From the NCBI GenBank assembly GCA_016215605.1, contig JACRJB010000067.1, positions 62,001-126,000 of the forward strand: 64,000 bases of DNA, written 5' to 3'. The stretch is from Rhodopseudomonas palustris (GTDB lineage: Bacteria; Pseudomonadota; Alphaproteobacteria; Rhizobiales; Xanthobacteraceae). The notes beneath the pieces are model-generated. The model had not been told where the DNA came from, searched no databases, and saw only the letters and a list, made by a program, of their open reading frames with translations. Numbering within the stretch: the stretch's first letter is position 1; every line of letters starts with the position of its first letter. This document shows, piece by piece, positions 1 through 64,000 of this stretch. The position numbers were made by a program, and so were the translations under genes.

Positions 1-1
1 C

Positions 2-214
2 GGCGCCGACTGGGCGCTGTCGGAGACCGGCGCCGCCGGCCCCGGCGGCAATCGCTACGGCGACGCCGCCGGCCACACCTGCATCGCGGTCGCCGGGCCA
101 GCCCATGCGGTGATGACGCTGGAGACGGCGAGCGCCGACCGGCTCGACAACATGCACGTGTTCGCTTCGACCGCGCTGACGTTTCTGCTGCACACGATGG
201 CGCAGCAGTCCTGA
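2..214 (+). CDS. CinA-family protein, C-terminal part (5' end outside window)
   Basis: This is the last 70 codons of a gene that enters from the left edge and stops at TGA 212-214. The visible segment contains LSETGAAGPGGNRYGD followed by HTCIAVAGP, the conserved SETGxAGPxG loop and following beta strand of the CinA C-terminal domain (nicotinamide-nucleotide amidohydrolase fold, also found as stand-alone CinA-like proteins). That domain can deamidate NMN in pyridine nucleotide salvage. The N-terminal part is not visible, so I cannot tell a two-domain CinA from a single-domain homologue, nor whether activity is retained. The family call is fairly secure; the function is inferred. Confidence 0.7.
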   Translation, partial: GADWALSETGAAGPGGNRYGDAAGHTCIAVAGPAHAVMTLETASADRLDNMHVFASTALTFLLHTMAQQS

Positions 215-276
215 AGTGTCAGATCAGCGCCGCAGGGCAACAAAGAGGCCGTGATTGCATCGATGATCTCTCCCCG

Positions 277-356
277 TCATTGCGAGCGAAGCGAAGCAAT
301 CCAGAAGCGCCGTGGTCGGCGCTGGATTGCTTCGTCGCTTCGCTCCTCGCAATGAC
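277..356. repeat. Dispersed palindromic intergenic repeat (type 1)
   Basis: The left arm GTCATTGCGAGCGAAGCGAA continues to AATCCAG at 305. It pairs with a right arm from 322 (CTGGATTGCTTCG) to 356 (CTCGCAATGAC), around a short loop. This arrangement is characteristic of REP-like elements scattered between genes in Bradyrhizobium and Rhodopseudomonas genomes (recalled, not searched). It lies between the convergent CinA-like and crcB genes, where its hairpin could also act as a bidirectional transcription barrier. Confidence 0.85.
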
Positions 357-392
357 AGAGAGGAGTCGCCTCGCTCACAATTACGGTCGGGC

Positions 393-767
393 CTATGTAA
401 CCGCGCGGATCAGGGCCATGCCGGCGAACAGGCCGGCGATCGCCAGCACCACCGAGCCGATCACGTAGAGCGCCGCAAGGCCCAGCGCGCCGCGCTCGTA
501 CAGCAGCGCGGCATCGAGCGAGAACGCCGAGAAGGTGGTGTAGCCGCCGAGGATGCCGGTCATCAGGAACAGCCGGACGTTCTGCGACGAGCCGCCCTTG
601 AAGGCGAAATAGCCGGCGATCAGGCCCATCACCAGCGAGCCCGACACGTTGATGAAAAAGGTGTGATACGGAAACGCGGTGCCCAGCATCCGTCCGCTGA
701 CAGTGTTGATGAAGTGGCGAAACATCGCCCCGAGCCCGCCACCAAAGAACACCAGCAGATATGTCAT
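393..767 (-). CDS. crcB: CrcB-family fluoride ion channel
   Basis: The 124-residue protein has four predicted membrane segments. Family signatures are GGGLGAMFRHFIN near residues 9-21, TFFINVSGSL near 41-50 and GGYTTFSAFS near 80-90. CrcB/Fluc proteins form dimeric channels that export fluoride across the inner membrane. I chose the ATG at 767 because it gives the usual length and N-terminus (MTYLLVFFGGG); an upstream in-frame start would add a charged extension. No fluoride riboswitch is evident in the 160 bases upstream. It lies downstream of sodB on the same strand, separated by a terminator, so it is probably transcribed on its own. Confidence 0.92.
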   Translation of the reverse strand: MTYLLVFFGGGLGAMFRHFINTVSGRMLGTAFPYHTFFINVSGSLVMGLIAGYFAFKGGSSQNVRLFLMTGILGGYTTFSAFSLDAALLYERGALGLAALYVIGSVVLAIAGLFAGMALIRAVT

Positions 768-845
768 TTCGTTTGTCTCCGTGTCGCGCGAGGCCGGCGC
801 GCCGTTGTGCCGCAGCCGCGCGGGTCGGGCAAGAGTCGTCGCGGA

Positions 846-880
846 CAAAAACAAAAGGCGGCCGTTGCCGGCCGCCTTTC
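846..880 (-). terminator. Rho-independent terminator of sodB
   Basis: Read on the minus strand, a GC-rich stem (AAAGGCGGCCG, loop, CGGCCGCCTTT) is followed by TTGTTTTTG. It lies about 50 bases after the sodB stop codon and before crcB, so it should end the sodB transcript. Confidence 0.8.
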
Positions 881-926
881 GATTACCAAATCGTGAACGC
901 GCGAGCGCGATCAGGCCTTAACGCGA

Positions 927-1523
927 TCAGGCCTTGGAGTACAACTCCTCGACGTATTCCCAGTTGATGAGATTGTCGACGAAGGCCTTGAGATAGTCGG
1001 GACGACGGTTGCGATAGTCGATGTAGTAGGAGTGCTCCCAAACGTCGACGCCGAGGATCGGGGTGGCGCCGTGCACCAGCGGATTCTCGCCGTTGGCGGT
1101 CTTGGAGATTTCAAGCTTGCCGTTCTTGACCGAGAGCCAGGCCCAGCCCGAACCGAACTGGCCGGCGCCGGCGGCGGCGAAATCGGCCTTGAACTTCTCG
1201 AGCCCGCCGAGGTCTTCATTGATCTTCTTTTCCAGCGCGCCCGGCAGCTTGGTGCCGCCGCCGTTCGGCTTCATCCACTTCCAGAAATGGATGTGGTTGA
1301 AGTGCTGGCCGGCGTTGTTGAACAGCGGAGCGTTCTTGCCGAACGAGCCCTTGACGATCTCCTCGAGCGACTTGCCCTCGAATTCGGTGCCCTTCAGCAG
1401 GTTGTTGCCGTTGGTGACATAGGCCTGATGATGCTTGTCGTGGTGATATTCGAGCGTTTCCTTCGACATGTACGGCTGGAGCGCGTCGTAGGCATACGGC
1501 AATTCAGGAAGCGTGAAGGTCAT
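927..1523 (-). CDS. sodB: Superoxide dismutase, iron type
   Basis: This 198-residue cytoplasmic enzyme dismutates superoxide to oxygen and hydrogen peroxide. Visible signatures are HHDKHH at 27-32 (first metal histidine), NHIHFW (second), FGSGWAWL, and DVWEHSYYIDYRN near 160-172, which supplies the last Asp and His ligands. The Gln in AGQHFNH sits where iron-type enzymes carry their active-site Gln, so iron is the likelier metal, although cambialistic use cannot be excluded. There is no signal peptide. It is followed by its own terminator at 846-880 and appears monocistronic. Confidence 0.95.
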   Translation of the reverse strand: MTFTLPELPYAYDALQPYMSKETLEYHHDKHHQAYVTNGNNLLKGTEFEGKSLEEIVKGSFGKNAPLFNNAGQHFNHIHFWKWMKPNGGGTKLPGALEKKINEDLGGLEKFKADFAAAGAGQFGSGWAWLSVKNGKLEISKTANGENPLVHGATPILGVDVWEHSYYIDYRNRRPDYLKAFVDNLINWEYVEELYSKA

Positions 1524-1699
1524 GGGTCATCATTTCCACAATGGTGGGGGACGTCGTCTTAACGAGCCCCCTTATAGAAGGTTCCGTCAGCGGACCCAAT
1601 ATCTATTCTGAATTGCAACAGTGTGTCACGACAGCGCTGCCGTAGCAAATACCTTCGCCGCCTGAACAAGTTACCGGAGCGGTGCGCCAGTGCTCCGAG

Positions 1700-2932
1700 C
1701 TAGGCGGTGACGGGCACCGCCAGCTCCTGGCGCCGCGGCGGACGGACGTTCATCAGCATCTGCGCGGTGCCGGCGATCAGGCCGATCAGAACCGCGGCCT
1801 GCCAGGCGCGATCGTAGCTGCCGAGATGATCGTAGATCATGCCGCCGCCCCAGGCGCCGATGAACGAACCGACCTGGTGACTGAGGAAGGCGATGCCGGT
1901 CAGCGTCGCCATGTAGCGCAGCCCGAACAGCTGCGCGACCAGGCCGTTGACCAGCGGGATCACGCCGAGCCACAGCGCGCCCATCACCGCGGCGAACACC
2001 AGCGTGGTGGTCGCCGAGGCCGGGAAATAGAAATACGCCGCGATCGTCAGCGACCGGACGATGTAGATGCCGCCGAGCAGATACTGCTTGGGATAGCGAC
2101 CGCCGAGCCAGCCGAACACGTAGGAGCCGAGCACGTTGAACAGCCCGATCGTCGCCAGCGCGCTGGCGCCGAGCGACGGATCGAGGCCGCAGATCGCCAG
2201 ATAGTTCGGCAGATGCGTGGTGATGAACACGAGCTGCAGCCCGCAGACGAAGAACGCGATCGCCATCACCATGAAGCCGGAATGGCCGAGCGCCGCCTGC
2301 ACCACTTCGCCGGCCGATTGCGACGAATCGTCGGCCCTGTCGATCTCGATCTTGTCGGCACGGCCGGCGAACAGCGCCGACGGCAGCATCACCGCCGCGA
2401 GGCCGAGGAAGCCGATCAGCGCCATCTGCCAGCCCGCGGTGGTGATCAGCGTCTGCGCCAGCGGCGACGCGATCACCAGACCGAGCGATCCGGCCGCCGA
2501 CACGGCGCCCATCGCCACGCTGCGCTTGGCCGGCGACACGGTGCGCGAGGTCGCCGCCATGGTCATGCTGGAAGCGGTGCAGGACAGCGCGATGCCGACG
2601 CAGACGCCGCAGCCGAGCGTAAAGGTCAACGCGGAGTCCGCGGTCATCATCAGCACCAGACCCGCGGCATAGACCAGCACGCCGCCGAGCATCACCCAGC
2701 GCGAGCCCCAGCGATCAGCGATCAGCCCGACCATCGGCTGGGTCACGCCCCAGATGATGTTCTGCAGCGCCGTCGCCAGCGAGAAGTCGGCGCTGGTGAT
2801 GCCCACATCGCGAATCACCGACGGCTGAAACAGGCCGAAGCTCTGCCGCATCCCCATCGCCAGGCTGAGCAGCACGGACGCGCCGATCAGAATCGACCAG
2901 CGCTGAAACGAACTGAGCTGGGCTGCCTTCAT
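1700..2932 (-). CDS. MFS transporter
   Basis: The 410-residue protein has about 12 hydrophobic segments and a typical major facilitator layout. A loop after TM2 contains GLIADRWGSRW, matching the GxLaDrxGrk motif A. The ATG at 2932 has GAGAGGAAA about seven bases upstream, which decides the start over upstream in-frame codons. It resembles oxalate/formate antiporter-like and monocarboxylate-like MFS members, but the substrate cannot be assigned. It is divergent from the MATE gene, with a 295-base shared intergenic region. Confidence 0.88.
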   Translation of the reverse strand: MKAAQLSSFQRWSILIGASVLLSLAMGMRQSFGLFQPSVIRDVGITSADFSLATALQNIIWGVTQPMVGLIADRWGSRWVMLGGVLVYAAGLVLMMTADSALTFTLGCGVCVGIALSCTASSMTMAATSRTVSPAKRSVAMGAVSAAGSLGLVIASPLAQTLITTAGWQMALIGFLGLAAVMLPSALFAGRADKIEIDRADDSSQSAGEVVQAALGHSGFMVMAIAFFVCGLQLVFITTHLPNYLAICGLDPSLGASALATIGLFNVLGSYVFGWLGGRYPKQYLLGGIYIVRSLTIAAYFYFPASATTTLVFAAVMGALWLGVIPLVNGLVAQLFGLRYMATLTGIAFLSHQVGSFIGAWGGGMIYDHLGSYDRAWQAAVLIGLIAGTAQMLMNVRPPRRQELAVPVTA

Positions 2933-3167
2933 AGGACGGTTTCCTCTCGCAGGGCTATTTTGGAGATAGTCATGCCCTGAAATCCGGGGTTTGACCATCC
3001 TTGGCGCCGGTATCCGGGTTCTGCATGGGACGCAGGGGTGCGCCCCTTCGGCCGCTGGGCGCCCACATCGCGCGAAGTGCGGGCACCGTTCGGACACGAC
3101 CTCTGCGGATCGCCGGGGTGTCGGCTGCGCGAGGCGCACGGCCGATCGCCTTGCGTGCTGATGATAT

Positions 3168-3191
3168 GTCGATCATAATCCAATCATCGAC
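3168..3191. promoter_or_regulatory. Possible operator in the MFS/MATE divergent region
   Basis: An inverted repeat GTCGAT-N12-ATCGAC lies 37 bases before the MATE start. A regulator site is plausible from position alone; short arms like these also arise by chance in GC-rich DNA. The rest of 2933-3227 shows nothing I can name. Confidence 0.2.
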
Positions 3192-3227
3192 CGCCGCGGC
3201 GAGCGGCCGGCAAGGGCAGGAAACCGC

Positions 3228-4601
3228 ATGACCATCGACGCACCGGCGGGCACGCCCCTGCCCGCCGCATCGGCCAACCGGCTGCTGACAGCCCCGATTC
3301 TGCCGACGCTGATCCGGCTCTCGATCCCGAACATCGTCGCGATGGTCGGCACCGCGGTGGTGGCGGTCGCCGAGACCTCCTATATCGGCCGGCTCGGCAC
3401 CGAGCCGCTGGCGGCGATCGCGCTGGTGTTCCCGTTCGCGATGTTGACGCAGATGATGTCCGCCGGCGCGATGGGCGGCGGCGTGTCGTCGGCCGTCAGC
3501 CGCGCGCTGGGCGCCGGCGATCGCGCCCGCGCCGAGGTGCTGGCGCTGCACGCCATCATCATCGGCATCGGCGGCGGCCTCGCCTTCACGCTGATCATGC
3601 TGCCGTTCGGCCGATCGCTGTTCGCGCTGCTCGGCGGTCGCGGCGAAGTCCTCGAGCAGGCCTGCGCCTATTCGGTCGTGCTGTTCTCCGGCGCGGTCTC
3701 GATCTGGCTGGTCAACACCTTGGCGTCGGTGCTGCGCGGCACCGGCGACATGATCCTGCCGGCGGCGACGCTGCTCGGCGTCGCGGCGCTGCAGATCGTG
3801 ATCGGCGGCACGCTCGGGCTCGGCCTGTTCGGCCTGCCGCGGCTCGGCATGCCGGGCGTCGCCTCCGGTCAACTGATCGCGTTCTCGCTCGGCGCGCTGT
3901 TCCTGCTGGTCTACATGGCCAGCGGCCGCGGGCGGCTGAGCCTGCGCGTCGGGTCGTTCGTGTTCCAGAAGCCGATGTTGGTCGATATCCTCAAGGTCGG
4001 CGCGATGGCCTGCCTGGCACCGCTGCAATCGGTGCTGACGATCCTGATCTTCACCAAGATTCTCGCGACCTACGGCACCGCCGTGCTGGCCGGTTACGGC
4101 ATCGGCTCGCGGCTCGAATTCCTGCTGATTCCGATCGCCTTCGCATTCGGCGTCGGCTCGATCCCGATGGTCGGCATGGCGATCGGCGCCGGACTGGTGG
4201 CGCGGGCGCGGCGCGTCGCCTGGACCGCAGGCCTGGTGTCGGCGGTGATCGTCGGGCTGGTCGGGCTGTTGCTGGCGATCCGCCCCGAGCTGTGGGTGTC
4301 GCTGTTCACCAGCGATCCCGCGGTGGCCGCGGCCGCGCATTCCTATTTCGGCTGGGCCGGTCCGGGCTTTGCCTTCTTCGGGCTCGGCGTGACGCTGTAT
4401 TTCGCCTCGCAAGGCGCCGCGAAGGTCGGCGGCCCGGTACTCGCCGCGACCGCGCGTCTGCTGCTGGTCGCGATCGGCGGAACCGCGCTGCTCGCCAGCG
4501 GAGCGCCGGCGTCGGCATTGTTCGCGCTGGTCGGCGCGGCGATGGTGGTCTACGGCCTCGGCACGGCGGGCGCAATCCGCCTGACACGCTGGGTCAAGTG
4601 A
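3228..4601 (+). CDS. MATE-family efflux transporter
   Basis: The 457-residue membrane protein has two six-helix halves. The N-terminal half contains LSIPNIVAMVGTAVVAVAE and TSYIGRLGTEPLAAIAL, typical of MATE TM1-TM2. The C-terminal half contains LEFLLIPIAFAFG and ASQGAAKVGGPV. Such proteins export cationic drugs or metabolites using a Na+ or H+ gradient. The substrate is unknown. A hairpin followed by a T-rich run lies directly after the stop codon. Confidence 0.9.
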   Translation: MTIDAPAGTPLPAASANRLLTAPILPTLIRLSIPNIVAMVGTAVVAVAETSYIGRLGTEPLAAIALVFPFAMLTQMMSAGAMGGGVSSAVSRALGAGDRARAEVLALHAIIIGIGGGLAFTLIMLPFGRSLFALLGGRGEVLEQACAYSVVLFSGAVSIWLVNTLASVLRGTGDMILPAATLLGVAALQIVIGGTLGLGLFGLPRLGMPGVASGQLIAFSLGALFLLVYMASGRGRLSLRVGSFVFQKPMLVDILKVGAMACLAPLQSVLTILIFTKILATYGTAVLAGYGIGSRLEFLLIPIAFAFGVGSIPMVGMAIGAGLVARARRVAWTAGLVSAVIVGLVGLLLAIRPELWVSLFTSDPAVAAAAHSYFGWAGPGFAFFGLGVTLYFASQGAAKVGGPVLAATARLLLVAIGGTALLASGAPASALFALVGAAMVVYGLGTAGAIRLTRWVK

Positions 4602-4604
4602 TTT

Positions 4605-4640
4605 GGCGCCGCAGCTGCGCGGCGCCGGCAGTCTTGTTTT
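4605..4640 (+). terminator. Probable terminator after the MATE gene
   Basis: Arms GGCGCCGC (4605-4612) and GCGGCGCC (4619-4626) form a perfect stem. They are followed after a few bases by GTCTTGTTTT. It starts four bases after the MATE stop codon. Confidence 0.5.
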
Positions 4641-4723
4641 GGCACGAATCCCCTCGTCTGCTATTCATCCGGCTTGCGGCGCACCCCGGCGGAGCGCTGC
4701 CGAACGACGCTCCTGGAGGATGA

Positions 4724-5167
4724 ATGACTGCCCGATCCGCTCTCGTTGTCGCTGCGCTGCTCGCTGTGCTCGCCCCGGCCGGCGCCAACGCGCAATCGGC
4801 GCCCGGTCCGCACGGCACCTGGCTGACCCAGGCCGGTGACGCCAAGGTCCGGATCAAGAGCTGCGGCGCGGCGCTGTGCGGCACGATCGTCTGGCTGAAG
4901 CAGCCGATCGATCCGAACACCGGCAAGGCCCAGGTCGACGACAAGAATCCGGACCCGGCGCGCGCCACGCGGCCGGTGATCGGGTTGCAGATCTTCGGCG
5001 ACATGCGGCCGGTGTCGCAGGGCAAATGGTCGGGCCACATCTACAATGCCGACGACGGCAAGACCTACGAGAGCAGCCTCTCTCACACCGGTCCGACGAC
5101 GCTGCATGTCGAAGGCTGCGTCGGCTCGCTGTGCGGCGGCGAGAACTGGACGTTCGCCGGGCGCTGA
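4724..5167 (+). CDS. DUF2147-family secreted protein
   Basis: The 147-residue protein starts with a clear Sec signal peptide: hydrophobic core ALVVAALLAVLAP and likely cleavage after ANA near residue 23. The mature part has the DUF2147 pattern: HGTWLTQ, VRIKSCGAALCGTIVWL, FGDMRP, GHIYNADDGKTY and VEGCVGSLCGGENWT. Four cysteines (two CGxxLCG-type pairs) may form disulfides in the periplasm. The family is a lipocalin-like beta-barrel of unknown function. GGAGG lies upstream of the ATG. The start is unambiguous. Confidence 0.88.
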   Translation: MTARSALVVAALLAVLAPAGANAQSAPGPHGTWLTQAGDAKVRIKSCGAALCGTIVWLKQPIDPNTGKAQVDDKNPDPARATRPVIGLQIFGDMRPVSQGKWSGHIYNADDGKTYESSLSHTGPTTLHVEGCVGSLCGGENWTFAGR

Positions 5168-5185
5168 GCGCAACGCCGGCGCGGC

Positions 5186-6337
5186 TCAGGCCTGCATCGC
5201 TTTCAGCGTCAGCGCGGCCTGCGCATATCCGCCACCCGCGCCGTCGATGAAGTGCACGTGATCGTTGCGCATCGCCGACGGCGTGAAGCAGGTCATCATC
5301 GCCGCCTGCTGCCGGAACAGGCCGTAGCGCGCCACCCCGGCGGCCGCGGCCGCGGCGAGCAGCTGCTCCAGCGCATCGGCGAGTTCGGGCGTGCAGTCCA
5401 GGATCATCCGCAGCCCGTCGTCGTATTTGCGGAAGTCGGAATTCTCCACCACCTCCGCCACATAGGTCTGCGGCACGAAGCCGCCGACGGTGATGCGGAA
5501 GCGCATGATCAGATAGACGAACAGCGTGTACAGCAGCACGGCGATGCGCCGCTTGAACAGCGGACCGCCGCGCGACGCGCGCGCCTCGAGATCGAACCCG
5601 GCCGGCGGCCAGCGCAACGCCGGGCCATGCGACGGCACCGGTCGGCCCGCGTCGGGGCTGCGCTCGGTGCGCGCGACCGCCTCCTCGATCAGCCGACGAA
5701 ACGCCGCCGGATCGGCACCTGCCGCCGGCACGATCAGCACGGACAGGATGACGCCCTGCGCCGAGGGAATCTCCTCGAACCGGCACGACAGGCCGGAGAG
5801 ATCCGGCATCGTGCCGGGAGGCGCCGGCGCGATCGCGAATTCGCCGCGCTTCATCGCCGCCTCGGCCCAGCCGAGACCACCGCCGGAGAACATCGCGTAA
5901 GAGACGTTGGGCGACGGCGCGAACCGGGCGACGCGCACGTCCAGCCCCTGCGCCCGCACGGCGGCGACCGGCACCAGCGCGATCCGCATCGTGAGATCGA
6001 GTTCGTCGCCGACCCAGGCCGCGGAGGCCGCCATCGCCTCGCGCGCGCGGTCGAGATCGCCCGGCGCAACCGCGAAGCTCGCACCGTCGCCGCCGAACAC
6101 GAACGGAAAGTCGCGGCCCTCCAGCGCGTTGGCGACCGCGGCGATCACCGACGCGCCGGCCATGTTGACGGCCTTGTAGCGCTGCGCCGCGATCGCCTTG
6201 GTGGACTCGACGATGTCGGCGGTGCCGATCGTCCAGTCGTCCGGCAGCGCCGCATACAGCGCCGGATCCATCAGGCTTCGAAAGCCGCGGAAAACGGCGA
6301 CGCTGTCGTAGAATGCCGCGCTGTCGCTCCCGTCCAT
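5186..6337 (-). CDS. DUF3095-family protein
   Basis: The 383-residue protein is recognised as DUF3095 from its N-terminus (FYDSVAVFRGF), the DIVESTKAIA segment at about 40-50, FVFGGDGASFAV at about 75-86, and a C-terminal FRKYDDGLRMILDC. The DxxxST and GGDGA segments recall class III nucleotidyl cyclase active sites, where an aspartate pair binds metal. The family's activity is, to my knowledge, unproven. A hydrophobic segment near VLLYTLFVYLIM may be membrane-associated. GAGAGG precedes the ATG at 6337 at good spacing, favouring it over the upstream in-frame start at 6385. It converges on the DUF2147 gene. Confidence 0.82.
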   Translation of the reverse strand: MDGSDSAAFYDSVAVFRGFRSLMDPALYAALPDDWTIGTADIVESTKAIAAQRYKAVNMAGASVIAAVANALEGRDFPFVFGGDGASFAVAPGDLDRAREAMAASAAWVGDELDLTMRIALVPVAAVRAQGLDVRVARFAPSPNVSYAMFSGGGLGWAEAAMKRGEFAIAPAPPGTMPDLSGLSCRFEEIPSAQGVILSVLIVPAAGADPAAFRRLIEEAVARTERSPDAGRPVPSHGPALRWPPAGFDLEARASRGGPLFKRRIAVLLYTLFVYLIMRFRITVGGFVPQTYVAEVVENSDFRKYDDGLRMILDCTPELADALEQLLAAAAAAGVARYGLFRQQAAMMTCFTPSAMRNDHVHFIDGAGGGYAQAALTLKAMQA

Positions 6338-6413
6338 GGTGACAGACCTCTCTCGGCGGATCGCCGGATCAGATACGACCGTCATCGACCGAAGTTGCAG
6401 CCCCTGGGAGCGC

Positions 6414-6563
6414 TCATTCGCCCTTGGCGCACAGGCCCAGCATCGCCGTCACCGTGCCGCGCACGCAGCGGGTCATGGTGACGTCGGTGTAGAGGCCATA
6501 GGCGAACACGGCCAGAGCGAGCAGAACAATGATGCCGAGCGACTTCAAGCGATGCACTTCCAT
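6414..6563 (-). CDS. Small single-pass membrane protein, unknown function
   Basis: A 49-residue frame begins MEVHRLK. It has one hydrophobic helix (SLGIIVLLALAVFAYGLY) and a short C-terminal tail with two cysteines (TRCVRG, LGLCAKGE). The charge pattern suggests the N-terminus stays inside. I do not recognise a family. Length and codon composition are plausible for a real small gene between DUF3095 and enamidase, but evidence beyond the membrane helix is thin. An upstream in-frame ATG at 6605 would add an arginine-rich stretch and seems less likely. Confidence 0.45.
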   Translation of the reverse strand: MEVHRLKSLGIIVLLALAVFAYGLYTDVTMTRCVRGTVTAMLGLCAKGE

Positions 6564-6761
6564 CCGACGGAGCCGTCGTCCGCCTGCGTCAGCGGGACCG
6601 GGCATGGCCCGGCTACCTCGGGCGACGGCTATCGCAGGGACTTAGAGCAGAAACACGGCGCGGCGATCAACCGGGGCGAGCTTACGCCCCGGAGCCCCCT
6701 CCGCCAGATCACCGATCCGACGCCAGCGACGCGGACGATCGGAGACGCCTCGGCGCCCCCG

Positions 6762-7958
6762 TCAGACCTTGACGATGCTCGGCAACCGCATCGCCGGCGG
6801 GGTGTTGCGCGAGCGCTCGCTGCGGACGATGCCGTCGATGATGGTCATGCCGATGCCCGGCAGATCGCCGAGGCGGACGCTCTCCAGCAGCGACGTACTG
6901 GCCGAATGCTGGGCCGCGTCCATGATCACGAAGTCGGCGACGCGGCCGACCTCGATCAGGCCGCAGTCGAGTTCGCGCATCCGGGCGGTGTTGCCGGTGG
7001 CGAGGCAGAACGCCTGCTCGGCGGGAAGATCGCCGAGCGACGACAGCAGCGATATCATTCGCAGGATGCCGAGCGGCTGCACGCCGGAGCCGGCCGGCCC
7101 GTCGGTGCCGAGGATGACGCGATTGAGATCGCCCATCTCGCGCGCGATCCGCAGCGTGTACAGCGCCGAGCGCTCGTTGCCGTTGTGCACGAGTTCGAGG
7201 CCGGCCTTGCAGCCCTCGCAGATGCAGCGGATCTGTCCGTCGGGCAGCGCGGTGTGGCCGCCGTTGATGTGGCCGATCACGTCGGTGCCGGCTTCCAGCA
7301 CGACGTCCTTGTCGATCAGTCCGGAGCCGGCGATCGACGGGCCGCCGGTGTGAATGGTGGACTGGATGCCGTATTTGCGCGCCCATGCGACCATCTTCTT
7401 CGCGGTCGGGCCGTCCTTGACGCCGCCGAGCCCGATCTCGCCGAGCAGCTTGACGCCGGCCGCCGCCAGCTCCTTGAAGTCGTTCTCGTCCATCTCGTGC
7501 TCGATCACCGGAGCGCCGGCATGGACCTTCACGCCGCTGGCGCGGAAGGCGGAGAAGCTGCGCTGCGCGGTGATCGCCAGCGCCTTGATGCCGACGACGT
7601 CGCGCGGCCGGCCGGGATAGTGCACCTCGCCGGCCGAGATCATCGTGGTGACGCCGCCGTGCAGCGAGGAGTCGATCCAGTTGAGCTGGCTCTGCCGCGG
7701 CGTCCAATCGCCGGCGACCGGATGCACGTGGCTGTCGATCAGGCCCGGCGTCACCGCCGCGCCGTGCGCATCGACGACGGTGGTGGCGCCCTCGGTGTCG
7801 ACGTCCTTGAGCCGGCCGATCGCGGAGATCTTGCCGTTCTCGGCCACGATGGTGTCGGCATCGAGGATCGGCTTGTCGAGGTCACCGCTGATCAGGAGGC
7901 CGATGTTGCGAATGACGAGCTTGGTCGGTCCCGTGGGGGCGGCGGCGTCGTGAGCCAT
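6762..7958 (-). CDS. ena: Enamidase (1,4,5,6-tetrahydro-6-oxonicotinate hydrolase)
   Basis: The 398-residue amidohydrolase closely resembles the Eubacterium barkeri enamidase that hydrolyses 1,4,5,6-tetrahydro-6-oxonicotinate to 2-formylglutarate and ammonia (EC 3.5.2.18). Shared blocks as I remember that protein are DSHVHP (metal HxH, about residue 75), GGVTTMISAG, PGRPRD, GIKALAIT, GVKVHAG, GEIGLGG, HTGGPSIAGS, HINGGHTA and GTDGPAGSG near 300, plus a C-terminal RNTPPA. The conserved His and Asp residues fit a binuclear metal site. It is cytoplasmic, with no signal peptide. It lies 108 bases downstream of fpr and is probably co-transcribed with it. Neighbouring nicotinate dehydrogenase and 6-hydroxynicotinate reductase genes strongly support the substrate. 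Confidence 0.88.
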   Translation of the reverse strand: MAHDAAAPTGPTKLVIRNIGLLISGDLDKPILDADTIVAENGKISAIGRLKDVDTEGATTVVDAHGAAVTPGLIDSHVHPVAGDWTPRQSQLNWIDSSLHGGVTTMISAGEVHYPGRPRDVVGIKALAITAQRSFSAFRASGVKVHAGAPVIEHEMDENDFKELAAAGVKLLGEIGLGGVKDGPTAKKMVAWARKYGIQSTIHTGGPSIAGSGLIDKDVVLEAGTDVIGHINGGHTALPDGQIRCICEGCKAGLELVHNGNERSALYTLRIAREMGDLNRVILGTDGPAGSGVQPLGILRMISLLSSLGDLPAEQAFCLATGNTARMRELDCGLIEVGRVADFVIMDAAQHSASTSLLESVRLGDLPGIGMTIIDGIVRSERSRNTPPAMRLPSIVKV

Positions 7959-8066
7959 GTCCGATGTCTCCGAAAAGAGTGAGCCCGGTCGTTTGCAGAC
8001 ACATGAACTGTAGGCGGTGACGCGACGCTTGAAAACAGCCTCGAGCCGCCACGGTTCGAGATTTTC

Positions 8067-8840
8067 TCAGCGCTCGGCGAAGGCCTTTTCCAGCACGAAG
8101 TCGCCGGCCTCGCCGTGATTGCCTTCCTCGAAACCGAGATCGGCCAGTCGCGTTTTCAGATCGATCATCATCTGGGTCGAGCCGCACAGCATCACGCGGT
8201 CGCGGGCTTTGTCGAGCGACGGCAGGCCGATGTCGGCATGGAGCTGACCGCTGTCCATCAGCTTCGAGATCCGGCCCTCGTGGACGAACGGCTCGCGGGT
8301 GACGGTCGGGTAGTAGATCAGCTTGGCCTTGACGTCGCCGCCGAGGAATTCGTGCTCCTGCAGCGCCGTGACCATCTGCTCGCCGTAGGCCAGCTCGGCG
8401 ATCTGCCGACAGCCGTGCACCAGCACGATCTTCTCGAACCGCTCGTAGGTCTCGGGATCGCGGATGATCGACAGGAACGGCGCGACGCCGGTGCCGGTCG
8501 CGAGCAGATACAGATTCTTGCCCTCGCGCAGATTGTCGATCACCAGCGTGCCGGTCGCCTTGCGGCCGACGATGATGGTGTCGCCCTCTTTGAGGTGCTG
8601 CAGGCGCGAGGTCAGCGGCCCGTTCGGCACCTTGATCGAATAGAACTCCAGCGTCTCTTCGTAGTTCGGGCTCGCCACCGAATAGGCCCGCAGCAGCGGG
8701 CGGCCGTCGACCTTGATGCCGGTCATGGTGAACTCACCGTTGCGGAACCGAAAACCGGAATCGCGGGTGGTGGTGAAGCTGAACAGACGATCGGTCCAAT
8801 GGCGCACGCTGAGAACGCGCTCTTCCATCAAATTGCTCAC
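8067..8840 (-). CDS. fpr: Ferredoxin--NADP(+) reductase
   Basis: The 257-residue FAD enzyme carries RAYSVASPN (FAD-binding RxYS) at about 50-58, KATGTLVI, ATGTGVAPFLSI (NADP-binding) near 115-126, and LCGSTQMM near 218. The bacterial-type length and aromatic-poor C-terminus (EKAFAER) match subclass I bacterial FPRs. It moves electrons between NADPH and ferredoxin or flavodoxin. A GTG start at 8840 is preferred because GAAAGG lies nine bases upstream; the next ATG (8828) has no ribosome site. 6-hydroxynicotinate reductase in E. barkeri uses reduced ferredoxin (EC 1.3.7.1), so this gene may supply that electron flow. No ferredoxin gene is in the cluster. Confidence 0.92.
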   Translation of the reverse strand: MSNLMEERVLSVRHWTDRLFSFTTTRDSGFRFRNGEFTMTGIKVDGRPLLRAYSVASPNYEETLEFYSIKVPNGPLTSRLQHLKEGDTIIVGRKATGTLVIDNLREGKNLYLLATGTGVAPFLSIIRDPETYERFEKIVLVHGCRQIAELAYGEQMVTALQEHEFLGGDVKAKLIYYPTVTREPFVHEGRISKLMDSGQLHADIGLPSLDKARDRVMLCGSTQMMIDLKTRLADLGFEEGNHGEAGDFVLEKAFAER

Positions 8841-8908
8841 GCAACTCGCCCTTTCTCTTCGCGCGGACCATCCCGGCCCGGTTTCGACACGCCGCCGGCT
8901 GCGGCTAA

Positions 8909-8928
8909 TTCATTTGTATACGAATGAA
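8909..8928. promoter_or_regulatory. Palindromic operator upstream of fpr-ena
   Basis: The site TTCATTTGTATACGAATGAA is a 20-base dyad with a single mismatched pair, centred about 78 bases upstream of the fpr start. The same half-site (TTCATTNGTATAC) recurs at 13335 before the 6-hydroxynicotinate reductase gene. Size and symmetry suit a MarR-family dimer, and a MarR gene sits at the end of the cluster. Confidence 0.6.
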
Positions 8929-9035
8929 AATAACGGCGGTTGCGGGCGGCTGTCAACGCGCGATGACGCATACCAATGCGGACATTTCAGGCAGGACGCG
9001 TCGATTTTTCAGGCAGTTACGAGGGAATCGCAGGG

Positions 9036-12000
9036 TCAGTGCGTGCCCTGGTGAGCCCGCAGCCGCGTCACCGCCTGTTCGACTCCGCGCCAGGCCGGCG
9101 CTTGCGGAGCGAACGAGGCGCGCATGTAGTTCACCAGGGCTGCGACCTGCGCATCGCTGAAGCTGTTGCGGAACCCGGGCATGTCGCCGAGGTCCGCTGC
9201 GGCGGGATTGGGAATGCCGTCGAGTATCACTCGGATCAGATTGTCCGGATCGGCGGCATGCACATTGGTGTTGAGCGCCAGCACCGGGCGGACACCGAAC
9301 AGCGTCGGCCCGCTGTCGCTGTGGCAGGACGCGCAGGCGCCCTCGTAGAGCTTGCCGCCGAGCGAATCCAGCGGCCGCAGCGTCGCCGCCGCTTCGGCCT
9401 GCAGCGCCGCGGCGCGTTCGGCCGGTGGCTGTTCGGCGGCCGGCGCGAACGAGGCCAGATAGGTCGCCATCGCGCGGATGTCCGCATCCGGCAACGCGGA
9501 CAGCTGCTCCACCACCGGCGCCATCGGCCCGGCCGCGGTGCCGTGGAACTTCGAGAAGCCGCTGCGCAGATACGAGAACAGTTCGGCCTCGGTCCACGGA
9601 ATCGGCGCGCTGGACAGCGCATTCAGCGCGGGCGCGTGCCAGCCGTCGACCGTGCCGCCGCTCAGATACGAGGTTTGCGCCTTCTCCGCGCCGAGCGCGT
9701 TGCGCGGCGTGTGGCAGGCGCCGCAATGGCCGAGGCTCTCGACCAGATAGGCGCCGCGATTCCATTGCGGCGCCTTGGCCGGGTCGGCCTGCATCTGGCC
9801 GGTGCGCAGGAACAGCATGTTCCAGCCGGCCATCAGCGGCCGGATGTTGAACGGGAACGCCATCCGCGCTTCGGGCGTCGGCGCCTTCACCGGCGCCTGC
9901 GCCATCAGATAGGCGTACAGCGCCTGCAGATCGGTGTCGCTGGTCCGCGTGAAGGAGGCATAGGGAAACGCCGGGTAGAGATGCCGTCCGTCGCGGGCGA
10001 TGCCCTCGCGCATCGCGCGCTCGAACGCCGCGTAGGACCAGCGGCCGATGCCGGTCTCCGGATCGGGCGTGAGGTTGGTGGAGTACACGGTGCCGAACGG
10101 CGTCTCGACCGGCCGACCGCCGGCGTTGGTGACGCCGCCGATCTCGGTGTGGCACACCGCGCAACCGCCGAGCGCGGCGAGCTGCCGTCCGCGCGAGATC
10201 ATCTCGGCGGAGAAGCTCGCCGGATCTGGCGGCGTGATCGGCGCGAGCGCGCCGCGAATCGGCAGCGCCAGCGTCGCCATGCCGAGCGCGCCCGCGATCG
10301 CGGCACCCGCCATCTTGAACCACGACCGCTTCTTCGCCGCCGACGCGGGCGGCGGCGGCAACATCGGATTGCCGAGCGCGGCGCGCACCCGCTCCGGCGT
10401 GAACGGCGGCTCGCGCAGCCGCGCGCCGGTGGCGTCGAAGATCGCATTGGCAATCGCGGCCGCCGACGGCACCGAGGCGGACTCGCCGCTGCCGAGCGGC
10501 GGATCGTTCGGCCGCGGCATCAGCACGACGTTGATGACCGGCACTTCCGGGAAAGTGAGAATCGGGTACGCGCCCCATTCCTTGTCGGCGACCGCGGTGT
10601 CGGTGAAGCTGACCTGTTCCTTCAGCGCCCGGCTGGTGGACTGGATGACGTTGCCGTGGATCTGGTGCTCGACCCCGGCGGGGTTGATCATCAGCCCGGA
10701 ATCCTGCCCGACCACGACGCGCTTCACCGCAACGTCGCCGGTCGCCTTGTTGACCTCGACGTCGGCGACCCAGGCCGACCACGCCGCGCCGTAGCCCGGA
10801 AACTTGGAGTGGACGTAGAGCGCATAGGCGACGCCCTGGCCGCGCACGACGTCGCCTTCGACCACTTGTTGGCGCGGGCCGGTGCGATGCACCCAGCCGG
10901 CGCGTGCGGCGACCTCCTTCACCAGATCGACGGCCCGCGGATCGTGCAGATAGCGCAGCCGATACTCGACCGGATCGACGCCGGCCGCGGCGGCGAGTTC
11001 GTCGATGTAGCTCTCGTGCGCGAACGAGTTCGGCAGCGCCGAGACGCCGCGCAGCCACGACGCGCGCACGATCGGCGCCATGTCGTGCACCTTCACCCGG
11101 ATGTTGTCGTAAGCGTAAGGCGGGATCGCGGTGCGATCGCCCATCTCGAACACCGGATTGTTCGCCGGCACCCGACCTGTGAGTAGCAGCGCCAACGTCG
11201 TCGCCGCATTCGACGGATAGCGCGTCGCGAAATCATAGGCGGCGGGACTGCCATCGGCGTTGAGGCCGCCGGAAATTTCCATCAGTTGCGCCGCGCCTTT
11301 CGGCTCCCAGGCGTGCTCCTGCTCGCGGGTCAGTTGCACCCGCACCGGGCGGCCGACTGCGCGCGACAGCAGCGCCGCGTCGGCGGCGACGTCGTCGGCG
11401 CAGTTGCGGCCGTAGCAGCCGGCGGCCTCGAATCGCAGCACCTCGATGTCCTGCTCGGGTAGGCCGAGCAGTACCGAGAGATCGAGCCGCAGCGGATAGG
11501 GATTCTGCGTCCCCGACCAGACCGTCGCAGCGCCGTCGCGCACGTCCGCCACTGCGCAGGACGGACCGATCGAACCGTGCATCTGATACGGCCAGACATA
11601 GACGCGGTCCATCGGCACGGCGGCATCGGCACGGGCGCGATCGACGTCGCCTCTGTCGTGCAACGTCCGCGTCGTCGCCGGATTGGCGCCGAGCGCGGTG
11701 GCGAGATCGTCGAGATCCGGCAGCGGCGGCGGCGGCTTCCACTCCACCTTCAACACGCGCGCGGCCTCGATCGCCTGCTCCTCGCGCTCGGCGACAACGC
11801 CGATGAAATCGCCCATGCTGACGACGGCGACCACGCCCGGAATATGCGCGACGGAGGCTTCGTCGACACCGATCAGGCTGTGGCCGATGAAGTCGCCGGC
11901 ATCGACGCCCGCATAAGGCGGCCGCACCACGCGGCCGTGCAGCATGCCGGGCACCCGGACGTCGTGCACATAGACGAAGTCGCCGGTCGCCTTGGCGGGA

Positions 12001-12587
12001 ATGTCGGAGCGCGCGATGCGCTGGCCGACGATGCGATGTTCGGTCACCGGCTTGGTCGCGACATCGTCGGCGAGCATCAGGCGGTCGCTGCGGCCCTGCA
12101 GCAGCGATGCGTAGGACACGCCGACATTACTGCGGTCGCGCGGATGCACCACGCCGTCGGTGACGGTGAGTTGCTCCGGCGGCATCTCCAGTTCCTGCGC
12201 CGCCAGCGCGACGAGATGAAGCCGCGCCTGCGCCGCGGCGTTGCGCAGCGGCACCGCCGAGACCTGGATGCTGTCGCTGGCGATCGTCGCGCCCTGGTTC
12301 GGCGTGCCCGAGGTGTGGCCGAGCACCATGGTGACGGCGGCGAACGGGACGTCGAGTTCTTCCGCGACGATCTGCGCCAGCGCGGTGCGGATGCCGGTGC
12401 CGAGATCAACGTGGCCGTTGAAGGCGAGTACCTGCCCTGCATCGTCGAGAAACAGGAACAGGTCGAGCGCGCCGTCGGGCGGCGGCGCCGTCGGCACCAG
12501 CCCTTTGACGTACTGCGAGGGCCGCAGCACCGCGAGAGTGCCGGTGCGAGCCAGAAGGTCGGAAGCGACCGGCGTCGGCTCGCTCAT
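9036..12587 (-). CDS. nicB: Nicotinate dehydrogenase large subunit, molybdopterin domain fused to three cytochrome c domains
   Basis: The 1183-residue protein matches the architecture of Pseudomonas putida NicB (about 1187 residues). Residues 1-720 form a xanthine-oxidase-type molybdopterin domain (GHVDLGTGIRTALAQ, QNPYPLR, EAAGCYGRN, GSGESAS with the catalytic-type Glu). A hydrophobic helix near 735-755 anchors or exports the C-terminal part. Three c-type haem sites follow: CAVCH near 807, CGACH near 952 and CASCH near 1083. With NicA it hydroxylates nicotinate to 6-hydroxynicotinate and passes electrons to the respiratory chain (EC 1.17.2.1). Its ATG overlaps the nicA stop (ATGA). The haem domains must reach the periplasm, whereas the Mo domain has no signal, so topology is an open question for this family. 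Confidence 0.9.
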   Translation of the reverse strand: MSEPTPVASDLLARTGTLAVLRPSQYVKGLVPTAPPPDGALDLFLFLDDAGQVLAFNGHVDLGTGIRTALAQIVAEELDVPFAAVTMVLGHTSGTPNQGATIASDSIQVSAVPLRNAAAQARLHLVALAAQELEMPPEQLTVTDGVVHPRDRSNVGVSYASLLQGRSDRLMLADDVATKPVTEHRIVGQRIARSDIPAKATGDFVYVHDVRVPGMLHGRVVRPPYAGVDAGDFIGHSLIGVDEASVAHIPGVVAVVSMGDFIGVVAEREEQAIEAARVLKVEWKPPPPLPDLDDLATALGANPATTRTLHDRGDVDRARADAAVPMDRVYVWPYQMHGSIGPSCAVADVRDGAATVWSGTQNPYPLRLDLSVLLGLPEQDIEVLRFEAAGCYGRNCADDVAADAALLSRAVGRPVRVQLTREQEHAWEPKGAAQLMEISGGLNADGSPAAYDFATRYPSNAATTLALLLTGRVPANNPVFEMGDRTAIPPYAYDNIRVKVHDMAPIVRASWLRGVSALPNSFAHESYIDELAAAAGVDPVEYRLRYLHDPRAVDLVKEVAARAGWVHRTGPRQQVVEGDVVRGQGVAYALYVHSKFPGYGAAWSAWVADVEVNKATGDVAVKRVVVGQDSGLMINPAGVEHQIHGNVIQSTSRALKEQVSFTDTAVADKEWGAYPILTFPEVPVINVVLMPRPNDPPLGSGESASVPSAAAIANAIFDATGARLREPPFTPERVRAALGNPMLPPPPASAAKKRSWFKMAGAAIAGALGMATLALPIRGALAPITPPDPASFSAEMISRGRQLAALGGCAVCHTEIGGVTNAGGRPVETPFGTVYSTNLTPDPETGIGRWSYAAFERAMREGIARDGRHLYPAFPYASFTRTSDTDLQALYAYLMAQAPVKAPTPEARMAFPFNIRPLMAGWNMLFLRTGQMQADPAKAPQWNRGAYLVESLGHCGACHTPRNALGAEKAQTSYLSGGTVDGWHAPALNALSSAPIPWTEAELFSYLRSGFSKFHGTAAGPMAPVVEQLSALPDADIRAMATYLASFAPAAEQPPAERAAALQAEAAATLRPLDSLGGKLYEGACASCHSDSGPTLFGVRPVLALNTNVHAADPDNLIRVILDGIPNPAAADLGDMPGFRNSFSDAQVAALVNYMRASFAPQAPAWRGVEQAVTRLRAHQGTH

Positions 12588-13114
12588 CGCGGATCACTCG
12601 TCACGGCATCGCCTGGTGCAAGACCATCCGCGAGCGCGTTCAGCCCGGCGGCGGCCATCACGGCGCGCAGGATTTCCACATGCGTGCCGCAGCGGCACAG
12701 ATTGTAGCGCAACGCCTCGCGTACCTGATCGAGCGTCGGCGTGGGATTGCGGGCGAGAAACGCCGCGGTGGTCATGATCATGCCGTTGAGACAATAGCCG
12801 CACTGCGCCGCCTGCGCATCGATGAACGCGGCCTGCACCGGATGCAACGCGGCGGTTCCGCCGAGCCCTTCCAGCGTGGTGATCGACCGCCCCTCGGCGG
12901 TCTTCAGCGTCACCACGCAGGAGCGCGCCGCCACGCCGTCGATCAGCACCGTGCAGGCGCCACATTCGCCGAGGCCGCAGCCGAACTTCGGACCGTTGAG
13001 TCCGAGATCGTTGCGCAGCACGTAGATCAGTCTGGTGTCGCGCGGCAGATCGAAACTGTGCGTAACTCCGTTGACGGTCAGCGCCACGGGATCACTTTTT
13101 TGCGGCGGCGACAT
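12584..13114 (-). CDS. nicA: Nicotinate dehydrogenase small subunit, two [2Fe-2S] clusters
   Basis: The 176-residue protein belongs to the CoxS/IorA-type iron-sulfur subunits. A plant-type ferredoxin motif, FGCGLGECGACTV with a further Cys in ARSCVV, binds the first [2Fe-2S] cluster. A helical domain with QCGYCLNGMI and NLCRCGTH binds the second. It relays electrons from the molybdenum site of NicB. I start it at ATG 13114 (MSPPQKSDPVALTVNG), which gives a short tail before the first beta strand. In-frame codons farther upstream encode an unlikely cysteine-rich extension. It is translationally coupled to nicB and divergent from the 6-hydroxynicotinate reductase operon. Confidence 0.9.
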   Translation of the reverse strand: MSPPQKSDPVALTVNGVTHSFDLPRDTRLIYVLRNDLGLNGPKFGCGLGECGACTVLIDGVAARSCVVTLKTAEGRSITTLEGLGGTAALHPVQAAFIDAQAAQCGYCLNGMIMTTAAFLARNPTPTLDQVREALRYNLCRCGTHVEILRAVMAAAGLNALADGLAPGDAVTSDPR

Positions 13115-13231
13115 GTCAATTGTGCCCTGCAGCAAGCACCGTGCGGCTGTCGACGCAGGCGTCCGAGTGCGCTGCGAACACGATTTGTCTCCGCATATCC
13201 GCTTCCAGGCCGAGGCAGCCGTCCTGTCCTG

Positions 13232-13251
13232 ATTGTTTCTGTACCAACAAT
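13232..13251. promoter_or_regulatory. Second dyad in the nicA/hnr divergent promoter region
   Basis: ATTGTT (13232-13237) and AACAAT (13246-13251) are perfect inverted arms with an eight-base spacer, about 120 bases upstream of nicA. The sequence differs from the TTCATTNGTATAC sites. If functional, nicAB may answer to another regulator. The remaining intergenic sequence from 13115 to 13403 should hold both divergent promoters. Confidence 0.35.
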
Positions 13252-13334
13252 AATCGTCAAGCTGTTTGCACTGCGATGAGGGTTTGTGCAGGTGCTGCCC
13301 ATTCCTTATGCTTGACTTGGATCGGGTCCCGCTT

Positions 13335-13356
13335 TTCATTAGTATACATACAAATG
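13335..13356. promoter_or_regulatory. Operator upstream of 6-hydroxynicotinate reductase
   Basis: The half-site TTCATTAGTATAC at 13335-13347 is followed by ATACAAATG, giving an imperfect dyad about 48 bases before the hnr start. Twelve of the first 13 bases equal the site at 8909. The right arm appears shifted by a four-base insertion relative to that copy. Confidence 0.55.
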
Positions 13357-13403
13357 CGGCGGACGCGACGCGGCGGACCGACCGGAGCGAAGAGCAGAGC
13401 CAC

Positions 13404-14900
13404 ATGGCCGACGAAACCACTGCCGGGACGGACCAGGCCAGCGACGGAAAGATCCGCTGCGATGCTTGTCCGGTGATGTGCTACATCAAGCCCGGCATGA
13501 GCGGCGCCTGCGATCGCTACGCCAATCACAACGGCGATCTGGTCCGCGTCGATCCGCACATCGTGCTCGACCGCGCGCTGGAACACGGCAGCGCCGTGGT
13601 TCCGTTCCATCGCGACGGCTCGTGGGACGGCAAGCTGATCGCGGCCCCCGAAACCTTCGTTACGGCGATCGGCGCCGGCACCACCTATCCGGACTACAAG
13701 CCCGCGCCGTTCATCGTCTCGTCCGAAGTCGACGGCGTCGACATGGTGACCGTCGTCACCGAAGGAATCTTCAGTTACTGCGGCGTCAAGGTGAAGATCG
13801 ACACCGACCGCTTCCTCGGCCCGGAACAGGCGACCGTGCGCGCCGCGGGCGAAGCCGTGGGCCACGTCACCACCTCCGAATACGGCTCGCAGATGCTGTC
13901 GCTCGGCGGCGTGCATCACCTCACCGGCGGCAGCAAGAAGGAAGGCCGCGTCACCTGCGAAGCCCTGCTCGATTTGTGCAACGGCAAGGCGGTCGAACTC
14001 ACGATCGACGGCGGCTCCACCGTCGTGGTGCAGGCCGGACAGGCCCCGATCGTCAACGGCGTCAAGGAAGAGCGGATGCGGGTCGGCTGCGGCTCCGCGA
14101 CGATCGGCATGTTCGCCAAGCAATGGCTCGGCCTGGTCGACGACGTCGTGGTGGTCGACGATCACATCACCGGCGTGTTGTCCGAACATCAGGCCGGCAA
14201 GGTGCTGGACGTTCCCGACACCGGCATCAAGATCAAGGGCCGTCGCTCGACCCCGGGCCGTTACTTCCAGGTCGCCGAGCCCGGCACCGGCTGGGGCGGC
14301 ACCAACATCTCCGATCCGCTGTCGATCCTCGGCCCGTTCGATCGCAAGGTAGCGTGGCCCGGGCTGCGGCTGTACTTCATCTCGACCACCGGCGAACACG
14401 CGGCGTACTACGAGCTGGACGAAACGCTGACGCCGCGCGAAAAGCCGATGCCGGAGGCGCTGGCGGCATTGTCGCAGCGGGTGAAGGACAATTGCGAGCC
14501 GGCGCTCTCCACGGTGCTGTTCATGGCCGGCGCCGGCGGCTCGCTGCGCGCGGGAGTCACCGAAAACCCGGTGCGTCTAACACATTCGGTGAAGGACGCG
14601 CTGACCTACGTCACCTGCGGCGGCGCGCCGGTCTATGTCTATCCCGGCGGCGGCATCACGCTGATGGTCGACGTGACCAAGATGCCGGAGAACGCGTTCG
14701 GCTACGTGCCGACGCCCGCTCTGGTGGCGCCGATCGAATTCACGCTGCGGCTGTCGGACTACGAAGAGCTCGGCGGTCATATGGCCGAAGTCCGGCCGGT
14801 GTCGTCCATCGTCTCGAACGACGGCCTGCAGACCGTCGCGCCGCATTCCGACAACCCATGGCCGCTCGCACCGAATGCGGCCAAACGATTCTTCGGCTGA
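13404..14900 (+). CDS. hnr: 6-hydroxynicotinate reductase
   Basis: The 498-residue protein matches proteins annotated as 6-hydroxynicotinate reductase (EC 1.3.7.1), which reduce 6-hydroxynicotinate to 1,4,5,6-tetrahydro-6-oxonicotinate with reduced ferredoxin. The N-terminus has C-x2-C-x3-C-x9-C (Cys19, 22, 26, 36), suited to an iron-sulfur cluster. The rest is an alpha/beta protein with glycine-rich segments (GGVHHLTGGS, AGAGGSLRAGV). There is no signal peptide. I chose ATG 13404 over an upstream in-frame start because the extension would run through the operator at 13335. The next gene is a UPF0280/ApbE-like protein; I recall that the E. barkeri reductase carries covalently bound flavin, which would make that neighbour meaningful. 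The family assignment relies on recognition plus the flanking nicotinate genes. Confidence 0.82.
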   Translation: MADETTAGTDQASDGKIRCDACPVMCYIKPGMSGACDRYANHNGDLVRVDPHIVLDRALEHGSAVVPFHRDGSWDGKLIAAPETFVTAIGAGTTYPDYKPAPFIVSSEVDGVDMVTVVTEGIFSYCGVKVKIDTDRFLGPEQATVRAAGEAVGHVTTSEYGSQMLSLGGVHHLTGGSKKEGRVTCEALLDLCNGKAVELTIDGGSTVVVQAGQAPIVNGVKEERMRVGCGSATIGMFAKQWLGLVDDVVVVDDHITGVLSEHQAGKVLDVPDTGIKIKGRRSTPGRYFQVAEPGTGWGGTNISDPLSILGPFDRKVAWPGLRLYFISTTGEHAAYYELDETLTPREKPMPEALAALSQRVKDNCEPALSTVLFMAGAGGSLRAGVTENPVRLTHSVKDALTYVTCGGAPVYVYPGGGITLMVDVTKMPENAFGYVPTPALVAPIEFTLRLSDYEELGGHMAEVRPVSSIVSNDGLQTVAPHSDNPWPLAPNAAKRFFG

Positions 14901-14904
14901 TCCG

Positions 14905-15819
14905 ATGGCCGCCCCGCACCTCCTCACCCCGGTTCGAGGACGCGCAGCGCAGGCGGCGATGCTGGCGGACGGCCGCCGGCTGCATCTGCAGGATGGACCG
15001 ATCGACCTGATCATCGAGGCGAGCGGAGATGCCCGCGCCGTCCGGCACGCCTACGCGGCTGCCGCGCAGCGCTTCGCCGGCCTGCTCGATGCGCTGTGCG
15101 CCGAGCTGTCCGCTTTGCGCACGCCGGCGCGAAGCGACATGCCGGCGTTCGGTCATCCGGTGGCGCAGCGCATGGCCGATGCGGTGGCGCCGTTCGCGGG
15201 CGAGATCTTCATCACGCCGATGGCCGCCGTGGCGGGGGCCGTCGCGGACGAGATCCTGAAGGCGCTGATCTGCCCCGGCATCACCCGCGCTTACGTCAAC
15301 AACGGCGGAGATATCGCGCTGCATCTGTCGCAAGGCGCGCGCTTCACCGTGGGGCTGGTCGACCGTCCGGATGAGCCGCGTCTGGTCGGCCGGGCCGAGA
15401 TCGACGCGAACGGCCCGGTGCGCGGCGTCGCCACCAGCGGCTGGCGCGGACGCAGCTTCTCGCTCGGGATCGCCGACGCCGTGACCATACTGGCGCCCAC
15501 CGCCGCGACGGCGGACGCCGCGGCCACCGTGGTCGCCAATGCGGTCGACCTGCCCGGCCATCGCGGCATCGTTCGACAGGCCGCCTGCGAGCTTCAACCG
15601 GACAGCGATCTGGGTACACTGCAAGTCACCCGGCAGGTGCCGCGGCTCGGTGCAACGGATCGGTCCGAGGCGCTGGGCGCCGGCCTGACCATGGCGCGCG
15701 CGCTTCTGTCGCGCGGGCTGATCTGCGCCGCGGCCCTGCATTTGCAGGGAGACTCGGCGAGCGTCGGCTCCGCGACTTTCGTTTCCTTGCAACCACAACA
15801 CGAGCAGCCCGATGCCTGA
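14905..15819 (+). CDS. UPF0280-family protein, ApbE-like fold
   Basis: The 304-residue protein is of the UPF0280 family. The family is related to ApbE, the transferase that attaches FMN from FAD to Thr or Ser of target proteins. Visible blocks are ITPMAAVAGAVADEIL near 108-123, AYVNNGGDIALHL near 131-143, GVATSGWRGRSFSLGIADAV near 174-193, and a TAATADAAATVVANA helix. These correspond in order to ApbE's NGGD-like and TSG-like segments. It starts four bases after hnr, and its last bases overlap the next gene, so the genes are tightly co-transcribed. A role in flavinylating or maturing the reductase is inferred, not shown. The MAAPHL start is used; a longer in-frame start at 14875 would overlap hnr. 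Confidence 0.75.
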   Translation: MAAPHLLTPVRGRAAQAAMLADGRRLHLQDGPIDLIIEASGDARAVRHAYAAAAQRFAGLLDALCAELSALRTPARSDMPAFGHPVAQRMADAVAPFAGEIFITPMAAVAGAVADEILKALICPGITRAYVNNGGDIALHLSQGARFTVGLVDRPDEPRLVGRAEIDANGPVRGVATSGWRGRSFSLGIADAVTILAPTAATADAAATVVANAVDLPGHRGIVRQAACELQPDSDLGTLQVTRQVPRLGATDRSEALGAGLTMARALLSRGLICAAALHLQGDSASVGSATFVSLQPQHEQPDA

Positions 15820-16396
15820 GGTCAAAATCCGCAAGAAGCTCCTGATCACCGAGGAGATCTTCCACGAGGGCGGCCCGGTGGCGGCGACGCCGCGGCGGCG
15901 CGGCGCGATCATCGCGGTGATCGAGAATCCGTTCGCCGGCCGCTACGTTCAGGACATCTCGGGCTTCATGGACGATCTGACGCCGCTCGGCGTGGCGCTG
16001 GCCGGCGAACTGCTGCAGGCGCTCGGCGGCGATGCGAAGGCGATCGACGGCTACGGCAAGGGCGCGATCGTCGGCGCGGACGGCGAGCTGGAGCACGGCG
16101 CGCTGTGGCACGTGCCCGGCGGCTACGCGATGCGCGAGATCCTCGGCGACGCCAAGGCGATCGTGCCCTCGACCAAGAAGGTCGGCGGTCCGGGCACCCG
16201 GCTCGACGTGCCGGTGACCCATGTCAACGCGTCCTACGTGCGCAGCCATTTCGACGCGATGGAAGTCGGCGTGACCGATGCGCCGAAGGCGAACGAGATC
16301 GCGCTCGTGCTAGTAATGAGTTCCGGCCCGCGGGTCCACGCCCGCGTCGGCGGCCTCGCTGCGGCGGACATCAAGGGTGAGGACGGCCTGCGATGA
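15812..16396 (+). CDS. DUF1185 family protein, paralogue A
   Basis: The 194-residue protein belongs to the family labelled amino acid synthesis (PF06684, DUF1185). Signature stretches are KIRKKLLITEEI at the N-terminus, AVIENPFAGRYVQDI near 31-45, GYGKGAIVG near 75-83, YVRSHFDAMEV near 143-153 and the C-terminal ADIKGEDGLR. No transmembrane segment or cofactor motif is visible. It is about half identical to the next gene and of the same length, so the two probably arose by duplication and may form a mixed oligomer. It overlaps UPF0280 at its start and paralogue B at its end by four bases. The reaction is unknown; the operon implies a step in, or maintenance of, nicotinate breakdown. Confidence 0.82.
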   Translation: MPEVKIRKKLLITEEIFHEGGPVAATPRRRGAIIAVIENPFAGRYVQDISGFMDDLTPLGVALAGELLQALGGDAKAIDGYGKGAIVGADGELEHGALWHVPGGYAMREILGDAKAIVPSTKKVGGPGTRLDVPVTHVNASYVRSHFDAMEVGVTDAPKANEIALVLVMSSGPRVHARVGGLAAADIKGEDGLR

Positions 16397-16977
16397 GCGC
16401 GAAAATCCGCAAGATCGTCGTCATCGTCGAAGAGACGCTGACTGAAATGGGACGCACCGTCACGCCGCCGACCCGCCGCGCCGCCGCTATCGCGGTGATC
16501 GAAAATCCGTTCGCCGGTCGCTACGTCGAGGACCTGTCCGAGCTGATCGCGATCGGCGAAGAACTCGGCGGGCTGCTCACCGAGAAGGCGGTCGCCGCGC
16601 TCGGCATCGACGGCGCCAAGGCCGAGAGCTACGGCAAGGCCGCACTGGTCGGCGAGAACGGCGAGTTGGAACACGCCGCCGCCTTGCTGCACCCGAAGAT
16701 GGGCGCGCCGGTGCGCAAGGTGCTCGGCAAGGGCGCGGCCTTGATCCCGTCGTCGAAGCGGCGCGGCGGCCTCGGCGCCGAGCTCGACATTCCGCTCGGG
16801 CACAAGGACGCCGCCTTCGTGCGCAGCCATTTCGACGGCATGCAGGTGAGTGTATCGGATGCGCCGCGCGCCAATGAGATCGTGGTGGCGGTGGCCGTCA
16901 CGGATTCCGGCCGGCCGCTGCCGCGCGTCGGCGGACTGACGACCGCCGAAATCAAAGGCGAAGACGGGCTACGCTAA
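16393..16977 (+). CDS. DUF1185 family protein, paralogue B
   Basis: The 194-residue paralogue of the preceding protein shares AVIENPFAGRYVEDL, SYGKAALVG, FVRSHFDGMQV, DAPRANEI and AEIKGEDGLR. Its ATG overlaps the stop of paralogue A (ATGA), implying equal production. Differences cluster in the central region, LHPKMGAPVRKVLGKG versus WHVPGGYAMREILGDA, which may separate a catalytic from a structural role. No known pathway step is assigned to this family. A gap of about 100 bases follows before the transporter genes. Confidence 0.82.
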   Translation: MSAKIRKIVVIVEETLTEMGRTVTPPTRRAAAIAVIENPFAGRYVEDLSELIAIGEELGGLLTEKAVAALGIDGAKAESYGKAALVGENGELEHAAALLHPKMGAPVRKVLGKGAALIPSSKRRGGLGAELDIPLGHKDAAFVRSHFDGMQVSVSDAPRANEIVVAVAVTDSGRPLPRVGGLTTAEIKGEDGLR

Positions 16978-17078
16978 AGAATGATGTTTTCGAGTGAGGC
17001 GGAGCCCGGCTCGCTTGAAGGCAAAAACGTCAAGACGACGAGTGGCTGAGGTTGGTTCAACACAGAGGGCATGAGCGT

Positions 17079-18275
17079 ATGAAACAAGTTGCACGACTAG
17101 CTTTGACGGCACTGCTTTTCGCTTCCGGCGTCGCCCATGCGCAGCAGGGCGAGATCAAGGTCGGAGAGATCAACTCCTATTCGGCCCTGCCCGGCTTCAC
17201 CGAGCCTTACCGCAAGGGCATGGAACTGGCGCTGAAGCAGATCAACGACGCCGGCGGCATCAAGGGCAAGAAGCTGGTCGTCATCACCAAGGACGACGGC
17301 GGCAAGCCGGGCGACGCGCTGACCGCCGCCAACGAACTGGTGTCGCGCGACGGCGTGGTGCTGATCGCGGGCGGCTTCCTGTCGAATATCGGGCTGGCGC
17401 TGTCGGACTTCGCCAAGCAGAAGAAGGTGCTGTACGTCGCGGCCGAGCCTCTCACCGACGCTATCGTGTGGTCGAAGGGCAACGATTACACCTTCCGGCT
17501 GCGCACCTCGAACTACATGCAGGCCTCGATGCTGGCGGAAGAAGCCGCCAAGCTGCCGGCCAAGAAGTGGGCCACCATCGCGCCGAACTACGAATTCGGC
17601 CAGTCGTTCGTCGCCGCGTTCAAGGAAATCCTGAGCAAGAAGCGTCCGGACGTCGAGTTCGTCGCCGAGCAGTGGCCGCCGCTCAACAAGATCGACGCCG
17701 GCCCGGTGCTGCAGGCGATCGACGCCGCCAAGCCCGACGCCATCCTCAACGCCACCTTCGCCGGCGATCTGGTGAAGCTGGTCCGCGAAGGCAACACCCG
17801 CGGCGTGTTCAAGGACCGCGCGGTGGTGAGCTATCTGACCGGCGAGCCGGAATATCTCGACCCGCTGAAGACTGAAACGCCGGAAGGCTGGATCGTCACC
17901 GGCTATCCCTGGTACGCGATCGACACGCCGGAGCACAAAGCCTTCCTCGACGCCTATCAGCAGCTCAACAAGGACTATCCGCGGCTCGGTTCGGTGGTCG
18001 GCTACGCCACCGTGAAGACCATCGCCGCCGTGCTGACGGCCACCGACGATCATTCGACTGACGGCCTGGTCAAGGCGATGAAGAACCTGAAGGTCGACAC
18101 CCCGTTCGGCACGGTCGTCTACCGCGCCGGCGATCATCAGTCGACGATGGGCGCCTTTGTCGGCAAGACCACGCAGAAGGACGGTAAGGGCATCATGGTC
18201 GACGTGGTGTTCAAGAAGGGCGCCGACTATCTGCCGAGCGAGGCCGACGCCGCCAAGCTGCGTCCGGCGAACTGA
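17079..18275 (+). CDS. Liv-type ABC transporter, periplasmic substrate-binding protein
   Basis: The 398-residue precursor has a Sec signal peptide (MKQVARLALTALLFASGVAHA, cleavage near residue 21). The mature type I binding protein reads IKVGEINSYSALPGFTEPYRKG, GGIKGKKLVVITKDD, then FAGDLVKLVREG and SVVGYATVKTIAAVL. It resembles LivK/HbpA-like receptors that bind amino acids or aromatic and carboxylic acids. Its position inside the nicotinate cluster suggests nicotinate or 6-hydroxynicotinate as ligand, by inference only. I start at ATG 17079, preceded by AGAGGG. A palindrome follows the stop codon. Confidence 0.87.
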   Translation: MKQVARLALTALLFASGVAHAQQGEIKVGEINSYSALPGFTEPYRKGMELALKQINDAGGIKGKKLVVITKDDGGKPGDALTAANELVSRDGVVLIAGGFLSNIGLALSDFAKQKKVLYVAAEPLTDAIVWSKGNDYTFRLRTSNYMQASMLAEEAAKLPAKKWATIAPNYEFGQSFVAAFKEILSKKRPDVEFVAEQWPPLNKIDAGPVLQAIDAAKPDAILNATFAGDLVKLVREGNTRGVFKDRAVVSYLTGEPEYLDPLKTETPEGWIVTGYPWYAIDTPEHKAFLDAYQQLNKDYPRLGSVVGYATVKTIAAVLTATDDHSTDGLVKAMKNLKVDTPFGTVVYRAGDHQSTMGAFVGKTTQKDGKGIMVDVVFKKGADYLPSEADAAKLRPAN

Positions 18276-18276
18276 G

Positions 18277-18299
18277 GCGTCGCGGGCGACGCGTCGCCC
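18277..18299 (+). other. Intercistronic palindrome after the binding-protein gene
   Basis: GGGCGACGCGTCGCCC (18284-18299) is a perfect 16-base palindrome. It overlaps an alternative stem GCGTCGC-GG-GCGACGC (18277-18292). No T tract follows. Hairpins at this place in ABC operons often stabilise the upstream mRNA, so the binding protein is made in excess. Confidence 0.45.
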
Positions 18300-18395
18300 T
18301 CGCGTACTGCTCCCGACTTTGACGAACGGCCGCCGCTGGCGACAGCGGCGGCGACCATCGGGTTCATCGATTTTCTCCAGACGAAAGGCGTCGCC

Positions 18396-20309
18396 GTGGA
18401 ACTGATCTTGGTCCAGGCCCTCAGTGGTCTCGCCAGCGCTGCGTCGCTGTTCCTGGTGGCGTCGGGGCTCTCGATCATCTTCGGCGTCACGCGCATCGTG
18501 AACTTCGCGCACGGCGCCTTCTACATGCTGGGCGCCTATGTGGCTTTCACGCTGACCGACCGTTTCTCCGGCGCGCTCGGCTTCTGGGGCGGCCTCGTCG
18601 CCGCCAGCCTGATTGTCGCGCTGCTCGGCGCGTTGATGGAGATGGTGCTGCTGCGCCGCATCTATCACGCGCCCGAGCTGTTCCAGTTGCTTGCCACGTT
18701 CGGCGTGACGCTGATGGTTCAGGACATCGTGGTGCTGATCTGGGGCGCCGACGATCTGATGGGGCCGCGCGCCCCTGGCTTTACCGGAGCGTTCAGCCTG
18801 TTCGGCCGGCTGGTGCCGACCTACGATCTCTTGCTGATCGTGCTCGGCCCCGCCGTGCTCGGCGCACTGTGGCTGCTGTTTCACCGCACCCGCTGGGGCG
18901 TGCTGGTGCGCGCCGCGACGCAGGATCGCGACATGGTCGCGTGCCTCGGCGTGAATCAGAAGTGGCTGTTCACCAGCGTGTTCGCGCTCGGCGTGTTCCT
19001 CGCCGCACTCGGCGGCGCGCTGCAGATCCCGCGCACCACCGTCACCCACTACATGGACCTGTCGATCATCGTCGAAGTGTTCGTGGTGGTGGTGATCGGC
19101 GGCCTCGGCTCGGTCACCGGCGCGTTCATCGCCGCGGTGCTGGTGTCTGAACTGAACGCGCTGGGCATCCTGGTGCTGCCGAAGATCTCGCTGATCGCGG
19201 TGTTCCTGGTGATGGCGGTGGTGCTGGTGGTGCGGCCCTACGGCCTGCTCGGCAAGGCCGAGCGCGGCGTGCGCGCCAGCGCCGGGATCTCGTTCCGTCC
19301 GTGGAAGCCGATGTCGCAATGGGAACGCATCGGCGCCGCGGTGCTGGTGGCGAGTGCGGCGCTGCTGCCGTTGTTCGCCGGCAACTACCTGCTGAGCGTC
19401 GGTTCGGAGATCCTGGTGTTCGTGCTGTTCGCCGCCAGCCTGCACTTCATGATGACGGTGGGCGGCCTCGCCTCGTTCGGCCATGCCGCGTTCTTCGGCC
19501 TCGGTGCTTACGGCGCCGCCTTCGCGGTCAAATTTCTCGGGGCGCCGATGGAGGTGGCCCTGCTCGTCGGCCCGCTGTTCGGGCTGATCGGGGCCGTGGT
19601 GTCGGGCTGGTTCTGCGTGCGGCTGTCCGGGGTGTATTTCGCGATGCTGACGCTGGCCTTCGCGCAAATCATCTGGTCGATCGCGTTCCAATGGGTCGAG
19701 GTGACCGGCGGCGACAACGGCATTCTCGGAATCTGGCCGTCGGCCTGGGCGTCCAGCCCGCGGGGCTTCTTCTGGCTGACGCTCGGCGTTTCCGTCGTCG
19801 GCGTGGCGCTGCTGCGGATGCTGGTGTTCTCGCCCTACGGCTTCGGGCTGCGGGCGACGCGCGACAACACCTTGCGCTCCGATGCCATCGGCATCGATCG
19901 CAAGTCGGTGCAGTGGGCCGCTCTGCTGGTGGCCGGCACCTTCGCCGGCGTCGCCGGCGCGCTGTTCGCCTTCCTTAAGGGCTCGGTGTTTCCGGAGTCG
20001 CTGGCGATTCCGATCTCGGTCGACGGCCTGGTGATGGTGCTGCTCGGCGGCATCGAGACCGTGTCCGGCGCGGTGGTCGGCGCGATCGTCTACAAGGCGC
20101 TGGCGATCTGGCTGATGAGCCAGACCGACCTTTCCAAGCTCGTGCTCGGCGCGATCATCGTGCTGCTGGTGGTGGCTGCGCCGAAGGGCATCGTCGGCTT
20201 CATCGAAGATTGGCGCCATCGCCGCCCGCCCGCACCGAACGGCACCGGCCCCGAAGCCGCGGGCAAGTCGGGCACGGTCGGAATCGCCAAGATGGAGGCC
20301 GCCGAATGA
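18396..20309 (+). CDS. Fused Liv-type ABC permease (LivH-LivM in one chain)
   Basis: The 637-residue membrane protein joins both permease subunits. Residues 1-295 are LivH-like (GLSIIFGVTRIVNFAHGAFYMLGAY; FVVVVIGGLGSVTGAFIAA). After a short linker (RPWKPMSQWER), residues 310-600 are LivM-like (GGLASFGHAAFFGLGAYGAAF; VDGLVMVLLGGIETVSGAVVGA). About 14-16 membrane helices are expected. The GTG at 18396 is the start. Its stop overlaps the next ATG. Such fusions are common in Liv-type systems. It works with the binding protein before it and the two ATPases after it. Confidence 0.9.
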   Translation: MELILVQALSGLASAASLFLVASGLSIIFGVTRIVNFAHGAFYMLGAYVAFTLTDRFSGALGFWGGLVAASLIVALLGALMEMVLLRRIYHAPELFQLLATFGVTLMVQDIVVLIWGADDLMGPRAPGFTGAFSLFGRLVPTYDLLLIVLGPAVLGALWLLFHRTRWGVLVRAATQDRDMVACLGVNQKWLFTSVFALGVFLAALGGALQIPRTTVTHYMDLSIIVEVFVVVVIGGLGSVTGAFIAAVLVSELNALGILVLPKISLIAVFLVMAVVLVVRPYGLLGKAERGVRASAGISFRPWKPMSQWERIGAAVLVASAALLPLFAGNYLLSVGSEILVFVLFAASLHFMMTVGGLASFGHAAFFGLGAYGAAFAVKFLGAPMEVALLVGPLFGLIGAVVSGWFCVRLSGVYFAMLTLAFAQIIWSIAFQWVEVTGGDNGILGIWPSAWASSPRGFFWLTLGVSVVGVALLRMLVFSPYGFGLRATRDNTLRSDAIGIDRKSVQWAALLVAGTFAGVAGALFAFLKGSVFPESLAIPISVDGLVMVLLGGIETVSGAVVGAIVYKALAIWLMSQTDLSKLVLGAIIVLLVVAAPKGIVGFIEDWRHRRPPAPNGTGPEAAGKSGTVGIAKMEAAE

Positions 20310-21088
20310 CCACGCTGCTCGACGTCAAAGGGCTGGTGAAGTCCTATTCCGGCGTGCATGCGGTGCGCGACGTCAGTTTCGCGGTCAGGCCCGGCGAAAT
20401 CCTGGCGCTGATCGGCCCGAACGGCGCCGGCAAGAGCACCTGCTTCAACATGCTCAACGGCCAGATCCGGCCGGACGCCGGCTCGATCAAGCTCGCCGGC
20501 GAGGAAGTCGTCGGCCTGCCGCCGCGCACGGTGTGGCGGCGCGGCGTCGGCCGCACCTTTCAGATCACCGCGACGTTCTCGTCGATGACCGTGCGTGAAA
20601 ACGTTCAGGTCGCGCTGCTGTCGTTTCACCGCCGACTGTGGTCGTTGTTCGGCTATGCCGGCAAAAGCTATCTCGACGAGGCGAACGAACTGCTGACCCT
20701 TGTCGGCATGCAGGAACAGGCCGAGCGGCCCTGCGGCGAACTCGCTTACGGCGACCTCAAGCGCCTCGAGCTGGCCGTGGCGCTGGCCAACCAGCCGCGG
20801 CTGCTGCTGATGGACGAGCCGACCGCCGGCATGGCGCCGAAGGAACGCGTCGAACTGATGCGTCTGACCGCCGGCATCGCCCGCCGCAAGGACATCGGCG
20901 TGCTGTTCACCGAGCACGACATGGACGTCGTGTTCGAACACGCGGACGAAGTGATGGTACTGAACCGCGGCCAGCTGGTGGCGCGCGGCACGCCGCAGCA
21001 GGTCCGCAGCGATCCGCACGTCCAGGCGATCTATCTCGGAGACGGCCTGCTGTACGACGCCAAGCACCGCAAGGAGACCGTGCAATGA
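20306..21088 (+). CDS. Liv-type ABC transporter ATPase (LivG-like)
   Basis: The 260-residue ATPase has Walker A GPNGAGKST, the LivG-type insertion around GRTFQITATFSSMTVRENV, a degenerate ABC signature LAYGDLKRLELA, Walker B LLLMDEPTAGMA and the switch His in FTEHDMDVVF. It powers the fused permease at the inner membrane together with the following LivF-like ATPase. ATG 20306 overlaps the permease stop, and its own stop overlaps the next ATG (ATGA), indicating coupled translation. Confidence 0.92.
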   Translation: MTTLLDVKGLVKSYSGVHAVRDVSFAVRPGEILALIGPNGAGKSTCFNMLNGQIRPDAGSIKLAGEEVVGLPPRTVWRRGVGRTFQITATFSSMTVRENVQVALLSFHRRLWSLFGYAGKSYLDEANELLTLVGMQEQAERPCGELAYGDLKRLELAVALANQPRLLLMDEPTAGMAPKERVELMRLTAGIARRKDIGVLFTEHDMDVVFEHADEVMVLNRGQLVARGTPQQVRSDPHVQAIYLGDGLLYDAKHRKETVQ

Positions 21089-21789
21089 AGCTTGAAGTCT
21101 CCGACCTCAACAGCTTCTACGGACCGGCCCACATCCTGTTCGACGTCGGTTTCGCCGTCGGCGAAGGCGAGGTCGTCGCGATGCTCGGGCGCAACGGCGC
21201 CGGCAAGAGCACCACGTTTCGCTCGGTGGTCGGCCTGGTGTCGCGGCGCGCCGGCAGCGTGATCTTCGAGGGCGAGGACGTCTCGCGACTGCCGCCCTAC
21301 GAGATCGTGCGGCGCGGGCTCGGCTACGTGCCGGAGGACCGCCGGATCTTCACCGAGCTGAGCGTCGAGGAGAATTTCGAGGTCGGCCGCCAGAAGGCCC
21401 GCCCGGGCGTGGCCGAATGGACGCCGGACCGGATCTACAAGCTGTTTCCCAATCTGGGCGAGATGCGCAAGCGGCTCGGCGGCGACATGAGCGGCGGCGA
21501 ACAGCAGATGCTGAGCATCGGCCGGACGCTGATGGGCAACCCGTCGCTGGTGCTGCTGGACGAACCCTCCGAGGGGCTGGCGCCGAAGATCGTCGAACAG
21601 ATGGCCGACGCCATTCTGGCGATGAAGCGCGAAGGACTCAGCATCATCATTTCCGAGCAGAATTTGCATTTTGCCAAGCTGATCTGCGATCGCGCCTATA
21701 TCATCGAGAAGGGACGCATTCGATTCTCCGGCACGATCGACGAACTCGAAGCGCACCCCGAAATCCGGGACGCCTACCTTGCGGTGTGA
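21085..21789 (+). CDS. Liv-type ABC transporter ATPase (LivF-like)
   Basis: The 234-residue ATPase has Walker A GRNGAGKSTT, LGYVPEDRRIFTELSVEEN typical of LivF, signature MSGGEQQML, Walker B LVLLDEPSEGLAP and EQNLHFAKLICDRAYIIEKG. It forms the second nucleotide-binding subunit of the transporter. It is the last transport gene; the MarR regulator gene follows after 26 bases. Confidence 0.92.
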   Translation: MKLEVSDLNSFYGPAHILFDVGFAVGEGEVVAMLGRNGAGKSTTFRSVVGLVSRRAGSVIFEGEDVSRLPPYEIVRRGLGYVPEDRRIFTELSVEENFEVGRQKARPGVAEWTPDRIYKLFPNLGEMRKRLGGDMSGGEQQMLSIGRTLMGNPSLVLLDEPSEGLAPKIVEQMADAILAMKREGLSIIISEQNLHFAKLICDRAYIIEKGRIRFSGTIDELEAHPEIRDAYLAV

Positions 21790-21815
21790 GCAGGACGGGG
21801 CAGCGAGGCCGCTAG

Positions 21816-22277
21816 TTGAGTAAGAAATCGGTATCGACCAAGCGCGGCGCAAAGAGCAAGGCCGCATCGACTTATCTGCTCGACGCTCAAGTCGGTTTCA
21901 TGCTGCGCCAGGTGATCCAGCGCCACGCGACCATCTTCGTCGGCCGCATGGGCGAGGATCTGACGATGACCCAGTGGGCGGCGCTCGCCAAGCTGTTCGA
22001 GCTCGGCCCCTGCTCGCAGAACCTGCTCGGCCGCTACACCGCGATGGACGCCGCCACCATCAAGGGGGTGGTCGAGCGTCTGGTGAAGCGCGGCCTGCTC
22101 GACACCAGTCCCGACCCCGAGGATGGACGCCGCCTGGTGGTCGCGCTGACGCCGGAAGGCACAGCCTTGACGGAGCGCTCCATCGCGGTGGCGCACCAGA
22201 TCACCAAGGAAACGCTTTCGCCCCTCACGAAGGACGAACGCACGCTGTTCCTCGCCCTGCTGGAGCGGCTGAAGTAG
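21816..22277 (+). CDS. MarR-family transcriptional regulator
   Basis: The 153-residue protein has the MarR winged-helix layout: an N-terminal helix (LDAQVGFMLRQVIQRH), LTMTQWAALAKLFELGPCSQNLLGRYTAMD, recognition helix TIKGVVERLVKRGLL and wing SPDPEDGRRLVVALT. A TTG start at 21816 gives a basic N-terminal tail (SKKSVSTKRGAKSK). In P. putida and Bordetella, MarR-type proteins (NicR, BpsR) repress nicotinate genes, with 6-hydroxynicotinate as inducer. This gene is the best candidate for binding the TTCATTNGTATAC sites at 8909 and 13335, and it may be autoregulated as part of the operon. Confidence 0.88.
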   Translation: MSKKSVSTKRGAKSKAASTYLLDAQVGFMLRQVIQRHATIFVGRMGEDLTMTQWAALAKLFELGPCSQNLLGRYTAMDAATIKGVVERLVKRGLLDTSPDPEDGRRLVVALTPEGTALTERSIAVAHQITKETLSPLTKDERTLFLALLERLK

Positions 22278-22285
22278 CGGACGTC

Positions 22286-22305
22286 TATGCGGCATCGGCC
22301 GCATA
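22286..22305. terminator. Hairpin between convergent MarR and ggt genes
   Basis: TATGCGGC-ATCG-GCCGCATA is a perfect eight-pair stem, nine bases after the MarR stop. No strong T tract follows on either strand. A terminator role for one or both converging operons is plausible from position. Confidence 0.35.
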
Positions 22306-22382
22306 TGCACCGTCTCATCTTCCACGCAAGCCGAGCCGATGCCCGCTACTCGACCGAGCGAGTGCGGCGACCACCGCCGCGA

Positions 22383-23960
22383 TCAATAGCCGAGCGCCAA
22401 TCCATCTTTGCGATGATCGGACGCGCCCAGCAGAACGCCGCGCGCACGATCGATGCGGATCGCCTGGCAGCCGCCGATCGCTTCCTCGGTCCGGCGTACG
22501 GTGTGTCCGCGCCGTTGCATCTCGTCGAAAATGTCCTGGCCGATCGTGGTCTCGAGCGACAACGCGCCGTCGAAGCAGAAGCTGCGCGGACGCTCGGCCG
22601 CGGCCTGAATGTCGAGGCCGAGGTCGAGCACATTCGAGATGAAGTTCGCATGCCCGGCGGCCTGATAGTGACCGCCCATCACGCCGAACGGCATCACCGC
22701 CTGATCGCCCTGCATCAGCATGCCGGGAATGATCGTGTGCATCGGCCGCTTGCTCGGCGCCAGCGAGTTGGGATGGCCGGGCTTGGCGCGGAAGCTCCAG
22801 CCGCGATTGTGCAACAGCACGCCGGAATTCGGCGCATAGATGCCGCTGCCGAACGGCGAGAAGATCGAATTGATCAGCGACACCGCATTGAGATCGCGGT
22901 CGACCACGGTGACGTACACCGTGTCGCGATGCTCGGTGTCGAGCCACGGCTGCGCCTCGCCGGCGCGGTCCATCGTGATCGCCTGCCGGATCTGGCCGAT
23001 CACGGCGTCCGACAGAAAGCGGGCGGGTTCGAGCGGGTGGATCGCCGGATCGCAGAAATAGGCGTCGCGCGTCGCATAGGCCGCCTTGGTGGCCTCGGCG
23101 AGCAGATGAATTCGATCGGCCTCATTGAGCTTGCCGACCTCGAAGCCTTCGAGCACGCGCAGGATCATCAGCGCGGCGAGGCCCTGCCCGTTCGGCGGAC
23201 ATTCCATCACGGTGAAGCCGCGATAATCGGCCGAGATCGGCGTCACATCTTCGGAGCGATGCGCGGCGAAATCATCCATGCTGTGCGCGCCGCCGAGCTT
23301 GCGCAGCACCGCCACCATCTCCTCGGCGACTTCGCCCTGGTAGAAGCCGGCGCGGCCCTCGCGGGCGATCTTGCGCAGCGTTGCGCCGAGCCGCGGCTGG
23401 GCGCGGACGTCGCCGATCTCAGGGACTTGCCCGCCGGGCAGGAACTGCGCGGCGGCGTTCGGGTCGATCTCGACGCGTGCGCGAAACCGGCGCCAGTCGG
23501 AGGCGACCCGCGGCGTGACGCAGAAGCCCTGCTCCGCGGCCTCGATCGCCGGCGCCAGCACATCCGCCAGCGGCAGAGTGCCGTGCCGCTCGATCAGCGT
23601 GCACCACGCATCGATCGCCCCCGGAATGGTGACGGCCTCGGGCGAGGTCGGCGGGATGTCGCGCGCCTCGCCGCCAGCGTATTTCTCCGCATCGGTGCCA
23701 GCCGGCGTGCGGCCGGAGCCGTTCAGCGCGATCGACCGGCCGCCGCGCAAAGCGATCAGCGCGAAGCAGTCGCCGCCGATCCCGGTCATCTGCGGTTCGA
23801 CGACACCCTGCACCGCGACCGCGGCCACAGCGGCGTCGATCGCATTGCCGCCACGACGCAGGATATCGACCGCAGCCAGCGTCGCGCGCGGATGCGACGT
23901 CGCCGCCATGCCGTTCTGCGCCCCCGCGAGCGAGCGGCCAGTCTTGTGGAAATCGCGCAT
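22383..23960 (-). CDS. Gamma-glutamyltransferase-family protein
   Basis: The 525-residue Ntn-hydrolase homologue shows [29 protein letters not shown] at the N-terminus, GIGGDCFAL, and [11 protein letters not shown] near 330, where the Thr after Asp is the probable autoprocessing nucleophile. [11 protein letters not shown] and [12 protein letters not shown] follow. Family enzymes hydrolyse or transfer gamma-glutamyl groups, or act on cephalosporin side chains or N-acyl compounds. Unlike classical GGT it has no signal peptide, so it should act in the cytoplasm on an imported substrate. It is the last gene of the nine-gene operon starting at gabT. ATG 23960 is chosen because it begins just before the conserved domain. 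Confidence 0.85.
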
Positions 23961-24050
23961 TGTGGGTTCCTTGTTGGATGGGGGTGCGTCGCGCTTCCCG
24001 CGGGCAGCCAACGCTCCGCGATTTGCCGACGAAAGGCCAGAGCCGTTCGA

Positions 24051-25709
24051 CTATGCTGTCATCGCATTCGGCGCCGTGGCGGCCTGCGGGCCGGCGAACA
24101 GGCTGCGGCCCGGAATGGCATCCAGCAAGGCACGGGTGTAGGCATGCTGCGGCGAGGTGAACACCGACTTGGTATCACCCTGCTCGACGATCTCGCCGTG
24201 GCGCATCACCACGATGCGGTCGGCGATCTCGGCGGCGACGCGCAGATCGTGGGTGATGAACAGCATCGCCAGGTTCATCTCTTCGCGCAATTCCGCGAGC
24301 AGGTCGAGGATCTGCGCCTGCACCGAGACGTCGAGCGCCGACACCGCCTCGTCGGCGACCAGCACCATCGGCTTCAGCGCCAGCGCGCGCGCGATGCAGA
24401 TGCGCTGGCGCTGGCCGCCGGAGAATTCGTGCGGATAACGCCCGGCGGCGCTGGCCTCGAGCCCGACGCGCGCCAGCAGCCGCCTGGCGTCGGCCATCGC
24501 CTCGGCGGGCGGCGCGCCGTAGGCCATCGGCCCGCGCGCGATCGCGTCGCCGACCTTCTGCCGCGGATCGAGCGCGGCGAACGGATCCTGAAACACGATC
24601 TGCACCTTGCGGCGCATCGCCCGCAGCTGGCTGCCGCGCAGCTCGAGGAAGTCCGCGCCGGCGAATTCGATCGCGCCGGCATCGGGCTCGATCAGCCGCA
24701 TGATGATGCGGCCGAGCGTCGATTTGCCGGAACCGGACTCGCCGACCACCGCGACGGTCTCGCGCGGCCGCAGGCTGAGCGCGACGTCGCGCACCGCGAC
24801 GACGGTCCGGTCGGGCCGGAACAGCCCCTGACCGGTGACGAAGGTCTTGTTCAGCCCGTGCGCATCCAGCAGCGGCTCGCCCTCGATCTTGCGATCGACG
24901 GTCGACGCCGGTCGCGAGCCCGGCACAGCGGCGATCAGCGCCTTGGTGTAGTCGTCCTTTGGCCGCCGCAGCACCTCGTCGACGCTGCCCTGCTCGACCA
25001 CACGGCCGTTGCGCATCACCACGACGCGGTCGGCGATGTCGGCGACCACGCCGAAATCATGGGTGATGAACAACACGCCCATGCCGCGCTCGGCCTGCAG
25101 CCGACGGATCAGCGCCAGGATCTGCTTCTGCGTGGTGACGTCGAGCGCGGTGGTCGGCTCGTCGGCGAGCAGCAGCGCCGGATTGTTGGCCATCGCCATC
25201 GCGATCATCACCCGCTGGCGCTGGCCGCCGGAGAGCTGGAACGGATAGCTGCGCACCAGCGTCGCCGGCTCCGGCAACCCGACCGCCGCGATCAGCTCCA
25301 GCACCCGCGCGTCGAGCTCGGCGCGGCTCGGCCGCGGCGCCGCGTGCACCAGGATGACCTCGGCGATCTGATCGCCGACCCGCGCCAGCGGATTGAGCGC
25401 GCTCAGCGGCTCCTGAAAGATCATCGAGATCGCGCCGCCGCGCAGGCCGCGCATGGCGTCGTCGTCGGCATGAGCGATGTCGTCGCCGCGAAACCGGATG
25501 GTGCCGGCGCCGATCTCGAGGCTCGGCGGCAGCAGGCCCAGCACGGCATGCGCGGTGATCGACTTGCCGGAGCCGGACTCGCCGACCAGGCAGACGATCT
25601 CGTTGCGGCCGACGCTGAGCGACACGTCGGCGACAGCGTGGCTGCGATCGCCGCCGTGCGGCAGCTCGACCGACAGGTGCTCGACGGACAGCAGGGTTTG
25701 GTCGCTCAT
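24051..25709 (-). CDS. Fused peptide-type ABC transporter ATPase (DppD-DppF)
   Basis: The 552-residue protein contains two complete ATPases. The first has [26 protein letters not shown] and [13 protein letters not shown]. The second has [26 protein letters not shown] and [12 protein letters not shown]. Each carries the oligopeptide-type C-terminal extension. The second Walker B has DEAVSALD rather than DEPTSALD, a common DppF variant. It energises the two permeases encoded upstream. Its ATG overlaps the dppC stop. The layout resembles glutathione and dipeptide importers (GsiA-like fusion). Confidence 0.92.
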
Positions 25710-26545
25710 GCGTTGCGCACCTTTCGCGCGATGCGCGGGTTCAGCGTGTCGTTGAGGCCCTCGCCGACCAGATTGATCGCCAGCACCGTGAGCAGGATGG
25801 CGACGCCGGGAAACACGCTCATCCACCACGCCTGCCGGATCACCGTGCGCGAGGCGCCGATCATCAGGCCCCACGACATCAGGTTGGGATCGCCCAGCCC
25901 CATGAAGCTCAGCGCACTCTCGATCAGGATCGCGGTGGCGATCGTCAGCGAGCCGGTGACGATGATCGGCGAGATCGCGTTGGGCAGGATGTGGCGCAGC
26001 GCCACCATCAGCGGAGCTTGACCTTGGCACACCGCCGCCTGGACGAACTCACGGCCGCGCAGCCGCATGAACTCGGCCCGCGTCAGCCGCGCCAAGGGCG
26101 GCCAACTGACAGCGCCGATCGAGATGATGACGTTGGTCAGCGTCGGCCCGATCGTCGCCACCAGCAGGATGGCGAGGATGAAGCCCGGGATGGTCTGGAA
26201 CAATTCGGTGATCCGCATCATCAGATCATCGACCTTGCCGCCGAAGTAACCGGCGATCGCGCCGATCGTCACGCCGATGCACAGCGCCGCGAGCGTCGAG
26301 GCGACGCCGATCGTCAGCGACACCCGCGCGCCGTAGGCGATGCCGGCCGCGACGTTGCGGCCGAGCATGTCCGAGCCGAGCGGCAGATCTTCGCTCCCCG
26401 GCGGCTGGAACGGCGCCGCCACCATCTCCCACGGATCGTCGGGAAACAGCGCCGGCGCGCAGATCGCAAGGATCACCACGGCCGCCAGAATGATCAGTCC
26501 GATCATGCCGGTCGGGTGACGCAGGAACGTCTTCAGCCTTTCCAT
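25706..26545 (-). CDS. Peptide-type ABC transporter permease (DppC-like)
   Basis: The 279-residue inner-membrane protein has about six helices. The N-terminal LGSDMLGRNVAAGIAYGARVSL is the DppC signature. The EAA loop is HILPNAISPIIV near 196-207, and SFMGLGDPNLMSWG follows near 226-239. It pairs with the DppB-like permease. It lies 12 bases after that gene and overlaps the ATPase gene by four bases. Confidence 0.92.
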   Translation of the reverse strand: MERLKTFLRHPTGMIGLIILAAVVILAICAPALFPDDPWEMVAAPFQPPGSEDLPLGSDMLGRNVAAGIAYGARVSLTIGVASTLAALCIGVTIGAIAGYFGGKVDDLMMRITELFQTIPGFILAILLVATIGPTLTNVIISIGAVSWPPLARLTRAEFMRLRGREFVQAAVCQGQAPLMVALRHILPNAISPIIVTGSLTIATAILIESALSFMGLGDPNLMSWGLMIGASRTVIRQAWWMSVFPGVAILLTVLAINLVGEGLNDTLNPRIARKVRNA

Positions 26546-26557
26546 CCCAACCTCCGC

Positions 26558-27580
26558 TCAGGCCGCCGCACGCAGCGACACGCGCGGATCGACGATCCGG
26601 TAGATCGTGTCGGTGACGAAATTCAGCAGGATGACGATCACCGACATCACCAGAAAGATGCCGAGCATCAGCGGGTAGTCCCGCTGCAACACGGAGTCGA
26701 AGGTCAACCGCCCGAGACCGGGCCAGGCGAACACGGTCTCGATCACCACCGAGCCGCCGACCAGCGTGCCGGCCTGCATGCCGGCGACGGTGACGACCGG
26801 CAGCACCGCGTTGCGCAGCATGTGGCGCATGATGATCTGACCGCGCTTCAAGCCTTTGGCACGGGCCGTCTTGATGAAGTCCTGATGCGCGACGTCGATG
26901 ATCGCCGAGCGCATCAGCCGCGCGTAGATCGCCATCAGTACGGCGCCGAGCGACACCACGGGCAGCACCATATGGGCGGCAATGTCACCGATGCGTTGGA
27001 GCGGAGTCATCGGCACACCGATGCTGACGTAGCCGAACGCCGGCAGCCAATCGAGCTTCACCGAGAACAGCAGCACCAGCATCAGGCCGAGCCAGAACAC
27101 CGGCATGGCGTAGAGCAGCAGCGAGACGATCGTCAGCGCGGTGTCCGACCATTTGCCGGCGCGCACGCCGGCCAGCGTGCCGAGCGAGACGCCGGCCGCG
27201 AGCGACAGCAGAAACGCGCTGCACGTCAGCAGCAGCGTCGCCGGCAGCCGCTCGGCGATCAGCGACAGCACGCTGCGCTGCTGCCGGTAGGAATAGCCGA
27301 GGTCCAGCGTCACGATCCGTTTCAGATAGATCGCGAGCTGGACCGGGTACGGCTTGTCGAGGCCGTACTCGGCGCGCAGCTGAGCCAGCATCTGCTCGTC
27401 GGCCGATCCGCTCTGCCCGGCCATCACCTGCGCGGGATCGCCCGGCGCCGCATGCACCAACACGAAGTTGAAGGTGGCGATCACCAGGACGACCGCGACG
27501 AACCGCGCCACCCACTGGGCGATCGCTATCGCGATCGCCACGCCGCGGTTGCCGGTGACGGACAGCGCCAGCGCCCTCAT
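26558..27580 (-). CDS. Peptide-type ABC transporter permease (DppB-like)
   Basis: The 340-residue protein starts with an N-terminal helix and VHAAPGDPAQVMAG, followed by LRAEYGLDKPYPVQL (DppB periplasmic loop). It has an EAA loop HMLRNAVLPVVTV and a C-terminal GGSVVIETVFAWPGLGRL. The C-terminal RIVDPRVSLRAA is typical. ATG 27580 overlaps the stop of the binding-protein gene by four bases, so the two are coupled. Confidence 0.92.
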   Translation of the reverse strand: MRALALSVTGNRGVAIAIAIAQWVARFVAVVLVIATFNFVLVHAAPGDPAQVMAGQSGSADEQMLAQLRAEYGLDKPYPVQLAIYLKRIVTLDLGYSYRQQRSVLSLIAERLPATLLLTCSAFLLSLAAGVSLGTLAGVRAGKWSDTALTIVSLLLYAMPVFWLGLMLVLLFSVKLDWLPAFGYVSIGVPMTPLQRIGDIAAHMVLPVVSLGAVLMAIYARLMRSAIIDVAHQDFIKTARAKGLKRGQIIMRHMLRNAVLPVVTVAGMQAGTLVGGSVVIETVFAWPGLGRLTFDSVLQRDYPLMLGIFLVMSVIVILLNFVTDTIYRIVDPRVSLRAAA

Positions 27581-29166
27581 CCGAACGAGACCGTGCCGAA
27601 GGTGTCGTGGACGCCGATCGCCGTGGTCACCACGTTCTTCAGCCGCTTGTCCATGAAGTTCGGATAGTCGATCTCGAGCAGCCAGGCGACCGGCACCTCC
27701 TCGACCATGATCTTCTGCAGCGCGCTATAGGCTTCCTGACGTTTGTCGTCGGAGGTCGCGACCGCGGCCTCTTCGAACAGCCGGTCGACTTCCGGATTGT
27801 TGTAGCCGCAAGTATTGGAGAACAGGATGCCCTTGCGGATGTTGGAGGAGACATAGCTGCGCGACACGCCGAGCGCCGGATCGCCGAACTGATAGACCGT
27901 CGTCGTGGTGGTGGAGAAATCCCAATTGCTGAACTTGTCGGCCCAGCCGGCGACGTCGATGCCCTGCAACTGCAGATCGATGCCGACGCGGGCGAGCGAC
28001 TGCCGCAGGAATTCGGACGTCCGCTGATGCGTCTCTCCGTAGGGCGGCACCAGGAACGGAATCGACACGCGCTTGCCGTCCGGGCCCGGCTTCAATCCCA
28101 TCTCGTCGAGCAGCGCCTTGGCCTTGTCGGGCGAGAAGTCGTAGTTCTTGACGTTCTTCTCGTAGAACTTGGTCTTCGACGACACCGGGCCGGTCGCGAC
28201 CTTGCCGAGGCCGAAATAGATCCGGTTCAGCAGCGCCTTGCGGTCGATCGCATGCATCACCGCCTGGCGGAACCGCTTGTCGTTCATCGGCGCGATGCGG
28301 GTGTTGAACTCGAGCCAAGTATGCGGCGCGAAGAATTCGTAGCCTTTGGTGGTCATCGTCAGGTTCGGCAGCTTAGACAGCCGCGGCACCTCGAACAGCT
28401 CGACGTCGGTCCATTGCGTCAGTTGCACCGTGCCCTGCTCCAGCGCAACTGAGCGCGACGCGGAGTCCGGGATGACCCGATAGATGATCTCGTCGAGATA
28501 CGGCTCGCCCGGACGATAATAGCCTTCGTGCCTGACCAGATGGACGTGCGAGCCGCGCACCCATTCCTTCAGCTTGAACGGGCCCGAGCCGATCGCCTTG
28601 GCGTTGGCCGGGTTCTTGCGATAGTCGGTGCCCTCGTAGATGTGCTTCGGCACGATCGGCGCCGTGGTGCAGTCGAACGCGGTGAGGAACGGCGCGAACG
28701 GCGTCTTCAACGTGAATACCACTGTGAGCGGGTCCGGCGCTTCGGCCTTCGCGACACGCGAGAAGGTGTTGCGCGCTCGCGCGTGGTTCTCCATCAGAAT
28801 TTTCGTCACCGAGAAAACCACGTCTTCCGAGGTCAGCGGCGTGCCGTCGTGGAAGGTGATGTTGGGGAACAGCTTGAAGGTGTAGGTGAGCTTGTCCGGC
28901 GACACCTCCCACGACTGGGCCAGGCCCGGCAGCGGCTTGAGGTCGAAGTCGTAACGCAGCAGGCTCTCGTAGATCTTGCCGCCCAGCGTCAGCGTCGGCT
29001 GCTGCTGGTTGAGCGCGGTGACCAGGATCGGCGGCTCCGGCTGGATGATGGTGTTGAGCGTGCCGCCCTTGGTTTGCCCCGCCGCGCGCGTGATGCCGAG
29101 CGGAATGCCACTGAGGCCGAGCGCGCCGGCCATCACGCCCAATTTGGCGAATTCACGTCTGTTCAT
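27577..29166 (-). CDS. Peptide-type ABC transporter substrate-binding protein
   Basis: The 529-residue SBP family 5 protein begins MNRREFAKLGVMAGALGLSG, a twin-Arg-type signal peptide (RREF), with likely cleavage near residue 28. The mature part shows GGTLNTIIQPEP, LAQSWEVSPDKLTYTFKLF, FHDGTPLTSEDVVFS and GSGPFKLKEWVRG, all diagnostic of DppA/OppA proteins. The Tat-type signal suggests it folds before export. The ligand is unknown; the operon's gamma-glutamyltransferase, deacylase and aminobutyrate enzymes point to a small N-acyl or gamma-glutamyl compound. Confidence 0.9.
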   Translation of the reverse strand: MNRREFAKLGVMAGALGLSGIPLGITRAAGQTKGGTLNTIIQPEPPILVTALNQQQPTLTLGGKIYESLLRYDFDLKPLPGLAQSWEVSPDKLTYTFKLFPNITFHDGTPLTSEDVVFSVTKILMENHARARNTFSRVAKAEAPDPLTVVFTLKTPFAPFLTAFDCTTAPIVPKHIYEGTDYRKNPANAKAIGSGPFKLKEWVRGSHVHLVRHEGYYRPGEPYLDEIIYRVIPDSASRSVALEQGTVQLTQWTDVELFEVPRLSKLPNLTMTTKGYEFFAPHTWLEFNTRIAPMNDKRFRQAVMHAIDRKALLNRIYFGLGKVATGPVSSKTKFYEKNVKNYDFSPDKAKALLDEMGLKPGPDGKRVSIPFLVPPYGETHQRTSEFLRQSLARVGIDLQLQGIDVAGWADKFSNWDFSTTTTTVYQFGDPALGVSRSYVSSNIRKGILFSNTCGYNNPEVDRLFEEAAVATSDDKRQEAYSALQKIMVEEVPVAWLLEIDYPNFMDKRLKNVVTTAIGVHDTFGTVSFG

Positions 29167-29245
29167 GCCATCCCCCGCGTTGCAAGAAGTTGAAACTGAT
29201 AGTTCATCTATGAGGTCGCTGGTCGTGACGAAGACGGTCTGCGCA

Positions 29246-30835
29246 TCAGACCATCGCCTCGATGAGATACGGACCGCGCCGCGCCAGTGCCGCATCGAAC
29301 GCGCGCGTGAATTCGGCCAGCGTGGTCGCGCGGCTGGCTTCGACGCCGAGGCCTTGTGCCATCTTGGTCCAGTCGAGTTCGGGCTGATCGAGCTGCAGCA
29401 TCCGCTGCGCGTTGCGGCCGGGCGTCTGCGCACCGACCTTGCTCATCTCGCCCCACAGCGTCGCGTAGGAGCGGTTCGAGAACACGATGGTGACGACATC
29501 GAGGTTTTCGCGGGCGTGGGTCCAAAGCCCCTGCACCGTGTACATGCCGCTGCCGTCGGCTTGCAGGTTGATCACCTTGCGATCCGGACACGCGACTGCG
29601 GCGCCCGCTGCCATCGGAATGCCGATCCCGATCGCGCCGCCGGTGATCTGCAGATAATCGTGCGGCGCCGCGTCATAGGAGTGATCGAAGAAGCCCGAGG
29701 ACGTCAGCGCCTCATCGCAAACGATCGCCTGATCGGGCAGCCGGGCTGCGACCAGCCGGTTGACCATGTCGACGGTCAGCGCGTCGCCGGCGCCGGCCGT
29801 CGGCGCAGCGACGGCGAACGGCTTGACCGCGACCGCCTCGTTCGGCGCATTCACTTCGTCGGCCAGCCATTCCAGCGCCTGCACCAGATCCTGATCGGGG
29901 CCGGCGAGCTGGACGATTTCGCAATTCGGCGGCGTCAATCGGCCCGGCCGGTTCGGATAGGCGAAGAACGACACCGGCTCCTTGGCGCCGATCAGCACCA
30001 CCATGTCGACGTCGCGCAGCATGTCGAGGCCGACGTCGTGGGTCATCGACAGCTTGGCGATTGGCGCGCGGCCGCGGCCACGTTCGATCCGGCCGTTGAC
30101 GCCCTGCGCGTAGATCTCCACGCCGGCGCTGCGGCGAATGTTGTCGGCGATCCGCAGCGGCCGTTCGCGTAGCGCCGCGCCGGTGAGCACCAGCACGACC
30201 TTGCGCTTGGTGCGGATCGCATCGCCGATGCGCGCCACCGTCTCCTGCTGCAGCGGCTTCTGTTCCAGCCGCTTGCCGCGCACCGGCGGCGAGCGATAGA
30301 CGTGCTCGTTCCACGCCATGTCGGCGGGCAGGATCAGCGTCGAGATCCCCGGCGCCATGCTCTGCGACCACGCCTCGGCGACGTCCTGATCGATCCGCAC
30401 CGGATCGGCGATGCGCTTGACCCAGCGCGACATCGGCCGCGCCAGCGAGTCGATGTCGCTGGTCAGCGGCGCATCGAGCGGCAAATGATCGACCGCGTGA
30501 TCGCCGACGACGTTGATCATCCGCGACTGCGCGCGCCGCGCGTTGTGCATATTCGCGAGGCCGTTGGCGAGGCCGGGGCCGAGATGCAGCAGCGTCACCG
30601 CGGGCCGATCGGTCATCCGCGCATAGCCGTCGGCGGCGCCGGTGACGACGCCTTCGAACAGGCCGAGGATACACCGCATCCGCGGCTGACGGTCGAGCGC
30701 CGCGACGAAGTGCATCTCCGACGTGCCGGGATTGGCGAAGCAGACGTCGACCTCGTGCGCCAGCAGCGCCTCGCAGAGCCGGTCCGCGCCCGTCATCGAT
30801 TGCACGGCGCTCGCCGTCCGAGCCGCGGCGGCCAT
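29246..30835 (-). CDS. Thiamine-diphosphate enzyme of the acetolactate synthase family
   Basis: The 529-residue protein has the three-domain ThDP architecture. The N-terminal PYR domain carries the catalytic-type Glu in LGLFEGVVTGAADGYAR near residues 55-71. The central FAD/NAD-like domain is around VLVLTGAALRERP. The C-terminal PP domain has the ThDP motif ADGSGMYTVQGLWTHAREN with S-Y near 440. It is labelled acetolactate synthase-like, but the setting is catabolic, and no regulatory subunit gene is adjacent. A decarboxylase or oxo-acid ligase role is possible. Its ATG overlaps the stop of the upstream deacylase gene. Confidence 0.82.
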   Translation of the reverse strand: MAAAARTASAVQSMTGADRLCEALLAHEVDVCFANPGTSEMHFVAALDRQPRMRCILGLFEGVVTGAADGYARMTDRPAVTLLHLGPGLANGLANMHNARRAQSRMINVVGDHAVDHLPLDAPLTSDIDSLARPMSRWVKRIADPVRIDQDVAEAWSQSMAPGISTLILPADMAWNEHVYRSPPVRGKRLEQKPLQQETVARIGDAIRTKRKVVLVLTGAALRERPLRIADNIRRSAGVEIYAQGVNGRIERGRGRAPIAKLSMTHDVGLDMLRDVDMVVLIGAKEPVSFFAYPNRPGRLTPPNCEIVQLAGPDQDLVQALEWLADEVNAPNEAVAVKPFAVAAPTAGAGDALTVDMVNRLVAARLPDQAIVCDEALTSSGFFDHSYDAAPHDYLQITGGAIGIGIPMAAGAAVACPDRKVINLQADGSGMYTVQGLWTHARENLDVVTIVFSNRSYATLWGEMSKVGAQTPGRNAQRMLQLDQPELDWTKMAQGLGVEASRATTLAEFTRAFDAALARRGPYLIEAMV

Positions 30836-32133
30836 TACAGCTTCCTCAGCCCGCACCACTGCGCGACGAACAGTGCGATGCTCAGCGTCGTCTTGCGCAG
30901 GCTTTCGAGATCGATGCGCTCGTTGAACGCGTGCGGCCCCTCGCCGTAAGGTCCGTAGCACAACGCCGGAATGCCGTAGTCGACCGAGTAGTAGCGCGTA
31001 TCATTGACCGCCGTCGACAGGCGGGCGTCCAGCGGCGCGTTGAACGCGGCCTTGTGCGCGCTGGAGAGAACGTCTTCGGCGACGCCGCCGGGCTCGCACA
31101 CGGCCGGATCGGCTTGGAAGCCGCTCCAGATCAGTTCGGCCGGATTTTCGGAGAGGAAGCTGTCGGTCGCCTGCGCGTCGGCGAGACACTTCTCGATGCC
31201 GCGCATCGCGTCCTGCGGCGTATCGCCGGTCAACAGACCGAGCCGGCAGTCGAGTTCGCACCACGCGGCGGTCGAGCTCGCCCAGTCGCCGCCCTTGACG
31301 ATGCCGACGTTGAACTTGATCGGATTCTTGATCTGCCCGAACCACGGATCGCGCACCGCCGCCGCGTTCAGCGTCTTGGTGTACTCCTCGAACGCACGGA
31401 TCAGATGCATCGCCGACAGGATGGCGCTGGTGCCGGTCTCCGAATAGGCGACATGCACCGGCGTGCCGCGGACGCGCAGCCTGAACCAGATCGCGCCGAC
31501 CTGAGCACGCGTCAGCGTGTGTCCGGTCGGCTCGGGGATCAGGCAGGCATCGGCGCGATAGCCGCGCATCAGCGTCGAGAGCGCGCCGTTGCCGGTGCTT
31601 TCTTCTTCGGTCACCGTCTGCACATGAACGCGCGCATCGGGCACGTAGCCGGCGGCGCGGATCGCATCGAGCGCGAAGATCATCGCCGACACGCCGCCCT
31701 TCATATCCTGCGCGCCGCGGCCGATCATCCAGCCGTCACGGACGGTCGCGGCGAACGGCGGATCGCTCCACAGATCGACCGGCCCTTCCGGTACGACGTC
31801 GATGTGGCCCTGCAGGATCAGACTGCGGCCCTTACCGTCGTAATCGGGGGTGGCGACGACCTGCATCGAACCGGCCGGATCGATCGTATCCATCGGCGCC
31901 GCCTTGGGATGGCTGGCGATATCGACGTCGGCGAGGCTGAACGTATCGACCTTGTAGCCGCGGTCGGCGAATTGCTGCGCCAGCCAGGCCTGCTGCGGAG
32001 CTTCTTCACCGCGCAGGCTGCGGAACTGCACCATGCGCTGGAGAAACGCGACCTGGTCGTCGAAATTGCGATCGACGGCGGCGCGCAGGCTTTCGGTAAT
32101 CGCATCCGATGTCGTCAATGTCTCAGTCGCCAC
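30835..32133 (-). CDS. M20-family metallo-deacylase (ArgE/DapE-like)
   Basis: The 432-residue protein has the M20 two-domain layout. Metal-site residues are in LQGHIDVVPEG near 107-117 (His, Asp), RGAQDMKGG near 138-146 (Asp), VTEEESTGNG near 171-180 (catalytic and metal Glu), LIPEPT and the C-terminal GPHAFNERI. The lid domain lies around QVGAIWFRLRVRGTPVHVAY. Such enzymes remove acyl groups from amino acids or dipeptides in the cytoplasm. The neighbours suggest the freed product enters the GabT-GabD route. It is co-transcribed, with a 47-base gap from gabD. Confidence 0.87.
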   Translation of the reverse strand: MATETLTTSDAITESLRAAVDRNFDDQVAFLQRMVQFRSLRGEEAPQQAWLAQQFADRGYKVDTFSLADVDIASHPKAAPMDTIDPAGSMQVVATPDYDGKGRSLILQGHIDVVPEGPVDLWSDPPFAATVRDGWMIGRGAQDMKGGVSAMIFALDAIRAAGYVPDARVHVQTVTEEESTGNGALSTLMRGYRADACLIPEPTGHTLTRAQVGAIWFRLRVRGTPVHVAYSETGTSAILSAMHLIRAFEEYTKTLNAAAVRDPWFGQIKNPIKFNVGIVKGGDWASSTAAWCELDCRLGLLTGDTPQDAMRGIEKCLADAQATDSFLSENPAELIWSGFQADPAVCEPGGVAEDVLSSAHKAAFNAPLDARLSTAVNDTRYYSVDYGIPALCYGPYGEGPHAFNERIDLESLRKTTLSIALFVAQWCGLRKL

Positions 32134-32180
32134 GTCTCGGTCTCCCCTGGATCTGAAAGTCGTCGCAATGCGAATGGCAG

Positions 32181-33632
32181 TCAGCGATCGAGGCCGCCGA
32201 GCAGGATGTATTTGGTCTCGACGTATTCCTCGATGCCGTGGCGCGAGCCTTCGCGGCCGAGGCCGGACTGCTTGACGCCGCCGAACGGCACGACGTCGGC
32301 GCCGAGCAGCGCCGAATTGACGCCGACCATGCCGGACTCCAGCGCCTCGGCGACGCGGAAGACGCGGCCGAGATCGCGCGCGTAGAAGTAAGCGGCGAGA
32401 CCGAACGGCGAGTCGTTGGCCTGCGCGATGACGTCGGATTCGTCGGTGAAGCGATAGATCGGCGCGACCGGACCGAAGGTCTCTTCGCGGGTGATCACCA
32501 TGTCCGTGGTGACGCCGGACAGCACCGTAGGCTCGAAGAAGGTGCGGCCAAGTGCGTGACGCTTGCCGCCGAGCACCACCTTGGCGCCCTTGGCGACGGC
32601 GTCGGAGAGATGACGCTCGACCTTGGCGATCGCTTCCTTGGTGATCAGCGGGCCCTGGGTCACGCCGGCATCGACGCCGTTGCCGACCTTGAGCGTCGCT
32701 ACTTTGGCGGTGAGCTTCTCAACGAAGGCGTCGTAGATCCCATCCTGCGCGTAGATGCGGTTGGCGCAGACGCAGGTCTGCCCCATGTTGCGGAATTTCG
32801 AGGTGATCACACCCTCGACCGCAGCATCGAGATCGGCGTCGTCGAACACGATGAACGGCGCGTTGCCGCCGAGTTCGAGGCCGACCTTCTTCACGGTCGA
32901 GGCCGCCTGGCGCATCAGGATCTTGCCGACTTCGGTCGAGCCGGTGAAGCTGATCGCCCGCACCGTCGGACTCTCTGTCCAGGCGCGGCCGATCGCCGGC
33001 GCATCGCCGGTGACGATGTTGAGGACGCCGGCCGGGAAGCCGGCACGCTGCGCCAGCACGCCGAGCGCCAGCGCAGTGAGCGGCGTCTCCGGCGCAGGCT
33101 TGATCACCACGGTGCAGCCGGCGGCGAGCGCCGGTGCGACCTTGCGGGTGATCATCGCGGCGGGGAAATTCCACGGCGTGATCGCCGCGACGACGCCGAC
33201 CGGCTGGCGGATCACCATGGTGCGGGCATCGGCGCGATGCGAGGGGATCGTCTCGCCGTAGATGCGCCGCGCTTCCTCGGCGTAGAACTCGACGAACGAG
33301 GCCGCGTAGTCGATCTCGCCCAGCGCTTCCGCCAGCGGCTTGCCCTGCTCGCGCGTCAGCAGCAGCGCGAGCTCGTCGCGATTGGCGACGATCTGGTCGA
33401 ACCACGCGCGCAGCAGCGTCGCGCGCTGCTTGGCGAGCAGCTTCGACCACTGCCGAAACGCGATGTCGGCGGCGCGCACCGCTTCCTCGGCTTCGTCCGC
33501 GCCGAAATGCGGCACGGCACCGATGCGCTCACCCGTCGCCGGGTTGAACACGACGTCGACCGGCTCGCCACACCATTTGCCGCCGATCAGGCAGCGGTCG
33601 GCCAACAGGCCAGGATCACTCGGCTTCAGCAT
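32181..33632 (-). CDS. gabD: Succinate-semialdehyde dehydrogenase, NAD(P)-dependent
   Basis: The 483-residue aldehyde dehydrogenase has ITPWNFPAAMITRK (cofactor and oxyanion Asn) near 147-160, FTGSTEVGK, catalytic Glu in LELGGNAPFIV near 253-263, and catalytic Cys in NMGQTCVCANR near 286-296. Length and sequence match GabD. It oxidises succinate semialdehyde to succinate in gamma-aminobutyrate breakdown; glutarate semialdehyde is also a possible substrate for this family. ATG 33632 matches E. coli GabD length. An in-frame start at 33659 would add nine residues. Confidence 0.9.
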   Translation of the reverse strand: MLKPSDPGLLADRCLIGGKWCGEPVDVVFNPATGERIGAVPHFGADEAEEAVRAADIAFRQWSKLLAKQRATLLRAWFDQIVANRDELALLLTREQGKPLAEALGEIDYAASFVEFYAEEARRIYGETIPSHRADARTMVIRQPVGVVAAITPWNFPAAMITRKVAPALAAGCTVVIKPAPETPLTALALGVLAQRAGFPAGVLNIVTGDAPAIGRAWTESPTVRAISFTGSTEVGKILMRQAASTVKKVGLELGGNAPFIVFDDADLDAAVEGVITSKFRNMGQTCVCANRIYAQDGIYDAFVEKLTAKVATLKVGNGVDAGVTQGPLITKEAIAKVERHLSDAVAKGAKVVLGGKRHALGRTFFEPTVLSGVTTDMVITREETFGPVAPIYRFTDESDVIAQANDSPFGLAAYFYARDLGRVFRVAEALESGMVGVNSALLGADVVPFGGVKQSGLGREGSRHGIEEYVETKYILLGGLDR

Positions 33633-33668
33633 CTCGATCAGTCCCGTTTCGGCGCGCACGCGCCATTG

Positions 33669-34943
33669 CTACGCGGCGAGGCAACGCTCCAGGATCGCCA
33701 GCCCCTCGTCGACGATGGCGTCCGACGCCGTCAGCGGCACAAGGATGCGGATGGTGTTGGCGGCCGTGCCGCACGACAGCAGGATCAGGCCGTTCTCATA
33801 GGCCAGCCGCGTCACGCGCTTGGTCATCTCGGCGTCCGGCTCGTTGCTGCCGCGCTGCTTGAGAATGTCGAACGCGACCATCGCGCCCGGGCCGCGCGCC
33901 GGCGACGTCGGTACCAGCGTGTTCGACAGTGCGAAACGATCAATCGCATTGCGCAGTCGCTCGCCGATCTGGTTGGCACGGGCGATCAGGTTCTCTTCCT
34001 CGAACACGTCGAGCACCGCGAGCGCCGCCGCGCAGGCCAGCGGATTGCCCGCATAGGTGCCGCCGAGCCCGCCCGGTTCGGCGGCCTCCATGATCGCGGC
34101 GCGTCCGATCACACCGGACAGCGGCATGCCACCGCCGAGGCTCTTCGCCACGCAGACGATGTCGGCCTGGACGTCGTAGTGCTCCATCGCGAACATCTTG
34201 CCGGTGCGGCCGAAGCCGGTCTGCACTTCGTCGGCGATCAGCACGATGCCGTTCTCGTCGCAGATCCTGCGCAGACCGCGCATCAGTTCGGCGGGCGCCT
34301 GATGAAATCCGCCCTCGCCCTGCACCGGCTCGATGATGATCGCGGCCACCTGAGACGCGTCGATGTCGGCCTTGAAGATGAACGAGATGCAGCGCAGCGC
34401 GTCGTCGACCGTGACGTCACTTCCGGCCACCGGAAACGGCACATGCCAGACGCCCGGCAGCGGCGGGCCCAGCGCCTTCTTGTAGGGAATGACCTTGCCG
34501 GTCATCGCCGACGCGAACGCGGTGCGGCCGTGGAAGCCGCCGGTGAAGGCAATCACTCCGCTGCGACCGGTCGCGGCGCGGGCGATCTTGACGGCGTTCT
34601 CGGTGGCTTCCGCACCGGTGCTGAGCAGAATGGATTTCAGCGGCCCGTTGATCGGGGCCAACTGGTTGAGCCGTTCGGCGAGCCGGATGTAGCCTTCGTA
34701 GGGCAGCACCTGAAAGCAGGTGTGCGTGAATCGATCCAGCTGACCACGGATCGCCTCGACGATACGAGGGTGACAATGCCCGGTGTTCAGCACGGCGATG
34801 CCGCCGGCGAAATCCACGTAGCGCTTGCCCTCGACGTCCCAAATCTCGCTATTCAGCGCACGCTCCGCGAAGATCGGCGTGGCTTGGCTGACACCTCGCA
34901 CAACAGCGGCCTGTCTGCGCGCCAGCAACTCACTATTCGTCAT
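33669..34943 (-). CDS. gabT: 4-aminobutyrate aminotransferase
   Basis: The 424-residue class III PLP aminotransferase has DVEGKRYVDFAGGIAVLNTGH, FTGGFHGRT near 138-146, EPVQGEGGF near 206-214, LIADEVQTGFGRTG near 236-249 (PLP Asp), and the PLP lysine in VAKSLGGGMPLSG. It transfers the amino group of 4-aminobutyrate (or 5-aminovalerate) to 2-oxoglutarate. It is the first gene of the operon, followed after 36 bases by gabD. The 194-base region before it contains repeated TGCACCA motifs that could bind the adjacent LysR protein. Confidence 0.9.
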   Translation of the reverse strand: MTNSELLARRQAAVVRGVSQATPIFAERALNSEIWDVEGKRYVDFAGGIAVLNTGHCHPRIVEAIRGQLDRFTHTCFQVLPYEGYIRLAERLNQLAPINGPLKSILLSTGAEATENAVKIARAATGRSGVIAFTGGFHGRTAFASAMTGKVIPYKKALGPPLPGVWHVPFPVAGSDVTVDDALRCISFIFKADIDASQVAAIIIEPVQGEGGFHQAPAELMRGLRRICDENGIVLIADEVQTGFGRTGKMFAMEHYDVQADIVCVAKSLGGGMPLSGVIGRAAIMEAAEPGGLGGTYAGNPLACAAALAVLDVFEEENLIARANQIGERLRNAIDRFALSNTLVPTSPARGPGAMVAFDILKQRGSNEPDAEMTKRVTRLAYENGLILLSCGTAANTIRILVPLTASDAIVDEGLAILERCLAA

Positions 34944-35014
34944 CAGCTCTCTCCCGAACTGATCGCGAAGCTAGAGCCGCAGCGAAGACAATCAATCAGC
35001 TTGTAAGTTCGATC

Positions 35015-35052
35015 TGGTGACTTGCATGCACCAATCAAACGGCGCTGCACCA
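35015..35052. promoter_or_regulatory. Possible LysR operator upstream of gabT
   Basis: TGGTG-N9-CACCA spans 35015-35033. TGCACCA occurs at 35027-35033 and again at 35046-35052, 19 bases apart (about two helical turns on the same face). The pair lies 75-110 bases upstream of the gabT start, where LysR proteins usually bind. This is suggestive only. Confidence 0.3.
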
Positions 35053-35137
35053 TCGCGTGCAAATGTTGGCACTTTGTTGGGCGATCTGCCTAGCGGACAG
35101 CCAGCGCACCGCGCGATCGTCGTCGACGCCGCGTCGC

Positions 35138-36028
35138 CTAGCGATCGGTGAGGACCCGCTTCAGCCAGTTGCGCAGCGCGACGATCTCCGGATCGTCCCA
35201 ACGCTCCTTCAGCGCCACCAGCTGATAGGTCTCCATATAGACCGAGGAATCGAGCACCTCGACCAGGGCGCCGGAGCGCAGATCCTCCTCGACCAGCACT
35301 TCATTGCCGAGCGCAACGCCCTGGCCGAGCCTCGCCGCTTCGATCGCCAGATGGGCGTGCCAGAGCCGCTGACCACGCAGCGGCGGCAGATCGTCGAGGC
35401 CAGCGAGTTCGAACCAGCGCGTCCACTGCTCGGTGGATTCTTCGTGGATCAGCGCAATTTTCGACAAATCTTCGAGGCTCGCGATCGCCGGATAACGTGC
35501 CAGATAGGCCGGGCTTGCGACCGGAAACACACGCGGGCGCACCAGGACTTCCGCAGTCAGCGGCCCGCGCGCGTCGATCACGTCGGCATAGACGATTTCA
35601 GCGTCCGCTTCGGCGCGTAGCAGGTCGGGATGCGTCAGCGTCGGCTGCAGATTCACTTCCCAATTGCGCGGCGGTCCGGTCAATTCCGGAAGCCGGGACA
35701 ACAGCAGGCGATTGGCGATGCCCGGGATGCACCAGATGTTCAGCGTCGGCAGCGACGTCGGCCGGGCGCACATCGTGGCACGGGCGATGATGTCGAAAGC
35801 CTGCGAAATCTGGGTGTGAAAACTCTGTCCGGCTTCCGTGAGAATGACCCCACGCCCCTCGCCGCGCACCAGCGCGACCCCGAGGGACTTCTGCAAGTTC
35901 TGGAGATGGCGCGACACCACGGTGTGGCTGACCGCGAGTTCGTCTCCCGCGGCGCGCACGCTGCCGGTGCGCCCGACCGCTTCGAAGGCGCGCAGCGCAA
36001 TCAACGACGGCAATCGTCGACGCGTCAT
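35138..36028 (-). CDS. LysR-family transcriptional regulator
   Basis: The 296-residue protein has a winged helix at residues 5-65 (LPSLIALRAFEAVGRTGSVRAAGDELAVS, then VSRHLQNLQKSLG) and a LysR effector domain. The form is GcvA-like (PSLIALRAFE), often seen next to catabolic operons. It lies upstream of gabT on the same strand with a 194-base gap, so it probably activates that operon in response to its substrate. ATG 36028 matches the usual GcvA-type N-terminus; a start at 36061 is possible. Confidence 0.9.
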   Translation of the reverse strand: MTRRRLPSLIALRAFEAVGRTGSVRAAGDELAVSHTVVSRHLQNLQKSLGVALVRGEGRGVILTEAGQSFHTQISQAFDIIARATMCARPTSLPTLNIWCIPGIANRLLLSRLPELTGPPRNWEVNLQPTLTHPDLLRAEADAEIVYADVIDARGPLTAEVLVRPRVFPVASPAYLARYPAIASLEDLSKIALIHEESTEQWTRWFELAGLDDLPPLRGQRLWHAHLAIEAARLGQGVALGNEVLVEEDLRSGALVEVLDSSVYMETYQLVALKERWDDPEIVALRNWLKRVLTDR

Positions 36029-36327
36029 GGACGCTCCGTCACTGGATCGGGATGGCTGCACGCTTGCACCTTATCTCCTTGTCGTCTCTGCACGCTCGCT
36101 CCGCGCTCCTGGCATGCGAAGTTTGAAGTTCGAGCTACCCGGCGAGAATCTTGGCTCTTGTCGCATGCATCCGCAACCGTCACAAATGTCCAAGGCTTCC
36201 ACTTCGCCGCGCATGGCGTATTCGACCTTACGGCATTGCTGGCAATTTTGAACGATCGCAACCCATGCGGCATCGGCACGTTCGCTCGACGAGCCGACCG
36301 CCCCGAACGATCGATGGAGAAGACGGC
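36029..36327. other. Divergent intergenic region between lysR and bisC-like genes
   Basis: These 299 bases separate two divergent genes and should carry both promoters. I found no convincing reading frame, dyad or ModE-type box in it. Confidence 0.5.
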
Positions 36328-38619
36328 ATGAACGACGGCTGGAGCACGCACAGCTCGCATTGGGGCGCCTTCTCGGCACGGTGGGACGGCCGGGACATCG
36401 AAGTCGCACCCGATGCAGGCGACCCGGCGCCGTCGCCGATCCTCGGCAACTTCACCGACGCGCTGCGGCATCGGGCTCGGATCGAACGTCCGATGGTGCG
36501 GCGAAGCTGGCTGAACAAGACGAGCGAGCCGCGAACATTGGACGGCGCGTTCGTCGAACTGGCATGGGACGAGGTTCTCGATCTGCTGGCAACCGAGTTG
36601 TCCCGCGTTCACGCCGATCACGGCGCCGCCGCGATCTTCGGCGGCTCCTACGGCTGGGCCAGCGCCGGCCGCTTCCATCACGCGCAGAGCCAGATTCATC
36701 GGTTTCTGAATGTTGCCTTCGGCGGCTATGTCCGCTCCGTCAACAGCTACAGCGCCGGCGCCTCCGCCGTCATCCTGCCGCACGTGCTCGGCCCGTTCGA
36801 AGCGCTGTCGCGGCGCAACGTCACCTGGGAGCAGGTCAGCGAGCACACCGATGTGGTGCTCGCCTTCGGCGGCATGGCGCTGAAGAATTCGATGGTCGCC
36901 AGCGGCGGCATCAGCCGACACATCGAGCGGGATGCGATGCGCAAGGCCGCCGAGCGCGGCGCACAGTTCTATTGTATCAGCCCGCTGCGCGACGACCTGC
37001 CCGAGCAGGCCGCGGCGACCTGGCTTCCGATCCGGGTCGGCACCGACGTCGCCTTGATGCTCGGGCTGGCGCATAGCCTCGTCGCCGAAAACCTGCACGA
37101 CCGCGATCTTCTCGCGCGCTACTGCAACGGCTACGACAAGTTCGAGCGCTATCTGCTGGGGCTCGACGACCGCCAGCCGAAGCACGCCGGGTGGGCGTCG
37201 GACATCACCGGCATGGCGGCGGCCGAGATCGTCGCGCTCGCCCGCAAGGCGGCGCAGGGACGCACGCTGGTCACCGTGTCGCATTCGCTGCAGCGCGCGC
37301 AATACGGCGAGCAGCCGGTGTGGATGGGCGCGGTGCTGGCCGCCATGCTCGGGCAGATCGGATTGCCCGGCGGCGGCTACAACTACGCGCTCGGCGCGCT
37401 CGGGCACACCGGCCGGCGCGTCAATGCCGTTCCGATCCCGACGATGCCGCAGGGCCGCAACGGCGTCGAAGACTTCATTCCGGTCGCGCGTATCAGCGAC
37501 ATGCTGCTCAATCCCGGCCAGCCGTTCGAGTACAACGGCCGGACGCTGCGCTACCCGGACATCAAGCTGGTGTACTGGGCCGGCGGCAATCCGTTCCATC
37601 ATCATCAGGACATCAACCGGCTGCGCCGCGCCTTCAACGTGCCGCAGACCATCGTGGTCCACGAAACCGCCTGGACGCCGTCGGCGCGCTTCGCCGACAT
37701 CGTGCTGCCGGCGACGATGACGCTGGAGCGCGACGACATCGGCGCGGCCGCGACCGATCCGCGGCTGATCGCAATGCGCAAGCTGGCGCCGCCGATCGGC
37801 GAGGCGCGCGACGACTTCGACATCTTCGCGGCCCTCGCACGGCGCCTCGGCGTCGAGCACCCCTTCACCGAGGGCCGCGACAGCCGGCAGTGGCTGGCCC
37901 ATCTCTACGAGACCACCCGCAAGGCGCTGGCGGCGAAAGGCCTGGACGCGCCGGACTTCGATGAATTCTGGCGCCGCGGTGAACTGGCATTGCCGTCCGA
38001 GCCGGACGACGGCGGCTTTCTGCGCGCCTTCCGCGACGATCCGGACGCCCACAAGCTGCCGACGCCGAGCGGCAAGATCGAAATCTTCTCCGGCACCATC
38101 GCAGGCTTCAACTACGCGGATTGTCCCGGCCATCCGACCTGGCTGCCCTCGACAGAGCCGCCGAGTGCGCGCCATCCGTTGACGTTGATCGCCAACCAGC
38201 CGGCGACGCGATTGCACAGCCAGCTCGATTTCGGCCGGCACAGTCAGTCGCGCAAAGTGGCGGGGCGCGAGGTCGTGCGCCTCAACCCCGTCGATGCGCG
38301 AGCACGCGGCATCGCCGATGGCGACATCGTCCGCTTGTTCAACGATCGTGGCGCCTGTCTGGCGGCCGCCGCGCTCTCCGGCGACGTGGCGGCGGGCGTG
38401 ATCCATCTGCCGACCGGCGCGTGGTACGACCCGCAGGCCGATGGCGACGATCCCGCACTCTGCGTCCATGGCAACCCGAACGTGCTGACGCGGGACATCG
38501 GAACTTCGCGGCTGGCACAAGGCTGCACCGGTCAGGTCAGCGTCGTCGAATGCGAGAAATACCTTGGTCAGTTGCCGCCGATCCGCACCTTCGATCCACC
38601 GCAGCCGGCGGACCGCTGA
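36328..38619 (+). CDS. Molybdopterin oxidoreductase of the DMSO reductase family (BisC/TMAO reductase-like)
   Basis: The 763-residue protein has the order of domains of BisC and DmsA/TorA. SYGWASAGRFHHAQS near 108-122 contains the probable Mo-ligand Ser. IGLPGGGYNY and YWAGGNPFHHHQDINR near 415-430 contact the cofactor. HETAWTPSARFADIVLPA follows near 448-465. The C-terminal domain is LIANQPATRLHSQLD onward. It has no N-terminal iron-sulfur Cys motif and no Tat signal, so it should be cytoplasmic like biotin or methionine sulfoxide reductase BisC. The substrate is an S- or N-oxide by family. Adjacent molybdate uptake genes fit the cofactor need. Confidence 0.85.
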   Translation: MNDGWSTHSSHWGAFSARWDGRDIEVAPDAGDPAPSPILGNFTDALRHRARIERPMVRRSWLNKTSEPRTLDGAFVELAWDEVLDLLATELSRVHADHGAAAIFGGSYGWASAGRFHHAQSQIHRFLNVAFGGYVRSVNSYSAGASAVILPHVLGPFEALSRRNVTWEQVSEHTDVVLAFGGMALKNSMVASGGISRHIERDAMRKAAERGAQFYCISPLRDDLPEQAAATWLPIRVGTDVALMLGLAHSLVAENLHDRDLLARYCNGYDKFERYLLGLDDRQPKHAGWASDITGMAAAEIVALARKAAQGRTLVTVSHSLQRAQYGEQPVWMGAVLAAMLGQIGLPGGGYNYALGALGHTGRRVNAVPIPTMPQGRNGVEDFIPVARISDMLLNPGQPFEYNGRTLRYPDIKLVYWAGGNPFHHHQDINRLRRAFNVPQTIVVHETAWTPSARFADIVLPATMTLERDDIGAAATDPRLIAMRKLAPPIGEARDDFDIFAALARRLGVEHPFTEGRDSRQWLAHLYETTRKALAAKGLDAPDFDEFWRRGELALPSEPDDGGFLRAFRDDPDAHKLPTPSGKIEIFSGTIAGFNYADCPGHPTWLPSTEPPSARHPLTLIANQPATRLHSQLDFGRHSQSRKVAGREVVRLNPVDARARGIADGDIVRLFNDRGACLAAAALSGDVAAGVIHLPTGAWYDPQADGDDPALCVHGNPNVLTRDIGTSRLAQGCTGQVSVVECEKYLGQLPPIRTFDPPQPADR

Positions 38620-38649
38620 CGAGCGTGGTTCGCGGCATGCGATCTGGCC

Positions 38650-39345
38650 TCAGAGGCGCAACGGGCTGGACGCCTTTCGCAGCACTGCAAACACTGCGAT
38701 CGAGACCAGACCGAGTAGTCCGGACAGCACTGCGGCGCGCGCGTACTCGCCGTTGAACACCGCGTTGTAGACCTCGAGCGAGATGGTGTTGGTCTTGCCG
38801 ACGATATTGCCGCCGAGCATCAAGGTGATGCCGACCTCGCCGAGCGAGCGCGCGGTGCCGAGCACCAGGCCGGCGACGAGGGCGCCGCGAATATTGGGAA
38901 GGATGACGAACACAAGCGTGTCGAGTTCACCGCGGCCCAGTGTGCGCGACGCTTCGCCGAGGCTGCGCGAGACGCTCGCGATCGCCGCCTCGATCGGCTT
39001 CACCACCAGCGGCAGGCCTGCGATCACCGACGCGAGCAGCACGCCCTCGACCGAGAAGACGAAACTCAGTCCCAGGCTGGCGTCGAACCAATGCCCGACC
39101 GGACTGCGCCTTCCGAGCAGCAACAGCAGAAAAAATCCCAGCGCGATCGGTGGGAACACCAGCGGGATCGTGACCACCGCATCGAGCAAAGTACGGCCCG
39201 GCCAATTCGGTTTGGCCAATGCCCATCCGAGCATTGTCCCGAGGATGGCGTGCAGCACCAGCGTCGCGGCGGCGATCTCGAGCGACAGCGTCGCCGGACG
39301 GATCAACGACGGATCCCGCAACGCCTCGGCGACCGCGTCGAGCAT
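38650..39345 (-). CDS. modB: Molybdate ABC transporter permease
   Basis: The 231-residue inner-membrane protein has five to six helices. It starts LSLEIAAATLVLHAILGTMLGWALA, and has LVFPPIALGFFLLLLLGRRSP, the EAA loop LGRGELDTLVFVILPNIRGALVAGL, and GEVGITLMLGGNIVGKTNTISLEVYN at the C-terminus, a strong ModB signature. It lies six bases downstream of modA and converges with the BisC-like gene. Its ATPase partner modC is encoded divergently. Confidence 0.93.
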   Translation of the reverse strand: MLDAVAEALRDPSLIRPATLSLEIAAATLVLHAILGTMLGWALAKPNWPGRTLLDAVVTIPLVFPPIALGFFLLLLLGRRSPVGHWFDASLGLSFVFSVEGVLLASVIAGLPLVVKPIEAAIASVSRSLGEASRTLGRGELDTLVFVILPNIRGALVAGLVLGTARSLGEVGITLMLGGNIVGKTNTISLEVYNAVFNGEYARAAVLSGLLGLVSIAVFAVLRKASSPLRL

Positions 39346-39351
39346 CGCGCG

Positions 39352-40080
39352 CTAGAGTCCGTAGCGATTCAGAATCTCGCGCGCCGGCGCCGAGCCGAGA
39401 AAGCCGACGAAACCCTCCGCCGCCTTGGTGGTCGGCGCACGCACGGCACAGACGATCTCCACCGGATCGTAGAGCCCTTTGTCCACCGCGACGAAGCCGC
39501 CGATATTCGCCGCCGCGCCGATCGCATCGGTAGCATTGACGAAGCCGGCGTCGACCTCGCCGCTGGCGACGTAACTCGTGACCTGAGGCACGGTAGCGAC
39601 CGCGATCAGCCGCGGGTCGATCGTCGCGGCGAGCGCGCTTCGTTCGAGAAACTGGCGTCCGGCCTTCCCGTAGATCGCACTGGCTTGATCCGGGATGCCG
39701 ATCCGTTTGAATTCCGGCCCCGCAATCTCCTCGGCCTTGGTCAGCGTCAGACCTTTCCGATAGGCGACCACCAGCTTGCCGAATCCGAGAGAGACCATTC
39801 GTTCGAACGCGACGCCTTGCGCGCGCTCCAGCACCGTGCGGTCCCCGCAGACGATGGCGATCTGTGCGCTTTCGCGCGCCTGCGCCAACACCTGGCCCAT
39901 GTGGCCGTAGATCTGAAGCACCTTGTCGCCTGACTGCTGTTCATAGGCTGCAGCGACTTCGGCGATCGGTCGCCGATAGCCGGCGCCCGCGGCCAGCGTC
40001 GTTTCCTCCGCCAAAGCGGGGCCGAGGAGGAGCACAACGGCCGCGCCGGTCAGGGCGCCCCGACGAAGACTGAACAGCAT
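39352..40080 (-). CDS. modA: Molybdate ABC transporter substrate-binding protein
   Basis: The 242-residue precursor has a Sec signal peptide (GALTGAAVVLLLGPALAEE, cleavage near residue 24). The mature protein begins TTLAAGAGYRRPIAEVA. QIAIVCGDRTVLERA, DQASAIYGKAGRQFLE and SGEVDAGFVNATDA follow the class II (ModA-like) binding-protein pattern, although the canonical first-strand serine block is less typical (AAGAGY). This is a divergent ModA-like protein, possibly of a distinct affinity class. It is transcribed before modB from the Mo-box promoter at 40134. Confidence 0.87.
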   Translation of the reverse strand: MLFSLRRGALTGAAVVLLLGPALAEETTLAAGAGYRRPIAEVAAAYEQQSGDKVLQIYGHMGQVLAQARESAQIAIVCGDRTVLERAQGVAFERMVSLGFGKLVVAYRKGLTLTKAEEIAGPEFKRIGIPDQASAIYGKAGRQFLERSALAATIDPRLIAVATVPQVTSYVASGEVDAGFVNATDAIGAAANIGGFVAVDKGLYDPVEIVCAVRAPTTKAAEGFVGFLGSAPAREILNRYGL

Positions 40081-40133
40081 CGAGAACTCCGCAAAGGTTC
40101 GAGCGACAAGCCAGCGTTACCAGCTTCCAATTT

Positions 40134-40157
40134 CGTTGTATATTGCACTATATAACG
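40134..40157. promoter_or_regulatory. ModE-type molybdate-responsive operator (Mo-box)
   Basis: The half-sites CGTTGTATA (40134-40142) and TATATAACG (40149-40157) form an inverted repeat with one mismatch and a six-base spacer. This matches the CGTTATATA-type ModE/MopA consensus. It sits 54 bases before modA and 24 bases before modC, so a single bound repressor could close both promoters when molybdate is plentiful. No modE gene lies in the window. Confidence 0.8.
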
Positions 40158-40180
40158 CTGTGGATGGCCAGAGCATCGAA

Positions 40181-41092
40181 ATGGCGGACGGACGGGGAGA
40201 TGGCATCGAGCTGAAGGTCCGGACAACGTTGAGCGGGCCGGCGGGGCCCTTCGATCTGGAGATCGAACTCGGCATTGCGCCGGGCACCCTGCTCGCGATC
40301 ACCGGGCCATCGGGCGCAGGCAAGACCACCCTGCTCCGGATCATTGCCGGACTTGCCGATCCGCACCACGCGCGGCTGCGGGTGGGATCGGCACTGTGGT
40401 GCGACACGCAGGCGAAGCTGAAGCTGCCGACACGGAAGCGCTCGATCGGCTTCGTGTTTCAGGACTACGCGCTGTTTCCGAACATGACGGTGCGGGGCAA
40501 TGTCGACTACGCCGTCGGCTCGCGCACGCGTGCGGCGGTGGTCGACGAACTGCTGCAACTGGTCGAGCTCGACGGCCTGGCGCAGCAATTTCCCGATCGC
40601 CTCTCCGGCGGGCAGAAGCAACGCCTGGCGCTGATCCGGGCGCTGGCCCGGCGTCCGTCGCTGCTGATGCTCGACGAGCCGCTGTCGGCGCTCGACCCGG
40701 CGATGCGCCGCAAGCTGCAGGACGACCTCCGCCGGCTACATCGTCGTTTCGGCACGACGACGCTGATCGTCAGTCATGACGCGTCCGAGATCTTGCGGCT
40801 CGCCGACCGGGTGATCCGGCTCGACCACGGCCGGGTGGTGTTCGACGGTCCGCCCGCGGCAGCATACGGCGCGCCTGCGGCGGACGAGCGGCTGGTCCTC
40901 GTCGGCGAATATCTCGGCGATCTCGACGAAACCGGCCGTTGCAGCGTTCTGATCGATGGACACCATCGACGCCTTCGGTTGGACGATGCAGCTGTGTCGG
41001 GTTTGGCGGTCGGTGACAGGATCGCGCTTCGCGTCGATGAGGCAGCGGCCAGCCCACTGGTTGCGGTGACGACACCTGCTCGACAGCGCTGA
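40181..41092 (+). CDS. modC: Molybdate ABC transporter ATPase
   Basis: The 303-residue ATPase has Walker A GPSGAGKTT near 41-49, FQDYALFPNMTV typical of ModC/CysA, signature LSGGQKQR and Walker B LLMLDEPLSALDP near 160-172. A short C-terminal domain (VLIDGHHRRLRLDD; VGDRIALRVDEA) resembles the molybdate-binding TOBE/MOP fold. I place the start at ATG 40181 because upstream in-frame TTG (40136) and GTG (40160) codons lie in or directly beside the Mo-box. It is divergent from modA-modB, an uncommon split of modABC. Confidence 0.88.
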   Translation: MADGRGDGIELKVRTTLSGPAGPFDLEIELGIAPGTLLAITGPSGAGKTTLLRIIAGLADPHHARLRVGSALWCDTQAKLKLPTRKRSIGFVFQDYALFPNMTVRGNVDYAVGSRTRAAVVDELLQLVELDGLAQQFPDRLSGGQKQRLALIRALARRPSLLMLDEPLSALDPAMRRKLQDDLRRLHRRFGTTTLIVSHDASEILRLADRVIRLDHGRVVFDGPPAAAYGAPAADERLVLVGEYLGDLDETGRCSVLIDGHHRRLRLDDAAVSGLAVGDRIALRVDEAAASPLVAVTTPARQR

Positions 41093-41474
41093 AACAGCAA
41101 TTGATCAGCTCTGCCTTGGGCGCGAGCAGTCGCCGACCAGACGCCCCGACGTCATTGGCGGCAATGCTACTCACTCGCAACAACACATCAGCAAGCGCGA
41201 TGATCAGCGCGCGCCCCGCGGCGCCATCACCCGCAGCTATACAACGCCTTGAATTTACTCATTGTTGCTCATTGTGTCGAATTGACCAGGCCGGAGAAAA
41301 GTGCAGATTTACCAGCAGTTCCGCATCTAGGAACTACGCGCATCTTCGTTTCGCACGGAGTCGCGAGACTGCGCTGGGGATCGCATCCTCCAAGAAACTC
41401 TCTGAGAGAACGCTCGCGGAAGGACCATGCGTCCGCCGTGACGCCGATGTTTTGCAGATTGAAAGGAAGTCCTG
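41093..41474 (+). other. Intergenic region upstream of mosB
   Basis: These 382 bases should hold the mosBA promoter. I see a tandem CTCATTGT at 41258-41265 and 41268-41275 (10-base period) and AAGGAAG as the mosB ribosome site. No second Mo-box, clear sigma-54 promoter or NifA site is visible, and no convincing gene. Confidence 0.4.
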
Positions 41475-42287
41475 ATGGCCAACTCGACCGCGGAGCTCGA
41501 AGCGCTCCTGATGCAACGATCGCTGACCGATCCGCAGCTGCTGGCAGCTGCGGATTCGGCTCCCGATTACCGCATCCTGCCGGACGCCACCGTGATCAAG
41601 GTCGGCGGGCAGAGCGTCATCGATCGCGGCCGCTCGGCGGTGTATCCGCTGATCGACGAAATCGTCGCGGCTCGCAAGTCGCACAAGCTCCTGATCGGCA
41701 CCGGCGCCGGCACCCGCGCGCGGCATCTGTATTCGATCGCGGCCGGACTGAGCCTGCCGGCGGGCGTGCTGTCGCAGCTCGGCGCTTCGGTCGCCAATCA
41801 GAATGCCGAGATGCTCGGGCAGTTGCTCGCCAAACACGGCATCTCGGCGGTGGGCGATGCCGGTCTCTCGGCCGTGCCGCTGTATCTCGCCGAGGTCAAC
41901 GCCGTGGTGTTCAGCGGCATGCCGCCCTACGGGTTGTGGATGCGGCCCGCGCCCGAGGGCGTGATCCCGCCGTATCGGACCGACGCGGGTTGTTTCCTCG
42001 TTGCCGAACAGTTCGGCTGCAAGGCGATGATCTATGTGAAGGACGAGAACGGCCTCTACACTGCCAACCCGAAGACCGCCAAGGACGCCACCTTCATTCC
42101 GAAAATCTCGGTCGACGAGATGAAGGCCAAGGGCCTGCAGGATTCGATCCTCGAATTCCCGGTGCTCGACTTGCTCAAATCAGCGCGCCACGTCCGGCAA
42201 GTTCAGGTCGTCAACGGCCTCGTTCCGGGCAACCTCACCCGCGCGCTCGCCGGCGAACACGTCGGCACCATCATCACCGCGAGCTGA
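41475..42287 (+). CDS. mosB: Molybdenum storage protein beta subunit
   Basis: The 270-residue protein nearly matches Azotobacter vinelandii MosB as I recall it: N-terminus [20 protein letters not shown], amino-acid-kinase-fold [13 protein letters not shown] near 36-48, [43 protein letters not shown] and C-terminal [11 protein letters not shown]. With MosA it forms an (alpha-beta)3 cage that stores around a hundred Mo atoms as polyoxomolybdate clusters, loading with ATP. It is followed after 14 bases by mosA. The setting beside mod genes and draT fits provision of Mo for nitrogenase. Confidence 0.95.
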
Positions 42288-42301
42288 AGAGAATCACCAT
42301 C

Positions 42302-43138
42302 ATGGCTGACACCACCACCATCAAACACGTCGCTTCGCCGCTCGCGCGCCAGACTTTGCTCGACGGCGATCTCACCCGCCCGGTCGCCGGCAAGCGTCCG
42401 ATCCGGATTCTGCCGTGGCTGCAGGTCGTCAAGATCGGCGGCCGCTCGATCATGGATCGCGGCGCCGACGGGATCCTGCCGATTGTCGACGAACTGCGGA
42501 AGCTGCTGCCCGAACATCGCCTGCTGATCCTGACCGGCGCCGGGATTCGCGCCCGCCATCTCTACAGCGTCGCGCTCGACCTCGGCCTGCCGGTCGGCTC
42601 GCTCGCCCCGCTCGGCGCCAGCGAGGCCGGCCAGAACGGCCACATCCTCGCGACGCTGCTGGCGCCGGACGGCGTCTCCTATGTCGAGAAGGCGACCGTC
42701 GCCGACCAACTCGCGATCCACCTCAGCGCCACCCGCGCGGTGGTGGCGAGCGCCTATCCGCCCTACCACAGCCACGAGTTTCCCGGCTCGCGGATCCCGA
42801 CGCATCGTGCCGACACCGGCGCGTTCCTGATCGCCGATGCGCTCGGCGCGGCCGGCCTCACGCTGGTCGAGGACGTCGACGGCATCTACGACGCCGACCC
42901 CAACGCCGAGGGCGGCGACAAGGCGAAGCTGCTCGGCGATGTCAGCGCCGCCGACCTCGCCAGGCACAGCGGCACGTTGCCGATCGACCGCGCGATGGTC
43001 GAGGTGATGGCGAATGCCCGCCACATCGCGCGTGTGCAACTGGTGAACGGGCTCAAGCCCGGACGGCTCACCGCCGCGCTGCGCGGCGAGCATGTCGGCA
43101 CCATCATCCGCACAGGTGCGCGGCCGGCCGAGGTTTGA
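42302..43138 (+). CDS. mosA: Molybdenum storage protein alpha subunit
   Basis: The 278-residue protein matches Mos[32 protein letters not shown] near 38-55, [13 protein letters not shown], and the His-rich [21 protein letters not shown] near 156-176, whose histidines line the polyoxomolybdate pocket in A. vinelandii. [12 protein letters not shown] and [11 protein letters not shown] close the fold. One of three consecutive histidines in the Azotobacter loop (HHH) reads HSH here. It is co-transcribed with mosB, and a hairpin follows at 43200. Confidence 0.95.
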
Positions 43139-43199
43139 TCTGAAGGCCGATACATGGCGCATGGCGGATTTCATCGCTGGCCATGATCTGGTAACCTCT

Positions 43200-43230
43200 G
43201 CTCAGCGCGCGCCGTAAGCGTGCGCTGAGC
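43200..43230 (+). terminator. Hairpin downstream of mosA
   Basis: CTCAGCGCGCGC (43201-43212) pairs with GCGTGCGCTGAG (43218-43229) with one mismatch around a CGTAA loop. No T run follows, so it could be a factor-dependent terminator or an mRNA-stabilising stem of the mosBA transcript. Confidence 0.4.
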
Positions 43231-43295
43231 GCCGGAACGAGGGTTCCAACCAAATCGCCGACCGCGCCTTGCGGCCGTGTGTTGGAGCTTTATCG

Positions 43296-43817
43296 ATGAT
43301 GATCCCTTCCGCTGTCCGACAGCTGCTTCTCCCTGCACTTCTGGTTGTGATCGCCTCGGCCGCCTCCGCCGCCGAGCCGAGCGGCTGCGCAGCCTTCAAA
43401 TGGCCGGTCGATCGCGAGCGCGCGATGCTGACGGCCCCTGATGTGACGCGGCTCGACACCGGCGCGGAACTTGCCGCTCCGCCGACGACGGCGATGAAAC
43501 TGGTGTTGCGGCCGACCGCCGAGGCGGCGCTGCCGACCCCGCCGGAGCGCGGCTCGGCGACGGACCGCTTTGCCGGCTTCCTGCGCATCGAAAAGATCGC
43601 CAAACCGGGCAACTACACGATCGCGCTGTCATCGGCCGGCTGGCTGGATGTCGTGCAGGACGGCAAGCTTCTCAAGCCGACAGCGTTCAGCGGTGCGACC
43701 GACTGCGCCGGCATCCGCAAGCTGGTGCGCTATGAACTCGGCGCCGGCAAATTGCTACTACAGATCAGCGGCGTGGACAGCGACGCGATCGTGCTCGCGA
43801 TCCTGCCGGTCGATTGA
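43296..43817 (+). CDS. Secreted protein of unknown function
   Basis: The 173-residue protein has a signal peptide (LLLPALLVVIASAASA, cleavage near residue 25). The mature domain starts CAAFKWPVDRERAML and ends KLLLQISGVDSDAIVLAI. The C-terminal half (GNYTIALSSAGWLDVVQDGKL) looks like a beta-sandwich. Two cysteines (SGCAAF, TDCAGI) could form a disulfide. I do not recognise a named family. GGAG precedes the first of two adjacent ATG codons. It lies between mosA and draT on the same strand, but gaps of 157 and 33 bases leave operon membership uncertain. Confidence 0.75.
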   Translation: MMIPSAVRQLLLPALLVVIASAASAAEPSGCAAFKWPVDRERAMLTAPDVTRLDTGAELAAPPTTAMKLVLRPTAEAALPTPPERGSATDRFAGFLRIEKIAKPGNYTIALSSAGWLDVVQDGKLLKPTAFSGATDCAGIRKLVRYELGAGKLLLQISGVDSDAIVLAILPVD

Positions 43818-43850
43818 CAGGGACCGCGCTGCGACCGCAGCCCGAAGCGC

Positions 43851-44684
43851 ATGGCTGACGCGCTCCCCAACGACCCGCCGCACGAGGATCCCGACCGCTG
43901 GTACTGCACCAACATGGTCGGCGTGCCGGTCGGCCTGATCGGCTCGACTGCCTTCAACCGAAGCCTCCGCCGCCTCACCATCCACGGCACGCGCGAGACT
44001 CACCCCGGACTGTTTCGGCTGCTCGCTACTTGCCGCCGCCAAGCCGATGCCGCCGAAGTGTTCGAACATTACATGTCGATGGAGTTCGGGCTCGGTCCGC
44101 TCGCCGCCGAGCAACCGGACCGGCGGCGCGTGACCAGCTACATGGAGCTGCTGCGCGGCTGAGGCGTCGACTCCAATGGTCCCAAGGCCGCGGTGCTGAA
44201 GGGCTGGGTCGAAAGCCGGTTCGGTCTGGTACCGATCTTCCACAAGCAGCGGCTCGGGCTGTTTCCCTCGGCAGGCTGGGCGGTGTATCTCGAAGAGAAG
44301 ACCGACAGCCGGTTTCACGACAATTGCATCCATCAGCAGTTCGATCTGCTCTACGAATACTGCCAGTGGAGCATTCGCCGCTTCCACGCGCCCGGCCCGC
44401 GCTTCGTCCGGCTGTGGCGCGGCACCAACAATGTAGAAGAGCAACTGGTCGAAGGCGATCCCCGCTCCGGCCGCTGCACCGTGCGCCTCAACAATCTCGT
44501 GTCGTTCAGCGCGTCCAAGGAACGCGCCGACGAATTCGGCGACTGGGTGCTCGAAACCGAAGTGCCGACCGTGAAGCTGCTGTTCTTCCCGGGCCTGCTC
44601 CGCGCCCATGTTCTCGCCCACGAGAGCGAGTTCCTGGTGATCGGCGGCAACTACAAGGTCCGTGCCCATCACGGCTGGTTCTGA
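43851..44684 (+). pseudogene. draT: Dinitrogenase-reductase ADP-ribosyltransferase interrupted by in-frame TGA
   Basis: The frame encodes DraT, which inactivates nitrogenase Fe protein by ADP-ribosylating an arginine when ammonium appears or energy drops. Codons 1-103 read WYCTNMVGVPVGLIGS through SYMELLRG, then TGA at 44160-44162, then the same frame continues without another stop (GVDSNGPKAAVLKGWVESRF, FVRLWRGTNN, NNLVSFSASKERADEFGD, HESEFLVIGGNY) to 44684. DraT proteins as I know them have Trp here (LLRGWGFDSN), so a TGG to TGA change explains it. Total length would be 277 codons, normal for the family. No draG partner is adjacent. A restart at GTG 44193 lacks a good ribosome site. Sequencing error or recent inactivation are both possible. 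Confidence 0.88.
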
Positions 44685-44729
44685 TGCAGCCGCGCCGTCG
44701 GGATCACCGGATGGACACCCGGCGCTGCG

Positions 44730-44941
44730 TCACGCGGTTTCGTCGGCCTCCTCCATGCGCGGCTCGCTGAAGCCGTAGCTCTTGCCTTTGATGCTACGAG
44801 AAACGGCACATCGTCCTGCGCCAGCGCCAGATGCATCACCCTGTCGCCGTGCAGGATTTCGTCGATCTCGGCACGATCGACGATCTCGCGGCTCCGACGC
44901 CGCATCGGACGCGCCAGGATCTCGTTTGCAGAGCCGGTCAT
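44730..44941 (-). pseudogene. Remnant of a pyridoxamine 5'-phosphate oxidase-like (Nim-type) gene
   Basis: From ATG 44941, with GGAG nearby, the frame reads MRRRSREIVDRAEIDEILHG and VMHLALAQDDVPFLV. This is the N-terminus of FMN-binding Nim-like flavoproteins. Homology then breaks off. In another frame a C-terminal-like end (IKGKSYGFSEPRM) follows. Only about 70 of a usual 150 residues can be accounted for, so a central deletion with a frame change is likely. It lies between draT and the alpha/beta hydrolase gene. Confidence 0.5.
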
Positions 44942-45035
44942 TGTCTGTCTCCTCATCAAACAAAATGCGATCGACACCCGCGCCGCTTTGCGGCAAAGGT
45001 CGATGCGACTGACTTGCAAAATGGAATGATCCGCG

Positions 45036-45881
45036 ATGACGAACGACCGCCCTGCCGATCCGCGAGCCCGCTGGGCGCAGCTGTCGCAGAGCGAGCGCGA
45101 TGCCGCCTACGACTGCAACAGCGCGGTCAAGAACAGCCCGCAATTGATCGCGGAGCGCAATGCGGCCTCTGCGGAGGCGCGCGCAAAGCTGACCTCGGTG
45201 CTCGATCTGCCCTATGGCCCGCGCGAGAAGAACAAGATCGACCTCTATCCGGCATCGGAGGCGGACGCGCCCTGCCTGCTCTTCCTGCATGGCGGCTATT
45301 GGCAAAAGAATTCACGCGAGCTGTTTGCGATGATGGTGGAAGGCGTCGCTGCGCATGGCTGGTCGATGGCGATCCCCGGCTATTCGCTGGCGCCCGACGT
45401 GTCCCTCACCGAGATCGTCGATGAGGTCCGCCATGCGCTGGATTGGCTCGCTGCGCATGCGCCGGACCACGGTGTCGCCGGTCCGATCATCACCTCGGGC
45501 TGGTCGGCCGGCGGCCACCTCGTGGCGATGACGCTCGACCATCCGCTGGTCACGGCCGGGCTGTCGATCTCGGGCGTGTTCGACCTCGCCCCGCTCCGCG
45601 ACACCGGGCTGAACACTGCTCTCAAGTTGACGGATGACGAGATCGAAACGCTGTCGCCGCTGCGGCTGCCGGTGATCGGCAAGCGTCTCGACCTCGCCTA
45701 TGGCGCCAACGAACTGCCGGCACTGGTGCTGGATTCGATCAACCTACACGAGCATCGCATCGCTGCCGGCGCGCCCGGGCGACTGCTGCCGATCGCCGGG
45801 CACGATCACTTCTCGATTCTTGCCGAACTGAGGCGCCCCGATGGCGCGCTGGTGCGGGCGGTGCGTGACCTCATCGCCTGA
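45036..45881 (+). CDS. Alpha/beta hydrolase, kynurenine formamidase-like
   Basis: The 281-residue protein has the esterase/formamidase oxyanion motif LFLHGGYWQKNSREL near 81-95, the nucleophile elbow GWSAGGHL near 154-161 and the acid/base His in IAGHDHFSIL near 254-263. HGGYW and the N-terminal region NSPQLIAERN are typical of arylformamidase-like hydrolases. It is cytoplasmic. The substrate is not evident, since no tryptophan catabolism genes are adjacent. ATG 45036 gives the standard N-terminus. Confidence 0.82.
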   Translation: MTNDRPADPRARWAQLSQSERDAAYDCNSAVKNSPQLIAERNAASAEARAKLTSVLDLPYGPREKNKIDLYPASEADAPCLLFLHGGYWQKNSRELFAMMVEGVAAHGWSMAIPGYSLAPDVSLTEIVDEVRHALDWLAAHAPDHGVAGPIITSGWSAGGHLVAMTLDHPLVTAGLSISGVFDLAPLRDTGLNTALKLTDDEIETLSPLRLPVIGKRLDLAYGANELPALVLDSINLHEHRIAAGAPGRLLPIAGHDHFSILAELRRPDGALVRAVRDLIA

Positions 45882-46100
45882 GATCGCTCGCCCTCGACTG
45901 GACCACGTGCCGTCGCGGCTCGATGGAGATTTCGCGGCGCGCCGTCCCGCAGCCCTTGCGGCGGAATGCGCCTCGCTTGTCGCCACGGGGAATCTGGCAG
46001 ATTATGGGGAAATGCTGGCGTCCGCTGATAGCGTCCTGGCCCATCGCAACCCGGTGGCAGCTGAAGCTCGCCGGAGCACCTCCAATCATCGTGAGCCTTG

Positions 46101-46691
46101 ATGTCTCGTCCATCTGCGCTGACCCGAACGAGAGCCTGGCTCGCCGACTTCGCCGCCAACAAGGACCCGCTCGCCGCCACCGGCAACCTGGTCGCGCTGG
46201 TCCTTGCCGGCAATACGCCGTTCTATCCGATCTATGTCGCCGCGGTGGCAGGCACCGGCGGAATGCCGTGGCTGCTGATGACGCTGTTGTCGTTTCCGTT
46301 CTTCTGCCTTGTTCCCGTCCTCGCCCGCTTCAACTCGCAGCTCGGGCGGATCACGCTGTCGCTGGCGGCGACCGGGAATACCGTGTTCTGCACCTGGCTG
46401 CTCGGTGTGCCGTCGGGGATCGAATTGTTTCTGCTGCCCTGCGCGACGCTGGCCAGTGTGCTGTTCCGGCGGAGCGAGCGGTTGCTGATGCTGCCCTTGG
46501 CGGGACTGCCGGTTGCAGCCTATCTCGTCCTGCACGGACGGTACGGCGCACCGCCTCACGCCTATCAGGCCGACGAATATGCCGCGCTGTTCTCGATGAA
46601 CGCGATCAGCGCCGCCATGATTTCGATCTTCATCGGGATCGTGTTTTCGGGTCTGTACGCCGAGCCCGCCGATCGCAAGTCCCAGGTTTGA
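46101..46691 (+). CDS. Integral membrane protein of unknown function
   Basis: The 196-residue protein has about five or six hydrophobic segments (LVALVLAGNTPFYPIYVAAV, LLMTLLSFPFFCLVPVLA, FLLPCATLASVLF, LLMLPLAGLPVAAYLVL, AISAAMISIFIGIVFSGLY). The first helix includes TGNLVALVLAGNTPFYP. I do not recognise a named family with confidence. The 219 bases upstream (45882-46100) contain nothing I can name. The next gene is a larger membrane protein on the same strand, about 130 bases on. Confidence 0.7.
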   Translation: MSRPSALTRTRAWLADFAANKDPLAATGNLVALVLAGNTPFYPIYVAAVAGTGGMPWLLMTLLSFPFFCLVPVLARFNSQLGRITLSLAATGNTVFCTWLLGVPSGIELFLLPCATLASVLFRRSERLLMLPLAGLPVAAYLVLHGRYGAPPHAYQADEYAALFSMNAISAAMISIFIGIVFSGLYAEPADRKSQV

Positions 46692-46818
46692 GCTCCCTGG
46701 AAACGGTTGAATCAGCGCGCGGTCGGCACTTACGGCCGTCGTCGCCGATATGCTATCCGGGGCGCCGGGACGGCCCGGAATCCCTCTGGATCGCCGGGAC
46801 AGATCTCCGAGGTGCGTG

Positions 46819-48765
46819 ATGGTGGATGCGGAGCAACAGGGCCGTCAGATCAACGACCGCTTGCGAGCCGAGGCGGACGTTAGAACTGCGCCGCATCCCG
46901 CCGCCGGCCAAGCCGCCCCCCGACACGATTGGCGCGAGTTGCTCGCGCTCGCGGTCGTTCTGGTCGCAGCGTCCGCCATCGCCGGGGTGATGTTCACCGA
47001 TTACTATCGGGCGCCCAACCTGCTGTGGCGCGGCTTCTACCATGACCGCAACTCGCATTTCAGCTTCGGTCTCGACCTCGCTTTGGCGGTCCGGCATCTC
47101 GACCCGGTGTGGTTCTTCAGCGAGCTGGAGAAGGCAAAGGTCTGGCCACCGTTCCACGGCTTGGTGCTGAGTGCCGTGCTGCTGGTCGGCGGGATCGACT
47201 ATCGCCTCGGTATCGTGCCGAGCCTGATCGGCTGGGTCGCGACGATCGCCTTCGTCTGGCTGATCACACGTCGGTTGTTCGGCAATCGACTGGAGGGCAT
47301 GTTCGCCGCCGCGATCGCCGTCATCCTCACTGCCTCCAGCCCCGCCTTCCGGCTGATCAGCGCCGACGTGATGCTGGAGGGGCTCGGCGCCGGGCTGTCC
47401 GCTGCGGCGCTGTGGGCGTATTTGCGGGCCTTCGCCATGCCCGACAGCGCCGCGCGCTGGCGGCTGCTCGCTGCGATCCTCACGATTCTGTTCTTCCACA
47501 AGGGCAACTACTGGGGCCTGCTGATCGCGGCGATCGCTGTCGCCTTCGCATCCGAACACTGGCGCGCCACCGTCGAGGCTGCGCGCGCTGTCGGCCGGAT
47601 CAAGGTTGGTCCGGCGATCATCGGCATCGTCCGGCAGCCGCTGTTGATCCTTGCGGCCGTGATCGCCGCCCTCGTCGCCTACATCTATGCGCGCGGTCCG
47701 ACGGCGCTGGAGCTGTTCGGGAAATCGGTGTCGCTGTATCCGCCGGAAAACCTGACCACCGCCGCCTATGCCATGGTGTTTCTGTGGTGGTCCTTGCTGT
47801 GGTGGCGGAACAAGGCGGCGATCGATGCCTGGCTCGGCCTTCCCGGTCGCGCACTGCTCTACTGGCACATCACGCCGATCGCGATTTCGTTTTTGCTGCC
47901 GCATCGACTGTCGCGCTTTTTATGGTTCGTCGGGCCGGCCAACAATCCCAATCTCGACACGGGTCTTTGGCAGGGCGTCCAGTTCTATTGGCAGGTGTTC
48001 GCCGAGGGCTTCCACACGCTCCCCTGGCTGGCTGTTCCCGCGCTGGTGCTGGCGGTGATCGGCGCATTCCGCCTGCCACGGCTGGCACCCGGCGCCCGCG
48101 TGGTGTTTCTGTTCGCACTGGTCGCTGCGATCGGCGTGGTGATCCATCCGCAACACCAGGGCCGGTTCATGACGACTTGGGTGTTCGCCGTCTGGATCTG
48201 CTCCGGCATCGGCGCCGGCCTGATCCTGGGCGCGCTACGCGGCCTGATCTCGCCGTGGGTGCGCGGCATCGTCGCCGCGGCTGCGGCCTTATCGCTGATC
48301 TTCCTCAATATCGGCCACCCGCTGTCGGAGGCCGTCTATGCGACCGCGATCCACCCCAAGGACGGCCCGACGGATCTCAATCTGATCCGCCCCTATCTGG
48401 CGGAGCTGGACGGCGCACGCGAGGTGACCGTGTTCACGACCTTCGGCAACAGCAAGCTGTTCGCCTGGGTGATCCGCGAACACTGCCGTTGTCACCGCAT
48501 CGTCGACGATCCTTTCATCGACAATCTCGCCACGCGCGACGACGTTCGGCAGCTGATGGCTCAACGTGTCGCGCAGTCGACAGCAGACGTCATCGTCACC
48601 ATCGACTCGCCGAGCACCCGTCACGAACTGCCCTCGGTCGGATGGGTCTATCCGAAGATGGCGGGCATCCTCGATGCCATGAACGAGCAGACGCGCTACG
48701 CACGCGGCGCGTCCTACGATCTGCCGGACGAGCAGGCGACGGCCACAATCTGGCGGCGACACTGA
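46819..48765 (+). CDS. Multi-pass membrane protein, glycosyltransferase family 39/ArnT-like
   Basis: The 648-residue protein has a basic N-terminal tail and 10 or more helices. An extracytoplasmic first loop contains YYRAPNLLWRGFYHDRNSHFSFGLD near 66-90 and FSELEKAKVWPPFHGLVLS near 107-125, the layout of GT-C enzymes with catalytic acidic residues in loop 1. A soluble C-terminal part (residues 520-648) holds VTVFTTFGNSKLFAWVIREHCRCHRIV. Such proteins transfer sugars from polyprenyl phosphate to lipids or glycans at the inner membrane. Polysaccharide genes downstream fit. The specific donor and acceptor are unknown. Confidence 0.65.
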   Translation: MVDAEQQGRQINDRLRAEADVRTAPHPAAGQAAPRHDWRELLALAVVLVAASAIAGVMFTDYYRAPNLLWRGFYHDRNSHFSFGLDLALAVRHLDPVWFFSELEKAKVWPPFHGLVLSAVLLVGGIDYRLGIVPSLIGWVATIAFVWLITRRLFGNRLEGMFAAAIAVILTASSPAFRLISADVMLEGLGAGLSAAALWAYLRAFAMPDSAARWRLLAAILTILFFHKGNYWGLLIAAIAVAFASEHWRATVEAARAVGRIKVGPAIIGIVRQPLLILAAVIAALVAYIYARGPTALELFGKSVSLYPPENLTTAAYAMVFLWWSLLWWRNKAAIDAWLGLPGRALLYWHITPIAISFLLPHRLSRFLWFVGPANNPNLDTGLWQGVQFYWQVFAEGFHTLPWLAVPALVLAVIGAFRLPRLAPGARVVFLFALVAAIGVVIHPQHQGRFMTTWVFAVWICSGIGAGLILGALRGLISPWVRGIVAAAAALSLIFLNIGHPLSEAVYATAIHPKDGPTDLNLIRPYLAELDGAREVTVFTTFGNSKLFAWVIREHCRCHRIVDDPFIDNLATRDDVRQLMAQRVAQSTADVIVTIDSPSTRHELPSVGWVYPKMAGILDAMNEQTRYARGASYDLPDEQATATIWRRH

Positions 48766-49014
48766 GAGTTGACCGCCGACGGCCACGAGCCGGAACGTTG
48801 AACCACGATTCACTGCATCGCATTCTGAGCCGGGTTTAAGAAACCTGCGTTCTGACCAAATCCGCGGCCGAGCGTTGTGATCGGGGCCGGGCGCGTGACA
48901 ACGGCGGCGCTGCCACCGCCGTGCGTGACCGCCCCTGGGGCAGCCCCATGCGGTCCGGCTTGCGTCTGGTTCGGGCTGCGCTTAACCAGTGCCTGCTTTT
49001 CTGCAAGGTAAGAC

Positions 49015-49602
49015 ATGAACCAGGACCGGATCGCCGCCCATTTCCAGAACTCGCTCGCCACGATGACCGCAGCCGCGGCTGACGCAGCGCTGCTGGCGGC
49101 GTCGCGGGCGATTGCAGCAGCCTGCATCGCGGCGCTGCGCGACGGGCGCAAGATCCTGCTCGCGGGCAACGGCGGAAGCGCGGCCGACGCCCAGCACATC
49201 GCCGCAGAAATCATCGGGCGCTATAAAGAGAACCGGGCGGCATGGCCCGCGATCGCGCTGACCACCGACACCTCGGCGCTGACCGCGATCGCCAACGACT
49301 ACGGCTTCGACCGCGTGTTCGCCCGCCAGGTGGAAGGACTTGGCCAGCGCGGCGATGTCTTCATCGGCATCACCACCTCTGGGCGTTCGCCGAACATCCT
49401 GGCGGCGCTGATGACCGCTCGCGAGCGAGGGTTGGTCACCGTCGGCATGACCGGCCCCGGCGGCGCTTCGATGGGGGCGCATTGCGATCATCTGCTGATC
49501 GCGCCGGGAGCCGAGACCGCGCTGGTGCAACAGATCCATCTAATGGCCGCGCATGCGATCTGCGACGAAATCGAAACCGTGCTCGGCGCTGCGAAGGCAT
49601 GA
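49015..49602 (+). CDS. gmhA: Sedoheptulose-7-phosphate isomerase
   Basis: The 195-residue SIS-domain protein has [23 protein letters not shown] near 49-71, [33 protein letters not shown] near 119-129 and a C-terminal [16 protein letters not shown], all GmhA signatures. It converts sedoheptulose 7-phosphate to D-glycero-D-manno-heptose 7-phosphate, the first step to activated heptose for LPS or surface glycans. The stop overlaps the gmhB start (ATGA), so both are co-translated. Confidence 0.93.
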
Positions 49603-50147
49603 CCTCGCAGGCGACCACGCCGCTGCGGCCGGCCGCGTTTCTCGATCGCGATGGCGTCATCAACTACAATGATCACTACATCGGCACGCGCGAGCGCTTT
49701 CGCTGGATGCCCGGTGTCGCGGCGGCGATCCACCGGCTGAACGCGGCTGGTTACATGGTGTTCGTCATCACGAACCAGTCCGGCGTGGCGCGCGGAATGT
49801 TCAGCGAGGACGACGTGCAGGCGTTGCATCGCTGGATGGTCGACGAATTGCGCAAGCAAGACGCACGGATCGACGACATCCGCTACTGCCCCCATCATCC
49901 GGACGGCATCGTCGAGACCTATCGAAAGGCCAGTGACGACCGCAAGCCGAAGCCGGGCATGATCCTCGATCTGATGCGGGCATGGCCGGTGTCGTTGCAG
50001 GGCAGCTTCGTGATCGGCGACAGCGACATCGATGTCGAAGCAGCGCGCGCCGCGGGCATTCCGGGCTTTCTGTTCGCGGGTGGCGATATCGACGCGTTCG
50101 TCGCCGATGTGCTCGCGCGGATGGCGCGCGGCGGCGTGGCGGACTAA
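49599..50147 (+). CDS. gmhB: D-glycero-D-manno-heptose 1,7-bisphosphate 7-phosphatase
   Basis: The 182-residue HAD phosphatase has [11 protein letters not shown] near 12-22 (nucleophile DxD), [13 protein letters not shown] near 56-68, CPHHPDG near 97-103, [11 protein letters not shown] and [18 protein letters not shown]. In E. coli GmhB a zinc is bound by CxH plus a downstream CxC; here CPH is present but the CxC position reads SDD ([11 protein letters not shown]), so zinc is probably absent. It removes the C7 phosphate from heptose bisphosphate. It is coupled to gmhA. No heptose kinase or nucleotidyltransferase gene is nearby. Confidence 0.9.
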
Positions 50148-50190
50148 TCAAATTCAGGGCATCTGAACTACGCGTTACGGATATCGCCCG

Positions 50191-51069
50191 TCAGCGCTGC
50201 GCGACGTCGAGCAGGTATCGGCCGTAGGCACTGTTCGCGATCGGCTTCGCCAGGCTCTCGAGCTGGGCGGCATCGATCCACTTCATGTGATAGGCGATTT
50301 CCTCAGGACAGCAGATCTTGAGGCCCTGCCGCTTCTCCAGAATGCGGACGAATTCGGCGGCTTCGAGGAGGTTGTCGGGCGTGCCGGTGTCGAGCCAGGC
50401 AAACCCGCGACCCATCTTTTCGACCCGAAGTTGCCCCCGCTCGAGATAGGCCCGATTGAGATCGGTGATCTCCAGCTCGCCGCGCGCCGACGGCTTCAGG
50501 CCTGCGGCGATCTCGACCGCACGGGAATCATAGAAGTACACCCCCGTCACCGCCCAATTCGAGCGCGGCGCCGCCGGCTTCTCCTCGATCGAGATCGCCC
50601 TCTGGTCCTCGTCGAACTCGACCACGCCATAGGCTTGCGGATCTCTGACCTGATAGGCGAACACGGTCGCGCCATCGCAGTGACTCGACGCCGTTTGCAA
50701 CAACGGAATCAGATCGTGGCCGTAGAACAGATTGTCACCGAGCACGAGCGCGGAGGACCCGCCGGCGACGAAGTCGGCGCCGATGATGTAGGCCTGCGCG
50801 AGCCCCTCCGGGCGCGGCTGCTCGGCATAGCTGAACGACATGCCCCAGCGCGCGCCGTCGCCGAGCAGTTGCTGGAATCGTGGTAGATCCGCCGGGGTCG
50901 AGATCACCAGGATGTCGCGGATGCCCGCCATCATCAGCGTCGACAGTGGATAGTAGATCAGCGGCTTGTCGTAGATCGGCAGCAATTGCTTGGAGGCCGA
51001 CACCGTCATCGGGTACAGCCGCGTACCGCTCCCGCCCGCGAGGATGATGCCCTTGGAAACGCTGGTCAT
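50191..51069 (-). CDS. rfbA: Glucose-1-phosphate thymidylyltransferase
   Basis: The 292-residue protein has [17 protein letters not shown] near 5-21, [34 protein letters not shown] near 110-122, [14 protein letters not shown] and [14 protein letters not shown]. It makes dTDP-glucose from dTTP and glucose 1-phosphate. It is the last gene of the four-gene minus-strand rfbBCDA operon (order rfbB, rfbC, rfbD, rfbA) and converges with gmhAB. ATG 51069 gives the standard N-terminus. Confidence 0.95.
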
Positions 51070-51082
51070 GTCGGAGCCTGTT

Positions 51083-51979
51083 TCAATGGTTGACGCGCCC
51101 GGCAGCGAGCAGCCGGTCGACGCAGGAGGCGAGCGAGTGCTTCCAATCCGGGAGGCGCACGCCATGACGCTCTGCAAGGCGTGCGCTGTCCAGTCGCGAG
51201 TTGGCGGGCCGACGCGCCGGGGTGGGATAGTCGGAGGTCGCAATCCGCTTCACGCGCGCCGAGGGACCGCCGGCGGCGGCGGAGCACGCGAAGATCGCTT
51301 CGGCGAATCCGGCCCAGTCGGTTTCGCCGCTGCTGGTCATGTTAAACAGACCCCGCAGCGCGGCCTCATCCGGACGCGCCAGCAGATTGCGCACCACGGT
51401 GATGATGCCGTCCGCCAGATCGAGCGCGCAGGTCGGGGCGCCACGCTGGTCGCAGACCACGGAAATGTCGTCGCGGCTCTCGGCCAGCGTCAGCATGGTG
51501 CGGACGAAATTCTTGCCGAACGGGCTGTAGACCCAGGCGGTGCGCAGGATCGCATGATCGGGATTGGCCGCGGCCACCGCACGCTCGCCGGCGAGCTTGC
51601 TGGCGCCGTAGACGCCGAGCGGCGCCGGCACGTCGTCCTCGCGATAGCGGCGAGCCAGACCGCCGTCGAACACGTAGTCGGTCGACAGATGCACGACTGG
51701 AATACCGAGCCGTCCGGCGACTGCGGCGACAGCGCCGGCGCCGGCTTCGTTGATGCGATAGGCCTGCTCGGAGTCGGTCTCGGCAAGATCGACCGCCGTA
51801 TAGGCAGCGGCGCTGACGACTGCGTGCGGCCGGGCCGCGGCGATCGCCTGTGCCACGGCGCCGGCGTCCTGCAGGTCAAATTCAGGACGCGCAAGCGTGA
51901 CGATCTCGACATCCGCCGGCGCGCGCTCCAGCAAAGACTGGACCACCTGGCCGTTCCGGCCTGTGACAGCGAGGCGCAT
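51083..51979 (-). CDS. rfbD: dTDP-4-dehydrorhamnose reductase
   Basis: The 298-residue SDR protein has the NADPH loop [13 protein letters not shown] near 5-17, [14 protein letters not shown] near 53-66, [10 protein letters not shown] near 97-106 and the catalytic YGASKLAGE near 124-132. [14 protein letters not shown] is also conserved. It reduces dTDP-4-dehydro-L-rhamnose to dTDP-L-rhamnose. It lies three bases after rfbC and 13 before rfbA. Confidence 0.95.
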
Positions 51980-51982
51980 CGG

Positions 51983-52540
51983 CTACTCGAAATAGGTCGG
52001 CAGAGAACGAAACGGCGGCAGCCGCAGATCCTTGTCGGACAGCACCACCTTGTCGGGCGCCACTGGCCAATCGATCGCGAGGTCCGGATCGTTCCAGGCG
52101 AGGCCGAGATCGTGCGGAGGTGAATAGTAACCGGTCACTTTGTAAAGGACGTGGGTATCCGGCTCGAGCGTGCAGAAGCCATGCGCGAAGCCGACCGGGA
52201 CCAGCAGCTGCTTGCCATTGTCCGCGGACAGCTCTTCCGCGACCCATCGACCGTAGCTCGGCGACGAGCGCCGCAGATCCACGGCGACATCGAGAATGCG
52301 GCCGCGCAGCACCCGCACCAGCTTGTCCTGCGCGGCCGGATGGCTCTGGAAATGCAGGCCGCGGATCGTGCCCGGCTCTCGCGACGACGACTGATTATCC
52401 TGCACGAAGTCGAGCGCGATGCCGTGGTCGACGAAGCGCTTGTGATTATAGGTCTCGCAGAACACCCCGCGCGAATCCGCAAAGCCCTTCGGAACGATCA
52501 CCTTCACGGCTTCGATCGCCGTCGGCGTAGCTGTCAGCAC
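51983..52540 (-). CDS. rfbC: dTDP-4-dehydrorhamnose 3,5-epimerase
   Basis: The 185-residue cupin has FADSRGVFCETYNHKRF near 20-36, FVQDNQSSSREPGTIRGLHFQ near 45-65 with the catalytic His, HPAAQDKLVRVLRGRILDVAVDLR, and YKVTGYYSPPHDLGLAWNDPDL near 132-153 with the conserved Tyr. It epimerises C3 and C5 of dTDP-4-dehydro-6-deoxyglucose. It sits between rfbB and rfbD. Confidence 0.95.
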   Translation of the reverse strand: MLTATPTAIEAVKVIVPKGFADSRGVFCETYNHKRFVDHGIALDFVQDNQSSSREPGTIRGLHFQSHPAAQDKLVRVLRGRILDVAVDLRRSSPSYGRWVAEELSADNGKQLLVPVGFAHGFCTLEPDTHVLYKVTGYYSPPHDLGLAWNDPDLAIDWPVAPDKVVLSDKDLRLPPFRSLPTYFE

Positions 52541-52561
52541 GGGCGCCCTCCTCGGCTGCCG

Positions 52562-53623
52562 TCAAATTGCAATCCCGAGGCGTTCGCCCCGGTAGGCACC
52601 GGAACGGACCCGCTTCCACCACTCGCAATTGTCGACGTACCATTGCACGGTCTGACGCAATCCCGTTTCGAAACTGTGGCGCGGCTTCCATCCGAGCTCG
52701 CGCGCGATCTTCGTCGCATCGATGGCATAGCGCAGATCGTGCCCCGGCCGGTCGACCACGAACTCGATCAGTTTCTCGCGCGGACCGATGGCCGCATCGG
52801 GCGCGAGCTCATCGACGATCCGGCAGATCGCACGCACGACCGAGATGTTGGTGTGTTCGTTGTGCCCGCCGATATTGTAACTGTCGCCGACGAGGCCGTC
52901 GCGGGCGACGAGCAGCAGGGCTTCGGCGTGATCGTCGACATGAAGCCAGTCGCGGACGTTCTCCCCGTTGCCGTAGACCGGCAGCCGCTTGCCTTCCAGC
53001 GCGTTGATGATGGTCAGCGGGATCAGTTTCTCAGGGAAGTGATACGGCCCGTAATTATTGGAGCAGTTGGTCATCACCGTGGGCAGGCCGTAGGTGTGGT
53101 GCCAGGCGCGGACCAGGTGGTCGGAGCCCGCCTTGGACGCCGAGTACGGCGAGTTCGGCTGGTAGGCCGTCTGCTCCGTGAAACAGCCGGTCGGCCCAAG
53201 CGAACCGAACACCTCGTCCGTCGAGATGTGATGAAACCGGAACGCGGCCTTCCGATCCGCCGACAGCGTGCGCCAGAGCTCCAGCGCCGCCTGCAACAGC
53301 ACGAACGTGCCGACGACATTGGTCTGGATGAACTCGCCGGGGCCGTCGATCGAACGGTCGACGTGGCTTTCGGCGGCCAGATGCATGACGATGTCGGGTG
53401 AGAATTCGGCGAACAGCTTCCGCATCGCGGCCGCGTCGGCGACATCGGCACGTGCGAAATGGAAACGCGGATCGGCGGACACCGGCGCGAGCGATTCCAG
53501 ATTGCCGGCATAGGTCAGCTTGTCGACGACGAGCACGTCGTGGTCGGTGGTTTCGATCAGCCGACGAACGACCGCCGAGCCGATGAAACCGGCGCCGCCC
53601 GTGATCATGAATTTCCTGGTCAT
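52562..53623 (-). CDS. rfbB: dTDP-glucose 4,6-dehydratase
   Basis: The 353-residue extended SDR has the NAD loop [16 protein letters not shown] near 7-22, [21 protein letters not shown] near 82-102, [10 protein letters not shown] near 131-140 with Asp-Glu, catalytic YSASKAG near 158-164 and [17 protein letters not shown]. It makes dTDP-4-dehydro-6-deoxyglucose. ATG 53623 starts the operon; a promoter should lie in the 349-base region upstream shared with the divergent transporter operon. Confidence 0.95.
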
Positions 53624-53972
53624 CTCGGATCCGGCAGCAGACTGAAGAGGGGAAAGAGAGCCTCGGGGACCGCAGCCGTGACCCGAGCCGAACTGCCGCA
53701 CGCCCAGCTGCCGGCTTTCTGGCCGGACCGGAGCGGCCGATCAACCAACTCCCGAATCGGAATTCGGCCCGGCGCAACCAAGGTATTCGAGCGCCTTCTC
53801 GCTCTCCCGGCTTGCGCCCGACCCCGATTTCCAGACTAAAATAGTCGCATATCTTCGGCAACCCGCCTGTTATAGAGTTGGGCAAGCGAAAAAGCCCCCA
53901 AGGGCACGCGAGGGCGTCCCGCCATCCTACAGCTAGGCTGTGGCGAAGGACTGCCCCGAGGGAGGATTGGGT
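53624..53972. other. Divergent intergenic region between rfbB and the Liv/acyl-CoA ligase operon
   Basis: The 349 bases hold no convincing gene. A short dyad GACT-AAAAT-AGTC lies at 53834-53846, and an AT-richer patch near 53840-53880 is the likeliest promoter zone. GGGAGG at about 53959-53964 is the ribosome site for the TTG start at 53973. Confidence 0.45.
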
Positions 53973-54800
53973 TTGGAACACGCGTTAGAAGTGCGCAATG
54001 TGTCCCTGCGTTTCGGCGGCGTCCGCGCGCTGAGCGAGGTCAGCTTTGCCGTGAACGACGGCGAGCTGTTTTCCATCATCGGCCCGAACGGCGCCGGCAA
54101 GACCTCGATCGTCAACTGCATCTCGGGCCGCTATCGGCCGACCGAAGGCCAGCTGTTCTATCACGGCCGCGACATCACCGCGCTGAAGCCGAACGCCCGC
54201 GCCCCGCTCGGCATCGGCCGCACCTTCCAGAATCTGGCGCTGTTCCACCACATGAGCGTGCTCGACAACATCATGGTCGGGCGCCACCACCTTCTGAAGA
54301 ACAACTTCTTCACCGGCGCGCTGTACTGGCTCGGCGCCCGGCGCGAAGAACTCGAACACCGCCGCAAGGTCGAGGAGATCATCGACTTCCTCGACCTGCA
54401 GTCGGTGCGCAAGGCGACCGCCGGCACCCTCTCCTACGGCCTGCGCAAGCGCGTCGAGCTCGCCCGCGCGATGGCGCTGGAGCCGAAGCTGATCCTGCTC
54501 GACGAGCCGATGGCCGGCATGAACTTCGAAGAGAAGGAGGACATGGCCCGCTACATCGTCGATCTCAACGAAGAGTTCGGCATGACGGTGGTGATGATCG
54601 AGCACGACATGGGCGTGGTGATGGACATCTCCAACCGGGTCGTGGTGCTGGATTTCGGCCGCAAGATCGCCGAGGGCGATCCGGCCACCGTGCTGGCCGA
54701 TCCGCACGTCAAGCGCGCCTATCTGGGCGAAGAGGACGAAGTGCTAGTCGATCCGGACGATGCGCCGGATCATCCGAGCGTTGCGGAGCGCGTCGCATGA
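53973..54800 (+). CDS. Liv-type ABC transporter ATPase (LivG-like)
   Basis: The 275-residue ATPase has Walker A GPNGAGKTS near 39-47, GRTFQNLALFHHMSVLDNIMVG, signature LSYGLRKRVELARA, Walker B LILLDEPMAGMNFEEKED and MIEHDMGVVMDIS. A strong GGGAGG eight bases upstream favours the TTG at 53973 (LEHALEVRNVSL) over the GTG at 53940. It opens an operon that continues with an acyl-CoA ligase, two permeases, a binding protein and a LivF-like ATPase. Confidence 0.9.
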   Translation: MEHALEVRNVSLRFGGVRALSEVSFAVNDGELFSIIGPNGAGKTSIVNCISGRYRPTEGQLFYHGRDITALKPNARAPLGIGRTFQNLALFHHMSVLDNIMVGRHHLLKNNFFTGALYWLGARREELEHRRKVEEIIDFLDLQSVRKATAGTLSYGLRKRVELARAMALEPKLILLDEPMAGMNFEEKEDMARYIVDLNEEFGMTVVMIEHDMGVVMDISNRVVVLDFGRKIAEGDPATVLADPHVKRAYLGEEDEVLVDPDDAPDHPSVAERVA

Positions 54801-56728
54801 TGGACTATGCCGGCCGCGTCGCGGCAGCCGACACCTTCCCCAAGCTGCTCCGGCTCAACGCTCGCGAATTCGGCGACGCGATCGCGCTGCGCGAGAAGGA
54901 CCTTGGGCTGTGGCGTGAATTCTCCTGGGCCGATTACCAGGGCCGCGTCCACGATTTCGCGCTGGGCATGATCGAGCTCGGCCTCGGCCGCGGCGACGTG
55001 ATCGGCATCATCGGCGACAACCGGCCGGACTGGGTCTCGGCCGAAATCGCCACTCACGCGATCGGCGCGATGAGCCTCGGGCTCTACCGCGACGTGCTCG
55101 ATGAGGAAGCGGAATATCTGCTGAGCTACGGCGAGGCCAGACTGGTGTTCGCCGAAGACGAAGAGCAGGTCGACAAGCTGCTGCTGCTCGCCGAGCGGGT
55201 GCCGAACCTGCAGCACATCGTCTATTCCGATCCGCGCGGGATGCGCAAATACGACGATCCGCGGTTGCTGCCGGCCGATACGCTCGCCGCGATGGGCCGC
55301 GCCCGGGCGGGGCGCGAGGCCGGGCTGTACGATCGCCTGGTCGATGCGACGCAGGGCGACGACGTCGCGATTCTGTGCACGACCTCCGGCACCACGGCGC
55401 ATCCCAAGCTGGCGATGCTGGCGGCGGGGCGCGTGCTGAAGCACTGCGCGACGTATCTGGCGTTCGATCCCAAGGGGCCGGACGACGAGTACGTCTCGGT
55501 GCTGCCGCTGCCGTGGATCATGGAGCAGGTCTACGCGCTCGGCAAAGGGCTCTTATGCCGGATGAAGGTCAACTTCGTCGAAGAGCCCGACACGATGATG
55601 AACGACTTCCGCGAGATCGCGCCGACCTTCGTGCTGTTCGCGCCGCGGGTCTGGGAAGGCATCGCCGCGGACGTGCGCGCGAGGGTGATGGACGCCTCCC
55701 CGCTGAAGCAGAAGCTCTACGACGCCGGCATGAAGGCCGGCCTCGCCGCGTTGGCCGAGGGGAAGCATTCGGCCTTCGCCGATGCCGTGCTGTTCCGCGC
55801 GCTGCGCGACCGGCTCGGCTTCACCCGGCTGCGCTCGGCGGCGACCGGCGGCGCCGCGCTCGGGCCGGATACGTTCCGGTTCTTCCGCGCCATGGGCGTG
55901 CCGCTGCGCACGCTGTACGGCCAGACCGAACTGCTCGGCGCCTACACGTTGCACCGACCGGACGCGGTCGACCCCGACACCACCGGCGTGGCGATGGGCG
56001 CCGAGATCGAGATCAAGGTCCTGAACCCCGACGTGCAGGGCATTGGCGAGATCGTGGTGCGTCATCCCAACATGTATCTCGGCTATTACAAGAACGAGGA
56101 AGCCTCCGCCGCCGACATGAAGGACGGCTGGATGCACTCCGGCGACGCCGGCTATTTCAACGACAAGGGCCAGCTCGTCGTCATCGACCGCATCAAGGAT
56201 CTCGCCGAAACCTCGCATGGCGAGCGGTTCTCGCCGCAATACATCGAGAACAAGCTGAAGTTCTCGCACTACGTCGCCGAAGCCGTGGTGCTCGGTGCCG
56301 AACGCGATCATCTCGCGGCGATGATCTGCATCCGCTATTCGATCATCTCGAAATGGGCCGAGAAGAAGCGCATTGCCTTCACGACCTATTCGGACCTCGC
56401 GTCGCGACCCGAAGTCTACGAGCTGCTGCGCGGCGAAGTCGAGACGGTCAATGCGACGCTGCCGCCGGCGCAGCGCATCAGCCGGTTCCTGCTGCTGTAC
56501 AAGGAACTCGACGCCGACGACGGCGAATTGACCCGCACCCGCAAAGTCCGCCGCAGCGTGATCAACGAGAAATACGCCGACATCATCGACGGCATCTATG
56601 GCGGCCGCAGCGAGATCCCGGTCGACACCGTGATCCGGTTCCAGGACGGCACAACACAGCGCATCCGCACCACGCTGAAGGTGGTGGACCTCGGCAGCGG
56701 CCACGCCCATGCGGAGGCGGCGGAATGA
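54797..56728 (+). CDS. AMP-forming acyl-CoA ligase (long-chain acyl-CoA synthetase type)
   Basis: The 643-residue adenylate-forming enzyme has the P-loop CTTSGTTAHPKLAML near 195-209, LPLPWIMEQVYALGKGL, A5 motif LYGQTELLGAY near 373-383, GWMHSGDAGYFNDKGQLVVIDRIKDLAE near 443-470 and a C-terminal domain ending RTTLKVVDLG. It activates a carboxylic acid to its CoA thioester. Being coupled (ATGA overlap) between transporter genes, it probably activates the acid that the Liv-type system imports, such as an aromatic, phenylalkanoic or dicarboxylic acid. The exact substrate is not readable. Confidence 0.88.
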   Translation: MMDYAGRVAAADTFPKLLRLNAREFGDAIALREKDLGLWREFSWADYQGRVHDFALGMIELGLGRGDVIGIIGDNRPDWVSAEIATHAIGAMSLGLYRDVLDEEAEYLLSYGEARLVFAEDEEQVDKLLLLAERVPNLQHIVYSDPRGMRKYDDPRLLPADTLAAMGRARAGREAGLYDRLVDATQGDDVAILCTTSGTTAHPKLAMLAAGRVLKHCATYLAFDPKGPDDEYVSVLPLPWIMEQVYALGKGLLCRMKVNFVEEPDTMMNDFREIAPTFVLFAPRVWEGIAADVRARVMDASPLKQKLYDAGMKAGLAALAEGKHSAFADAVLFRALRDRLGFTRLRSAATGGAALGPDTFRFFRAMGVPLRTLYGQTELLGAYTLHRPDAVDPDTTGVAMGAEIEIKVLNPDVQGIGEIVVRHPNMYLGYYKNEEASAADMKDGWMHSGDAGYFNDKGQLVVIDRIKDLAETSHGERFSPQYIENKLKFSHYVAEAVVLGAERDHLAAMICIRYSIISKWAEKKRIAFTTYSDLASRPEVYELLRGEVETVNATLPPAQRISRFLLLYKELDADDGELTRTRKVRRSVINEKYADIIDGIYGGRSEIPVDTVIRFQDGTTQRIRTTLKVVDLGSGHAHAEAAE

Positions 56729-56763
56729 CCGCGCTGTCGATCGCAACAGCGCCAATGACTGCG

Positions 56764-56897
56764 CCCTCTCCCCTTGTGGGAGAGGGCAGCATCAACGCCC
56801 GCACCGCTAACAACCGGGTGAGGGGTCGGGCGCGACCTCGGCGCCCCCTCACCCGCCCTCGCTTCGCTCGGGCACCCTCTCCCACAAGGGGAGAGGG
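56764..56897. repeat. Dispersed palindromic intergenic repeat (type 2)
   Basis: Perfect 23-base inverted arms at 56764-56786 and 56875-56897 (core CCCCTTGTGGGAGAGGG) enclose a second perfect inner pair, GGGTGAGGGG (56816-56825) and CCCCTCACCC (56845-56854). This nested hairpin type is common between genes in Bradyrhizobium-group genomes (recalled). It sits within the operon between the ligase and livH-like genes, so it may modulate downstream expression. Confidence 0.85.
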
Positions 56898-56927
56898 GAA
56901 GGCATCCCTCGCTGGTAGTCACGCCGC

Positions 56928-57821
56928 ATGAACACGCACCTCCTGATCCAGCTCCTCGTCAACGGTCTCGTCGTCGGCACGCTGTACGGCGTGGTGGCGA
57001 TGAGTTTCGTGCTGATCTACAAGGCCACTCAGGTCGTCAACTTCGCGCAGGGCGAACTGCTGCTGATCGGCGCCTGGGTGTGCTGGGCGCTGCTCGCGAA
57101 ATATCAGGTGCCGTTCTATGTCGGCATGCCGCTGACGCTGGTGTTCATGTTCGCGTTCGGCATCGCGATCCAGATCGTGGTGCTGCGGCCGATGATCGGC
57201 GAGCCGATCATCTCGGTGATCATGGTGACGATCGCGCTGTCGACGGTGTTCCAGGCGACGCTGAAATGGATTTTCGGCGTCAACCCGCAGCCGTTCCCGC
57301 AGATCTTCACCAGCCAGTCGGTGTCGATCGGCGGGCTGCAGATCCAGACGGTCTACGTCATGAGCCTCGTCGTCTCGATCGCGATGATGATCGGAATGGC
57401 GTGGTTCTTCAAAGTCTCGAAATACGGTCTCGCGATGCGCGCCACCGCGTTCGACCAGCAGGTCGCGCAATCGCTCGGCATCTCGGTGAAGAGCGTGTTC
57501 GCGATGGCCTGGGCAATCTCGGCCACCGTGTCCGCGGTCGCCGGCGTCGTCGTCGCCGTGGTCAACGGCGTGTCGTCGGGGTTGTCGGCCTACGGCATCA
57601 AGGTGTTTCCGGCGGCGATCCTGGGCGGCCTCGACTCGATCGGCGGCGCGGTGCTGGGCGGCATCATCATCGGGCTTCTTGAAAACATCGCCCAGTACAT
57701 CGACAGCGAATATCTGCACTGGGGCAATCTCTACGAAATCGCGCCGTTCTACGTGCTGATCATCATCCTGATGATCAAGCCTTACGGCCTGTTCGGCACC
57801 AAGGACATCGAGCGCATCTGA
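56928..57821 (+). CDS. Liv-type ABC transporter permease (LivH-like)
   Basis: The 297-residue membrane protein starts LLIQLLVNGLVVGTLYGVVAMSFVLIYKATQVVNFAQGE, the LivH opening. It continues with GLAMRATAFDQQVAQSLGI near 165-183, and ILGGLDSIGGAVLGGIIIGLLEN near 227-249. Eight helices are expected. Its stop overlaps the ATG of the LivM-like gene. Part of the second Liv-type system. Confidence 0.93.
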   Translation: MNTHLLIQLLVNGLVVGTLYGVVAMSFVLIYKATQVVNFAQGELLLIGAWVCWALLAKYQVPFYVGMPLTLVFMFAFGIAIQIVVLRPMIGEPIISVIMVTIALSTVFQATLKWIFGVNPQPFPQIFTSQSVSIGGLQIQTVYVMSLVVSIAMMIGMAWFFKVSKYGLAMRATAFDQQVAQSLGISVKSVFAMAWAISATVSAVAGVVVAVVNGVSSGLSAYGIKVFPAAILGGLDSIGGAVLGGIIIGLLENIAQYIDSEYLHWGNLYEIAPFYVLIIILMIKPYGLFGTKDIERI

Positions 57822-58894
57822 TGGCGAATGCTTCACTGATTCCGGCCGGCGATTTCCGCACCTCCTACGCTGCCGACACCACGATCTTCCCGACGAAGAC
57901 CAGCCGCAATACGGCGATTCTCGGCGTGATCCTGATCGCGTTCGCGCCGCTGGTGCTGACCGGCTATTGGCTGAGCGTGCTGATCCAGATCGGCATCTTC
58001 GGCATCGCCGCGCTCGGTCTCAACATCCTGGTCGGGTTCACCGGGCAGATCTCGATCGGCCATGCCGCGTTCTTTCTGCTCGGTGCCTACACCTCGGCCT
58101 ATCTCAACAACAATCTGCCGATCCCGGTGTTCTTCACCATTCCGATCGCGGGCGTGATCACCGCGTTGGTCGGACTGGTGTTCGGCGTGCCGGCGGCGCG
58201 GCTCAAGGGGCTGTATCTGGTGATCGCGACGCTGGCGGCGCAGTACATCCTGATCGACTTCTTTTCGCGCGCCGAATGGTTTTCCGGCGGCTCGGTGCCG
58301 GCCTCGGCCAATCCGTTTTCGCTGTTCGGCTACACGCTTCGCGGCGACAAATCCTACTTCTACGTCGTGCTGGCCTATCTGCTGGTCAGCTATCTGCTGG
58401 TGACCAACCTGATGCGCACCCGCGACGGCCGGGCGCTGGTGGCGGTACGCGACCATTATCTCTCCGCCGAGATCATGGGAATCAACCTCACCAAATATCG
58501 CACGCTGTCGTTCGGCCTGGCGGCGTTCTTCGCCGGCATCGCTGGGGCGCTGTATGCGCATTACCAACTGGTGGTCTCCAACGAAGGCTTCGGCATCGAA
58601 CGCTCGATTCTGTTCCTGGCGATGATCATCATCGGCGGCATCGGTTCGATCTCCGGCACGCTAATGGGCACCGCCTTCGTGGTGCTGCTGCCGGAAGCGA
58701 TGGAATGGATCAGCATGGAACTGAAGGGCGGCACGATCGATCGCGCGCTTCAGCTCAACAACAATCTGACCTTCCTGCGCGAGATCGCGATCGGCCTGAT
58801 CATCATCGCCTTCCTGGTGTTCGAGCCCGACGGGCTGGCGCACCGCTGGCGGCAGATCAAGGCTTACTGGAAACTCTACCCGTTCTCGCATTGA
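57821..58894 (+). CDS. Liv-type ABC transporter permease (LivM-like)
   Basis: The 357-residue membrane protein has an N-terminal soluble tail of about 30 residues, ALGLNILVGFTGQISIGHAAFFLLGAYTSAYL near 64-95, the EAA-like GRALVAVRDHYLSAEIMGI near 205-223, and IGGIGSISGTLMGTAFVVLLPEAMEW near 270-295. It partners the LivH-like permease, with a one-base stop-start overlap. Confidence 0.93.
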   Translation: MANASLIPAGDFRTSYAADTTIFPTKTSRNTAILGVILIAFAPLVLTGYWLSVLIQIGIFGIAALGLNILVGFTGQISIGHAAFFLLGAYTSAYLNNNLPIPVFFTIPIAGVITALVGLVFGVPAARLKGLYLVIATLAAQYILIDFFSRAEWFSGGSVPASANPFSLFGYTLRGDKSYFYVVLAYLLVSYLLVTNLMRTRDGRALVAVRDHYLSAEIMGINLTKYRTLSFGLAAFFAGIAGALYAHYQLVVSNEGFGIERSILFLAMIIIGGIGSISGTLMGTAFVVLLPEAMEWISMELKGGTIDRALQLNNNLTFLREIAIGLIIIAFLVFEPDGLAHRWRQIKAYWKLYPFSH

Positions 58895-58951
58895 GGACGG
58901 GACGGGGGATGGACGACAAGACTTCACAAAGACGACCGGAGGAGAACACCA

Positions 58952-60232
58952 ATGACAATGAAATCCCTGTTGAGCACGGCGTCGCTGGCGCTGCTGATCG
59001 CCACCGCCTCGGCGGGCGCGCAGGCGCAGATCGCGATCGGCCACCTCGCCGACTATTCCGGCGGCACCTCGGACGTCGGAACGCCCTACGGCCAGGCCGT
59101 CGCCGACACCTTCGCCTGGGTCAACAAGAACGGCGGCGTCGCCGGCAAGCAGCTCAATGTCGACACCAACGACTACGGCTATCAGGTGCCGCGCGCGATC
59201 GCGCTGTACAAGAAATGGTCCGGCGGCGACAAGGTCGCGGCGATCATGGGCTGGGGCACGGCCGACACCGAGGCGCTGACCGGCTTCCTCGCCCAGGACA
59301 AGATCCCCGACATGTCGGGCTCCTATGCGGCCGCGCTGACCGATCCGGAAGGCACCAGCGGCAAGGCCAAGCCGGCGCCCTACAACTTCTTCTACGGCCC
59401 GTCCTACTCCGACGCGGTGCGCGCCGAGTTGATGTGGGCCGCCGAGGACTGGAAGGCCAAGGGCAAGTCGGGCGCGCCGAAATTCGTCCATATGGGCGCC
59501 AACCACCCCTATCCCAACGCACCGAAGGCCGCCGGCGAGGCACTCGCCAAGGAGCTCGGCTTCGAGGTGCTGCCGCCGCTGGTGTTCGCGCTGGCCCCGG
59601 GCGACTACAGCGCGCAGTGCCTGAGCCTCAAGAGTTCTGGCGCCAACTACGCCTATCTCGGCAACACCGCGGCCTCCAACATCTCGGTGATGAAGGCCTG
59701 CAAGGCCGCCGGCGTCGATGTGCAGTTCATGAGCAACGTCTGGGGCATGGACGAGAACGCCGCCAAGGCCGCGGGCGACGCCGCCGACGGCGTGATCTTC
59801 CCGCTGCGCACCGCAGTGGCCTGGGGCGGCAGCGCGCCCGGCATGAAGACCGTCGAGGAGATCTCCAAGATCTCGGACCCGTCCGGCAACGTGTATCGGC
59901 CGGTGCATTACGTCGCCGCGGTGTGCTCGGCGCTGTACATGAAGGAAGCGCTCGACTGGGCCGCCAAGAACGGCGGCGCAACCGGCGAGAACGTCGCCAA
60001 GGGCTTCTATCAGAAGAAGGATTGGGTGCCGGCCGGCATGGACGGCGTCTGCAATCCGTCGACCTGGAGCGACAAGGACCACCGCGGCACGATGAAGGTC
60101 GACCTGTATCGCGCCAAGGTCTCCGGCTCGACCGATGGCGACCTCAAGGACCTGATCGCCAAGGGCACGATCAAGCTGGAAAAGGTCAAGACCGTCGACC
60201 TGCCGCGCAAGCCGGAATGGTTCGGCTGGTGA
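58952..60232 (+). CDS. Liv-type ABC transporter, periplasmic substrate-binding protein
   Basis: The 426-residue precursor has a Sec signal (LLSTASLALLIATASAGAQA, cleavage near residue 25). The mature protein reads IAIGHLADYSGGTSDVG, GGVAGKQLNVDTNDYGYQVPRAIALY, GWGTADTEALTGFLAQDKIP and GSYAAALTDPEG. This subgroup of type I binding proteins is often found beside acyl-CoA ligases and aromatic-acid genes. The ligand is unassigned. GGAGG precedes the ATG (GACCGGAGGAG). A perfect hairpin follows the stop. Confidence 0.9.
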   Translation: MTMKSLLSTASLALLIATASAGAQAQIAIGHLADYSGGTSDVGTPYGQAVADTFAWVNKNGGVAGKQLNVDTNDYGYQVPRAIALYKKWSGGDKVAAIMGWGTADTEALTGFLAQDKIPDMSGSYAAALTDPEGTSGKAKPAPYNFFYGPSYSDAVRAELMWAAEDWKAKGKSGAPKFVHMGANHPYPNAPKAAGEALAKELGFEVLPPLVFALAPGDYSAQCLSLKSSGANYAYLGNTAASNISVMKACKAAGVDVQFMSNVWGMDENAAKAAGDAADGVIFPLRTAVAWGGSAPGMKTVEEISKISDPSGNVYRPVHYVAAVCSALYMKEALDWAAKNGGATGENVAKGFYQKKDWVPAGMDGVCNPSTWSDKDHRGTMKVDLYRAKVSGSTDGDLKDLIAKGTIKLEKVKTVDLPRKPEWFGW

Positions 60233-60240
60233 GCTGACGG

Positions 60241-60260
60241 CGCGGCTGCCTGCAGCCGCG
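60241..60260 (+). other. Hairpin after the binding-protein gene
   Basis: CGCGGCTGC-CT-GCAGCCGCG is a perfect nine-pair stem eight bases after the stop codon. No T tract follows. Its placement parallels the palindrome after the first Liv-type binding protein (18277) and suggests 3' stabilisation of that mRNA segment. Confidence 0.45.
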
Positions 60261-60312
60261 TGCAATGAGGGCGCCGCATTCGCTTTGAGCCGCGGCGCCG
60301 GAACTCTAAAGA

Positions 60313-60412
60313 CCGTCGTCCCCGCGCAGGCGGGGATCCAGTACTCCGCAGCCTCACGTTGAAATCGAGCGCTCTGGTATACTGGGTCCCCCGCATTCGC
60401 GGGGATGACGGT
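60313..60412. repeat. Dispersed palindromic intergenic repeat (type 3)
   Basis: The left arm CGTCGTCCCCGCGCAGGCGG continues to ATCCAGTA by 60343. It pairs with the right arm from TACTGGGTCCCC (60380) to CGCGGGGATGACG (60410). Similar repeats (GTCATCCCCGCG type) are widespread between genes in alphaproteobacterial genomes. It separates the binding-protein and LivF-like genes. Confidence 0.8.
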
Positions 60413-60474
60413 GGTGGCGGGGCAACGTTGTGCCCCACTGCCAGTCAGCATTTCCAAGACCGTCAGGACCGCTC

Positions 60475-61317
60475 ATGACCGAAGCCGCCGAACTCGATCG
60501 TCCGCAGCCCGGCGCGTCGCCGGCCCCCGCCCCGCTGCTCAGCGTCAAGAACATCGAGGTCGTCTACGACGACGTCATCCTGGTGCTGCGCGGCCTCAGT
60601 CTCGACGTGCCGCAGGGCGCGATCGTGGCGCTGCTCGGCGCCAACGGCGCCGGCAAGTCGACCACGCTGAAGGCGATCTCCGGCCTGCTCAAGACCGAGG
60701 ACGGCGAGGTCACCCGCGGCGAGATCGTGTTCGACGGCGAGCGGATCGACGGCGTCGATCCCGACAAGATCGTCCGCCGCGGCATCTTCCAGGTGATGGA
60801 GGGCCGCCGCATCGTCTCCGACATGACGTCGCTGGAAAACCTGCGGCTCGGCGCCTTCACCCGCAGCGACCGCAACGTCGCGGCCGATATCGACATGGTC
60901 TACAATTACTTCCCGCGGCTGAAGGAGCGCACCGGCCTCGCCGGCTATCTATCGGGCGGCGAACAGCAGATGCTGGCGATCGGGCGGGCGTTGATGGCCC
61001 GGCCGAAGATGATCCTGATGGACGAGCCGTCGATGGGTCTGTCTCCGCTGCTGGTGAAGGAGGTGTTCTCGATCATCAAGCAGATCAACCGCGACCTCGG
61101 CGTCACCATCCTCCTGGTCGAACAGAACGCCCGCGCCGCGCTCTCCGTCGCCAGTCACGGCTACATCATGGAACAGGGCAAGGTCGTGCTCGACGGCACC
61201 GCCGACGAGTTGCGCGACAACGAAGACGTCAAGGAATTCTACCTCGGCGGCGCCGGCGACCAGCGCAAGAGCTTCAAGAACCTGAAGAGCTTCAAGCGGC
61301 GCAAGCGCTGGCTGTAA
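60475..61317 (+). CDS. Liv-type ABC transporter ATPase (LivF-like)
   Basis: The 280-residue ATPase has an N-terminal proline-rich tail, Walker A GANGAGKSTTLKAI near 58-71, FQVMEGRRIVSDMTSLENL, signature LSGGEQQMLAIGRALM, Walker B ILMDEPSMGLSP and VEQNARAALSVASHGYIMEQG. A basic C-terminal tail (KSFKNLKSFKRRKRW) extends beyond the usual LivF end. It completes the transporter and is separated from the rest by the type 3 repeat. Confidence 0.92.
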   Translation: MTEAAELDRPQPGASPAPAPLLSVKNIEVVYDDVILVLRGLSLDVPQGAIVALLGANGAGKSTTLKAISGLLKTEDGEVTRGEIVFDGERIDGVDPDKIVRRGIFQVMEGRRIVSDMTSLENLRLGAFTRSDRNVAADIDMVYNYFPRLKERTGLAGYLSGGEQQMLAIGRALMARPKMILMDEPSMGLSPLLVKEVFSIIKQINRDLGVTILLVEQNARAALSVASHGYIMEQGKVVLDGTADELRDNEDVKEFYLGGAGDQRKSFKNLKSFKRRKRWL

Positions 61318-61334
61318 CGGCCGATGCCACGCAA

Positions 61335-61976
61335 TCAGGTCTGGCCGGGCTTGGTGGAGACGCCTCCGGCCTTCGGCCGAAGCGCCTCGGTCGCGAGAAT
61401 CGTCCGGACACGGGTCGAGATCAGCACGATCACCGACAGCACCACGACCGCGACGATCCCGGCAATCACGTTACTGTAGGGGAACGAACCGTCATCCAGC
61501 AACGCGGCCCTGCCGAGCGCGCCGAGATACGTGTAAAGCAGGATCTGCGGCAACGCGAAAACGAAGGTGACCAGCGTGTAGGACAGCAACCCGATCTTGC
61601 TCAATCCGAACAGATAGTTCTGCACGAAGTTGGGAAACGGTCCCCAGAATCGCAGCAGTGCCAGAATTTGCCAAGCTTCGTCGTCGATCGCCTGAGCGAC
61701 CACTCGCCACGACTTTCGCTTCTGCACCTGCTGCTCGACCCAGGAGCGGATCAGCCAGCGCGACGTCAGGAAAGCCAGCACGCAACCCAGCGTCGTGCTC
61801 GGCAGGATCACCACGAGCGCGCCGGGACCCAACGCGGCGCCGCTCCCGATCAAAAGCAGCGTCCGCGGAAACGGCACGAACGCCATGACCACGTAGATCG
61901 CGGCCAGGAAACTCGCCGAAACCGCATCGAGACGACCCCAGCCCGCGATCCAAGCGGCTATGGTTTCCCAGGACAT
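61335..61976 (-). CDS. VTT/DedA-like (SNARE-associated) membrane protein
   Basis: The 213-residue protein has about five to six helices, with FVPFPRTLLLIGSGAALGPG near 33-52 and the VTT-domain core RFWGPFPNFVQNYLFGLSKIGLLSYTL near 108-134. DedA/VTT proteins are linked to lipid scrambling and undecaprenyl-phosphate recycling. The activity of this one is unknown. It is downstream of manC on the same strand with a 21-base gap, so probably co-transcribed. Confidence 0.8.
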   Translation of the reverse strand: MSWETIAAWIAGWGRLDAVSASFLAAIYVVMAFVPFPRTLLLIGSGAALGPGALVVILPSTTLGCVLAFLTSRWLIRSWVEQQVQKRKSWRVVAQAIDDEAWQILALLRFWGPFPNFVQNYLFGLSKIGLLSYTLVTFVFALPQILLYTYLGALGRAALLDDGSFPYSNVIAGIVAVVVLSVIVLISTRVRTILATEALRPKAGGVSTKPGQT

Positions 61977-61997
61977 CGACGATCGATCAATCGGTGA

Positions 61998-63410
61998 TCA
62001 TGAACGGCGATAATCGTCCTCGATCCGGATGATGTCGTCCTCACCGAGGTAGCTGCCGGTCTGCACTTCGATCAGTTCCAGCAAGATCTTTCCGGGATTT
62101 TCGAGCCGGTGAACCGCGCCCATCGGAATGTAGATCGACTGGTTCTCGTGGACGATCTTCGTCATGTCGTCGACGGTGACCTGCGCCGTGCCGCGCACCA
62201 CGATCCAGTGCTCGGATCGATGGTGGTGCTTCTGCAACGACAGCCGGCCGCCGGCCTTCACGACGATTCGCTTGACCTGATGACGCTGGCCGTTGTCGAG
62301 CGACTGATACGAGCCCCACGGGCGATGAACCTTGAGATGATCCTCGGTCACCTGCGGCGCCGACTTCTTCAGCCTGGCGACCAGCCGCTTCAGGCCGTTG
62401 GCGTCCTTCTGCCGCGAAACCAGCACGGCATCCTCCGTCGCCACGACGACGAGATCGTCGACTCCTTCGAGCGCCACCAGCGTGCCATCGGTCGACACGT
62501 TGCAGTTTCGGGAATCTTCGAACACCGCCTTGCCCTGCGCGGCATTGCCGTGCTCGTCCTTTTCCGACAGCTCCCAGACGGCGCGCCAGGAACCCACGTC
62601 GGACCAGCCGCAGCTCACCGGCACGACCGCGGCCCGGCGGGTCTTCTCCATCACCGCGTAGTCGATCGAGATCGGGGTGGCCGAACCGAAGGCGGCCGGA
62701 TCGAGCGTGACGAAGCCGAGATCCCGACCGGCGTTGGTGACCGCATCGGTCACGGCCTGCACGCTTGCGGCATCGACTTCCCGATACTCGTCGAGCAGCA
62801 CGGAAGCCTTGAACATGAAGTTGCCGCTGTTCCAGAAATAGCCGTCGCGGACATAGGCTTCGGCGGTCACAGGGTCCGGCTTCTCGACGAACTGCACGAC
62901 GGAGCGAACCTTGCCGATCACCGCGTCACCAGGCCGGATGTAGCCGTATTCGGACGCGGGCCGTTCGGGTGCGACACCGAACGTCACGATCGAGCCGGCC
63001 TCCGCGGCGGCACGCGCTTCGCGGCACGCCGCCACGAACGCCTCGGTATCCCGAACGACATGATCGGCCGCCAACGCCAGCACGATCGCGTCGGCGTCAC
63101 GGGTCTGCGCGAAGGCCGCACCGGCGACGATCGCCGGGCCGGAATCGCGCCGCGCCGGCTCCAGCAGCACATCGGCCTCGATGCCGATTTCCGCGAGTTG
63201 CTCGAGCACCATGAACCGGTAAGCGGTGTTGGTGATGACGATGGCGCGGCCGAACAATTCGGGATCAGAAACGCGCCGCAAGGTTTCCTGAAACGTCGAT
63301 CGCTCGCCGAACAGCGGAAGAAATTGCTTCGGCCTCACCTCGCGCGAGGCCGGCCACAGCCGCGTGCCAGCGCCACCGCACATGATGAGGGGAATGATTT
63401 GGTTCTGCAT
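61998..63410 (-). CDS. manC: Mannose-1-phosphate guanylyltransferase / mannose-6-phosphate isomerase
   Basis: The 470-residue bifunctional type II enzyme has the pyrophosphorylase motif MCGGAGTRLWPASREVRPKQ near 10-29, ALAADHVV, FVEKPD and SGNFMF in the GMP domain. A C-terminal cupin isomerase domain (HRPWGSYQSLD; LSLQKHHHRSEHWIVVRGTA; IPMGAVHRLENPG) is near 350-450. It makes GDP-mannose for surface polysaccharide. It is divergent from the GDP-mannose 4,6-dehydratase gene with about 190 bases between. Confidence 0.95.
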   Translation of the reverse strand: MQNQIIPLIMCGGAGTRLWPASREVRPKQFLPLFGERSTFQETLRRVSDPELFGRAIVITNTAYRFMVLEQLAEIGIEADVLLEPARRDSGPAIVAGAAFAQTRDADAIVLALAADHVVRDTEAFVAACREARAAAEAGSIVTFGVAPERPASEYGYIRPGDAVIGKVRSVVQFVEKPDPVTAEAYVRDGYFWNSGNFMFKASVLLDEYREVDAASVQAVTDAVTNAGRDLGFVTLDPAAFGSATPISIDYAVMEKTRRAAVVPVSCGWSDVGSWRAVWELSEKDEHGNAAQGKAVFEDSRNCNVSTDGTLVALEGVDDLVVVATEDAVLVSRQKDANGLKRLVARLKKSAPQVTEDHLKVHRPWGSYQSLDNGQRHQVKRIVVKAGGRLSLQKHHHRSEHWIVVRGTAQVTVDDMTKIVHENQSIYIPMGAVHRLENPGKILLELIEVQTGSYLGEDDIIRIEDDYRRS

Positions 63411-63599
63411 TGCCGTTCCCGATTGCCACCTAGCCGTTCGCGGCGCGCACCATACCCGTTTTCTTCCGAAACGCCAGCATGGCGGTCCCGCTTTCGCGGC
63501 ACCGCAGCGGCTAAAAACGCCTTGAAAGCCAATGCCTTCGCCCCAAAACGGGGAGTTTGGGCTTGAAAACCGACCAGCGCTCCCCTAATGGCTTGGGCC

Positions 63600-64000
63600 A
63601 TGAGCCAGCTCCCCGTCAAAAAGCGCGCATTGGTGACCGGCGGAGCTGGACAGGACGGCTGGTATCTCATCGAATTGCTGCGCCAGAAAGGCTATCAGGT
63701 CGTCGCGCAGTCGCGCCGCCGGATCGACCCGTCGCTTCACGGATCCGAGGTCGCGTGGCGAGCCGGTGACCTCACCGACAGCAGCTTCCTGGAAGACCTG
63801 CTGAATGAGACGGCGGCAGACGAGATCTACAATCTTGCGGCGGTGTCGCGCCCGGCAATCTCATGGGACATCCCGCTCGAGACGGCCCACCTCAATGCCC
63901 TCGTCCCGCAGCAGATTTGTGAATTCATCCGGCAGCGCGCGCCGGACTGCCGGCTGTTTCAGGCATCGTCCTCGGAAATCTACGGCGACTCCCTCTCCAC
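63600..64000 (+). CDS. gmd: GDP-mannose 4,6-dehydratase, N-terminal part (runs off window)
   Basis: From ATG 63600 the frame reads KRALVTGGAGQDGWYLIELL (NADP loop GGxGQDGxYL, diagnostic for Gmd), then GDLTDSSFLEDLL, EIYNLAAVSRP and a catalytic-region start ASSSEIYGD at the right edge. The enzyme converts GDP-mannose to GDP-4-dehydro-6-deoxymannose for fucose, rhamnose or perosamine synthesis. GDP-mannose is provided by the divergent manC. Only the first 133 codons are visible. The family usually has HVAAQSHV where this reads NLAAVSRPAIS, so a Gmd-like subtype such as an RMD-type or 4,6-dehydratase variant is possible. Confidence 0.85.
   Translation, partial: MSQLPVKKRALVTGGAGQDGWYLIELLRQKGYQVVAQSRRRIDPSLHGSEVAWRAGDLTDSSFLEDLLNETAADEIYNLAAVSRPAISWDIPLETAHLNALVPQQICEFIRQRAPDCRLFQASSSEIYGDSLS

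Follow-up and report, generated by a model that had tools for sequence, protein, structure and literature searches.

A UPF0280 protein encoded beside 6-hydroxynicotinate reductase is a candidate cytosolic flavin transferase

Introduction

How does 6-hydroxynicotinate reductase (Hnr) obtain its flavin, and does the gene that follows hnr have a part in it? This question is raised by the gene order in the 64,000-nucleotide stretch of Rhodopseudomonas palustris DNA analysed here (the window), which belongs to a genome of 5.8 Mb. The E. barkeri enzyme was reportedly purified with covalent flavin by Alhapel et al. in 2006 (PNAS), and by analogy the Hnr of the window may carry one as well. Should this flavin be bound via a Thr or Ser, its attachment in the cytosol calls for some agent. 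The gene after hnr encodes a member of the UPF0280 family, which we take to be the same as COG2122 and DUF375. The initial annotation had proposed that the two genes form a pair of an enzyme and its private maturation factor. Our literature search, which subscription papers lay outside, returned no account of how Hnr gets its flavin, no publication joining UPF0280 with Hnr and no paper under the name UPF0280; the available portions of the COG2122 literature report no activity for the protein.

Results and discussion

The nicotinate-degradation locus

The locus is a nicotinate-degradation cluster with the following genes.

6762..7958, − strand: amidohydrolase, likely the enamidase of the next pathway step (translation read by eye)
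8067..8840, − strand: FAD/NAD-binding oxidoreductase, ferredoxin-NADP reductase-like
9036..12587, − strand: molybdopterin subunit with C-terminal cytochrome c domains (nicotinate dehydrogenase type)
12587..13120, − strand: 2Fe-2S subunit of molybdenum hydroxylase (nicotinate dehydrogenase type)
13404..14900, + strand: hnr, 6-hydroxynicotinate reductase homologue, 498 aa, presumed client of UPF0280
14905..15819, + strand: UPF0280 / NF003322 protein, 304 aa; putatively a cytosolic flavin transferase or a factor in flavin maturation
15812..16396, + strand: first gene of a tandem AA_synth (PF06684) pair, overlapping the end of UPF0280
16393..16977, + strand: second gene of the tandem AA_synth (PF06684) pair
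17052..21789, + strand: ABC transporter of the branched-chain type, with a binding protein, fused permeases and two ATPases

The hnr gene ends with TGA at position 14900. Four bases, TCCG, separate it from the UPF0280 start codon (ATG) at 14905, as given by the initial annotation; an alternative in-frame ATG for UPF0280 is present at 14875. A cluster of the same kind has been described from a Bradyrhizobiaceae strain, whose reductase is 42% identical to the E. barkeri enzyme (PMC3511419, available in part). The oxidoreductase at 8067..8840 could possibly supply Hnr with electrons, and on a Comamonadaceae plasmid the gene upstream of hnr is annotated as ferredoxin--NADP reductase. The ABC transporter, with its binding protein, permease and first ATPase assigned by family search and its second ATPase by reading, presumably serves substrate uptake, and a MarR regulator gene is listed after it in the cluster, on the + strand. 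Cytochrom_C matched the large subunit of the molybdenum hydroxylase (9036-12587, − strand) in three stretches, and these cytochrome c domains suggest that electrons from nicotinate go to the respiratory chain.

Linkage of UPF0280 with hnr

Gene-neighbourhood linkage across genomes, which the initial annotation had suggested as a check, turned out to be tight, and co-occurrence of the two genes is near-perfect. The lack of such linkage, named there as a ground for refutation, was thus not seen. In a class sample of 240 genomes (203 genera, related by descent), we found hnr in 38 genomes from 27 families. UPF0280 matches were present in 42 genomes, namely these same 38 and four others in which the match was weak and below the cut-off (E 4.6e-7 to 6.5e-4). 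Judged by position, hnr and UPF0280 are neighbours with a common orientation in 37 of these pairs; in the remaining one (G231) they are on two contigs, and in G064 and G087 a contig end cuts UPF0280. Within the phylum, UPF0280 exceeded the cut-off in 32 of 398 genomes. Thirty of these 32 genes were examined, and each of the 30 follows hnr on the same strand, at a distance of 9-498 bases in the 26 new loci, the other four being already in the class sample. On plasmids, hnr was found in 26 records and UPF0280 in 27, with 26 records common to both.

A contig scan yielded 587 confirmed places for hnr, the best 80 of which are the named loci used here. They are rich in Bradyrhizobium and by title comprise Alphaproteobacteria, Acidobacteria-type MAGs and a few entries given only as Pseudomonadota or Proteobacteria. 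Among these best 80 of 587, UPF0280 was the next match downstream of hnr, on the same strand and 6-316 bases away, at 77 loci. UPF0280 lies elsewhere in the genome for each of the three exceptions (L104, L109 and L134): in two of these genomes it stands away from hnr and leads an AA_synth pair (L144, L146), while in the third the match (L147) has one TAG inside and its stretch is too short to place.

The UPF0280 gene that has no hnr match on its plasmid (L192 8932-9864; Hydrogenophaga sp. BPS33 plasmid pBPS33-1) adjoins an IS1071 transposase gene, at a place where blocks of genes are repeated.

A second partner enzyme

Homocysteine synthesis in D. vulgaris depends on the COG2122 gene, of the family of UPF0280, which is also important at low sulfide in M. 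acetivorans. In D. vulgaris it is required together with DUF39 and a NIL/ferredoxin protein, the fitness profiles of COG2122 and DUF39 correlate at r=0.98, and the role of COG2122 in the synthesis was left open in the part of the paper available (PMC5764234).

We found HcyBio/DUF39 (PF01837) in 7 of 199 Acidobacteriota genomes. UPF0280 matched at E below 1e-16 in eight of the 199, seven with HcyBio and one with hnr, the last (G243) being the centre of the sample, chosen for its hnr and not a random draw. A ninth UPF0280 match, at 1.8e-5, reads as an ApbE lipoprotein, and five other hnr matches in Acidobacteriota, at 5e-5 or weaker, are short fragments. UPF0280 was within 0.4 kb of HcyBio in all seven genomes and on the same strand in six. 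These seven UPF0280 proteins are far below the NF003322 cut-off and have G-H-S in six of seven cases, where the Hnr type has G-R-S. HcyBio was found in none of the 398 sampled genomes of the window's phylum, gave no match on plasmids and was absent from the scanned viral contigs. Thus, in our samples, UPF0280 goes with one or the other of two enzymes, Hnr or HcyBio. The description of UPF0280 as a dedicated, private factor therefore stands for the window's phylum and fails for the family as a whole. As a point against, the control genome of Synechococcus elongatus was matched by HcyBio and not by NF003322, so that HcyBio-family proteins without a detected UPF0280 exist.

Common ancestry of Hnr and HcyBio was considered, as stretches of the two look alike to the eye, and found no support. 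Pfam, HMMER and hhalign gave no match between them, and in the profile comparison reversed controls outscored the true pair; both alignments were shallow (Neff ~2), so that a remote homology could have escaped it.

Relationship of UPF0280 to ApbE

UPF0280 of the window is a clear member of NCBIfam NF003322 (419.1 bits over residues 14-299, against a curated cut-off of 290). With the Pfam ApbE family (PF02424) it scored 24.4 bits (E=2.5e-5), below the gathering cut-off of 25.6, and profile-profile comparison with ApbE gave E=5.7e-6 across 97 columns. Its AlphaFold model (pLDDT 92.8) had as best Foldseek match 2o34 (DVU1097, DUF375; E=1.7e-10), which is also the best sequence match, and ranks 3 to 40 were ApbE, FmnB or Ftp structures. 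Matches to FmnB and to the ApbEs of E. coli, P. stutzeri and V. cholerae had E values of 3.8e-5 upward and probabilities of mostly 0.97-1.00, with TM-scores of just ~0.25-0.5. UPF0280 is thus a remote ApbE relative, with a resemblance beyond chance. Three ApbE-like blocks lie at the following positions.

15298..15312, + strand: N-N-G-G-D block of UPF0280, residues 132-136
15433..15453, + strand: T-S-G-W-R-G-R block of UPF0280, residues 177-183, aligned with the TSG of ApbE
15511..15528, + strand: A-D-A-A-A-T of UPF0280, residues 203-208, aligned with the A-D-x-x-x-T of ApbE

The blocks NNGGD, TSGWRGR and TAATADA (the last at residues 199-205), first noticed as ApbE-like and in ApbE order by the initial annotation, are indeed present and are conserved in 133 distinct homologues. 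Residues N132, G135, D136, S178, G182, S184, S186, G188, A203 and D204 are invariant among these, R183 is Arg in 132 of the 133, and at T208 one homologue has Ser and the other 132 have Thr. In V. cholerae ApbE, Ser241, His257 and Asp285 are given as the conserved catalytic residues (PMC12052999, available in part), and by motif position S178 and D204 of UPF0280 would correspond to Ser241 and Asp285. The general base of ApbE, His257 in the V. cholerae protein, belongs to an H-x-x-D-P-x-T-G segment that falls in an alignment gap in UPF0280. There the TSG block leads almost directly into the last strand, and R183 stands where the missing segment would start.

In summary of likeness, UPF0280 resembles ApbE, Ftp and FmnB (PF02424) in its Foldseek fold, in block order and in the TSG and A-D-x-x-x-T residues, and the genes of both adjoin that of a redox enzyme. 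It differs from ApbE in falling under the Pfam cut-off, in lacking H-x-x-D-P-x-T-G and in its N terminus, which by eye is without the signal-like SRRRFV or SRRRMI seen in the two ApbEs of the window genome; UPF0280 is predicted to be cytosolic. About 85 residues of helices separate its strands 33-41 and 126-133, and in T. maritima ApbE, for comparison, a helical insert comprises residues 88-190 (PMC12052999, in part). A cytosolic ApbE of Klebsiella that flavinylates a soluble fumarate reductase likewise combines a cytosolic transferase with a soluble reductase, but it is a conventional ApbE that acts on the canonical motif (same source, in part).

Linkage and fold both lend good support to the proposal that an enzyme is paired here with its maturation factor. 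Since UPF0280 is related to ApbE and in the sampled genomes occurs almost only with Hnr or one other enzyme, it probably installs the Hnr flavin. We put at somewhat under 60% the probability that UPF0280 is a divergent cytosolic flavin transferase of the ApbE superfamily, which would mature the neighbouring 6-hydroxynicotinate reductase by attaching FMN to a conserved Thr or Ser. The protein would most likely bind FAD and Mg2+ and transfer FMN via a phosphoester bond to Hnr, using the retained A-D-x-x-x-T and TSG blocks, with some other residue replacing the missing His of ApbE. This transferase reading is favoured by the second partner, HcyBio, which shares the ApbE-target spacing D-x-x-[ST]-x-x-[ST]. 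Against it speak the score under the ApbE cut-off, the missing His segment, the nearly equal linkage of AA_synth genes, the lack of a conserved canonical target motif in Hnr and the case of Synechococcus elongatus. A self-catalysed 8-alpha flavin link in Hnr would need no transferase.

The same fold and conserved blocks, with the catalytic His missing, equally fit a flavin-handling factor without transferase activity, that is, an FAD pyrophosphatase or an FMN/FAD chaperone that loads Hnr. In that case Hnr would bind flavin non-covalently or link it by itself. The ApbE family does include the FAD pyrophosphatase of T. pallidum, according to the accessible portion of the literature. However, so close an association with two enzyme families, as found in the samples, is more to be expected of a target-specific modifier than of a general flavin hydrolase, and we consider such a role without transfer unlikely.

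Sulfur chemistry and the AA_synth genes

The pathway of the second partner brings sulfur into consideration. UPF0280 could serve both partners in sulfur or Fe-S chemistry, through persulfide or cluster delivery, a role of the sort suggested for COG2122 in the making of homocysteine and cysteine. Rauch and colleagues suggested that COG2122 might act in persulfide modifications, and DUF39 shares a pathway with a NIL/ferredoxin protein (both PMC5764234, in part); for the homologue from M. voltae, Fe-S ligands close to the C terminus have been proposed (PMC9431491, in part). Hnr itself has eight Cys residues (19, 22, 26, 36, 126, 185, 229 and 364) that are invariant in an alignment of 29 sequences. 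Yet UPF0280 of the Hnr type has no conserved Cys, with at most 56% in any column of 133 sequences, which disfavours Cys-based sulfur or Fe-S chemistry. The residues that UPF0280 does keep are those of the ApbE active site, and sulfur transfer is not needed for the chemistry of Hnr. A sulfur-related role thus appears quite improbable to us.

The AA_synth tandem pair (15812-16977) is nearly as conserved in the cluster as UPF0280. Among the best 80 of 587 loci, AA_synth was found within 3 kb downstream of UPF0280 at 72 of 77, or at 72 of the 75 with room for it, L098 and L110 having no room beyond UPF0280. AA_synth is thus linked almost as tightly as hnr, and neighbourhood alone does not identify the client of UPF0280, which might instead serve AA_synth (PF06684) or another pathway step, the linkage to hnr merely reflecting the operon. 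L144 and L146, where UPF0280 precedes an AA_synth pair and hnr is missing from the 3.8 kb examined, agree with this. On the other hand, L065, L118 and L127 have hnr and UPF0280 with no AA_synth match in the following 2.0-7.1 kb, at L104 AA_synth comes directly after hnr with no UPF0280 between them, and none of the seven HcyBio loci (2.7-4.0 kb each) contains AA_synth. We therefore hold it to be very unlikely that UPF0280 acts for AA_synth or another step.

Hnr and its candidate flavin acceptor

The closest relative of the window's Hnr among the best 80 of 587 matches is from Rhodopseudomonas (84%), and plasmid homologues, at 63-71%, are in part annotated as 6-hydroxynicotinate reductase. Hnr matched no Pfam family above cut-off and we found no solved relative; its structure model is poor (pLDDT 65.8), and Foldseek on this poor model gave nothing at E 0.001 or better.

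We searched for conventional ApbE (PF02424) in 43 hnr-positive genomes, namely the 38 of the class sample and five of the 28 new UPF0280-positive phylum genomes, taken for spread. It was present in 23 and gave no match in 20, of which 16 are among the 39 high-quality genomes, so conventional ApbE cannot be the general answer. That Hnr receives its flavin from conventional ApbE or by its own action, as many covalent flavins are self-attached (PMC12052999, in part), with UPF0280 incidental, is highly improbable, because the 20 genomes without a PF02424 match speak against it and the strict co-occurrence of UPF0280 with hnr would be left unexplained.

If UPF0280 is the transferase, Hnr should offer a conserved Thr or Ser. 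Residues were counted in 131 distinct Hnr genes (135 alignment rows before duplicates were removed), and the two sites below came into consideration.

13740..13760, + strand: candidate flavinylation site A of Hnr, D113-M-V-T116-V-V-T119
14550..14561, + strand: candidate flavinylation site B of Hnr, A383-G-V-T386

The ApbE target motif is D-x-x-[ST]-G-A-[ST] (PMC12052999, in part), and in this canonical form it is not a conserved feature of the 131 Hnr sequences. Its spacing, D-x-x-[ST]-x-x-[ST], is conserved once, at site A, with V-V in place of G-A: D113 and T116 are found in 131 of 131, and residue 119 is Thr in 114 and Ser in 17. In HcyBio the spacing likewise occurs once among invariant columns (D25-T28-T31, in 7/7 proteins). 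When the Asp columns were circularly shifted against the Ser/Thr columns, at least one such pattern arose in 41 of 485 cases for Hnr and 4 of 337 for HcyBio, and of 64 comparable spacings five are present in Hnr and seven in HcyBio. The comparison was made after the sequences had been viewed and rests on seven related HcyBio proteins. Given this hindsight, and the loss of G-A at the centre, site A is only a lead. Site B, of the form [A/S]-G-[V/A/I]-T, has Thr386 in 130 of 131 and Val in one; it reads G-A-T in seven of the 131, one of them S-G-A-T. It is nearer to the canonical ApbE-target core than site A, but is without the Asp. Judged from these sequences, our best guess for the acceptor would be Thr/Ser119 in D-x-x-T-x-x-[T/S], with Thr386 in [A/S]-G-[V/A]-T as second choice.

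Thr233 in CGSAT, put forward as a weak candidate by the initial annotation, was rejected as acceptor, being Ala in 14 of the 131 distinct Hnr genes.

Implications for protein flavinylation

If UPF0280 is a flavin transferase, protein flavinylation extends beyond conventional ApbE. A broader proposal, tentative and in our view rather doubtful, is that UPF0280/COG2122 constitutes another branch of flavin transferases, a cytosolic one, which serves two or more clients (Hnr and HcyBio/DUF39) and has a relaxed D-x-x-[ST]-x-x-[ST] target and a different general base. Were this so, methanogens, sulfate reducers and some Acidobacteriota would have an unrecognised covalent flavoprotein in their homocysteine synthase. 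The pairing with two enzyme families makes both the role of COG2122 and the origin of the Hnr flavin directly testable.

Further observations on the two families

Weak UPF0280 matches in genomes without hnr or HcyBio were of several kinds by reading. The match in G109 is a short-chain dehydrogenase; those in G717 and G790 are ApbE-like proteins that keep the His segment, and that in G260 is an ApbE-like protein whose translation, as far as read, shows no clear one; G143, G099 and G121 share an unnamed family of 250-265 aa. Members of this unnamed family (L202 2979-3773; L204 2356-3150; L205 2717-3469) match NF003322 weakly, come from genomes without hnr, gave no Pfam hit in the two searched and end in G-R-G-R-x-I-G ... 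L-R-F-G-V-S-x-W-R.

Hnr was not found on the scanned viral contigs. In one single-contig genome (G028:C1:2969796-2971261), hnr is in two overlapping pieces in different frames, through a frameshift, a sequencing error or decay to a pseudogene, and the adjoining UPF0280 is intact. Residues 10-48 of Hnr (13431-13547), with the pattern C-x2-C-x3-C-x9-C, resemble the start of the AmmeMemoRadiSam radical SAM family (TIGR04337) at E=0.0079, far below the cut-off. This N-terminal Cys stretch also gave short matches to frames of 362-380 aa in four Acidobacteriota genomes. Residues 127-162 (13782-13889) are weakly like the C-terminal barrel of glycine-cleavage T-protein (PF08669), a resemblance seen in 29 of 29 aligned Hnr sequences at E up to 10, the best being 3.7e-5.
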